Shown here: positions 1-36,878 of the stretch, in pieces
How positions within the stretch are numbered: position 1 is the first letter of the stretch
How the letters are laid out: each line of letters opens with the position of its first letter
From: a virus
IMG/VR virus record: IMGVR_UViG_3300005609_000319
Span: 1-36,878 of that record
Length of the DNA: 36,878 nt
Direction: 5' to 3' (one strand)
Translations under genes and position numbers: made by a program
Notes under the pieces: model-generated
What the model was told of the DNA's origin: nothing
What the model saw: only the letters and a program-made list of their open reading frames with translations
Databases searched by the model: none

Positions 1-480
1 TTACTTTATGTCCGACTTGTTAACTTTTAATATTGATTGATAGGTATCATTCAAATGCTGCCTCATACCTTTGAGGATCTTCCCTGTCCATCCGTCTGAT
101 GTTACATCACCACTTAAGCCTATATCCTTTGAACCCTCAACAATTACCTTTACCTTAGTCGATTCGCCAAATTCAGAAAAGTACACAGCTGCAATAACAT
201 TCCAATCATGTAGTGTTACTCCATGCTCGCCAATAACAACGCCTTTAGATTTATTAGCTTTCCTTAGAGAGAAGCCACTACTACCTAAACCTATTTTAGC
301 TGCACTATATATTTGTTCTGCATTGTACCCATGAAAAGTCTCAACCTGTTGATATTCAGACCAACCAGTTTTCCCTTCCTCTGCGTCAAAATCAATTTTT
401 GATACATCATCGGGTACCATACCGACTGTTGCACAAGACTGTAGAAAGAACAGTGCAAAGATTAATAGTGTATTTTTCAT
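1..480 (-). CDS. small lipoprotein, likely prophage cargo (moron)
   Basis: A 159-residue protein beginning with a short basic n-region, a hydrophobic stretch and a lipobox-like L-Q-S-C with the cysteine at residue 16, so it should be lipidated and anchored in a membrane. The rest has no motif I recognise and no further membrane segment. It follows the tail-tip gene, in the same direction, after a 75-bp AT-rich gap that holds a candidate promoter, and has a GGAG five bases before the ATG. Placement at the far end of a prophage with its own promoter is typical of lysogenic-conversion genes such as surface or superinfection-exclusion lipoproteins. It could also be a host gene next to the phage end, because the second terminus is not in view. 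Confidence 0.7.
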   Translation of the reverse strand: MKNTLLIFALFFLQSCATVGMVPDDVSKIDFDAEEGKTGWSEYQQVETFHGYNAEQIYSAAKIGLGSSGFSLRKANKSKGVVIGEHGVTLHDWNVIAAVYFSEFGESTKVKVIVEGSKDIGLSGDVTSDGWTGKILKGMRQHLNDTYQSILKVNKSDIK

Positions 481-507
481 TAAAACTCCATTTAAATATT
501 TTTAAAA

Positions 508-535
508 ATATTATTGTAACTGAAAATTTAAACAA
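508..535 (-). promoter_or_regulatory. candidate promoter of the lipoprotein gene
   Basis: On the minus strand TTGTTT (535-530) and TAATAT (513-508) are 16 bases apart and lie upstream of the lipoprotein gene. The -10 partly overlaps a perfect 18-base palindrome (495-512, AATATTTTT/AAAAATATT). The match is modest and the region is AT-rich, so this is tentative. Confidence 0.3.
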
Positions 536-555
536 TTTATCTAGTAAGGCATAAT

Positions 556-3066
556 TCAAGCAGGTGGAAAATTATCATCATCAGCATAAACCCGTTCATC
601 ATAATTAACCGCTGTTACACTGACTTTATCTGTGCCGCTTGGCTTAATATCTTTGATTAATGCGGGTAAGCACCATCGGCTAGCGACACCAAATTGAAAT
701 AGCGCTAATTCCATCTTGCCTGAGCAGTCAGGCATAAAATCTAAATCTGATGTTAATAACACGCTATAGTCAGTATTTCCGGCAGTACAGGTATATGGCC
801 CCGAAAGCGTGCCGTTTGGTTTTCTCAATGAAATAAAGTGTGTGCCTGCATCCCAGTCAAGTGGCTCACTTAAGGTCAGCTCTCTACCGTTAACCGCAAT
901 GACTTTACCTGTTTGTGAATAGCCAGGTATATCGTCGGCTAATGCGTCATAGCTCAAATAACTACTGTTGAGTGCATCCATTTCCGTTGAGAAATTGTAT
1001 TTGGTTCTGCGATAGCGTATTTCTCTACGTTTGCGCATACCGTATTGCCATGCGTGGTTTTTTTTGGTGATACCAAAGGCACGAATCTTTTTAGGCTTAA
1101 TACCTAATTCATCACCCAATAAACAAAGCACGGTTTCAGGTTTCCATGTAATATCGCTAAAATATTCTATTTCCACACCGTCTGGTTCGTCTGGATCAAA
1201 AAGCTTAATATCACGCTTAAGTGGTGCTTTCATATTCTCAGGCTGATACATGTAATCAAAGCCTGTGCGCGGTTCATCACGTACAGGAATAATTTGACCA
1301 TAATCTAATGTTGGCTCGGCAAAACCAGACGCTAAAACCCTTTTAAGGGCTTCAAACAATGTGCTGTCATTATCAAATACCGCATTAAATTTATCATTGC
1401 GGCCTTGCCAAACACCGTGTAAGCGTGACAATTCAGTTAATCCTATTTGTTCATCACTGTGACCAACGTCTTTAATAATATGGGCAAAAAATGGGGCGAT
1501 ATCAGTGGTCGCTTTTGGAGCTGTCCATGCGTCGTTCTCATAAACGGGTAGTTTTCTTGTAGCAATAACATTGAATTTGTTTTCAGCTGATTTTGACAAG
1601 GCATTAGTGCCTCGCACCTTTACCGCTATTGCTGTTATATCAGCGTAACTTGTTGCACTGGCTAATTCAGATTTAAGCGCTGTCCATTCAACTTTGTCAT
1701 AAATTCTTGTGTTATCTTCGGCGGCCGTGGTGCGCTTTACTTGTACTTCGGGGCGAATGGCACTAGGTAAGTCTATCTTTAATGTTTGCGCTATTTCGTC
1801 ATTAGTTGAACCACTAAAAGAATGAGCTACATTCGTCCAATTAACATCACCCTCATGACGATATTGAATATTTAGACTCACCGTTTTATTTAAAAATTTG
1901 CCGTCGTCGTCTAACTCTCCCAAGCCTTGCGGTAATTTAAAGTCAAGCCAAAGTGTTTCAGTGGTTTCATTTTTAGGACACGCAAAAAAAGCACCGTTGT
2001 ATTGTCCGTCACCACCACCCGCAAGCACTTCAAGCTTTGCTGTTGTTTCATAATCGTTAGTAAACGTTGTCCAAGTGCCATCATCTTGGCCTTGGCCGTC
2101 AACCTTTTGCATAGTGCCTTTTGAGTAATCAACCGAAACAACGCGGTAATTCCCATCGTTTGACGTGGTGCCCGTTACGGTAACAATTTCATCAACTGTG
2201 AACGGGAAAGAGGCTTGTCTAATATCTGGCTCGCCATAATCATCTGTGTTAACACGATAAGTGGTTATAACATTACTAAGAAAATCCCAGCGTAAACCAC
2301 CACCACTAGAGCTACCCGCAGAGGTAACACTACCTTTTAATTCAATACCTGTAGTGCCCGACGTGCCGCCCACTTCTGCACTAGTGTAAACATTCCTATA
2401 TGCTTCATGGCTAGTAACATCTGCACCAGGTGCAAAGATGTTATAAAAAATATCCCCCGCGTAATTTGAGACAGGCGTATCACCGATAAAAATTTCTGCT
2501 GGATCAATTTCCATTTCACCCGCGCCAACAGACATCATTAAATAAATCCACTGTTCATTATTGATGTATTCACGACGTGGCATATTTAAGTGATCAGGAA
2601 ATATTTTATGTCGGCCAGCAAGCTCAGGAATGATACCCATTAAACGCGGTCTGTTGCCTTGTACGTTAGCATCATAAATAGATGAACCATCGGGCGTGGT
2701 GCTGTTGTAATTGTCGGGAATTTGATTCGACATATACACAGCTGCGCCCACAGCGGCCACCGCAATAACCACATAAAGCGCGGTAACAGGGTCTTTTGCT
2801 TCAACCGTTAATGCTAATTCATCACCTTTGTTGAGTTTGTAACTTTGCCATTGTGCTTGCTCAAAAGCTTGGTTGTTTAACGTGGCAGTAAATAAGGGTA
2901 CAGCTTGCACAACATAAGCGGGCACGTTAGCTACTAACCACTCATGAAGTGTTTGGCCAACATTACCGATATAACTTTCAAAAAGCTCATTATCAAGCTT
3001 GTTGGGAAACACCCTTATTTTAGGGTTAGCCTTTTTTAATATGCTATTAGTTTTATTTGTACGCAT
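556..3066 (-). CDS. TipJ-family tail tip / host-specificity protein
   Basis: An 836-residue protein at the end of the tail operon, after the NlpC/P60 and DUF1833 genes, which is where siphoviruses of the B3/D3112 type encode their central tail-tip (J-like, TipJ) protein. Features seen: an N-terminal region with a hydrophobic segment at about residues 93-113, then a long region rich in beta-strand-like sequence with repeated EVQVKR- and RHEG-type stretches. It overlaps the upstream gene by 14 bases, suggesting translational coupling. By family it forms the baseplate hub that contacts the receptor; the hydrophobic segment is shared by this family. The overall assignment rests on both sequence style and position. 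Confidence 0.8.
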   Translation of the reverse strand: MRTNKTNSILKKANPKIRVFPNKLDNELFESYIGNVGQTLHEWLVANVPAYVVQAVPLFTATLNNQAFEQAQWQSYKLNKGDELALTVEAKDPVTALYVVIAVAAVGAAVYMSNQIPDNYNSTTPDGSSIYDANVQGNRPRLMGIIPELAGRHKIFPDHLNMPRREYINNEQWIYLMMSVGAGEMEIDPAEIFIGDTPVSNYAGDIFYNIFAPGADVTSHEAYRNVYTSAEVGGTSGTTGIELKGSVTSAGSSSGGGLRWDFLSNVITTYRVNTDDYGEPDIRQASFPFTVDEIVTVTGTTSNDGNYRVVSVDYSKGTMQKVDGQGQDDGTWTTFTNDYETTAKLEVLAGGGDGQYNGAFFACPKNETTETLWLDFKLPQGLGELDDDGKFLNKTVSLNIQYRHEGDVNWTNVAHSFSGSTNDEIAQTLKIDLPSAIRPEVQVKRTTAAEDNTRIYDKVEWTALKSELASATSYADITAIAVKVRGTNALSKSAENKFNVIATRKLPVYENDAWTAPKATTDIAPFFAHIIKDVGHSDEQIGLTELSRLHGVWQGRNDKFNAVFDNDSTLFEALKRVLASGFAEPTLDYGQIIPVRDEPRTGFDYMYQPENMKAPLKRDIKLFDPDEPDGVEIEYFSDITWKPETVLCLLGDELGIKPKKIRAFGITKKNHAWQYGMRKRREIRYRRTKYNFSTEMDALNSSYLSYDALADDIPGYSQTGKVIAVNGRELTLSEPLDWDAGTHFISLRKPNGTLSGPYTCTAGNTDYSVLLTSDLDFMPDCSGKMELALFQFGVASRWCLPALIKDIKPSGTDKVSVTAVNYDERVYADDDNFPPA

Positions 3067-3466
3067 AATATTTCACTTGTGAAAATAAACGATTGAAGTG
3101 GCGAACACTGCACTTACTCATGCCGTGGCGTTTACTGGTATGAAGAACGTACAAGCCATTGGTTTCAACCACCACGCCCACATGAATTAATAACTCTCCT
3201 TTAAAGCCTGCAATAATGGCACCCGCTTTGGGTTGGCACTCAACAAAATTTGATTTAGTTTTGTGGTATGCGTTGGTCATATTTGACTTATCATCTGCGT
3301 GAATGCTGCCAAAGTCATTTAACAAAGGTAAGTTGAAATGTTGGTGCAAAACATCACGAACTAAGCCCCAACAATCCAAGCCTGTAGCAACGTCACGGCC
3401 ACCATCTACATAGGGTACGGTTAAATAACTATCCGACCAATTAGCCAAAGAAATAGCGTTACCCAT
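3053..3466 (-). CDS. NlpC/P60 tail assembly peptidase
   Basis: A 137-residue protein with the NlpC/P60 signature: Cys32 in G-L-D-C-W-G-L, and His95 in L-L-I-H-V-G-V-V, with His109 a likely third residue. This is the papain-like fold that cuts peptidoglycan stem peptides; in siphoviruses it belongs to the tail tip (lambda K-like) and helps local cell-wall penetration. I place the start at the ATG at 3466, which overlaps the previous stop by eight bases (ATGGGTAA). An in-frame TTG at 3487 would add seven residues but overlaps much more. It sits between the DUF1833 and TipJ genes, the usual order. Confidence 0.85.
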   Translation of the reverse strand: MGNAISLANWSDSYLTVPYVDGGRDVATGLDCWGLVRDVLHQHFNLPLLNDFGSIHADDKSNMTNAYHKTKSNFVECQPKAGAIIAGFKGELLIHVGVVVETNGLYVLHTSKRHGMSKCSVRHFNRLFSQVKYYAYK

Positions 3467-3971
3467 AATATTTAAGCCCCGGAGCAAAGCTTGGTGTATA
3501 ACGACGATATGGCCATGCTTTGTTTACTAAATCATGAAAGCTTGCACTGATACTCACCGAGGAAAAATCAGCTTTTACTGCAGTGGCCGTCATCACCACA
3601 GGTGGTTGCCCTGGTGCGCTTAAATCACTGCCCGCATAGGCGCGATAAATAACAATGATTTTACCACCCGCTTCAATAGCATCACCAATGGCGTTAAGGG
3701 CTTCGCCTGATACATTGTCAATTGAAAAGTTTAAGTCTTGACGGCCACGTACGCTCTTTTGCGGTAATGACACCCCAAAACCAGACTTCTTAAAATTGGC
3801 AATAGTAGAGTCTTCAAGCGTTGCGGTAACATCATCAAAACCCTGTACTAAACGAATAGTGCCAGGAGCATGATCAGCTACATTAAATGCGCCATGCTTT
3901 ATATCTAACGTGTGAATGATGATGTCATTCACAGGTGCTGAAGCGTATAGGGTTTGGAGTACGTTACTCAT
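3459..3971 (-). CDS. DUF1833-family tail protein
   Basis: A 170-residue protein resembling the DUF1833 family of phage tail proteins: an opening N-V-L-Q-T-L-Y-A-S-A-P, a middle two-strand region with F-S-I-D-N-V-S-G-E, and an ending P-G-L-K-Y. Its position between the fibre gene and the NlpC/P60 gene matches the L-like (tail-tip, often metal-binding) position in siphovirus tail operons. No cysteine cluster is visible here, so a metal role is not supported. It is preceded closely by the fibre stop-side region and overlaps the NlpC/P60 gene. Confidence 0.72.
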   Translation of the reverse strand: MSNVLQTLYASAPVNDIIIHTLDIKHGAFNVADHAPGTIRLVQGFDDVTATLEDSTIANFKKSGFGVSLPQKSVRGRQDLNFSIDNVSGEALNAIGDAIEAGGKIIVIYRAYAGSDLSAPGQPPVVMTATAVKADFSSVSISASFHDLVNKAWPYRRYTPSFAPGLKYYG

Positions 3972-3974
3972 AGG

Positions 3975-6758
3975 TTATACATTATTTATTAATGCTAAAA
4001 CTTCAGGAAAGAAAGCATCTGCCATCTGCTCATAACCTACAGTAGCCGGATGAACCCCATTATTATGTCGCTGAATAATCGTTGGAACTCTGTCGGAGAC
4101 AGGTGCAGAGGAAAAACCATACCCATAATAGCGATCAATACATAAACCTGACGCGCCAATCGTCACGTTCGCTGAGTAAACGCCATAATCAAAGGCGGAT
4201 AGTAAAGCGCCACGCAAAGCAAATATATTCGTTTCGTAGGCTTGTTTGCTGTAATTGGCACCGTAATTTGTCCCATAACCATCTTTTGAATTACCTCCTA
4301 TAGATGGTAACGCAATAATTATTTTACAATTGGCATTGTCGGCAACAAACGCATCAATAATAGCTTTTGCATTATTGATTATTACTAGCCGGTCAGCATC
4401 AGTTTTCAAGCTATCTCCAATGCCAGAGTCATTAATACCTAACTGCATGGTAATAATATCTATTTTTTCCGCGCCCATGCCTATATTTGCACGGTAGTAA
4501 GCAACATCTAACTGATTTGTGTTTGGATTCCAAAGCGGGTTACCAGCCTCTTTGCTCGATGAACTAAATGATATAACCGAATCACCAGAGCCACTTGCTT
4601 TAGCTAAAGTGCCACTTGCCGTAGGCTCATTACCTCCTGTTTTAGTGGTGTTTATATTGCCTACGCCCGAAGTAGTATTTATTTCAGTTACCGTAAAGGT
4701 TGAACCATTATTAGTATATTCATCGCCAATGCCAACCGAGGCAACACCTGATACTTGAAACCTGTAGTGAATGTCACCGGATGATGCAAAACTAGAAAAT
4801 CTCCATCCGCCATAAGCTTCAAATTGAATTGGCTCTATACCTACGCTGCCGACAAATACTGGCGTAGTACCACCTAGCGAAACAAAATTATCAGCTAACG
4901 GAATTGTAATCTGTCCAGCGCTACTCAAACTATCGCCTAACTGACATACATGCCTTACTGTGTCAGGTAACGTTGCTGCAATTACCTTTAAAATGAAAGT
5001 TTGTGTTAAAACAAGCTCACCAACACCATCGAAGACCTTGATAGTCATAACGTGACTGCCAATTTTTTCAGAGGTAGCTTTTATTCTAAATTCGCGCTCT
5101 AAAGCTTTTCCAACCGCCCCTGTAATTTGTACATCAATACCATCTAAACCTTGCGTACCATTGCTTACACCATGCAAAATTCCATCATAATAAATATTCA
5201 ACTCAGTACCCACAACCGCAGTAATTACGCTAGGAACAGTTAACAGAGGTGTTAATTTTGATTGATTATTAATTGCCTTTTTTGCACGCTTTGGTACAAC
5301 TTCAAGAATAGGAGGAACTGATAAGTAGCTTGAATTGCCTTCTCCCCAGTCCATATCAAAAGCTTCTGTGCCATACTTATCTTCTGGTACAGATAAACGG
5401 ATCCCCATTAGTGGATAATTTCCACCACCATTATCAGAAGTCCAGCGAGCAATAAGCGAATCCCCTGATTCATTAGCTGATGTCCATAAAAAATAAGCTT
5501 TTTTATTTGCTGGAATGGTAATCAATTCATCAAAATCAATTTCTCTAGCAATAATTTCTGAATCCCAACCTTTTACTACAACGTCAGCAAGCAACTGTTG
5601 ATTGTTAGGGGTATGAGTACCATCAATGCTCGAATCAGTAATATAGACCCTAAAAATAACATCGCCAGGTATTGATATGCCACCAAACACCTTAACATGG
5701 TTAAACTGTATGTCTTCAGTTAACACAGGCATTTGTGTGCCAACACCTATACGGCTATAACTAGAACTAAAACCTTCATCTAAAGGATCTCCCCCATACT
5801 GCCGTAGCTTAGAGTCAGCCCAATCAGCCAAATTTACTTTCGACTTGATATCGGTAAGTGCGGCAGGAATATTCATGCCTTTTGAAGAAGACGTTAAATT
5901 TAAAGCTCGAAAGTTGATGCGATAGGCGTTAACTGGTGAAGCGTTCACCCAGTTACCCGCTGCAGCAATATATGCGTCAGGGTAAGTCTGAGGGTCAACA
6001 TCTGAAGCTTCATACTCACCACCAGCGGGATAGTTGATTGTAGTAGCTAAGTCCACTGAGTGATAGCGAATAAAACCAACCGAACCATCATCCAAAGTAC
6101 GAACCATTTTATCTAATGCTACTAAGCGAACACCCGCTGCAGAATCAATATTAATAACACCCCTTGCTAACACAGTATGATTTTCGGACTCAATAACCAC
6201 AGCAACGCGATTGCTAACACCGCTATGAATGTATAATTGAACAGCATTAAATGGCTCGCCATTATGTTTGAATGCTGAACGCCAACCAAAAATAGTGGGT
6301 ACACCATTACTTCCTGCTTGATTATAGTTGCCACGACTAAAAGCAGGTGTCGAAGTGTCACTAATCATTGTTTGAAAAAATGGCAATACACTTTCTGAGA
6401 TAGAATCTTTAATCGTATTTAATGCTTCAATATAGTCATATTTGGACTTAGACCAAACCGATCCATTATGACCATACAAGCCGTTCTTACTATCATCACT
6501 ATCATTCCATACCTCGGCCAACTCTCCCGACGGTGGAGCTCCCGCCGCATCCATTAGTGCTTTAGTCTCAAAAGCTATCCGGCCTTGAACTATTGCTTGA
6601 ATAGCGGAAAAGTTATCTTTAATTGCCTTAGATATAGTGTCTTTATTAACGCCATTAACACTGACTATTTCGTCATCATTACCAGTTAATATACTGTCTA
6701 GTGCATCAATACTGGTTTGAAGATTAGTTAATAATTGAAAAAAGGTAGATTCAGCCAT
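3975..6758 (-). CDS. large tail protein with C-terminal SGNH/GDSL hydrolase
   Basis: A 927-residue protein. The N-terminal 130 residues look like a fibre base with coiled-coil character. The middle is beta-rich. The last third is an SGNH hydrolase: G-D-S-L near residue 607, G-I-N-D near 773, and N-G-V-H-P at 900-904. Such domains deacetylate or de-esterify surface polysaccharides, so it may act on host O-antigen or capsule during adsorption. The usual Asp of the DxxH block is Asn here (residue 900), so a catalytic dyad or altered activity is possible. A GGAG five bases before the ATG marks the start. It lies upstream of the DUF1833 gene, an unusual place compared with fibres at the operon end. 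Confidence 0.75.
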   Translation of the reverse strand: MAESTFFQLLTNLQTSIDALDSILTGNDDEIVSVNGVNKDTISKAIKDNFSAIQAIVQGRIAFETKALMDAAGAPPSGELAEVWNDSDDSKNGLYGHNGSVWSKSKYDYIEALNTIKDSISESVLPFFQTMISDTSTPAFSRGNYNQAGSNGVPTIFGWRSAFKHNGEPFNAVQLYIHSGVSNRVAVVIESENHTVLARGVINIDSAAGVRLVALDKMVRTLDDGSVGFIRYHSVDLATTINYPAGGEYEASDVDPQTYPDAYIAAAGNWVNASPVNAYRINFRALNLTSSSKGMNIPAALTDIKSKVNLADWADSKLRQYGGDPLDEGFSSSYSRIGVGTQMPVLTEDIQFNHVKVFGGISIPGDVIFRVYITDSSIDGTHTPNNQQLLADVVVKGWDSEIIAREIDFDELITIPANKKAYFLWTSANESGDSLIARWTSDNGGGNYPLMGIRLSVPEDKYGTEAFDMDWGEGNSSYLSVPPILEVVPKRAKKAINNQSKLTPLLTVPSVITAVVGTELNIYYDGILHGVSNGTQGLDGIDVQITGAVGKALEREFRIKATSEKIGSHVMTIKVFDGVGELVLTQTFILKVIAATLPDTVRHVCQLGDSLSSAGQITIPLADNFVSLGGTTPVFVGSVGIEPIQFEAYGGWRFSSFASSGDIHYRFQVSGVASVGIGDEYTNNGSTFTVTEINTTSGVGNINTTKTGGNEPTASGTLAKASGSGDSVISFSSSSKEAGNPLWNPNTNQLDVAYYRANIGMGAEKIDIITMQLGINDSGIGDSLKTDADRLVIINNAKAIIDAFVADNANCKIIIALPSIGGNSKDGYGTNYGANYSKQAYETNIFALRGALLSAFDYGVYSANVTIGASGLCIDRYYGYGFSSAPVSDRVPTIIQRHNNGVHPATVGYEQMADAFFPEVLALINNV

Positions 6759-6760
6759 GT

Positions 6761-7240
6761 TTACTCCTGGTAACTTTCGACAGCATCACTTATGCCGTCA
6801 ATGAATTGGGTTGTTGTGTTCGGGGCAAGTACTGCCTCTGCGGTTTTTTCTTCACTAATAATTTCCCGTTGTTTAATTTCAATTTGTGCGGAGTACTCCC
6901 ACCAAATGGCACTAAGTGGTTTGTAGTCTTCTAGCGGGGAATTGATGAAACGTACTTCATGTTCAACCATGCCTAGTGGGGTTAAAATATCCATCAAGAA
7001 CCACGAAGCACCACCTTGTAATGCATGCTCAATAAACCCTTCAAATGCAGCAGCTTCATCTTTTTTTAATGACCAACTGGCGCTCATGATGGTGGGTACA
7101 GATTTAAAACGACGACGAACCCGGGCATGACCAGAGTCCATTTTTGTACGCAATAGGTTTGATTGCTGCTTTAAACCGTAGCCAGATAAAAGCGGTGCAG
7201 GTAAATTAGCGGGAAATTTTAATAAAGTTGCACTAGTCAT
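6761..7240 (-). CDS. tail protein downstream of tape measure
   Basis: A 159-residue protein directly after the tape measure gene, the position of the distal tail (M-like) proteins of siphoviruses. Seen: an N-terminal L-P-A-P-L-L-S-G-Y segment, a basic R-V-R-R-R-F stretch, and a W-S-L-K-K-D-E-A-A-A-F motif followed by a W-F-L-M-D region, a pattern common in small phage tail proteins of B3-like phages. I do not recognise a named family with certainty. It abuts both neighbours with no gap, so it should be co-translated with them. Confidence 0.6.
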   Translation of the reverse strand: MTSATLLKFPANLPAPLLSGYGLKQQSNLLRTKMDSGHARVRRRFKSVPTIMSASWSLKKDEAAAFEGFIEHALQGGASWFLMDILTPLGMVEHEVRFINSPLEDYKPLSAIWWEYSAQIEIKQREIISEEKTAEAVLAPNTTTQFIDGISDAVESYQE

Positions 7241-9385
7241 TTAAGTTCCCGTTCTTTGTAAGCCGTAGGTTAGCTCTAAAGCATCGGCGCTATCGCCACC
7301 TTCTCGCACATTGGCTACAAAGATGCGGATCACATCTTCATTGTTTAATCCTTTGCCTTGAGAAACTTGACCAGCACGGGCGGCATCTTCAATGAGGTTA
7401 ACAGTGATTTTAGCGCCACTCATACCGCCATTTTTTAGGGCTTGTTTTAGGTCTTGGTTAGTGCGGTTATCAACAACTCGCTCACCTTTATCTAAAAGCC
7501 AAGTACCTTCTCTTGGTACTTCATCAATACCATCATGTGCCATACCAACCATTGAACCTGAAGCGGCAGCAATAGCGCCAACCATTGGGCTTGTAATTGC
7601 CAAAGCAGCGGTCATTGCGCCTGGGGCTAAAGCAGGCCCCACTATTGGAATTGCTGCAGTTGAGGCGAAAGCGGCCAAGCCTGCTTGCATTGATGTAGCG
7701 CCAGCATTAGCGGTCATAACACCAGCCGCACCAGCGGCACTTCCTTTATTAATTGTCTTTTCAATAGCAAATAGAGCTAATTTTTTTACACCAATTTGAA
7801 CCAGACCTGAAATAACTTCTTTAATGACCGACTTGCCGATATTCTTCATCGCATCACCAAAGTTTTCACCTTCCATAATAGATGTTGCAGTAGCATCACC
7901 AATGCCTTGAGCAAAGCGATCAAATGTATTGCCCCACATGGTGTCAAAGTCATCAGAGGTTGTTCTCATGTGTTCAGCAAGTTGATCCCAATAACCTTTT
8001 TGTTCTTCGACTTTATCTGGTGATAGTTTAAATTTTGCTAAGGGATCTGTTTGTTCATCGCTTTGATTCACTGAACCTGCTGAAGGTAAAGTAGGAGTAG
8101 TAGGTATTGATGATGTTATACCGGCTTTCACTTCACCAAGCTTTTGTGCAGCTGCTATTTGCTCTTCAAAGCTTTGAATAGCTGCATCACGTTCGGCAAG
8201 CACATTAGAAACATAGTTGCTCTTAAAGTCGTCCATGCGTTTATCGAGCGCAGTTAAATCTTTAAGTTGAGCACGAAATAAACCTGCCTCTTCATCATCT
8301 CCAGTAAACTCATTAAACCAAAGTCTAAAATTTAAATATTTAATCTTAGCTTCACGAATCAAGTTATCTATTTCGGCTACGCCTATCTTTATTAATGCAT
8401 GAATATTGACAGGGAAATAAGCGATAGTATCGGAAATGAAATCAATCGTTTTTTGAGCATATTTACCGATTAACGAAAACTGCTCTGCATTGGCCTTGGA
8501 ATAGTTATTACCGTTGACAATCATTTCATTTAAAACATCAGAATACATGGTACTAATTGCGCCAAACTCGGCAGCAAGTCGGCCACTTGTAATACGCGCA
8601 GTTAATTCATCAAGGATATCAGTAGCTCCTCTAACAGCATCTTCCATCGCATCACCAACACCAGCTTCACTGATAGTTAACTTGAGATTATCCCAACTAT
8701 CTCCCATGTTAGACAATGCGCCATCAAAGGTTTGAGCTTGACGCTCCATAGCGCCGCCAAACTCATTTTTACCTAAATTTTGTAAATATCCTTCAATAGC
8801 TTGGGCATTATTACTAACTTCTGTTTTAATTCCCCTGAAGGTGAAAGCAATTGTGTCACCTTGGTTTTTGGCTTTAATGCCAAATTCTTTTAATCGTTCA
8901 AATTCTGCAACACTCGCATCAGCAACGGCTTCAATAAGTTGGTCAAGACTTTTGCCCATGGCGCTCGCAGTATTACCGTAGCTTTCAAGTGCTGCTTTGC
9001 TGGGAGTTAAACCAAGGTTTTGTAATTTGATAAAAGCGGACGTTGCTTCTTTAACTGAAAACGGAGTACTTGCTGCAAATTTTTGTAGCTCTGCAAAAGC
9101 AATATTAGCATTTTCAACACTGCCTGTAGCTGTATGGAGCGTTGATTTTAATATTTGGAATTCACGTGTTGTGCTAGAAACGCCTTTTACTAAAGCACTT
9201 GCACCGAAGACACCAGCCAGAGCAGTACCAGCACGAGCGATAGTTTGCCCCATTTTACCAGCGACTACTGAGGTTTCTTTGGCGCTTTTATTAAAGTTAG
9301 TAAGTGATTTTCTGCTTTGTTTAACATTTGTTCTGAACTGACCTGTTTTAGCGTCAAATACAATACCAAGCTTATATTCGCTCAT
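7241..9385 (-). CDS. tail tape measure protein
   Basis: A 714-residue protein with a typical tape-measure N-terminal domain (about residues 60-240; the F-A-A-S-T-P-F-S-V-K-E-A stretch is characteristic), a central helical region, and a long Ala/Gly-rich hydrophobic segment near residues 540-625. The C-terminus has the H-D-G-I-D-E-V-P-R-E-G-T-W-L-L motif often seen at the end of these proteins. By the usual rule of about 0.15 nm per residue it would set a tail of roughly 105 nm, which fits a long non-contractile tail. It follows the chaperone pair, as in lambda-type tails. Confidence 0.9.
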   Translation of the reverse strand: MSEYKLGIVFDAKTGQFRTNVKQSRKSLTNFNKSAKETSVVAGKMGQTIARAGTALAGVFGASALVKGVSSTTREFQILKSTLHTATGSVENANIAFAELQKFAASTPFSVKEATSAFIKLQNLGLTPSKAALESYGNTASAMGKSLDQLIEAVADASVAEFERLKEFGIKAKNQGDTIAFTFRGIKTEVSNNAQAIEGYLQNLGKNEFGGAMERQAQTFDGALSNMGDSWDNLKLTISEAGVGDAMEDAVRGATDILDELTARITSGRLAAEFGAISTMYSDVLNEMIVNGNNYSKANAEQFSLIGKYAQKTIDFISDTIAYFPVNIHALIKIGVAEIDNLIREAKIKYLNFRLWFNEFTGDDEEAGLFRAQLKDLTALDKRMDDFKSNYVSNVLAERDAAIQSFEEQIAAAQKLGEVKAGITSSIPTTPTLPSAGSVNQSDEQTDPLAKFKLSPDKVEEQKGYWDQLAEHMRTTSDDFDTMWGNTFDRFAQGIGDATATSIMEGENFGDAMKNIGKSVIKEVISGLVQIGVKKLALFAIEKTINKGSAAGAAGVMTANAGATSMQAGLAAFASTAAIPIVGPALAPGAMTAALAITSPMVGAIAAASGSMVGMAHDGIDEVPREGTWLLDKGERVVDNRTNQDLKQALKNGGMSGAKITVNLIEDAARAGQVSQGKGLNNEDVIRIFVANVREGGDSADALELTYGLQRTGT

Positions 9386-9387
9386 GA

Positions 9388-9720
9388 TTAAACCTTATTA
9401 ATTACTTGAGCAGCAGCTTTACTCATTAAACGTAATCCCTTGAACTGCTCTTGGGTAAAGTTACGCTGACTCATATCACTTTCAATTTTAACTTGCTGTA
9501 AATCTAACCCTAAGCAAGCACCGTTTGGCTTAAAACGCATTAAATCGCTAACATCATTAAACCAAAGTACGGTTTCCCAATTCATAGGCAATATTTCAAT
9601 TACCTGGTCTTGTTTAAGTTCATCAATAATGTGTTGAGGAGCATCGTTTAGTGCCATTTCCTTTAGCGTTTGCTCACTCACCAAGTTAGGTGCTGCCCAT
9701 CCTTGAGCAGCATCAATTAG
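9388..9720 (-). CDS. tail assembly chaperone, frameshift extension (GT-like)
   Basis: This frame has no good independent start: the first possible initiator is TTG at 9684 with no Shine-Dalgarno sequence. It is open back to 9720, inside the slippery site of the upstream gene. A -1 shift there would add 12 residues (L-I-D-A-A-Q-G-W-A-A-P-N) and then the 98-residue tail region to the 107-residue upstream protein, giving a fusion of about 217 residues. By analogy with lambda G and G-T, the long form would bind the tape measure protein and recruit tail tube subunits. The order chaperone, extension, tape measure is the canonical one. Confidence 0.75.
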   Translation of the reverse strand, partial: LIDAAQGWAAPNLVSEQTLKEMALNDAPQHIIDELKQDQVIEILPMNWETVLWFNDVSDLMRFKPNGACLGLDLQQVKIESDMSQRNFTQEQFKGLRLMSKAAAQVINKV

Positions 9721-9726
9721 TTTTTT
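9691..9726 (-). promoter_or_regulatory. programmed -1 ribosomal frameshift signal
   Basis: The minus strand carries A-AAA-AAC (9726-9720) in the correct phase just before the TAA stop at 9719-9717. Seven bases later a stem-loop begins: TGCTGCTC (9712-9705), a six-base loop AAGGAT, and GGGCAGCA (9698-9691). It has eight pairs including one U-G. The heptamer is the classical X-XXY-YYZ type, and both spacing and stem match known signals. Confidence 0.85.
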
Positions 9727-10040
9727 GCAGGTGCGCCAGACATTGCCTGCATATAAGCTCTTAAAATGCTTGCTCGCACATAAGGCAACTGTAATAACGC
9801 ATCAAGATGCTCTTTACTAAACGTAAGAGGATGTTCATCAACATCTAAGATTTCTTTCCAACCTTTAACTAACACAGCAAGTAATTCGCGATCGCCTTTA
9901 TCCGCTAATTCATCAAATTGATTTTGAGTAACAAGCTCAAATAACATATGACATTTATGTTCAATCACTTCGCCATTATCTGTTGGCTCACTAATGGTTA
10001 CAGGCCACCAAACAACATTTTCTTTTTTTAGTTTAAACAT
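9717..10040 (-). CDS. tail assembly chaperone (G-like)
   Basis: A 107-residue acidic protein (M-F-K-L-K-K-E-N-V-V-W-W start) lying between the tail tube and tape measure genes, the place of the lambda G-type tail assembly chaperone. The gene ends in a slippery A-AAA-AAC followed at once by TAA, so most ribosomes would make this short form and a fraction the longer fusion. No catalytic motif is present. The assignment rests on gene order, size and the frameshift signal rather than on clear sequence similarity. Confidence 0.75.
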   Translation of the reverse strand: MFKLKKENVVWWPVTISEPTDNGEVIEHKCHMLFELVTQNQFDELADKGDRELLAVLVKGWKEILDVDEHPLTFSKEHLDALLQLPYVRASILRAYMQAMSGAPAKN

Positions 10041-10121
10041 GGGTTAAAGTCTCTTTAAATTGGCTTTAATTAATAAAAGAGCATCCTTACTTAACGCGCT
10101 ATCCTTAGTTGACGTAGCGTT

Positions 10122-11042
10122 TTACTCTAGAGTGAACTTGATTTCGTCATTACCTGCAGCAGTTGGAATTAAGATCAAATCCATATCAAGTGAAGCTGTT
10201 CCTTCGTTATCACCGTATTTTGGGGAAGTTACTTGCACTTTCGGACAATCAAGTTTGCAAATCAGTCCTGGTACTTGACCGTGTTGAATAGTTAATGCAC
10301 CTGTCATTGAGTTTTTAGCATCACTAAAGAAGTCTTTAACCGATAAATCAGGGGCTTCAATACTGACTGAGCCACTCGCCTTACGCTCATTAATATCGAC
10401 GCTTTGAGTTGTTAGCGTTTCAATAAACTTTACGTCTTGACCTACATCAACCGATAACTTGTAAGGCTTAGCAGCAAAACCATTAATGCTAAAACCTGAT
10501 GTTCGCCCAGCACCAACGGGGGTTGGTTTTTGCCAAGCCGACCAATCAGGCGTTACTGGGGCAACTTCAGTTGGGTCTACCCAAAGACCAATAAAGTTAA
10601 ACTCTAAATAAGAGATACCTTTTTCAAAGCTCAGTTTTACATTGCCCCGGGCACCTTTCATTGCATGTAGGTTTTTCCCCATGTTGAAATACATAGTGGC
10701 ACTTTCATAATTGCTGGCCGCTAAATCATATTCAACCGAGGTAAGTGCGGTAATAGTTTCAGCAAAACCACAACTACGCATTAGTGGCCCCCAAGCGGGC
10801 GCCGTTCCGGCAGTACCACTACCTTGATATTCAACTTTAAAACTAATGAGTACATGCTCACCGCTGATAATAGATTCGTCAGCACCAAGGTATGGCTTAA
10901 CTAAACCGCGCTCTAGGGCTTCTGCCTCCAAAGGGGTTAGCTCAACATCTTTTGCTAAAATAGCATTTACAGCGCTAGGTGAAGCATCAACACCATAGGT
11001 AGCTTCAATTTTTGCTAAGAGTAATTTTTCACTAAATCTCAT
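10122..11042 (-). CDS. major tail tube protein
   Basis: A 306-residue beta-rich protein with the look of phage tail tube proteins: an N-terminal L-L-A-K-I-E-A-T-Y-G-V-D-A-S-P start, then L-T-P-L-E-A-E, and repeated strand-like segments. It precedes the chaperone pair and the tape measure, as expected. It is not a contractile sheath: it lacks sheath motifs and there is no sheath/tube pair in the operon, which supports a siphovirus tail. An 80-base gap separates it from the next gene, long for this operon. Confidence 0.68.
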   Translation of the reverse strand: MRFSEKLLLAKIEATYGVDASPSAVNAILAKDVELTPLEAEALERGLVKPYLGADESIISGEHVLISFKVEYQGSGTAGTAPAWGPLMRSCGFAETITALTSVEYDLAASNYESATMYFNMGKNLHAMKGARGNVKLSFEKGISYLEFNFIGLWVDPTEVAPVTPDWSAWQKPTPVGAGRTSGFSINGFAAKPYKLSVDVGQDVKFIETLTTQSVDINERKASGSVSIEAPDLSVKDFFSDAKNSMTGALTIQHGQVPGLICKLDCPKVQVTSPKYGDNEGTASLDMDLILIPTAAGNDEIKFTLE

Positions 11043-11053
11043 TGTTAGGCTCC

Positions 11054-11236
11054 TTATTTCGCCACGGATTTTTTAGCTTTATCCGATACTTTTGCTTTAC
11101 CAACTTGTTCTGCTTGTTGCTCAAAGCCCGTTATTTCTTGATGCTTAGTTTGTTGAACTAATTTGGTTTCACCTGTTGTAGGGTCTTTGCTGTAACTACC
11201 GCCTTGGCGCTTGTTTAATTCAATGGATTTGCTCAT
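11054..11236 (-). CDS. small hypothetical protein, tail/neck region
   Basis: A 60-residue hydrophilic, lysine-rich protein with a T-G-E-T-K segment and a basic C-terminus. It starts within the stop of the upstream gene (ATGA overlap at 11233-11236), so it is probably translationally coupled. It lies between the putative tail terminator and the tail tube genes. No family recognised. Confidence 0.6.
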   Translation of the reverse strand: MSKSIELNKRQGGSYSKDPTTGETKLVQQTKHQEITGFEQQAEQVGKAKVSDKAKKSVAK

Positions 11237-11670
11237 TGGCTTGCCTCTTCAAAATGTGTTGTGGTAAATCGCTCTAACTGCCAAAGGGCGTGTTCAGTTA
11301 CGCCAACTGTGTCTGCAGCTGCTAGTAATAAGGCTGAATGTTCACTTGTTGGGCTAAAGCCAAATAAGGCTTTTCTTGTTTCACTTAAAATAGGCGCTAC
11401 CGCTGTTTTTGCTTTAGCGCCTTGTGGATCATTGGTTTTGCTAATCCCAATAACCACGCCAATAGTGGTAGTGACTTCTTGCTGTGCAATGCCCATATCA
11501 CGAGCGTTGTTACCAGGGCGACGACTAATTTCAACAATAAAAGCAACGGGCGATGGTTTAAGCCTACCTTTCATTGAGCTACTTAAATCAATAGCCTCTT
11601 CAACCTTGTTAAATAGCGGTTTACCATTTAACTGAGCAGCTGATAATTTAGCGATAACAGCGTCAATCAT
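11233..11670 (-). CDS. putative tail terminator / tail completion protein
   Basis: A 145-residue protein beginning M-I-D-A-V-I-A-K-L, with an alpha/beta pattern and a V-A-F-I-V-E-I strand. Size and position (after gp36-like, before the tail tube) fit a tail terminator, which caps the finished tail and joins it to the head. I do not see a diagnostic motif, so the role is inferred from gene order. Confidence 0.5.
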   Translation of the reverse strand: MIDAVIAKLSAAQLNGKPLFNKVEEAIDLSSSMKGRLKPSPVAFIVEISRRPGNNARDMGIAQQEVTTTIGVVIGISKTNDPQGAKAKTAVAPILSETRKALFGFSPTSEHSALLLAAADTVGVTEHALWQLERFTTTHFEEASQ

Positions 11671-11680
11671 TAGCTACTCC

Positions 11681-12100
11681 TTAGATAAACCCAGTTGACT
11701 TGCTGCGAGCAAAGACACTGCCAGCACTTTGTATGTCTGCTAAATCCGTACTGGTCGCCTTTGCTCCTGTGCCATCAACACCTAAACTAATTTCACCTTT
11801 AGACACACTAAATAAGAATTTAATAGCACTGTCGTAACGTTTGATTACTTGCTCGCTAGCTTGTTCGTCATACAACTTGTAACGAGCAATATTGCAACAA
11901 AGCGCTTTAAGTACTGGCGGCACTGTTGCCAGTGGTAATTGATAACGGCCACCTAAGTAACCGTCCATTTCAGCACCAGCGTCAGCTATAGCTTGGCCAA
12001 GTACGGAGTCATCAATAACATCAGCATTAACACGATCAGTTAAATCAACTAACTCGTCTTGACCAAACCTGTCTATTAAATCTTGTTTAGTGCAATACAT
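11681..12100 (-). CDS. Mu gp36-like protein (DUF1320)
   Basis: A 139-residue protein with the DUF1320 hallmarks: the Y-C-T-K-Q-D-L-I-D-R-F-G start, the A-E-M-D-G-Y-L-G-G-R-Y-Q-L-P-L motif at about residues 47-61, and a helix with C-N-I-A-R-Y-K-L-Y. In Mu this is gp36, a head-tail connector (neck) component acting like an adaptor on the portal. It lies between the gp35-like gene and the tail terminator candidate, as in Mu-like genomes. Confidence 0.85.
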   Translation of the reverse strand: MYCTKQDLIDRFGQDELVDLTDRVNADVIDDSVLGQAIADAGAEMDGYLGGRYQLPLATVPPVLKALCCNIARYKLYDEQASEQVIKRYDSAIKFLFSVSKGEISLGVDGTGAKATSTDLADIQSAGSVFARSKSTGFI

Positions 12101-12102
12101 AC

Positions 12103-12321
12103 CTACTTAGCTGCCTGTTTAGCAGGAGCTTTTTTAGTGACTTTTTGCTCTGCAGCATCTAAGTCCACAGCTTCAACAATTAAATTGGCATCTGCATCCA
12201 TTTGCTTAAATTGCTCAGGGGTTACTTCAATTTCATTTTCACCTTGTTTTAAAGCTACACCCGCACGACGATAACCATCAGGCTTTAGCGATTTAACATT
12301 TACTTTTACAAGATCAGACAT
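12103..12321 (-). CDS. Mu gp35-like small head protein
   Basis: A 72-residue protein with a compact beta-strand start (V-K-V-N-V-K-S-L), the G-Y-R-R-A-G segment and a Lys/Ala-rich tail. Short proteins of this type lie immediately after the major capsid gene in Mu-like phages (gp35 / HI1506-like position). Function is unknown; decoration or neck roles have been considered. It is the first gene after the terminator that follows the capsid gene. Confidence 0.6.
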   Translation of the reverse strand: MSDLVKVNVKSLKPDGYRRAGVALKQGENEIEVTPEQFKQMDADANLIVEAVDLDAAEQKVTKKAPAKQAAK

Positions 12322-12347
12322 AATATTTACTCTTTAAATTTATGAAT

Positions 12348-12387
12348 AAAAAAGGTTAGTTCTGCCTTTGTCCAAACAGAACTAACC
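12348..12387 (-). terminator. strong intrinsic terminator after the capsid gene
   Basis: On the minus strand GGTTAGTTCTG and CAGAACTAACC (12387-12377 and 12364-12354) form a perfect 11-bp stem with a 12-base loop, followed by six T residues (12353-12348). It lies between the capsid stop and the gp35-like start, so it should cut or attenuate the late transcript there. Confidence 0.88.
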
Positions 12388-12398
12388 AAAGGGAAGAA

Positions 12399-13310
12399 CT
12401 ATAGGTAATCAGCTACTAGTATTTCTAAGCGACCTTTTAACTCATTAGAGCTATTAGCGTCTAACTCACGCTCAAGTAAACGACGTGCAACTTTCTCTAA
12501 GCTTGGTGGCACAACTAATAAGGTTGGCTTAATGGCTAATTTACGACCACCATCGGCAGTAAAGGCACGCATCTTAGCGATGCTATCCCACAAGTTATCA
12601 GCGGTTAACTCGCGCTTATTAGCAAAGGCCATTTGCCAAAATCCATAACCCGCCTTATCACGACAATCCACGCCATAACGAAATTGCTTACTCATAAAAA
12701 CCGCTTCATCATCGGTTTTTGTCATGGCAATAAGTGCAGGTTTTTTACGTTCCTGGAAAATAATTGGTTTAATAGCTTTACTGGTATCAAGTAAGAACCA
12801 TGGTTCGCCTGTATAACCAACACCGTCATCAACCATATTGGCCATCGACACATCAACACCTGAGCCATCAGCTTTAGGGTTAACGGGATGGTCGGTATCA
12901 AAGAAGAACTGACCATCGTAACAAGCAGTCGTAAAACCTGCATTTAATAAGGGAAAGCACATCTCATCAGGATGAATAGCAGCGGCATTACCCATTTCTT
13001 TAAAAATAGGCGCATAAATACCTAAGTTATCATCTTCAATGTCGTTACGATCAACACCAACAGTTGACTCATAATCTTCATTCACTATGGTGTAACCATG
13101 GGCTTGCATCGACTGAATATCTCTATCGCCAACCCAAGCCTTTAAGCTAGGGAATTTACCTAACCAACCGTAAGTATTTGATGCTGTGGTTGACTTAATA
13201 ACAGAGGCAATTTTGCTAAATTGCGGTTGGGCTTCTGATTTGCCCGCTTCAAAATTGGCTTGATAGCCAGTAAAAAGCGAGGCGATTAACGCTGGGGTAA
13301 TAATAGCCAT
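12399..13310 (-). CDS. major capsid protein, Mu gpT-like
   Basis: A 303-residue protein of the Mu gpT major head subunit family: the N-terminal T-P-A-L-I-A-S-L-F-T-G-Y-Q-A-N-F segment, the W-L-G-K-F-P-S-L-K-A-W-V-G-D-R motif, and F-F-D-T-D-H-P-V near residue 140 are typical. It assembles into the icosahedral head after the gpI protease removes the scaffold. The start has AAGGAA eight bases upstream. A strong terminator follows the gene, which would raise capsid mRNA relative to downstream tail genes. Confidence 0.93.
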   Translation of the reverse strand: MAIITPALIASLFTGYQANFEAGKSEAQPQFSKIASVIKSTTASNTYGWLGKFPSLKAWVGDRDIQSMQAHGYTIVNEDYESTVGVDRNDIEDDNLGIYAPIFKEMGNAAAIHPDEMCFPLLNAGFTTACYDGQFFFDTDHPVNPKADGSGVDVSMANMVDDGVGYTGEPWFLLDTSKAIKPIIFQERKKPALIAMTKTDDEAVFMSKQFRYGVDCRDKAGYGFWQMAFANKRELTADNLWDSIAKMRAFTADGGRKLAIKPTLLVVPPSLEKVARRLLERELDANSSNELKGRLEILVADYL

Positions 13311-13324
13311 TATTTACGTTCCTT

Positions 13325-13921
13325 TTAGGTATTGGTCTTGTTAAGTTGCGCTAAATAATCTTTATGGCTAAGGCCAAGTTGATCAGCGGTATATTTTTGC
13401 TCAGCGGTCAATGCAGCTGTGCCTGTGATAGTGTTATCAGGCTTTTCTTTGCCTTTAGTTTGAGTGGTTTTTAATGCCGCAATTGCTGGGCGTGCATCAA
13501 CCATGGCTTTAAGTGCAGCAAAACCTTGTTGCTTACCAAAATCAGTTAAGTAGTCAATTTCAGACTCAAACACCTTATCGCTATTGTCTTTTAGTAACTG
13601 CTCAACCGAGTTGTTATCACCCTTGGCTTTTAAAGTAGCTACTTGGTTAATAGCAGCATCGTAAGTTGCTTTAGGTACAAATTTACTTAAATCAACATTG
13701 CTCCCTGCTGCAGTGGCTTGTGCTTTAAGTGCAGTAACCGAGGTTTGTGCGGTATTTAAATCTTTTTCAAGTTGGCCAGCTTTATCTGCTTTGCTTTTAA
13801 GCGCAGCTATAGCCACCTTGGCTTTATCTTGAATTGCAGTTAAAGCAGCAGTATTCGACAGTTCGTCGTCGGTATGCGCAATACCAAGCAAATCAAGCAT
13901 GAGTTTTAATGCTTCATTCAT
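13325..13921 (-). CDS. internal scaffold protein, Mu gpZ-like (in-frame start)
   Basis: Codon 206 of the protease gene is an ATG at 13921 preceded by GGAG (13933-13930) with eight bases between, an excellent ribosome site inside a reading frame. Translation there would yield the 198-residue coiled-coil scaffold alone (M-N-E-A-L-K-L-M-L-D-L-L). This matches Mu, where scaffold gpZ is made from the 3' part of gene I. It is a second product of the same frame, not a separate gene. Confidence 0.72.
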   Translation of the reverse strand: MNEALKLMLDLLGIAHTDDELSNTAALTAIQDKAKVAIAALKSKADKAGQLEKDLNTAQTSVTALKAQATAAGSNVDLSKFVPKATYDAAINQVATLKAKGDNNSVEQLLKDNSDKVFESEIDYLTDFGKQQGFAALKAMVDARPAIAALKTTQTKGKEKPDNTITGTAALTAEQKYTADQLGLSHKDYLAQLNKTNT

Positions 13922-14536
13922 GGGGATTTCTCCGGTTGGGGTGGCAGCGTGGCCAGTTAAGTGATTCTTTGTTTTTAGGGCACTCTTTAAGGCAGCAATA
14001 GCTTTCATGCCATCAAGCGCGGGGTCATTGGTTAAAGCAACATGCATTAACTCAAGGGGACGACCTGTTTTAAGGTCATATGAAAATACCGCTGAGGTAT
14101 AACGATATTCTTTATCATTAATGTGTTTGGCGGCTGTTTTTGTCCAGTCAACATCTACAGCAAATAAACCTTCACCAGGCACATAGTCTAATTTTTTAAA
14201 CCATCCTGCAGCAGGAGCTGGCTGTCCGTTCTCTTCGGTATAAAGGGTTTGATGTTCGTAATCAAACATCAAGTCATTTTTACGTTGGTTTAGGTTTGCA
14301 GTTAATGAGGTGAATGCTTGAGCATCCATTAGCCATTTGCCGCCCTCAACATCAATATCTCTATTGTCAGTTGGGGTGAAATAGCCATCAGGTAAAATTT
14401 GCACACGATTGCTTGCGCTTGGCTCAATTGCACTATCAGCAAAGGTAAGTACCGCAACATTGGCTGGCACTTGTTTTGTCAGAATGGCTAAGCCAAGGTT
14501 TCGGCTGAGTGATTTTTTGCTTGGGAATGTTTTCAT
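13325..14536 (-). CDS. head maturation protease with scaffold domain, Mu gpI-like
   Basis: A 403-residue Mu gpI-like protease. The N-terminal ~190 residues hold the protease (F-T-P-T-D-N-R-D-I near 54-62, D-L-M-F-D-Y-E-H-Q-T-L near 87-97, and L-M-H-V-A-L-T-N-D-P near 162-171). The C-terminal half is a coiled-coil scaffold. The His/Ser residues expected of this family are plausible but I cannot assign them surely. The ATG lies in the 3' arm of a dyad and has no Shine-Dalgarno sequence. This gene opens the late head operon and is preceded by the shared late control box. A related copy of its N-terminus is at the right edge of the window. Confidence 0.92.
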   Translation of the reverse strand: MKTFPSKKSLSRNLGLAILTKQVPANVAVLTFADSAIEPSASNRVQILPDGYFTPTDNRDIDVEGGKWLMDAQAFTSLTANLNQRKNDLMFDYEHQTLYTEENGQPAPAAGWFKKLDYVPGEGLFAVDVDWTKTAAKHINDKEYRYTSAVFSYDLKTGRPLELMHVALTNDPALDGMKAIAALKSALKTKNHLTGHAATPTGEIPMNEALKLMLDLLGIAHTDDELSNTAALTAIQDKAKVAIAALKSKADKAGQLEKDLNTAQTSVTALKAQATAAGSNVDLSKFVPKATYDAAINQVATLKAKGDNNSVEQLLKDNSDKVFESEIDYLTDFGKQQGFAALKAMVDARPAIAALKTTQTKGKEKPDNTITGTAALTAEQKYTADQLGLSHKDYLAQLNKTNT

Positions 14537-14556
14537 AACGCCAGTATGGCGTTATG
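14534..14556 (-). promoter_or_regulatory. dyad containing the protease start codon
   Basis: On the minus strand CATAACGCC, the five bases ATACT, then GGCGTTATG: a perfect 9-bp dyad whose last three bases are the ATG of the protease gene. The same structure with compensated changes occurs at the lysin start (24703-24725). CATACT, which spans the loop, could be a -10 element placing the transcript start at the ATG. Confidence 0.8.
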
Positions 14557-14570
14557 AAGTTAATTACTGA

Positions 14571-14590
14571 GATTCAGGGGGGTTAATGCT
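14571..14590 (-). promoter_or_regulatory. late control box upstream of protease gene (PI-like)
   Basis: The minus strand reads AGCATTAACCCCCCTGAATC. It matches the box before the lysin gene at 19 of 20 positions and lies the same distance, 34 bases, before the start codon. The box is centred about 44 bases upstream of the ATG, the position where Mor/C-family activators bind relative to a start site. Activator identity is inferred. Confidence 0.65.
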
Positions 14591-14595
14591 TAAAT

Positions 14596-15453
14596 TTAAG
14601 TTAGAACGCTCATGATATCTTCTAATAACTCTTTATTTTTAATATCTAATGTTGAACCATGTACTTTGTTATAGAGGTCATTTTTAATTTCAACCAACAC
14701 TTTGTTACCTACTACATTGGTTTTATTCAATTTATATAAATTACCGATAAGCCACTCTGTTTCAATAGTAGCTGTAGTAACTGGTATATTTTTGCATTCT
14801 AACAATGCGCATAAACTCATAGATAAGCGATGTAAAACCACTGATATGTTTGCCGAGATCTTTCTCTGATAGCTAGTTTCCTCTGATCCTAAAAAAAAGT
14901 CATCTTTAATTAATGTAGGGTCATTTATTACCATATTAATAGTAGTTTTTTCTTCTCTCCAGTGAGAGATTGGTTTGTAAAGAAGTTTCTCTAGAACTTC
15001 TTTTTGCTTGTCTAATATTGAGATTTCTTGAGCAACTTTAATTTGTTCTAAATTATCTTGTTGTTGTTGCTTTAGGATTTCAGTTTGCTTCTCTAATTCT
15101 TCAGCTTGTTTCACGCTTGTTTTTTGAGTTTCTGCTAGATCAGCTTGAGTAGCACGTAAGGTGGCGTTAGAAATCTTCAATTCATTCTTTTGAATATGAA
15201 TGCTCAAAAACAACATCGCAATCACAACAAACTGCAACAGAGGGTTTAATGTACCTCCAAAAAAATCTCCCGTTGTTCCCCACGCCTCATGGCTATGTTC
15301 ACTTCCAGGGAAAAAATTAAAAAAATTGTAAAGCTCTAAAGCCCCAATAAGAGTTACAGCAACTAAAGCAAAATAAACAATAATATCCCAAGGTTTATTA
15401 CTATATTCTGTTTCATCATCTTTAACGCTCTTTTCAACTTCTTCCATACCCAT
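14596..15453 (-). CDS. PutAbiC-like membrane protein, copy 1 (putative defence)
   Basis: A 285-residue protein with two membrane segments (about residues 23-46 and 69-88), then a long Gln/Glu-rich coiled coil (about 90-150) and a helical C-terminus. The segment G-D-F-F-G-G-T-L-N-P-L-L-Q-F preceding a hydrophobic run and I-Q-x-x-E-L is the hallmark of putative phage abortive infection proteins (PutAbiC family). It is a paralogue of its upstream neighbour and shares its 5' region. It sits in the late head region just upstream of the protease control box, where core phages have no gene, so it looks like cargo. Defence activity is inferred from the family only. Confidence 0.72.
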   Translation of the reverse strand: MGMEEVEKSVKDDETEYSNKPWDIIVYFALVAVTLIGALELYNFFNFFPGSEHSHEAWGTTGDFFGGTLNPLLQFVVIAMLFLSIHIQKNELKISNATLRATQADLAETQKTSVKQAEELEKQTEILKQQQQDNLEQIKVAQEISILDKQKEVLEKLLYKPISHWREEKTTINMVINDPTLIKDDFFLGSEETSYQRKISANISVVLHRLSMSLCALLECKNIPVTTATIETEWLIGNLYKLNKTNVVGNKVLVEIKNDLYNKVHGSTLDIKNKELLEDIMSVLT

Positions 15454-15515
15454 TTAACACCCGTTTAAAAACTTCACTGTTGAATTTATTTAGATTTCTT
15501 CTGGCAGTATACTAG
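15442..15515 (-). repeat. direct repeat A: 5' region of PutAbiC-like copy 1
   Basis: This 74-base segment matches 16379-16452 at about 68 of 74 positions. It includes the first codons (ATGGGTATGG), the leader and a conserved TATAYT (15511-15506) 53 bases before the ATG. Its far edge takes in the stop codon of copy 2. Confidence 0.9.
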
Positions 15516-16390
15516 TTACAGAACTCAGAATATAAAAGTGAGCGCATTGAATATTTATCTTTAATAAAACCAAAATCAACGCCCCTACAGGCAAAAAAAT
15601 CAATCATAGCATCAAGAATTTTATCATGCTCATTAACACAAGAATACGGAGCAACAATGGCATATTTATTTAAAAACACCAGATAAGGAAATATATTTTT
15701 CAACCAATGTTCTACAACGTATTGAGAGCCATCTTCTTGTACGTATTTCAACAATAAACCTTGAAGTTCCGCCAAAAGATCATGAACCCTAAATAATATT
15801 TGTTGGTTTTCCTCATCATCGTTGTAAGATGTTGCTTCACATATAGCCCTATATCCTTTTTTATTAATATGTAAAACTATTTCATTAATATTTAGATCAA
15901 ACAATGACTCCTCATTTATCAAACCTATAGCAAACCGGCCTCTCTTACTATTATCTTCTAAATCAAGTAACAACTTACTTAAAACACCTTCAATAGCAGT
16001 TAGTTCTAATTGAGTGCGTTGAAATTTAGCCTGAGCCTGTAATGCTGCAGCACTTGCCTGTGTAGCTTCACGACTTTCTTTAATCTCTTCTCTGGTTGCC
16101 TGTAATGTCTCGTTAGTCAGAGCTAATTCTCTTTGTTGAATTTGAATACTCCAAAACAACATAGCTATTACAATAAATTGCAACAAAGGATTCATCATCC
16201 CACCAACAAAGTCACCAAATGAGCCAAACTGCTCAAGCGTTCCGAGTGTCTCAAGTGGAAAGAAAAAACCAAACCTATCGATATAAATACTTATTGCTAA
16301 CAAAAAAATGATTACTACAAACCATAGCATATTAACGACCAACTTTTTATAGTCGAACTCCCTATTACCTTTTACCACTTCCATACCCAT
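15512..16390 (-). CDS. PutAbiC-like membrane protein, copy 2 (putative defence)
   Basis: A 292-residue paralogue of the next gene: two membrane segments (about residues 17-40 and 70-90), the G-D-F-V-G-G-M-M-N-P-L-L-Q-F signature, an E/Q/A-rich coiled coil at about 90-135, and a helical C-terminal domain. Only the membrane/coiled-coil half is closely alike between the two; the C-terminal halves differ greatly, suggesting different sensing or target specificity. It has the same duplicated leader as copy 1. The pair lies between gpG and gpI, a place with no gene in Mu. Confidence 0.72.
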   Translation of the reverse strand: MGMEVVKGNREFDYKKLVVNMLWFVVIIFLLAISIYIDRFGFFFPLETLGTLEQFGSFGDFVGGMMNPLLQFIVIAMLFWSIQIQQRELALTNETLQATREEIKESREATQASAAALQAQAKFQRTQLELTAIEGVLSKLLLDLEDNSKRGRFAIGLINEESLFDLNINEIVLHINKKGYRAICEATSYNDDEENQQILFRVHDLLAELQGLLLKYVQEDGSQYVVEHWLKNIFPYLVFLNKYAIVAPYSCVNEHDKILDAMIDFFACRGVDFGFIKDKYSMRSLLYSEFCN

Positions 16391-16452
16391 TTAACACCCG
16401 TTTAAAAACTTCACTGTTGAATTTATTTGAATTTCTTGGGGCAATATACCAG
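16379..16452 (-). repeat. direct repeat A: 5' region of PutAbiC-like copy 2
   Basis: Second copy of the 74-base repeat at 15442-15515. The conserved TATATT (16448-16443) lies 53 bases from the ATG, exactly as in the other copy, so it may be the -10 of a private promoter for each gene. No good -35 is seen. Confidence 0.9.
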
Positions 16453-16513
16453 ATTCACAATTTAAGGCGAGAAAATAGCTTACAGGGCTTTGAGGTAAAT
16501 CATTGAATTATGA

Positions 16514-16954
16514 TTAAATACCATCTGCTAAATGATCACGGAGAATATAGAGTATTTCAGCTTGTTCAAATGGGGCTACCCCTAAAAAAGGTCGTGCGGG
16601 TATACCATCAGCTTCACGACCAAATTGATGAGTTGCTGCATACTCAAGATTAGAGCCAAGCATTAGTTGATTATTACCTAGTTGATAATTCAAGGTATCG
16701 GCAAGCGTACCTGTTTCAGTTAATACTCTGTCTTGACGCTTTTTGTTTTTCAGTGTTTGTGGTGAAAGTGGTTCCCACGGCTCACCGTCTGGAGCTTGTT
16801 GGTCAATAAAGCGCTGCTGGGTTGATTCTAATAAGTATTCACCAATGTCTCGGAAGGCTGGTTCAAGATCCCCCCCCTGCTTTAACAAGCGATTTAACGC
16901 TTGGGCTACTTGCTTTTGACCACGAATATCAACACTAACAAACGAGCCTGCCAT
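16514..16954 (-). CDS. virion morphogenesis protein, Mu gpG-like
   Basis: A 146-residue protein of the phage virion morphogenesis (Mu gpG / tail completion S) family. Seen: the I-R-G-Q-K-Q-V-A-Q-A-L-N-R-L start, S-T-Q-Q-R-F-I-D-Q-Q-A-P-D-G-E-P-W at about 50-66, the L-T-E-T-G-T-L motif near 80-86, and a C-terminal Y-A-A-T-H-Q-F-G. It acts in head-tail joining. It shares its ATG region with the stop of the small upstream gene. Confidence 0.88.
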   Translation of the reverse strand: MAGSFVSVDIRGQKQVAQALNRLLKQGGDLEPAFRDIGEYLLESTQQRFIDQQAPDGEPWEPLSPQTLKNKKRQDRVLTETGTLADTLNYQLGNNQLMLGSNLEYAATHQFGREADGIPARPFLGVAPFEQAEILYILRDHLADGI

Positions 16955-17214
16955 TAATCTTGTTCAGCTTCATCTAATGCTGATAACTCTGCCATGCTTG
17001 CGTTAACTAGTAGTGCCTCATGCACGTCACTAAAACAAGTTAACTCATAGCCACTGGCCTGCTGCTCTAGAACATCAATTTTTATTTTCTTTTCAGTAAA
17101 AGTTAAATCATCGTTATTAATAACATCAAATGCTTTATCTACTAACGGCAAGGGTGCGCTATGGTCGATGGGATCTTGTTTTGCTTTTTGTAGCATTTTT
17201 TCAAGCGAATTCAT
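16954..17214 (-). CDS. small acidic protein next to MuF-zincin
   Basis: An 86-residue acidic protein. It overlaps the MuF stop by four bases and the gpG start by one, so it is tightly coupled to both. I recognise no family. Because the upstream MuF protein carries a peptidase-like domain, a regulator or immunity role is conceivable, but there is no sequence evidence for it. A structural role in the head is equally possible. Confidence 0.6.
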   Translation of the reverse strand: MNSLEKMLQKAKQDPIDHSAPLPLVDKAFDVINNDDLTFTEKKIKIDVLEQQASGYELTCFSDVHEALLVNASMAELSALDEAEQD

Positions 17215-18623
17215 ATTAACGCCTTTTTCATTAAATTATCAAAATACATAGCTATATCATTATTCCATCGAGCTAAGGCTTCACGATTAAGCACCCAAGC
17301 AGCAAAGTGCTCAGCATGCCACTCAACATCTATATCACTGCCGTAGCGAGTTAAACTAATAGCACGGTTAAAAGGCTGTATTGGGCTACCCGCCTTAAAG
17401 TGTACTTGGTGGCCAAGCTCATGCAACCAAGTAATAATTGCACCACCATGGTTACCGCTATCTCCCCAATGCCTAATGATTGCAGACAAAGTACGCGGAA
17501 TATTATCCTTACCTTGCAGTATAGCAAGCTCAACCGCGTTAATCAGTTCACTAACATTAACCTTATTAAAATTAGCATGGCTTTCAAGCTTTACCGTTAT
17601 GTGGTTAAGCTCTGCTGCCGTCCAACCGTTAGGCATAGCGTTTCGTTTTGCACGATAAGTATAGTTATTATGACCATATTTTTTAACTGCATCAGGTAAA
17701 TAGGCCATAACAGCATCATTAATTTTTCTTGATGCTTTGCCACGGGGCACCATTTCACTGGCTTTAACAAATAGAGTTTTAATCTCATGCTTAGCTAAAA
17801 ACTGGCTCAGTAAATCAAACTGAGGTTTAGCTGTTTTAAATTCAGCTAACTTAGCATTTAAGCTATGAACATCAGCCCCTTTCACGGTACTAAAAGCACT
17901 AGGAGCTATACGCTGTGGCGATATAAAAGGCGCTGCTTTTTCAGTGCTAAGCTTTTTTTGCTGCTGTGCTACCGCTACCTTTTTAGGGGCATAGTCAAAG
18001 CCAGGGTCAATACCTTTAGGGATTATATGTATTTCACCTGTGGCTTTATCCGTCCACTCAATTATTTCTGCTTTGGGTGGTAACTTTACCTTTTTACCTT
18101 GGCGCTCAAGTTGTTTCGCCGTTCTGCCCCGTACTTTACATTTACAGCCCCAACCGTTTTGAGGGAAATGCGTTTGCCAAAAGCCATGCTCTTTGGGTAA
18201 CACTGTGCCATGCCAGGATAAATGCATGGGTCTTGGGTGTAAGCTGTCACCATGTTGATACTCCCAAAAGTCAAAGTGCTGTAATTGCTCATAACGGCCA
18301 GCGTTATAACTTTGCCTCATGTTAGTGTCGTAAATCACTTTTGAGCGCCAGTTTGCTTCACCCGTATGGCTCCAACCGTGTTTGGCTACAATGGTGTTAA
18401 ACTCTTTTTGAAACCAGCCAATGCTTTTACCTTCAGCTATGGCACTATCAACTGCCCTGCGAAAATCATTAAGCAAGTCATTTTTAAGTGCGCCTGCCAC
18501 CATAAAGCCTGAGTTATGACCGTCACGCCAAATATCTGCCCAACGCTCTGAGGGCATATTTAACTTGTTTTTAAAGAAGCTCATCGCCTCTTTAAAAGGT
18601 AAAGAGCCATAGCGAACTGTCAT
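17211..18623 (-). CDS. MuF-type minor head protein with C-terminal HELGH domain
   Basis: A 470-residue protein. The N-terminal ~210 residues are a MuF head-morphogenesis domain with the characteristic G-W-G-C-K-C-K motif at 157-163. A linker (about 215-260) leads to a C-terminal domain with H-E-L-G-H at 401-405 and A-E-H-F-A-A-W at 437-443. HExxH is the zincin metal-binding helix, and Glu438 is a likely third ligand. MuF proteins with extra C-terminal enzyme domains are known as polymorphic toxin or injected effectors, so this may be a peptidase delivered with the DNA. That is inference; the domain might instead act in head assembly. Confidence 0.85.
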   Translation of the reverse strand: MTVRYGSLPFKEAMSFFKNKLNMPSERWADIWRDGHNSGFMVAGALKNDLLNDFRRAVDSAIAEGKSIGWFQKEFNTIVAKHGWSHTGEANWRSKVIYDTNMRQSYNAGRYEQLQHFDFWEYQHGDSLHPRPMHLSWHGTVLPKEHGFWQTHFPQNGWGCKCKVRGRTAKQLERQGKKVKLPPKAEIIEWTDKATGEIHIIPKGIDPGFDYAPKKVAVAQQQKKLSTEKAAPFISPQRIAPSAFSTVKGADVHSLNAKLAEFKTAKPQFDLLSQFLAKHEIKTLFVKASEMVPRGKASRKINDAVMAYLPDAVKKYGHNNYTYRAKRNAMPNGWTAAELNHITVKLESHANFNKVNVSELINAVELAILQGKDNIPRTLSAIIRHWGDSGNHGGAIITWLHELGHQVHFKAGSPIQPFNRAISLTRYGSDIDVEWHAEHFAAWVLNREALARWNNDIAMYFDNLMKKALI

Positions 18624-20284
18624 TATTCACCTTCGCCTGATTCTTTATTAACATCAAAACGGCCACTAAGCTCTGCAACAATGAATGCTTGCTGCATCAC
18701 CTCACTGGCTTCATCTACTGATAAATCAATGTCAGTTAACAAGGTTTGTAATGTTTCTAATGAATCCGCTTGCTCCACCAGCTGCTGCACTTCATTGGTG
18801 AATTGCTCAAGAACGGGTGACATTTCGTTAGCGAGTTGAGCACTGAAATCATCTACCTCATCTTTAGCGTTAACTGACTTTGCTTTTTCTTGTTTTAACT
18901 TTAAGGCTGTAATCTTACGAATAGCTTTAAGTTTTACTTCTTGCTCTGACTTGGCAGTTTGCTCTTCTTTTGATGTAGCAGCTGCTCGCGCTAATACAGC
19001 TTCATTTTCTTGAGGTTCAGGTATTTGCAGTTTGTCTTGCGCCCAGTTAAGTGGAATTTTAAAGCCAATATCAACTAAGTTAGGTAGTGAATCAGAAAAG
19101 GTTTTCAAATCTTCAGCTTCAGTAATATCAAATTCAAAGCGTGGAGAACGGCTTGGATGCTGAAAACTTTTACCATTTAAATAGTACTGCGGAAAAACAA
19201 GGTCACGAGTAATGGTGTTTGCTATTTGCTTTAAGTCACTATCGCGTAGCTCTTGGCGAACTTCATTATGCACATTACCTAAAGCATTAGTTGAGCTTTT
19301 ACCATCTGCTTGGCTGGTAAGTGTACCGCCAAGAATGGCTTTAGAGATGGTTTTTTCCATCAAACCAACCATATATTCAAAAGGTTGTTGCGTGCCTTTG
19401 GCTGTTTCTTGAAAGTCTATTTCCATACCTTTGGGGATAATACCACCCGCATTATGACCAATACTCATTACCGCATTAAGCAAGGTGTTTTTCTCTTCCT
19501 GACTTGCTCCTGTAGGGTATTTACCCAAACGAAGCGGTAAGCCATAAATCTCTAAAAATTCAGCCAAATCGCGCACACTATAATTTTTAAATAAGTAGGG
19601 CCAAGCTAAAACACGCGCTAAACCAGAACGCGCTAAATAACCTGATTTAGTTTTATGGGTGTGGCTTATCCAACCAAAAGGTTGTAGTGCTTCACCGTTT
19701 ACACTGTTATCACGTAAGCGCAGTTCATTACGGTTTTGTCCAGGCTCTAATGCTGGATGTGTCATAAACCAGCTCGGATCTTTAAATTCAACTTGCTGTG
19801 GCAACCATATTTTACTGGTACCTGCACCCAGTTGCTGCCAAGTGATCTCTTGATTAGAAAAACCTTTTAATATCGCATCTGAGGCATCAAAAATAACATC
19901 ATCTAAAAAGGTCATGTCTTCAAAATGCTCTTGCAGCATTTCAGTATCTTTTATCTCAGCTGCACTGGCATTACGTGGCGGCACTATTTTCCAATCAACG
20001 CCTAATAGCGCACGGCGGCGCTTTTGCAATTCAGCAAATACGTGGCCGTCTTTTTCTTCCATATCTTCGGCTAGTTCGCATTGGGCAATAATATTACCCT
20101 GCTCTGCACCAATTAAAATATCGGCTAGTTTTTGTGGCGTTAATGCTCGGCTTGGGTGATCACTAAAATGAGTACGCAAATGGCCAAGCTTGGCATCATC
20201 CGTTTGCTGCTTCTTTAAATATTTAATGCGGAACTTATTGCCTTTACTATCAGTTTGGATTGGGTTAGCTGCTTGTGTAGCCAT
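18623..20284 (-). CDS. portal protein, Mu gp29-like (DUF935)
   Basis: A 553-residue protein of the DUF935 / Mu gp29 portal family. Seen: L-A-D-I-L-I-G-A-E-Q-G-N, the E-D-M-E-E-K-D-G-H-V-F-A-E-L-Q-K-R-R near 68-85, and the W-x-I-V-P family region. It forms the dodecameric channel through which DNA enters and leaves the head. It abuts the terminase upstream and overlaps the MuF start downstream by one base, the usual Mu order. The C-terminal third is acidic and helical. Confidence 0.93.
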   Translation of the reverse strand: MATQAANPIQTDSKGNKFRIKYLKKQQTDDAKLGHLRTHFSDHPSRALTPQKLADILIGAEQGNIIAQCELAEDMEEKDGHVFAELQKRRRALLGVDWKIVPPRNASAAEIKDTEMLQEHFEDMTFLDDVIFDASDAILKGFSNQEITWQQLGAGTSKIWLPQQVEFKDPSWFMTHPALEPGQNRNELRLRDNSVNGEALQPFGWISHTHKTKSGYLARSGLARVLAWPYLFKNYSVRDLAEFLEIYGLPLRLGKYPTGASQEEKNTLLNAVMSIGHNAGGIIPKGMEIDFQETAKGTQQPFEYMVGLMEKTISKAILGGTLTSQADGKSSTNALGNVHNEVRQELRDSDLKQIANTITRDLVFPQYYLNGKSFQHPSRSPRFEFDITEAEDLKTFSDSLPNLVDIGFKIPLNWAQDKLQIPEPQENEAVLARAAATSKEEQTAKSEQEVKLKAIRKITALKLKQEKAKSVNAKDEVDDFSAQLANEMSPVLEQFTNEVQQLVEQADSLETLQTLLTDIDLSVDEASEVMQQAFIVAELSGRFDVNKESGEGE

Positions 20285-20286
20285 AG

Positions 20287-21864
20287 TTAATAGGCTCCTT
20301 GGTCATAATTCTGTAGTAAGTCGCCACTATGATCAGGGCGCATATAATCTTTTGAGGTTTTTTCTTTTTGGTGCCAAGTACCCGCCTTTTGTGCAAGTTG
20401 AGTAAACTCAATAACACCGCCATCCATCCAGCTAGCACGAATGGCCATAGCAAAACCTACTGCAGTATCCCCATGGCGTTGACGGCCATCACTGCCCTTG
20501 GTACTGCCTTTGTCTATCTTGGGAATGCCACGCACGGTTTGAATTTGGTTAAGATCATCTTGTACATCTTGGTGACGAGGAATTTCTATATTGAAGTCTT
20601 CAAATTCTGCTTTAAGTTTTGGCATCCATTCCATGTACCATTTATCGGTAAGCATCACTTGTTCAACCATTTCAGTTCCATAATGCTCGGCAGCGGCTTC
20701 AGCCAAGTAACCACCATTACCCGTGGCATCAAAGGCTAAACCTTGTAAACGGGGCAAGCGATCACAAATAAAAAACAATAGCTCTTTTTGTGCATCGTAA
20801 GTGAGGTTGCTCATTTCAAGTAAGAACGGCACGCGTTTGGTTAAGTCTTTATTAATTTGCAGCGGTACAAATACCGATAAATCTCCCTTACGGGCAAAAT
20901 CTTCCCCAAAAGCATGATTTAAATCTTTTTTAAGCGCAGTTAAATGCGGGTTTAATGCTTCAAACCATTCTTTAATTTGCATTTGTTTATGACGAGCAGA
21001 CCAGGATAAAAAGTCTTTATCTGCTGTAAAACGTAAAATAGGAATATCTGCTTTCATGGCTGCATCAACCAAAACACGTTTGATATAAACACCACCACCC
21101 TGCTTAGGCACACAAAAGTACTCTTCTAGAGCATCTTCTTCAGTGGCCGTGTCATTAAGCAAACCATCTTTCCAAGCTTGCTCATTTTCTTCTGACCAGG
21201 TATCACCTTTTATTTGGCAAATACGCTTATATAAGCCTTCAGTACAGGCATCATCTAAGGTAATACGATGCACAGAATAACGTTTTTTACCCGCTCGACT
21301 GTCTTGAATAATGTTATTAAATAAGTTGTCAGTGCCGTTGTGGGTTGAGATTAAACGTACCTTCGCGCCCCACATGGTTAATGCCAAAGCGGCTTTGAGT
21401 ACTTCGGCTAAACGATCATGAAACGCCGCCTCATCAATGGTGACATTACCTTGCATACCACGAAGGTTTGACGGGTTAGAACTTAACGCTTGAATTTTAA
21501 AACCACTGGCAAAGTGAATAGCAAAAGTTAAAATTTCTTTACCGTCTTGCCCTGCATCAATAAAAATTTCTTCTTGAATATCGCCTGCCGCTTTATCAAA
21601 GGCTTTTGCCCACATGGCAGCCGCATCAATAAACTCTCTCGCCATTTCTTTATTGGAGCCAACATAAAAATGGTTGGTACCATGAGCACTTTTAGCTTTA
21701 CTAGCACATAAAACGGCATCTGCAGCCTCTGCCCAGGTTAAACCTGTACGACGAGACTTTTCAGCAATTTTTAACGGGGAATCATCAGCTATCCAACGTT
21801 TTTGATAACCGAGTAACAATTCATTTTCATCAAAAGGACTTAGTTCAGGCGTATCAGTTGGCAT
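20287..21864 (-). CDS. large terminase subunit, Mu gp28-like
   Basis: A 525-residue packaging motor. Motifs: the Walker A-like K-S-R-R-T-G-L-T-W at 36-44, an I-D-E-A-A-F-H Walker B near 140, and nuclease acidic residues (for example F-D-A-T-G-N-G-G near 375). In Mu-like phages TerL cuts host DNA near the integrated copy and packages by headful. It overlaps the small terminase by one base, so they are coupled. Confidence 0.93.
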   Translation of the reverse strand: MPTDTPELSPFDENELLLGYQKRWIADDSPLKIAEKSRRTGLTWAEAADAVLCASKAKSAHGTNHFYVGSNKEMAREFIDAAAMWAKAFDKAAGDIQEEIFIDAGQDGKEILTFAIHFASGFKIQALSSNPSNLRGMQGNVTIDEAAFHDRLAEVLKAALALTMWGAKVRLISTHNGTDNLFNNIIQDSRAGKKRYSVHRITLDDACTEGLYKRICQIKGDTWSEENEQAWKDGLLNDTATEEDALEEYFCVPKQGGGVYIKRVLVDAAMKADIPILRFTADKDFLSWSARHKQMQIKEWFEALNPHLTALKKDLNHAFGEDFARKGDLSVFVPLQINKDLTKRVPFLLEMSNLTYDAQKELLFFICDRLPRLQGLAFDATGNGGYLAEAAAEHYGTEMVEQVMLTDKWYMEWMPKLKAEFEDFNIEIPRHQDVQDDLNQIQTVRGIPKIDKGSTKGSDGRQRHGDTAVGFAMAIRASWMDGGVIEFTQLAQKAGTWHQKEKTSKDYMRPDHSGDLLQNYDQGAY

Positions 21865-22445
21865 TAAGCAATTCCTAAAATTTCACGCTTTATAGCATCA
21901 GCACCATCGCTGGTTAATCCTGCTTGTTGCGCTGCACCTTCCACCAGTGCCGCCGCTTCTTCTGCAAACGCTTTACGTATTTCTTTTTCACGCTTGGTTG
22001 ATTCCGTAGCCGCTTTTTCAAGTTTCTCAATACCTATAGCAAGGTCTTTAATGAACTTAGGGTGTACAGGTTCGGCTGAGTTTGAAGCATCTAACACACT
22101 ATCAAAGGCAATAGTTCGAACCATTTCAATGAGTATTTTACTGACATCACCACTGGGCTTATCACCTAGCTTTGCGACCCATTGCTCTGAAACAGCTCTC
22201 GCCTCGGCAATTCGTTGCCCTACGGTTTGCATATTGGTTGAGTAGCGATTAATACCTGACTTGCTAAGTTTGTCTGAATCATCAAGCCCAGCCTCTTCAA
22301 TAAGCCTATTTACCTTGTCTAATATAGTAGACTGGGTAAGCTTGCCTTCACGTAATAATTCATCAAGTTTGGCTTTGATGTTGTCGGGCAGCTGATGTAC
22401 CTTTGACGGTTTACCGCGCGTTTTACGTTCCTTATTAGCTGACAT
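21864..22445 (-). CDS. small terminase subunit, Mu gp27-like (DUF3486)
   Basis: A 193-residue helical protein of the DUF3486 / Mu gp27 family. Seen: the basic N-terminus with K-V-H-Q-L-P, the L-L-R-E-G-K-L-T-Q helix-turn-helix-like segment near 30-40, and a long helical second half. It recognises the packaging site and partners TerL. Same operon, overlapping the TerL start. Confidence 0.88.
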   Translation of the reverse strand: MSANKERKTRGKPSKVHQLPDNIKAKLDELLREGKLTQSTILDKVNRLIEEAGLDDSDKLSKSGINRYSTNMQTVGQRIAEARAVSEQWVAKLGDKPSGDVSKILIEMVRTIAFDSVLDASNSAEPVHPKFIKDLAIGIEKLEKAATESTKREKEIRKAFAEEAAALVEGAAQQAGLTSDGADAIKREILGIA

Positions 22446-22456
22446 TACTTAGCCCC

Positions 22457-22750
22457 TTACTTGGCGCGTGGCTTTTTAACACCTGGACAGGTTGCAACAC
22501 CTTCCGAAACATCTTGGCCACGGCTAGTGAGCGTTGCCATGGTGTAATTACCATTGGTTTCTAGTGAAACTAAGCTTTGTTCAGATAGCCAAGCTAAGTG
22601 ACCTAAAACTTTATCACTACTCATGGTGTGGCCATAAGCAGCACAGGCGCTTTGCAACATAGAGTCGTTGGTTTGATAGCCATTCATTGCTGCTAAAGCT
22701 AATAAAATAGATAACCGCTGGTGTTCACTCATTACTTTATTTATCGCCAT
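22457..22750 (-). CDS. gp26-like winged-helix protein
   Basis: A 97-residue protein with two helices and a W-L-S-E-Q-S-L-V-S-L wing-like segment, similar in style to the small VpaChn25_0724-type phage proteins found beside gp27 in Mu-like phages. A DNA-binding fold is likely. Its role in packaging or late control is unknown. Confidence 0.6.
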   Translation of the reverse strand: MAINKVMSEHQRLSILLALAAMNGYQTNDSMLQSACAAYGHTMSSDKVLGHLAWLSEQSLVSLETNGNYTMATLTSRGQDVSEGVATCPGVKKPRAK

Positions 22751-22762
22751 TGCTCTTTTCCT

Positions 22763-23077
22763 TTATCCTTTACCTTTAAGCTCATTTTCTAACAACATAT
22801 CTGACAGGGTTTTAACTGACACAAGGCTGGGCTCTATACGCTTAATATCGCCACTAAGCTGCTCTATGCGTAACTCTAACTTGTGTGTTAAATCTTTATC
22901 TGGCAGGCTTTCTATTGCGGCATCAAGTAAATCAATACGCTTATCCAAGTTGGTTAAACTTTCATTAACGGCATCTTTTTTGGCAAAAGTTTTACTCATA
23001 GCCCATACGCCAACAATGAAAACCCCGTTGATCACTAAAGCCAGTAATTTCCAATATTCTAAAAACCAAGCCAGCAT
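22763..23077 (-). CDS. DUF2730 family membrane protein (gp25-like)
   Basis: A 104-residue protein with one N-terminal membrane helix (about residues 7-27) and a following coiled coil with heptad-like leucines. This is the DUF2730 architecture seen between lysis genes and gp26/27 in Mu-like phages. It may be a spanin-like or lysis accessory protein. Role is unproven. Confidence 0.7.
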   Translation of the reverse strand: MLAWFLEYWKLLALVINGVFIVGVWAMSKTFAKKDAVNESLTNLDKRIDLLDAAIESLPDKDLTHKLELRIEQLSGDIKRIEPSLVSVKTLSDMLLENELKGKG

Positions 23078-23313
23078 TAATAACGCCCTCTAAACTGTTT
23101 TTGTTGGTGTTCATGTAATGTTTGGCAATCAACACAACGAACGGCATTTGGGTTAGCAACTAAGCGCTTTACGCTTAATTCAATATCACAATCAAGACAA
23201 TAACGATGGCCTTCTAATTCATTTGGCTGCTCTACTGGCTGCTTAGCAGCAGCCAGCGCCTGCTCGCGTTGCTTTTGCTCAAGTTCACACGCTCTATCTA
23301 CTGTATCAGTCAT
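23077..23313 (-). CDS. TraR/DksA-type zinc finger protein
   Basis: A 78-residue protein with the C-x2-C-x17-C-x2-C finger (C-L-D-C ... C-V-D-C) of the TraR/DksA family but with only a short N-terminal helix in place of DksA's long coiled coil. TraR-type proteins bind RNA polymerase in the secondary channel. It shares a base with the next gene's start. It might tune host transcription during late infection. That is inference. Confidence 0.8.
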   Translation of the reverse strand: MTDTVDRACELEQKQREQALAAAKQPVEQPNELEGHRYCLDCDIELSVKRLVANPNAVRCVDCQTLHEHQQKQFRGRY

Positions 23314-23857
23314 GCTTAACAGCTCCCTTAACCTGATTTACATCTTTGTTTTTACTGCCCATGCTTGAACCAAAGTAAAAACCCGTTACACAATTACGCT
23401 CATCAAAAAGCGACTTAATAGTCATACCCAGTAGGTTTGAAACAATGGCTAAAATGGCGCTGTAGTCTTTGAGGAAAAACATGGCCAGTACATTGGCAAC
23501 AAGCAAAACAAAAATATAAGGCAGGTTGTATTTCATAATACCGTCAGCTATTTTGTCGGCTTGTTCGGGGTGTTTGTTATGCATAGCTCTGGCATCTTGT
23601 CGATCAAGGTACGGTGCCATATCAAGCTCATGCTCATTGGCCATTAAGGTTTGCTTTAATTGAGCAGCTAATTCGGGGTTGGAGCTTAGTGCTGCTTCTA
23701 TTTTTTTAGGATCACTTTCCCCTGTTTTACTTGCGGCAAAATCAAGCACCTTGCTAGCAACTTTGGCAGCGCTTGAATCACTCCTTTCTAATTTACCTTT
23801 AACCCAGTCTGTAAGCCCTACAGCCTGTGCAATACCTAATGCGGCGATGATTGACAT
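23306..23857 (-). CDS. 3TM-type holin
   Basis: A 183-residue protein with an N-terminal amphipathic helix (residues 1-17) and two clear membrane helices near 131-149 and 152-170, in the arrangement of the three-TM holin family of gene transfer agents and phages. The central charged region and K/D-rich C-terminus are typical. Its place two genes after the lysin supports a lysis role. A holin makes the inner-membrane hole that lets the lysin out. Confidence 0.72.
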   Translation of the reverse strand: MSIIAALGIAQAVGLTDWVKGKLERSDSSAAKVASKVLDFAASKTGESDPKKIEAALSSNPELAAQLKQTLMANEHELDMAPYLDRQDARAMHNKHPEQADKIADGIMKYNLPYIFVLLVANVLAMFFLKDYSAILAIVSNLLGMTIKSLFDERNCVTGFYFGSSMGSKNKDVNQVKGAVKHD

Positions 23858-23858
23858 A

Positions 23859-24134
23859 CTATTGTTTTCCTTCTTTTAGTTTTCGAGCAGTTTCGGATAA
23901 CAGTTTTGTTTGGCCTGATTCCACCTTTTTCACGGCTATATCAATATCTATGGCACTGACACTATCCCAGCCTTTACGATATTGGTTAGCTTGCTCTATA
24001 CGCCGATAAATACAGCTGTAATTAATAGGTAGCCCCTGCAGCTGATGAAACACTTCTGCACGTAAGCGTGCTTGGCGACCTTCGCGATAACGTCTGTTAC
24101 CAGGAACAGATTGATAACCTCTCCCCCTAAGCAT
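23859..24134 (-). CDS. unknown lysis-region protein
   Basis: I place the start at ATG 24134, which has AAGGA eight bases upstream and overlaps the lysin stop by eight bases. An ATG at 24170 would add 12 residues but overlaps by 44 and lacks a ribosome site. The 91-residue product is basic at the N-terminus (R-G-R-G-Y-Q ... R-R-Y-R-E-G-R-Q-A-R), helical after that, with no membrane segment. It could be a lysis regulator or a DNA-associated protein. No family recognised. Confidence 0.6.
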   Translation of the reverse strand: MLRGRGYQSVPGNRRYREGRQARLRAEVFHQLQGLPINYSCIYRRIEQANQYRKGWDSVSAIDIDIAVKKVESGQTKLLSETARKLKEGKQ

Positions 24135-24705
24135 GTTTGGTGTCCTTAGCAAGCAACAGCTGACACTCAATCAACACGTTAAAAGTACGATTTAACCAGC
24201 CTATTAAGAAAACAATTTGAGAGGTGTCTTTTTCAACTAATTCGCTATAGCGTTGGGCGCGGCATTTGCTGTAGTCAATGAGTAATAAATTAGAGTTAGT
24301 TAACGTGGTGGCTGCAATGGTTTGATTGCCTATAATGCCGTCTTGGCTAACACCAACCAGCATTTGTAAAGTTTTACGGGCAAAGCTACCGCCTTGATTA
24401 ACCGCAGTGTCAAACACCATAGTTGCTATAGCGGGTGGCATTAAATGACATTTATTTTTACACCAGTAGTCCCAGTAATAAATATCTGCCGCTTGCTCAC
24501 GGGTTAGGTTTTTTATATCAAGGTGGGGATACCAACGCTTAGCAATACCAAAGTTAGTCTCACCGCCATTATCTGTGGGGTTATTAACATAACCACCCTC
24601 TTGCTTAAGCACACTAAGAATAGCCTGCAAAGCAGCGGTTGGTATATTTGTGTTGGTACTAGCGTTTAAGCTAGTTGTTTTGTTATGTAAGAGTTTCTTG
24701 TTCAT
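24127..24705 (-). CDS. GH108 endolysin (lysozyme-like)
   Basis: A 192-residue peptidoglycan hydrolase of the glycoside hydrolase 108 type. Seen: L-K-Q-E-G-G-Y near 33-39 with the catalytic Glu36, N-P-T-D-N-G-G-E-T-N-F-G-I-A at 42-55, and the C-terminal peptidoglycan-binding part with D-T-A-V-N-Q-G and L-V-G-V. There is no signal peptide, so release needs the holin. The ATG is the end of a 9-bp dyad with no Shine-Dalgarno sequence. It opens the late lysis/head operon and follows the shared control box. Confidence 0.9.
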   Translation of the reverse strand: MNKKLLHNKTTSLNASTNTNIPTAALQAILSVLKQEGGYVNNPTDNGGETNFGIAKRWYPHLDIKNLTREQAADIYYWDYWCKNKCHLMPPAIATMVFDTAVNQGGSFARKTLQMLVGVSQDGIIGNQTIAATTLTNSNLLLIDYSKCRAQRYSELVEKDTSQIVFLIGWLNRTFNVLIECQLLLAKDTKHA

Positions 24706-24725
24706 GCCGCCAGTATGGCGGCATG
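24703..24725 (-). promoter_or_regulatory. dyad containing the lysin start codon
   Basis: On the minus strand CATGCCGCC, ATACT, GGCGGCATG. Arms, loop and position relative to the ATG match the protease dyad (14534-14556); where the bases differ (AA/TT there, GC/GC here) both arms changed together. Confidence 0.8.
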
Positions 24726-24739
24726 GTTAAGTTAGGTGG

Positions 24740-24759
24740 GATTCAAGGGGGTTAATGCT
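24740..24759 (-). promoter_or_regulatory. late control box upstream of lysin gene (Plys-like)
   Basis: The minus strand reads AGCATTAACCCCCTTGAATC. It is almost identical to the box upstream of the protease gene, and the same 34 bases from the ATG. It contains an imperfect dyad (ATTAA ... TTGAAT) around a C tract. I propose it as the binding site of the Mor/C-type activator. Confidence 0.65.
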
Positions 24760-24836
24760 GCATTAATACAGTTGAATGCCATTTAGTATAAAAAATATGA
24801 TAGCGAATTTAATGGGCTTGGTAAATTTTATGCAAT

Positions 24837-24862
24837 AAAAAAGCCCCCGTAGGAGCCTTTTT
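24837..24862 (-). terminator. bidirectional terminator between cargo gene and lysin
   Basis: On the minus strand AAAAAGGCTCC and GGGGCTTTTTT form an 11-bp stem (two wobble pairs) with a short loop and a T run; the plus strand also ends in a T run. It should stop transcripts from the membrane/TPR gene and insulate the lysin promoter. The rest of the 342-base gap 24706-25047 holds only the lysin control module and no gene that I can support. Confidence 0.75.
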
Positions 24863-25047
24863 ATTTAAAACATTAAGAATAAATAGGAGGTTTCACATCT
24901 GATACCTCTATGTTGAAGATTAATTTCATAATATGTCCCACCAAAGTTATTTAATAATATTTTTAATTGAGCAGCTTTATACAGAGTATAGTACCAAAAA
25001 TCAACAAAAGTGTTAGTAAATTTTTGTTACGGTTTTGTTACAAACCA

Positions 25048-25956
25048 CTATTTCTCTATAGCTGCGTCTTTTTGAGTATCTATATTTATATTCTTTTCCT
25101 GTAGAAAGTCAACAAATTTCGGGTCATCTTTTATAGAAATTAAATCAGAAGTGTTATTAGGATCTTCTTCATTAACCGTTAAATCATCCCTAATATACCC
25201 CTCAATCAAATTGTCACAATCTAAAGAAAAAGCTTTTTGTAAATCAGCAATTATTGACTCTACTTTGTGATTTAATAAACAACTGTAACAAGCTCTATTA
25301 TAATACAAAATTGAGGCATCACTTTCATGCTCATGCTTTATTGCTTTATCGACCAATTCAAATGCTTCTTGAACTAAATTTTTTCTTTTTAAAATATAAG
25401 CTTTTCGCCAAAGTGAGTGAGAATCATCAGGGTAATGCTTTAAATAGCGGTTTAAACTATTAAGAGCTTTATCATAGTCTTTCGATTGAAAATGCAACGC
25501 ACCTTTAATTTTATAATTATCAACTTTTAATGTCTCTGCACGTTGAACATTTGTTTGAGAAATTTTCACGGCCTCTTCAGCATCTGCTTTTGCTTGATGT
25601 GCTTCTTTTTGTGTATCTTTCAACATCGAAGTTGATACTGATGTTGCGAAATGTTGAGCAATGAAAGCTGCGGCGCTACAAAAACCTAAAAAAACGAAAA
25701 AATTATAATGTTGTGGTGATAACTCTTTCAATAAGCCACTACCGATCATTTGTAAAAACAAAGGCACCATAAATGTTGCCAGTACGCCGGTAATCAAGTG
25801 CCTTTGCCAAGGCTTAGTCGACTTATTCTTACCCCCTTTCCCCTCTCCTTTATCGATGTAATAGGATAGTAAGCCACCTAATACACCTGTAGCCAACATA
25901 ACAAACCAAATAGAATGAACATAATGAATAGCGGTTGGTAGTTCTTGTTCTGACAA
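25048..25956 (-). CDS. membrane protein with TPR repeats, pYEATS-associated type
   Basis: A 302-residue protein with two or three membrane segments (about residues 15-33, 58-76, 85-105, in the true-start numbering), a short coiled coil (about 118-150) and TPR-like repeats (about 155-250: F-Q-S-K-D-Y-D-K-A-L-N-S-L). The W-F-V-M-L-A-T-G-V-L-G-G-L-L segment and the F-F-V-F-L-G-F-C-S-A-A-A-F region resemble proteins called YEATS-associated helix-containing, a membrane signalling type linked to stress and conflict systems. I choose TTG at 25956 as start because AAGGAG lies seven bases upstream; a second TTG upstream has none. Located between Mor and the lysin gene as cargo. The family call is tentative. 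Confidence 0.62.
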   Translation of the reverse strand: MSEQELPTAIHYVHSIWFVMLATGVLGGLLSYYIDKGEGKGGKNKSTKPWQRHLITGVLATFMVPLFLQMIGSGLLKELSPQHYNFFVFLGFCSAAAFIAQHFATSVSTSMLKDTQKEAHQAKADAEEAVKISQTNVQRAETLKVDNYKIKGALHFQSKDYDKALNSLNRYLKHYPDDSHSLWRKAYILKRKNLVQEAFELVDKAIKHEHESDASILYYNRACYSCLLNHKVESIIADLQKAFSLDCDNLIEGYIRDDLTVNEEDPNNTSDLISIKDDPKFVDFLQEKNINIDTQKDAAIEK

Positions 25957-25983
25957 TTTATAACTCCTTAATTTATAAATTAT

Positions 25984-26007
25984 AAAACCGCTCAATAGAG
26001 CGGTTTT
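25984..26007 (-). terminator. intrinsic terminator after 53-residue gene
   Basis: Perfect 10-bp stem AAAACCGCTC / GAGCGGTTTT with a four-base loop, in a T-rich exit on the minus strand. It follows the 53-residue gene and lies just before the TTG-start membrane/TPR gene. Confidence 0.8.
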
Positions 26008-26027
26008 GAATATTTCATAACTGATTG

Positions 26028-26189
26028 TTAATGAATGATTTTATCAATTTGATCTAGTAATGCACTCTCCCTAAGTCTCATTTGCCTTAGCAGGTCGGCT
26101 GCTGGTGAGTCTCCAAGCGCATTTTCAATACAGAGTAAGCCGCGGTTACAGCTTGAGATTTCATATAACAATTCTTTTATTTCTACCAT
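26028..26189 (-). CDS. small 53-residue protein
   Basis: A short frame with a strong ribosome site (GGAG, six bases before ATG) and a terminator right after its stop. The product is amphipathic and helical with two Cys residues (14 and 20) and no membrane segment. A gene of this size with both signals is likely real. No family recognised. It sits between the membrane/TPR gene and the divergent membrane gene. Confidence 0.6.
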   Translation of the reverse strand: MVEIKELLYEISSCNRGLLCIENALGDSPAADLLRQMRLRESALLDQIDKIIH

Positions 26190-26244
26190 TTTAGGCTCCA
26201 ATTTTTTAATTACAATTGCTTAAAGCCTTACCCATCTTAATGAT

Positions 26245-26273
26245 AAAAAAGCTAAAAACAACAGCTTTTTTTT
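26245..26273. terminator. terminator-like hairpin in the divergent gap
   Basis: AAAAAAGCT and AGCTTTTTT pair around a nine-base loop, with T runs in both directions. It lies in the 344-base gap 26190-26533 between the 53-residue gene and the divergent plus-strand gene. The gap also holds a direct repeat GAGGTMATTA (26305-26314, 26330-26339) and a possible promoter. Confidence 0.55.
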
Positions 26274-26376
26274 AAAATAATCACTTAATTAATAAAAGTA
26301 AGACGAGGTAATTATCTCAAGAAAAAAATGAGGTCATTACCGAATAGGAAAGCTTTTTTAACACCCTTGTCGGCTA

Positions 26377-26405
26377 TTGACGTTAAAAAAGTGATTGTTT
26401 AGGAA
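26377..26405 (+). promoter_or_regulatory. candidate promoter of the plus-strand membrane gene
   Basis: TTGACG at 26377-26382 and TAGGAA at 26400-26405 are 17 bases apart, about 130 bases before the ATG. The -35 is good, the -10 weak. Given the AT-rich sequence this is tentative. Confidence 0.3.
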
Positions 26406-26533
26406 TATTTTTCATAGGTAACATCCTTGTTATTAAGCTATAAATTTATTATTTTCCACTTCCTCTAAGAGCATCATCCAGTATAACATTGATTTTTTAG
26501 TCATAACATCTTCAAATAAAAAAGGAATTATTG

Positions 26534-27280
26534 ATGAAACATTATGTACCTGAATTTTTAGGTGTAATCTTAGCTTTGTTATTAATTAATGTTTGGTACC
26601 TAGCTGGAGTAGCTATCGAAGAGTCTATTCTCCCTATTGAATATGAATTTTCAATAAAATTATTTTCGGTAATTATAGGTGCTTTTATTGGAGCTTACTC
26701 TGCTTTTAAACTTGACCAAAGTGAAAAAAAACTAGCTGAACATAAAGAAAATAGAATAGTTATGAACAGAACTCTGTTTATATTAGTACAACAAATTAAT
26801 GCCATAAAACTTGTTAAGAGAGACTTGGATAAGTATCAAAGCGATTTTGAGAAAGCTTTTAATTTGCCAGCACTTGCACAGCCAGATTACTCAGATCTTA
26901 AATTTGAACAAAATAAATTAAGTTTTTTAATAGAGCATCATTATGCTCACATTTTGATGGAGCTTCGTCTAGAGCAATCTAGATTTGAACAAGCTATGGG
27001 TTCAATCAAAATTAGAAATGAATTTTATATAAATGAAGTCCAGCCATTAGTAAGCAAACATGAGTTAACAGGGAAAAAATTACCTTTAAAAGAGTATCAT
27101 TACAAATTAGGCGAACGTGTATTTAAAGGTGCCTTTCAGGGGATTGAACAAGTGTGTTTCCATGTTGAAGAAACGGAAACTTCTTTAATGGAGCTATTTA
27201 ATAAAGTATCAATAATAGCGAAAGAATTATTCCCAAAGGAAATAATTCTCAATTGGTCTGAAAAGCCAAAGTCTCAATAA
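26534..27280 (+). CDS. membrane protein of unknown function on the opposite strand
   Basis: A 248-residue protein with two N-terminal membrane helices (about residues 8-27 and 44-60) and a long helical, charged cytoplasmic part. No known catalytic motif. I start it at ATG 26534, with AAGGA eight bases before it; the TTG one codon earlier is not needed. It is the only plus-strand gene inside the minus-strand phage block, converges with mor 18 bases away, and has AT-rich codons, all of which fit a lysogenic-conversion gene. Two TM helices plus a helical domain is a layout common in anti-phage effectors, but that is only a resemblance. Confidence 0.75.
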   Translation: MKHYVPEFLGVILALLLINVWYLAGVAIEESILPIEYEFSIKLFSVIIGAFIGAYSAFKLDQSEKKLAEHKENRIVMNRTLFILVQQINAIKLVKRDLDKYQSDFEKAFNLPALAQPDYSDLKFEQNKLSFLIEHHYAHILMELRLEQSRFEQAMGSIKIRNEFYINEVQPLVSKHELTGKKLPLKEYHYKLGERVFKGAFQGIEQVCFHVEETETSLMELFNKVSIIAKELFPKEIILNWSEKPKSQ

Positions 27281-27298
27281 GTACCTATTACCCAACAA

Positions 27299-27706
27299 CT
27301 AAAACAATTTCCCCTGCTTCTTATCAATAAACAACTGGCGCTGCTCAGCACAGATTTGATAAACCGATTGCTGGGTTAAATTATATTTTTTCATTAACTC
27401 ACGGTGATTATGACCATTAAAGTCATGGTACAAATTAGCGTCACGTAGCGCTTTTTTAAGCTTGTCATTACGAGGCAAGTACACCATACCACCACCTAAA
27501 AAGTGTGATTGACGTATGATCAAACGTTTAGCAATGCGCCAAGCCTCGCTATGCTCAAAGCCATCTTCTTTTAGTTCAGCTACATTAACCGCAATTAAAT
27601 CAGCTAGCATTTTAGGCCATGCTTTATCGTCATTGGCTAAGTTATCGCTATGTGCTAATAAATCATTAAGGTTGTCATCGGTATTTAAAAGCTCTTGCTG
27701 ACTCAC
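27299..27706 (-). CDS. Mor-family transcription activator
   Basis: A 135-residue protein of the Mor/C family: G-G-G-M-V-Y-L-P-R-N-D at about 78-88 (the family strand motif) and a C-terminal helix-turn-helix H-N-H-R-E-L-M-K-K-Y-N-L-T-Q-Q-S-V near 102-118. Mu Mor switches on the middle promoter and C the late promoters. Only one such gene is visible here, so this protein probably acts at both late control boxes directly. It closes the early operon, as in Mu. Confidence 0.88.
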   Translation of the reverse strand: MSQQELLNTDDNLNDLLAHSDNLANDDKAWPKMLADLIAVNVAELKEDGFEHSEAWRIAKRLIIRQSHFLGGGMVYLPRNDKLKKALRDANLYHDFNGHNHRELMKKYNLTQQSVYQICAEQRQLFIDKKQGKLF

Positions 27707-28209
27707 GACTTTTCTCCTGACTTTTTATTTACATTGAACTGGGCTATTTGCTCTAGGCGAAGTCGCTCATTTTCAGCATCACTTAACTGATGGAACTGTT
27801 TTACTTGCGCTGTACCCATACTAGTATTGCCTGCACTAGCATCATGAGCTTTAAACTGTTCTTTAAGCCCAGTTAAAACTTGTTTTAAGTAATTATGATT
27901 AGTTAATGGCTTTACCGTTTCACCACTTTGTCGTTTGGTGTGAATATTTCTCACCGTGGCATCACAGCCTGCCGCTAATAATTGCAAATTATTCGTTAAT
28001 GCAAGCGCCTCCGTTAGTAGCTTTAATGCGCGGCCATTGTTTAAGTCGCTTTTAACGGGGCGAAACAAACCCACATATTGCAAAACACTGCTACCGATTT
28101 TGCTATTTAATTTAGCCAAGGTGGCCATTAATTCTCTACCTGCTTCATCCTGAACCATGGCATCAACGTGAATAGCTGTATGGCACGTTGGACATCTGCC
28201 TAATTTCAT
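27703..28209 (-). CDS. unknown early protein with partial zinc-ribbon
   Basis: A 168-residue protein starting M-K-L-G-R-C-P-T-C-H-T-A-I-H, which has one C-x2-C pair and nearby His residues, as in a half zinc ribbon. The rest is helical and basic. It overlaps mor by four bases, and its start abuts the gp16 stop. Early-region genes of Mu-like phages at this place are of unknown function. It could bind nucleic acid. Confidence 0.7.
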   Translation of the reverse strand: MKLGRCPTCHTAIHVDAMVQDEAGRELMATLAKLNSKIGSSVLQYVGLFRPVKSDLNNGRALKLLTEALALTNNLQLLAAGCDATVRNIHTKRQSGETVKPLTNHNYLKQVLTGLKEQFKAHDASAGNTSMGTAQVKQFHQLSDAENERLRLEQIAQFNVNKKSGEKS

Positions 28210-28664
28210 TACTGCTTTTTCTCCTGCAACTTTGCTTTACTGCCCACACGTTTTTGCCATTGCTTAAGCATTTCTATCACAATGCGAGCTTGGTCTTGCT
28301 TTAAAAAAGCCGCATGATAACTAATACCTTGAGGTGCTTTTAAACTACGGGTAATAAACTTATCTAGCGCCTGCTCGCTGCCGTCTTTGATAAAACCTGC
28401 TTTGAACATGCTTATCCAAAGAGCACGAATTTTGGCGACTTCACCTAAAGTGTTAGCCGTAGTTTTGGGGCTATAACGTTTACGCGCTTTTACTTTAAAA
28501 CCAACACTTTTAAAGTGCTCTATCACTTGTTCAAGCTCATTAATGCTCATTTTTGCGCAGCTACTTTTACCAGTGATATCGTTTAAAACACTACGGTAAA
28601 TATCTTCATCAAGATGAAGTTCACGCTTGGCCACATGAGCTAGTTGTATTAACCGCTTACGCAT
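28209..28664 (-). CDS. gp16-family protein (DUF1018)
   Basis: A 151-residue protein with the DUF1018/gp16 features: the I-H/Q-x-A-K-R-E-L-H-L-D-E-D-I-Y-R-S-V-L near residues 7-27, then T-G-K-S-S-C-A-K-M-S at 31-40 and W-I-S-M-F near 82-86. It is one of the conserved early genes between DUF3164 and Mor in Mu-like phages. Function is unknown. It shares its start region with the 57-residue gene upstream. Confidence 0.82.
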   Translation of the reverse strand: MRKRLIQLAHVAKRELHLDEDIYRSVLNDITGKSSCAKMSINELEQVIEHFKSVGFKVKARKRYSPKTTANTLGEVAKIRALWISMFKAGFIKDGSEQALDKFITRSLKAPQGISYHAAFLKQDQARIVIEMLKQWQKRVGSKAKLQEKKQ

Positions 28665-28830
28665 TTACTTTACCTTTTGGCAGTTGATCAAAGTCTTTAA
28701 AGTGTCGGCGATTTTGCTCTTGTGCCTGAGCTAATGTTTTACCCTCTGTTTGCATCACATAAGCATTCAAGCCTGCTTGGGTGATGCGATAAGAGCTAAA
28801 CCCTTGCTCTGTGTTGTTTGATTTTGTCAT
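28657..28830 (-). CDS. small 57-residue protein
   Basis: A short frame with AGGA six bases before ATG and overlap with the gp16 start by eight bases, so it is coupled. The product (M-T-K-S-N-N-T-E-Q-G-F) is hydrophilic and helical, without membrane or zinc motifs. It sits where Mu-like phages carry tiny unknown early genes. Confidence 0.65.
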   Translation of the reverse strand: MTKSNNTEQGFSSYRITQAGLNAYVMQTEGKTLAQAQEQNRRHFKDFDQLPKGKVNA

Positions 28831-28857
28831 CGTTATTCCTCTGGCTGCTCATCAGTA

Positions 28858-28896
28858 CCCAACAACCACATTGGGCAGACCCTGCCTAAACAGGGT
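28858..28896. repeat. two adjacent small hairpins
   Basis: CCCAA/TTGGG (28858-28862 with 28871-28875) and ACCCTG/CAGGGT (28879-28884 with 28891-28896) lie in the only early-operon gap of any size (28831-28915). Neither has a T run, so they are more likely mRNA processing or stability elements than terminators. Confidence 0.5.
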
Positions 28897-28915
28897 TTCG
28901 CTTTCAAGCTTCAAG

Positions 28916-29083
28916 CTATAAAGAAAATGCTAACTCAAGACGTTTTTGCTCCTCTATTGCTTCAATACGTCTTCGTCTTTCTACAGCAACAGGATCTGCT
29001 CTTGATGCGGTAGGTTTTTGCTGGGTTTTCTTTGCAAACATTTGCGTGATTAACTGCTTTTGCTCATAGGTTCTTTGGCTCAT
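28916..29083 (-). CDS. small 55-residue basic protein
   Basis: A short frame starting with ATGA overlap to the stop of the next upstream gene and a GAGG eight bases before ATG. The product is helical and strongly basic (R-R-R-R-I-E-A-I-E-E-Q-K-R). No family recognised. Coupling and ribosome site support it as real. Confidence 0.62.
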   Translation of the reverse strand: MSQRTYEQKQLITQMFAKKTQQKPTASRADPVAVERRRRIEAIEEQKRLELAFSL

Positions 29084-29304
29084 GCGGCTACCACCTCTTT
29101 GGCATTTTCAAAGCAATTGGCCTGTTCAAACTCTCGTAAGTACTCAACCATTAGGCTTGTTTGCCCTTCACTACCAATAACCCACAGCAAGGCCGCTATG
29201 ACACCGTCTTCAAAGGTGGCGTCTTCACCCATAACAGAGCCATGTTTTTCTTGGGCTTTTGTGGCTGCGCCAATCTCTTCTATAATTTCTACACCATGTT
29301 TCAT
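29080..29304 (-). CDS. unknown early protein
   Basis: A 74-residue acidic protein (M-K-H-G-V-E-I-I-E-E-I-G) with a hydrophobic helix near residues 35-45 that looks amphipathic rather than membrane-spanning. It follows DUF3164 with a GTGAGG just upstream of the ATG. No family recognised. Confidence 0.68.
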   Translation of the reverse strand: MKHGVEIIEEIGAATKAQEKHGSVMGEDATFEDGVIAALLWVIGSEGQTSLMVEYLREFEQANCFENAKEVVAA

Positions 29305-29314
29305 ATTGCCTCAC

Positions 29315-29953
29315 TTATGCGTTAGCAATATCTAGACTGATTTGCTTTAAGGTATCTCGCTCATCCCGTTTATAAAGACGCAAATAAGTTTTAGAGCCTG
29401 TTATTGAAATGGAATCAGCAATAGCTTCCATGGCCTTTAACCATTGCTCATCGTCAATATCTAAGCGGCGTAAACCAAGAATGCGAGTAACGGAAATGTT
29501 GCCCTCTTTATCGGTTTGAAAAGCATGTTCAACCAGGGCTTTAATGTTGTCATTACCCCCTTTAGTCCATTCATGAATGCAACTATCAATTAAGGATTTA
29601 GCCACCATCAAACGCTCATCAAAGCTAATGTTTTCGTTAATGTTTCGCTTGATCATTAAACTGCCATCAAAACTATTTAGGCTTACATTGCCTTTTTTAC
29701 CGCCAATTTGCTGGCCATAGGTTTGAGCACTTAACTCAATAAAATCCTGAATACGCATTAACGCTTTAACCTTGAATTCTTGCAGCTGATTGGCAATAAC
29801 CTCTGCTTCAGTGGTTAGCTCTTTCACTAGCTCATCACGAAGCAAGTCTATCGCTTCAATTTTAGATTCTGGCACCAAGTGACCTGCTGAGTTAGTGCGG
29901 TAACCGCTAGGCGTTTCTGTGTTCAATGCTTTTTCTACTACATGTTCGGTCAT
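29315..29953 (-). CDS. DUF3164 family protein
   Basis: A 212-residue protein of the DUF3164 family, a conserved early protein of Mu-like phages. Seen: G-Y-R-T-N-S-A-G-H-L-V-P near residues 17-28, a helical K-E-L-T-T-E-A-E-V-I-A region, and W-L-K-A-M-E-A-I-A-D-S-I near 173-184. I start it at ATG 29953, which has GGAG seven bases upstream; an upstream in-frame ATG overlaps the previous gene. Its role is unknown. Confidence 0.83.
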   Translation of the reverse strand: MTEHVVEKALNTETPSGYRTNSAGHLVPESKIEAIDLLRDELVKELTTEAEVIANQLQEFKVKALMRIQDFIELSAQTYGQQIGGKKGNVSLNSFDGSLMIKRNINENISFDERLMVAKSLIDSCIHEWTKGGNDNIKALVEHAFQTDKEGNISVTRILGLRRLDIDDEQWLKAMEAIADSISITGSKTYLRLYKRDERDTLKQISLDIANA

Positions 29954-29963
29954 CTTATTACTC

Positions 29964-30242
29964 CTATGCTTTCCAAAAGATGATGCAACCATTGTGGGTG
30001 CTAAAATTAATGTCTTCTCGTATGCCGTTTTTAGTGCCGCGTATAATTAAGTTTTCACCTGTTATCCTTTTTGGGGCTTGTATTTCAATACGTGGCTTTT
30101 GGCGTGCCATTTCAACGTTTAATACCGTCATGCCATTGTTGATTAAGTCGCTAATAGCCCGATGCGCTCTACTCATTTGCTTCATGATCAGGCTATTTTG
30201 TTGGTTATGATGTACCTTGGTTTTTAGTGGCTGTTTAATCAT
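29964..30242 (-). CDS. unknown early protein
   Basis: A 92-residue basic protein with an N-terminal half rich in Lys/Gln/Asn and a C-terminal half with alternating strands (R-I-E-I-Q-A-P). The ATG at 30242 has AAGGA eight bases before it and overlaps the previous stop by eight bases. Some Mu-like phages carry proteins of this style beside DUF3164. No function known. Confidence 0.68.
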   Translation of the reverse strand: MIKQPLKTKVHHNQQNSLIMKQMSRAHRAISDLINNGMTVLNVEMARQKPRIEIQAPKRITGENLIIRGTKNGIREDINFSTHNGCIIFWKA

Positions 30243-30762
30243 TGTTTGCTTCCTTTTTAACTAAGCGGTTGTACTTAATACCTAACACTTCTAATTCACT
30301 AATAAGCAGCTCGTTTAAGTGCTGCGCTGTTGCAAAACTATTTGCACCATTTGCTTGCCTTGTTAATCGGCGAACAGCACTCTCATAGTCATAAGTTTTC
30401 ACTGTTCTGCTGGCATCAAAAGCGATGGTCACAGGGCGCTTTAAGCGCTCACTTAAGCTGCTGTAAGGGCAACCGCTGCGGCAAGCTTTATAAAGCTGCA
30501 TATACAGTGGATTACTAGAAATACCTTTACGTGCCTGATGCTTCATACATTCATGCAAAGGCAATTGTCCTAGTACGGGGCAATTAACACACTTTTGTAA
30601 AAATGCCCCTTCTACTAACTTTTCTATACGACTCATGTCGCCAGGATATTTTTCATTAACCACCTGTGAGACACAGGCCGTTGATACACCTAGCATTTTG
30701 GCCACCTTGGGTTGGCCATGTTCAGCCACTTGTTGGCGAAGTACTTCAAGCCACTTGATCAT
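30235..30762 (-). CDS. HTH protein with a cysteine cluster
   Basis: A 175-residue protein with an XRE/Cro-like helix-turn-helix near residues 10-33 (P-K-V-A-K-M-L-G-V-S-T-A-C-V-S-Q-V-V). A cysteine cluster follows (C-V-N-C at about 58-61, Cys at about 71, C-R-S-G-C at about 92-96). The cysteines could hold zinc or an iron-sulfur cluster. The start at 30762 overlaps the upstream gene by 17 bases and has AAGGA eight bases before it; a more distant in-frame start overlaps much further. It may regulate the early operon. Confidence 0.72.
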   Translation of the reverse strand: MIKWLEVLRQQVAEHGQPKVAKMLGVSTACVSQVVNEKYPGDMSRIEKLVEGAFLQKCVNCPVLGQLPLHECMKHQARKGISSNPLYMQLYKACRSGCPYSSLSERLKRPVTIAFDASRTVKTYDYESAVRRLTRQANGANSFATAQHLNELLISELEVLGIKYNRLVKKEANND

Positions 30763-31351
30763 GATTATTTTCCTTATTCTGTCCGTTGAAAGGATAGAAC
30801 TGCTGTTCGTTTTGATCCCAACAACCATCTTTGCGCACGATTGGGCATAAGCGCCCCGTGTCTCGCAATAATTGATAGGTACTAACCTGCCCTTTAATTT
30901 CACAATTTGGCAAAGCCGTATTTACCGCGCATTTAACACGAACGTAATTTGAATTAACTAATTTTCGTAGGTATAAACTTGCGTTCGCTTCACTTACAGA
31001 GGCTAGACAAACTAGGTCAGCAACTGAAACAACACGTTGTATTTTCAAGCTGTTCCAAATTTTTTGGCGACCTGTTTTTTTATATTGGCGTTTAGAGCCA
31101 GTACTTCTGCCTTGAGTTAACCTAGGTTGAGCTGCAGCGATAACAGCAAAATGATAAATGCGCCCTACCTTTTGTTTTACTGCACATTTTTGTTGAACAA
31201 AGCCATTTAACACATTGCGACAATGGTTAACTGACACATTTAGTTCGTTAGCAACATCAAAGCAGCTAACTAAACAATCCTTTGTAAGCATGTGTTGCCA
31301 TATCCGTTGACATACCTGATTTTTATTGTTGTTTTTTTTCACTTTCAACAC
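30746..31351 (-). CDS. protein with two winged-helix-like repeats
   Basis: A 201-residue protein. Two segments, near residues 15-70 and 92-140, have the same pattern (I-W-x-x-M/L ... D-V/L-A/V-x-x-x-x-V-S ... N-x-L/Y), suggesting a duplicated winged helix. The C-terminal ~60 residues are unknown. It follows the MuB gene and overlaps the cysteine/HTH gene, so it belongs to the transposition operon. A replication or DNA-binding role is likely, but no family is certain. Confidence 0.7.
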   Translation of the reverse strand: MLKVKKNNNKNQVCQRIWQHMLTKDCLVSCFDVANELNVSVNHCRNVLNGFVQQKCAVKQKVGRIYHFAVIAAAQPRLTQGRSTGSKRQYKKTGRQKIWNSLKIQRVVSVADLVCLASVSEANASLYLRKLVNSNYVRVKCAVNTALPNCEIKGQVSTYQLLRDTGRLCPIVRKDGCWDQNEQQFYPFNGQNKENNHDQVA

Positions 31352-31366
31352 TTCTTAAAATTGGAT

Positions 31367-32086
31367 TTAACGACGGCGGCTATCTAGGAAAATTTCACGA
31401 ATATCTACATCATCCAGTGAAATTTTGTCTCGCTGTGCTGCAATGGCTTTACGCTCTATTTTCTCTAGTGCTGATAAAATTCGACGCACTTCACCATTAG
31501 CTTTACGTTGTACGGCCTCAAGCAAGTCTTCTTCTAAACGAATTTCATTTTCTAAAAGCTCATCAGCAAATAAGGCAACATCTTCAAAATCAGCTGGTTG
31601 AAACTCTATCCACTCGCTAATCCGGTTAAATAGCTGTTTACGATGAGATATACGGCGAGCTATTTGATCCATACCAATGAGTAGTACTGGCTGTTGAGTT
31701 AAGTCGTAAATATCGCGTAGCGACTCCATAATTCGAGCCGAGCCAATAACGTAGTCCACTTCATCAACAAAAAGTGAAAGCTCTTTGTGACGCATATTTT
31801 CAACAATATCGTCAACCATACGGCCTAGCGGATATTTAGGATCAAGCCCCATTTCAAAGGCGATTTTGGTTAATAATGATGACGGGGTATCGGTCGCACG
31901 GCAGCGAACATAGATGGCATCAACATGGTCTTGGTTAAATAACCAAGTCATAGTGGTGGTTTTACCAAAACCACTCGGACCATGTACAAGCCCTATTCCC
32001 TCTACAATGGCGCTACGGCTATTTAAGTTGTCAAACAACTCTTCACAACGTAAAACGTTTTTTACTTCGACAGTTTTCAATTTCAT
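31367..32086 (-). CDS. transposition target-capture ATPase, MuB-like
   Basis: A 239-residue AAA ATPase. Walker A is G-P-S-G-F-G-K-T-T at 36-44; Walker B is L-S-L-F-V-D-E at about 103-109; a sensor-like R-R-I-S-H-R and arginine-rich C-terminus follow. It binds target DNA and activates transposase A. It is shorter than Mu B (312 residues): the N-terminal helix-turn-helix region is missing. It lies right after transposase A. Confidence 0.92.
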   Translation of the reverse strand: MKLKTVEVKNVLRCEELFDNLNSRSAIVEGIGLVHGPSGFGKTTTMTWLFNQDHVDAIYVRCRATDTPSSLLTKIAFEMGLDPKYPLGRMVDDIVENMRHKELSLFVDEVDYVIGSARIMESLRDIYDLTQQPVLLIGMDQIARRISHRKQLFNRISEWIEFQPADFEDVALFADELLENEIRLEEDLLEAVQRKANGEVRRILSALEKIERKAIAAQRDKISLDDVDIREIFLDSRRR

Positions 32087-32125
32087 AGGTATTATCCTTA
32101 TGTTAAATGCACTTTTAAGTGCTGT

Positions 32126-34408
32126 TTAATGCGCGTCACCAGTTAGGTTCGAGTCTTGTTGGTGACGTGCTTCTTCTAAAAATTTGTTAATTCTTCTCGC
32201 GGCCATTACATGGCTACGCAAAAAGTCTTTAAACCACTTATTCTCTTTTTCCGTTAATGGCGTATGCAGCGACTTACGAGCATAATCCCAAGCAACTTCA
32301 AGCTCTGTGCGTAGAGTTTTAGCATTGCTTTCTGCAGCCATAGCTTGCTGTCTATTACGTTTTTCACGTCTTGCGGCTATGCCTTCAAGTTGTGCTTCGC
32401 TATAAGTTGGTTGTGAATTTTCATCACCTGCAGCTGCTGTTGGTTTAAAGTCATCAAGTGCTGAAATCATGCCGTTATCATGCGGTAAAGACGGTTGAGG
32501 AAATGCAGATAAGCTACTGTTTTTAGCCTTGTGGTAAGCCAACTCTTTCGCGTGAATTTCATCAACACCAAAGGTATCAGCCAACGCTTTAGCTGTTTTT
32601 CTAAAGTTACTAAGTACTTTGCGCTCTTGTTTTCTGCGAGCTTGAAATTCTTGAGGGCTAATATCACGACCAACTAACTCTTGGTTAACCGCTTCTATCC
32701 AGTAAACATCATCACCAATAGCATCAATGGGGTATAAAACCGCACGACCTACATCGCTTGGATCTACAAATACGCGCACTTTTACGCGATCCCATACGGC
32801 TTCCATTAATTCAGGTGCAACATATTTAACAGCGCCTGCTTTAACCATGCCGCGAACAACGGTGGCATCACTTACATAATTAAGTAATAAGTTAAGGGCA
32901 TCGGGGTTACTAATCATGCGTGGTTGATAAGCCGATTTTTGATAAACATTAAATGGGGTATCTTTAAGATCGCCATGCTCTTGATGGTGATAACTATATT
33001 CAAGCCAGTTATCTAAAAACTCTTGTAACTCACTACCCGTAAGCTTAAGTTCTTCAACTTTTTTATCTTCTCGCGTTTCTTTTTTACTAATACGCTCAGC
33101 GAAGCTTTTAGCAGCTTCAATTTGTTTTCTGTCACTAACATTGTGCCCAATATAGCTAGGCAACTTTTCAACAATAGAATGGCTTAACGTTCTAAAGAAG
33201 CGTTCAACATAGGGTTTTTCCCAACCTGAATAAGCTTTAGTTCTATGTTGATTAAAATCGAGCATGCTAAATAATGTACTAACTTTTTTACTTACATAAT
33301 CACTGCCATTATCGGTAACGGCTAAGCCGCCTTCGTTGATCATGCCCCATTCTAAAATAGTCTTTCTCAGCAACAAGCAAATACCTTCACTGCTTGAAGT
33401 AGGTGCAACCCAAAGCTTTACACGACGAGTAAAGACATCAATAACAGCAATAATGCTATGACGGCCATCTTTAAGCATGACGTCAGCAGGAGTTGAATCG
33501 AATTCCCAAATATCATTAGGACGCTCTAACATTTGGTGCATATAAGCGTGACCAAATAGCGGTCTGTGCTTGCTGTTATAGGCATCGGGGTTAGTAACAT
33601 AAGCAAACTCAGCACTATGCCGTTTTATCCAAGAGTTAACCCAACGTTGCACAGAACTAATAGAAGGAATTTCCCAATCAGGGTGATCCGTTTGTTGCAT
33701 GATCACTAACGACTGATGAATGGCTCTTGGCTTTTGTGCCAAGTGTGGTTTTTTAACCAAGAACGCCATCAAGAACTGCTCAACTTCGGGTTGACGGCTA
33801 ATAACCGACTTACCACGCGTACTGGTATAGTTTCCCGCTAAGGCTGTCATACCACCTTTATCTAGAGCTGACTGCCAACGGTATTTAAACTGCTTTGAAA
33901 TGGTTTTAACGGCTTTATAAATCCATTCAGGCAATTCAAGCGTTCGGTTTTTGTATTCACTAACAAACTGCAATAAACCATCAACTTCTTTTCCAACAGC
34001 TTTATGCGGTTCAATGTAAGTTTGGTAAGCTTGCAATATAAGCAATTTGGCTTGTGCTCTTTGCTGCGATTTTTCAGGCAGGCCATTAAATTGTAATAAA
34101 CCTTGTTCACGACCAGCTTGCTTTTGTTGATTACTAAGGTATTCCTGGCGCTCAACTTCAACAGCCAATTTACGGGCAGAACGAGCAGGCACTATTTCAG
34201 CCTTGGCCAGTGTTTCAGCAGCTTGTTTTGCTAAAAATTGTTGCGTAGCTTGTGGTAAAGAGCTGATGTGATATTCAAAGCCTTTGCCGACTGAGCACTT
34301 ACGCTTTTGCCAATTTTCTTTAGCCGCTTTTAAACGAATGTTTCTTGCGTTATTCGGTGTATCTGGCAGCGTTGATATTTCCTGTGCTGTGTACCATTCC
34401 TTAGTCAT
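32126..34408 (-). CDS. DDE transposase A, MuA-like
   Basis: A 760-residue transposase. The N-terminal part (about 1-80) is a MuA-type winged HTH starting W-Y-T-A-Q-E-I. The catalytic core has Asp304 (W-E-F-D-S-T), Asp366 (V-T-D-N-G-S-D) and Glu402 (P-Y-V-E-R-F-F), a DD35E spacing as in retroviral integrases, whereas Mu A has about 55 residues between the last two. A beta-barrel region (about 520-600) and a helical tail follow. It cuts and joins the phage ends and drives replicative transposition. It overlaps the Ner-like gene by eight bases. Confidence 0.95.
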   Translation of the reverse strand: MTKEWYTAQEISTLPDTPNNARNIRLKAAKENWQKRKCSVGKGFEYHISSLPQATQQFLAKQAAETLAKAEIVPARSARKLAVEVERQEYLSNQQKQAGREQGLLQFNGLPEKSQQRAQAKLLILQAYQTYIEPHKAVGKEVDGLLQFVSEYKNRTLELPEWIYKAVKTISKQFKYRWQSALDKGGMTALAGNYTSTRGKSVISRQPEVEQFLMAFLVKKPHLAQKPRAIHQSLVIMQQTDHPDWEIPSISSVQRWVNSWIKRHSAEFAYVTNPDAYNSKHRPLFGHAYMHQMLERPNDIWEFDSTPADVMLKDGRHSIIAVIDVFTRRVKLWVAPTSSSEGICLLLRKTILEWGMINEGGLAVTDNGSDYVSKKVSTLFSMLDFNQHRTKAYSGWEKPYVERFFRTLSHSIVEKLPSYIGHNVSDRKQIEAAKSFAERISKKETREDKKVEELKLTGSELQEFLDNWLEYSYHHQEHGDLKDTPFNVYQKSAYQPRMISNPDALNLLLNYVSDATVVRGMVKAGAVKYVAPELMEAVWDRVKVRVFVDPSDVGRAVLYPIDAIGDDVYWIEAVNQELVGRDISPQEFQARRKQERKVLSNFRKTAKALADTFGVDEIHAKELAYHKAKNSSLSAFPQPSLPHDNGMISALDDFKPTAAAGDENSQPTYSEAQLEGIAARREKRNRQQAMAAESNAKTLRTELEVAWDYARKSLHTPLTEKENKWFKDFLRSHVMAARRINKFLEEARHQQDSNLTGDAH

Positions 34409-34628
34409 GTTTCACTCCAACCAAATCAAACCCTATGGTTTCAGATAGCTTTGCTAATATTTCTATGGCTAACTTACGTTTTGGCTTGCGCCCTGTCTCA
34501 GGGGCGAACCACTGCACATACTTTTGCACTGTTCTTGGTTTGTAACCGTTAGCTTTTGCCCAAGACCTGCAACTCATGCCCTGCGCAAGTAATGCTGCAT
34601 GTATATGATTTGCTTTTTCTATCTGCAT
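34401..34628 (-). CDS. Ner-like early regulator (HTH)
   Basis: A 75-residue basic protein with a helix-turn-helix near residues 18-41 (S-C-R-S-W-A-K-A-N-G-Y-K-P-R-T-V-Q-K-Y-V). It is the first gene of the early operon and diverges from the repressor, the position of Mu Ner, which lowers early transcription. It overlaps the transposase gene by eight bases. Whether it is a true Ner homologue or an unrelated small HTH cannot be told from the sequence alone. Confidence 0.75.
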   Translation of the reverse strand: MQIEKANHIHAALLAQGMSCRSWAKANGYKPRTVQKYVQWFAPETGRKPKRKLAIEILAKLSETIGFDLVGVKHD

Positions 34629-34663
34629 AAATATAAACTCATGTTATTATCTTAAATGTTCGC

Positions 34664-34782
34664 AATGCGTAACCTTTTGCGCATTCAATAAATTACGCAC
34701 TGCGTAACTTTTGAAACATAATAGATCCGTTTCTTGCGCATTGCAATAAAAATCACGCGATCCGTTTCATTTTTTACGCATT
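34664..34782. repeat. operator family 1: six AATGCGYAA sites
   Basis: AATGCGYAA or near match occurs six times in both orientations: 34664-34672, 34677-34685, 34693-34701, 34699-34707, 34734-34742 and 34774-34782. Two of them form the 15-base perfect palindrome TTACGCACTGCGTAA (34693-34707). They fill the 174 bases between the Ner-like gene and the repressor, and are the likely binding sites for one of these regulators, or for the MuA N-terminal domain if the region serves as a transposition enhancer. Confidence 0.85.
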
Positions 34783-34891
34783 ACAAGTAAGAAAACAAAC
34801 AAATGACTGATTTAAAAGAAAAAAGTATAAAAACGGATCGGGGCAGCGATAAAGGGATCGGTGATCCGTTACTTAATAATAAAAACGGATC
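34724..34891. repeat. operator family 2: five AACGGATC sites
   Basis: The octamer AACGGATC or its complement lies at 34724-34731, 34759-34766, 34832-34839, 34863-34870 and 34884-34891. A sixth, GGATC-GGT-GATCC (34855-34867), is a dyad with one mismatch. Three of the five are inside the repressor coding sequence and encode parts of its N-terminal extension. The likely ligand is the repressor itself, for autoregulation. Confidence 0.8.
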
Positions 34892-35558
34892 TCTAGCAGG
34901 TAGAGTTGAGCAGGCAATAAAACCTGACAGCATACGAGCATTTGCGTCAAAAATTGATGTATCGGAAGGAACTTTACGCAGAATTCTAAAAGGTGAAGAC
35001 CCAAAGCTAAGTGTTGTTGAGAAAATAGCTCTAGAAGCCGATGTTAATTTCAACTGGCTTGTTAAAGGTGTGTCTGAAGGTATTAGCAGTGCTAATAATG
35101 TAGATATATGCGCTACTGTTAGTGTTGATGAGTTTAATGAAGAGTATGTACTCATCCCTGGCTACCATGTTTCAGTAAGCACAGGCCATGGCGCACTAAA
35201 CGGCGAGCATGAAGTTAAACGCCAGCTAGCATTTCGTAGTAAATGGTTGAGATTTAGAAAACTAAACGCCAGCGACCTAGCAGTTGTATTCGCCCAGGGC
35301 GACTCAATGGAACCAACTATCCATAATGGCAACACAGTTTTAGTAGACCTATCTGACACACAATTAAGAGATGGTTCTATCTATGTACTACGCTTTGGCC
35401 AAGAACTTTACGCCAAGCGCCTACAAAAGCGCTTTGACGGCTCTGTATGCTTAATAAGCGATAATAAAGAGTATGACGACCAAATAGTAAAAGAAGACGA
35501 ATTAGAGCAACTAGCCATCATAGGTAAGGTTGTTTGGATCGGTAAAGACTTGTATTAG
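34803..35558 (+). CDS. S24-type lysogeny repressor
   Basis: A 251-residue protein. Residues 1-35 are an unusual low-complexity tail encoded by operator DNA. A helix-turn-helix follows (about 42-75, S-I-R-A-F-A-S-K-I-D-V-S-E-G-T-L-R-R-I-L). The C-terminal half is an S24 (LexA/CI) peptidase domain with Ser168 in G-D-S-M-E-P and Lys205 in Y-A-K-R-L. Autocleavage in response to DNA damage is therefore plausible, unlike the Mu repressor, which is not LexA-type. It diverges from the Ner-like gene across the operators and heads a three-gene operon. Confidence 0.9.
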   Translation: MTDLKEKSIKTDRGSDKGIGDPLLNNKNGSLAGRVEQAIKPDSIRAFASKIDVSEGTLRRILKGEDPKLSVVEKIALEADVNFNWLVKGVSEGISSANNVDICATVSVDEFNEEYVLIPGYHVSVSTGHGALNGEHEVKRQLAFRSKWLRFRKLNASDLAVVFAQGDSMEPTIHNGNTVLVDLSDTQLRDGSIYVLRFGQELYAKRLQKRFDGSVCLISDNKEYDDQIVKEDELEQLAIIGKVVWIGKDLY

Positions 35559-35571
35559 GAGAATAAAAATA

Positions 35572-36261
35572 ATGGATTACGTTGCACCACAATTTGAGTT
35601 AGATGCATTTAATTGCCCACATTGCCGTGCTTATTCACAAATGGACTGGAGTACACTCTTTAGAGCAAAACAAGCACAGCGCACGCCTGTTCCGTACATG
35701 ATAGCAGTATGCACTAGATGTGGTAAAAACAATGTTTGGTTAAGGAAAGTAATTCAACGTCAACCTGAAATAATTACCTCTGGCAGAATGGTTTACCCTG
35801 ATGTAGTAACAACTCCTCCTGCTATAGCAGATATGCCAGATGACGTGAAAGCAGAATATAATGAAGCTGCAACTGTACTGAATAAATCCCCTCGCTCAGC
35901 AGCAGCACTACTTAGGCAAGCCTTACAAAAGCTAATGGTGCATTTAGGTGAACCAGGTAAGAAAATCGATGCTGATATCAGAAGCCTAGCTAAAAAAGAA
36001 AAATTACCAGCAATGCTAATAAAAGTGGCTGATACCATGCGTTTAACAGGCAATGACTCAGTTCACCCTGGTGAGATGTTAGATGAAGACAGAGACCATA
36101 TAGCCACTAAAATGTTCGACCTTCTAAATCACATTGTATATAGCGCAATTACTCAACCTAAAGAGTTTGAGGCCATGTACAACATGACACCGGAACACAA
36201 ACGAAAAGCCGCTGAAGAAAAAGACGCAAAAGCCAAGCTAATAGCAAAACAAGGAAGTTAA
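35572..36261 (+). CDS. DUF4145 protein with N-terminal zinc ribbon
   Basis: A 229-residue protein. The N-terminal part has C-P-H-C at about 14-17 and C-T-R-C at about 47-50, a zinc ribbon. The C-terminal part (about 95-210) is a DUF4145 domain (N-K-S-P-R-S-A-A-A-L-L-R-Q-A-L, and the D-S-V-H-P-G stretch). DUF4145 occurs beside or fused to restriction and other defence proteins. I start it at ATG 35572, with GGAG ten bases upstream and 13 bases after the repressor stop; an upstream in-frame start lies inside the repressor gene. It is co-transcribed with the repressor and thus made in lysogens. Confidence 0.8.
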   Translation: MDYVAPQFELDAFNCPHCRAYSQMDWSTLFRAKQAQRTPVPYMIAVCTRCGKNNVWLRKVIQRQPEIITSGRMVYPDVVTTPPAIADMPDDVKAEYNEAATVLNKSPRSAAALLRQALQKLMVHLGEPGKKIDADIRSLAKKEKLPAMLIKVADTMRLTGNDSVHPGEMLDEDRDHIATKMFDLLNHIVYSAITQPKEFEAMYNMTPEHKRKAAEEKDAKAKLIAKQGS

Positions 36262-36263
36262 CG

Positions 36264-36479
36264 ATGCCAAAAACTGTTGAACAAACTATTAAAAAATGTA
36301 AAAAATGCAAGAAGAAAACAGTTCACCTTAGAAATAATGACAAAACGGGCTTTGTGATGATGCTCGTCCACATAGCTTTAATTTTTGTAACAGCAGGAAT
36401 TTGGCTAGTATTACTTATCTTGGGATCAATATTAAATAAAAAGATTGGCGGCTGGATGTGCCAAGAATGCAGTAATTAG
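36264..36479 (+). CDS. small membrane protein with zinc-ribbon ends
   Basis: A 71-residue protein with an N-terminal C-K-K-C (about 12-15), a hydrophobic stretch long enough for two membrane helices (about 29-58), and a C-terminal C-Q-E-C (about 66-69). The four cysteines on either side of the membrane hairpin could meet to bind one zinc. AAGGAAG lies six bases before the ATG. It starts three bases after the DUF4145 stop, so the two are co-translated. Probably cargo acting with its neighbour; function unknown. Confidence 0.72.
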   Translation: MPKTVEQTIKKCKKCKKKTVHLRNNDKTGFVMMLVHIALIFVTAGIWLVLLILGSILNKKIGGWMCQECSN

Positions 36480-36496
36480 ATTATTTCTCATTTTAG

Positions 36497-36527
36497 GCGG
36501 TTTAATCTAAGATAGAATTTAAACCGC
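36497..36527 (+). terminator. terminator of the repressor operon
   Basis: GCGGTTTAA and TTAAACCGC pair, with an inner TCTA/TAGA extension, and a pyrimidine-rich exit follows. It lies 17 bases after the last stop. Copies of TTTCTCATTT flank it (36484-36493 and 36534-36543). Confidence 0.72.
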
Positions 36528-36600
36528 TCGACTTTTCTCATTTCAAAACAATTTTTAAAACAACCTTAAAATTTCATTTAAAGTCTTTTAAATAAAGGTC

Positions 36601-36620
36601 TCCCACAAATTCCCGCAAAT
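36601..36620. repeat. tandem 10-mers near the phage end
   Basis: TCCCACAAAT is followed directly by TCCCGCAAAT, nine of ten bases alike, 44-64 bases inside the terminus. Terminal repeats in Mu-like phages are transposase-binding sites, so this may be one. The gap 36480-36664 holds no gene. Confidence 0.55.
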
Positions 36621-36659
36621 TTTTAGATTATCTCGGTTTTTTACATTCTTAATGACTGG

Positions 36660-36669
36660 TTACACATCC
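36660..36669. other. prophage terminus and target-site flank
   Basis: On the plus strand the phage ends GGTTACA (36664) and the disrupted gene begins CATCC (36665-36669). The element thus ends in CA, and reads TGTAACC inward on the minus strand. Homology to the intact protease gene stops precisely here, so the terminus is placed to the base. Mu-like transposition duplicates five target bases, so the other junction should show the same five (GGATG on the minus strand). Confidence 0.82.
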
Positions 36670-36878
36670 ATTAGCCACTTACCGCCTTCAACATCAATAT
36701 CTCTGTTGTCGGTTGGGGTAAAGTAACCATCAGGTAAAATTTGCACACGGTTGCTTGTACTTGGGTTTATAGCGTTATCGGCAAAAGTAAGCACAGCAAC
36801 ATTGGCTGTTACTTGTTTAGTGAGAATGGCTAAGCCAAGGTTTTGGCTAAGTGATTTTTTGTTTGGGAATGTTTTCAT
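36665..36878 (-). pseudogene. 5' fragment of another Mu-like protease gene (gpI)
   Basis: The last 214 bases of the window code, on the minus strand, for 71 residues that match the start of this phage's own protease at 65 of 71 positions; the frame then runs two codons into phage DNA and stops. Substitutions are spread along it, so it is not a recent duplicate of the local gene. It is the host-side part of a related prophage gene interrupted by this insertion. The window ends at its ATG. Confidence 0.85.

Follow-up and report, generated by a model that had tools for sequence, protein, structure and literature searches.

Which protein reads the short repeats that crowd the early control region of this Mu-like phage, and why do some of them run on into the repressor gene? 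The phage is represented by a 36.9-kb virus record, analyzed here at its full length of 36,878 nucleotides (the window), and relatives were found within Colwellia, Shewanella, Aeromonas, and Photobacterium genomes; loci from these and other relatives are designated L followed by a number. Two families of sites, motif 1 (AATGCGYAA) and motif 2 (AACGGATC / GAAACGGATC), occupy the region from which the repressor and the early (ner-transposase) genes diverge, the location expected of a Mu-type enhancer (Table 1). In phage Mu, the enhancer is bound by the Iα domain of the transposase (PMC3362531, PMC3562280). The reading that we consider probable for the present phage is that motif 2 constitutes a transpositional enhancer, on which Iα would dock at a fixed register and whose translation would make up the N-terminal extension of the repressor, and that motif 1 supplies the operators of the Ner-like protein.

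Table 1. Genes and sites of the control region and its surroundings (positions in the window).
Feature	Position	Strand	Basis or remark
MuB-like AAA ATPase	31367..32086	-	profile matches
Transposase A, Mu-type, 760 aa	32126..34408	-	PF02316 Iα winged helix at residues 10-74
Ner-like regulator, 75 aa	34401..34628	-	PHROG 8503/925; helix PRTVQKYV
Motif 1 imperfect palindrome TTCGCAATGCGTAA	34659..34672		sequence
Motif 1 half-site TTGCGCATT	34677..34685	-	sequence
Motif 1 perfect palindrome TTACGCACTGCGTAA, proposed Ner-type operator	34693..34707		sequence; Ner-helix association
Motif 2 outermost site, GAAACGGATC on -	34724..34733	-	35 bp to next; in spacer of promoter-like match
Motif 1 degenerate dimer TTGCGCATTGCAATA	34734..34748	-	at -35 of promoter-like match
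Motif 2 site S1, GAAACGGATC on -	34759..34768	-	~73-74 bp before S2
Motif 1 half-site TTACGCATT	34774..34782	-	sequence
Repressor, 251 aa	34803..35558	+	extension 1-~30, HTH_3/CI-like DNA-binding domain 31-88, S24 peptidase domain
Repressor gene part with S2-S5 (N-terminal extension)	34803..34898	+	sequence, conservation, predicted disorder
Motif 2 site S2, AACGGATC	34832..34839	+	repressor codons 10-13; register 0
Motif 2 site S3, AAGGGATC, one mismatch	34852..34859	+	register +20
Motif 2 site S4, inverted, GATCCGTT on +	34863..34870	-	register about +30
Motif 2 site S5, AACGGATC	34884..34891	+	register +52

Two Families of Sites and Their Setting

Within 34659-34891, motif 1 is present in four exact copies, at 34664 (+), 34677 (-), 34734 (-), and 34774 (-), and the earlier note on this DNA, which had counted six, is borne out for these four, the other two being the arms of the perfect 15-base palindrome TTACGCACTGCGTAA, each of which matches AATGCGYAA with one mismatch. 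The five sites that it had given for the second family were all recovered as exact copies of AACGGATC, joined by the near copy AAGGGATC, and only two further exact copies of AACGGATC occur elsewhere in the 36.9-kb window. When motif copies were counted in 3000 dinucleotide shuffles of 34629-34900 (272 bases), at least four copies of motif 1 were never obtained (0/3000; mean 0.03), nor were at least five of motif 2 (0/3000; mean 0.009). Motif 2 sites are single and non-palindromic, with the exception of the S3/S4 pair, which forms an imperfect palindrome in the window and a perfect one in the sister phage L008 (AAGGGATCTGTGATCCCTT). The 35-bp spacing of the two upstream copies recurs in L008 and L010. 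Named phages searched at the DNA level with the site region gave no match.

Some features of the wider window may be recorded here. The gene for a DUF4145 protein (phrog_1305; 35560-36261) directly follows that of the repressor in the same orientation, and a 249-aa plus-strand open reading frame (26531-27280), with neither a Pfam nor a PHROG match, is surrounded by minus-strand genes. The phage end possibly lies within 36480-36878, perhaps with host DNA after it; this segment holds TTAGATTATYTC twice, as well as an inverted repeat, GGCGGTTTAA...TTTAAACCGC, around 36497-36527.

The N-Terminal Extension of the Repressor

As the earlier note had stated, three exact motif 2 copies lie inside the repressor reading frame, and with the near copy there are four, all within the first 30 codons and before the HTH. 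In the predicted structure, disorder is indicated for residues 1-27 (pLDDT <50), and the helices of the HTH span residues 31-88. No in-frame ATG, GTG, or TTG exists between the start codon and the HTH, and the extension must therefore be translated if the repressor gene is. The motifs do not vary freely between close relatives: comparing the window with L008, 1 of 48 bases was changed in the motif 2 cores and 14 of 71 in the extension outside them (Fisher p=0.004), and the cores are kept in the sister phages L008 and L009. In near relatives, the repressor stretch 'DP[IF]L...GIGS' is the translation of an inverted pair of motif sites. Since S2-S5 occupy the first 30 repressor codons, the disordered extension is probably in large part translated enhancer DNA, a by-product of sites that would serve to activate transposition. 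The earlier proposal that coding sequence is shaped by operator function is supported insofar as DNA sites shape the extension, but there is no support for the preferred idea that motif 2 is the repressor's operator. In Shewanella phage vB_SspS_MuM16-1 (L216, 183-827), the repressor has probably been annotated with a start too far downstream; its frame stays open for ~105 more bases upstream, and the added part resembles the extension of L188.

A 52-bp Register Across Loci

Same-strand motif copies exactly 52 bp apart were found in 23 of 48 loci, against a mean of 2.7 and a maximum of 9 in 1000 random trials, and 20 and 32 bp were the other frequent spacings. A motif-free autocorrelation over 77 loci likewise returned lag 52 in 14 loci and the next lag in 5, the shuffled maximum being 6. 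From the array to the inverted site on the other side of the start codon, the median distance is 71 bp, and about 71-74 bp is a further secondary spacing. The spacings 20, 32, and 52 are all indivisible by 3, and the position of the first array site with respect to the repressor start codon ranges from about -52 to +59; the spacing of the array is therefore held at the DNA level. Differences in motif sequence, repressor, and start-codon position leave the register in place, and it recurs in many distant relatives; it is present also in L094 and L098, which lie outside the register statistics. No clear motif was found in L191, L154, L163, or L167, and phage HS6, judged with its annotated start, has no such array. 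IHF sites between the clusters were not enriched over all loci; in the window, an IHF-like site with one mismatch lies over the repressor start codon (p=0.26).

Motif 2 and the Transposase Recognition Helix

The Iα domain of the transposase (PF02316) matches MuA domain 1TNS by sequence (E=6.6e-5), and 1TNS was also the only significant PDB match of its predicted fold, the next being the Mu repressor domain 1QPM. Its recognition helix is the second helix, transposase residues 21-30, with the variable residues NNARNIR (19-25) at the helix start. Across 43 loci, the similarity of motif 2 followed that of the nine-residue Iα helix (partial rank correlation 0.36, p=0.0003) rather than that of the repressor HTH (0.08, p=0.06), with a bootstrap interval of 0.09-0.41 for the Iα-minus-HTH difference, although the p-values from permutation are optimistic, as the loci share ancestry, and the recognition-helix test was a second look, chosen after the whole-domain comparison had failed to discriminate (motif vs. 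Iα 0.13, vs. repressor 0.16). A first contrast of discordant pairs alone was not significant (Mann-Whitney p=0.26), since few pairs are alike in the repressor and several of those grouped as alike in the helix match only in part.

Individual loci illustrate the pattern. In L010, with a repressor 55% identical to that of the window, coding and non-coding motif 2 copies alike read GATCCGATTC in place of GATCCGTTTC, and in further relatives the motif is wholly changed (GAATCGGAC, GAACTCGGACGC, GAACTCTGACGC, GAAAAGAAACGT, AAAAGGAAC, and others) and still enters the repressor gene. L038 and L078 have a common Iα helix, GTDRRVR, and a common motif, GAACTCGGACGC, with repressor HTHs that are 34% identical, whereas L038 and L057 have similar HTHs and differ in both Iα helix and motif. 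L186 retains motif 2 although the HTH of its repressor visibly belongs to another type. In L190, a prophage of a Shewanella genome and a single case, the reading frame of the transposase breaks off beyond residue 82 and motif 2 copies are decayed or lost, while motif 1 palindromes and a near-identical repressor helix remain. A letter code for the helix, offered as a lead, pairs DRR with GGAC, DRN/DRA with GGAT, and [DEA]RG with GGAA; it fits many loci, as well as L094, L098, and phage D3112, which were examined later, and fails for L119/L024 and L047.

The transposase of L092 is 95% identical to that of the window at residues 251-760 and 32% at 1-34, and its repressor is 84% identical at 96-251 and 30-45% in the DNA-binding half, with motif 2 exchanged. 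Aligned to 32126-35558 of the window, L092 shows a sharp divergent block (transposase 1-34, Ner, the operator region, and the DNA-binding half of the repressor) between conserved flanks, which looks like the exchange of one immunity/enhancer cassette. The Iα helix, Ner, the sites, and the repressor DNA-binding domain are contiguous and, as in L092, move together, by which any assignment of a reader from co-divergence is confounded.

Motif 1 and the Ner-Like Protein

Motif 1, with the core T[A/T]CGCAnTGCG[A/T]A, is found as palindromes or clustered half-sites in 17 of 18 loci whose Ner helix is of the PRTVQ[KRL] type, and in none of the 22 loci with other Ner helices. The two groups of loci are likewise distinct in repressor type, and motif 1 may accordingly have both the Ner-like protein and the repressor as readers. 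For the early operon, a promoter-like match not above chance, TTGCAA-17-TATTAT, is located at 34746-34718 (-), and TTACGCACTGCGTAA lies close to the start expected from this chance-level match. Most likely, motif 1 serves the Ner-like protein as palindromic operators at the early promoter, perhaps shared with the CI-like repressor. Each family would then have its own reader, as the earlier note had proposed, motif 2 following the Iα helix and motif 1 the Ner helix. In L085, L086, L147, and L182, AT-rich palindromes stand where motif 1 would be; these loci have a Mu-type Ner and a transposase of the window-like type, yet their repressor carries a Mu-type (PF02316-like) domain.

Comparison with Known Systems

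The closest precedent is the Mu operator/enhancer (the internal activation sequence, O1-O2-O3), in which repeated short sites likewise lie between divergent repressor and ner-A genes and the transposase carries an Iα domain, which in Mu reads the enhancer. Run on Mu as a control, the same motif finder recovered TACTGAAAAG at -99, -84, and -59, as well as in three copies within the c gene. However, Mu lacks the 52-bp register, its motif is TACTGAAAAG as against GAAACGGATC in the window phage, and the DNA-binding domain of the Mu repressor is homologous to Iα (PF02316), whereas that of the window is HTH_3/CI-like. The window repressor consists of HTH_3 and S24 without PF02316, and motif 2 does not track it; an Iα-homologous repressor domain reading the same sites, a trait that we regard as specific to Mu and not as part of the definition of the enhancer, is thus lacking.

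Among cultured phages, Pseudomonas phage D3112 resembles the window in having an S24 and HTH_3 repressor and a PF02316 transposase. Five GGAAC sites lie at -64, -50, +23, +54, and +75 of its c gene, three of them within c, and their spacings, looked at after the statistics, include 52 and 73 bp; its Iα helix, TDRGVR, is of the class paired elsewhere with GGAA. D3112 differs in its motif (GGCGGAAC), in the absence of S3, and in having three genes between ner and A. To our knowledge, this array has not been reported as an enhancer. Phage B3, with a transposase lacking PF02316, shows no array. Lambda-type CI/Cro operators share with the window a CI-like repressor with an S24 domain, a divergent regulator, and, in motif 1, palindromic sites, but motif 2 does not have the form of a palindromic dimer site, nor does it track the repressor HTH. 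The Mu Ner operator is comparable to motif 1 as a set of palindromic sites at the early promoter for a small HTH regulator of early transcription; the window protein, however, belongs to PHROG 8503/925 with another sequence, and its proposed site is the T[A/T]CGCAnTGCG[A/T]A core.

Discussion

Taken as a whole, the sites, their register and conservation, and the co-divergence with the Iα helix, all of which are read from sequence, permit a model in which we infer binding, enhancer activity, and interference. Each motif 2 copy would dock the Iα winged helix at the N-terminus of one transposase protomer, along an array made up of an inverted S1, about 74 bp, S2 at 0, S3 at +20, an inverted S4 at about +30, and S5 at +52. 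The array, at its fixed register, may act as a scaffold on which transposase and phage ends assemble, the part that O1-O2 plays in Mu. Given the interleaving of motifs 1 and 2, use of the enhancer could also be hindered by bound Ner, or possibly by bound repressor.

The earlier note had preferred an operator role for the repressor. A rival account of this kind, in which the CI-like S24 repressor would use motif 2 as an array of operators reaching into its own gene for autoregulation while motif 1 belongs to Ner, seems unlikely. The motif 2 sites do flank and enter the repressor gene, and the S3/S4 palindrome would suit a CI dimer. In Mu, moreover, the repressor binds the enhancer sites. The Mu operator and enhancer have been drawn as one element (PMC3820752). 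However, the HTH is not tracked once the Iα helix is controlled for, motif 2 is kept in L186 beside another type of HTH and lost in L190 despite a near-identical repressor helix, and most of its sites lack the two-fold symmetry expected of such an operator. The evidence instead favors what the earlier note had given as its alternative, that one of the motifs is a transposase enhancer as in Mu. That Iα and the repressor both read motif 2 would follow the Mu precedent, and may draw on the small residual correlation with the HTH and on the palindromic pair; nevertheless, two unrelated domains would have to converge on the same sites and two unrelated folds to shift specificity together, and the discordant loci (L038/L078/L057, L186, and L190) speak against it, which makes a dual reader quite improbable in our view.

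Reading of motif 2 by the Ner-like protein is suggested by the adjoining ner gene and the interleaved motifs, but we regard it as very unlikely, because the Ner helix class goes with motif 1, and L015, L092, L010, and the window share one Ner helix type along with motif 1 and differ in motif 2. The placing of several sites in coding sequence could also mean that the repeats are a protein-level repeat or a composition effect of the extension rather than DNA sites. This explanation can be practically dismissed, as the motif also occurs upstream of the start codon, the three spacings place copies in different reading frames, the first array site shifts widely about the start codon, and the extension is predicted to be disordered.

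If the enhancer reading is extended to the family, it might be supposed that in many Mu-like phages the enhancer is set by geometry and not by sequence, co-evolving with the transposase helix and swapped, together with Ner and the DNA-binding domain of the repressor, as a cassette. In the same proposal, six or so Iα sites would stand in a strict helical register of ~7, 2, 3, and 5 turns, possibly one site for each protomer of a six-subunit end-enhancer complex; the repressor frame would drift over the array, such that unrelated repressors gain enhancer-written N-terminal extensions; and, unlike in Mu, repressor and transposase would no longer share binding sites. Taken jointly, these statements seem to us to have an even chance of being right.

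Sites inside the repressor gene are a shared Mu-type trait, known from Mu, and the overlap as such is not new. The 52-bp register, the co-divergence with Iα, and the retention of the array beside a CI-like repressor appear to be undescribed in the openly licensed literature searched. With respect to the hold of the enhancer on transposase protomers, the solved Mu transpososome is without Iα and without the enhancer (PMC3562280), and a register that stays fixed under changing sequence would provide direct distance constraints on the transposase-enhancer complex. Dozens of natural pairs of Iα helix and site may further serve as a starting recognition code. The arrays would represent coding sequence bound to a DNA-level spacing regardless of reading frame, and an enhancer decoupled from the repressor operator, the two being fused in Mu. 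The presence of the 52-bp spacing in the cultured phage D3112 makes this framework testable in a known system.
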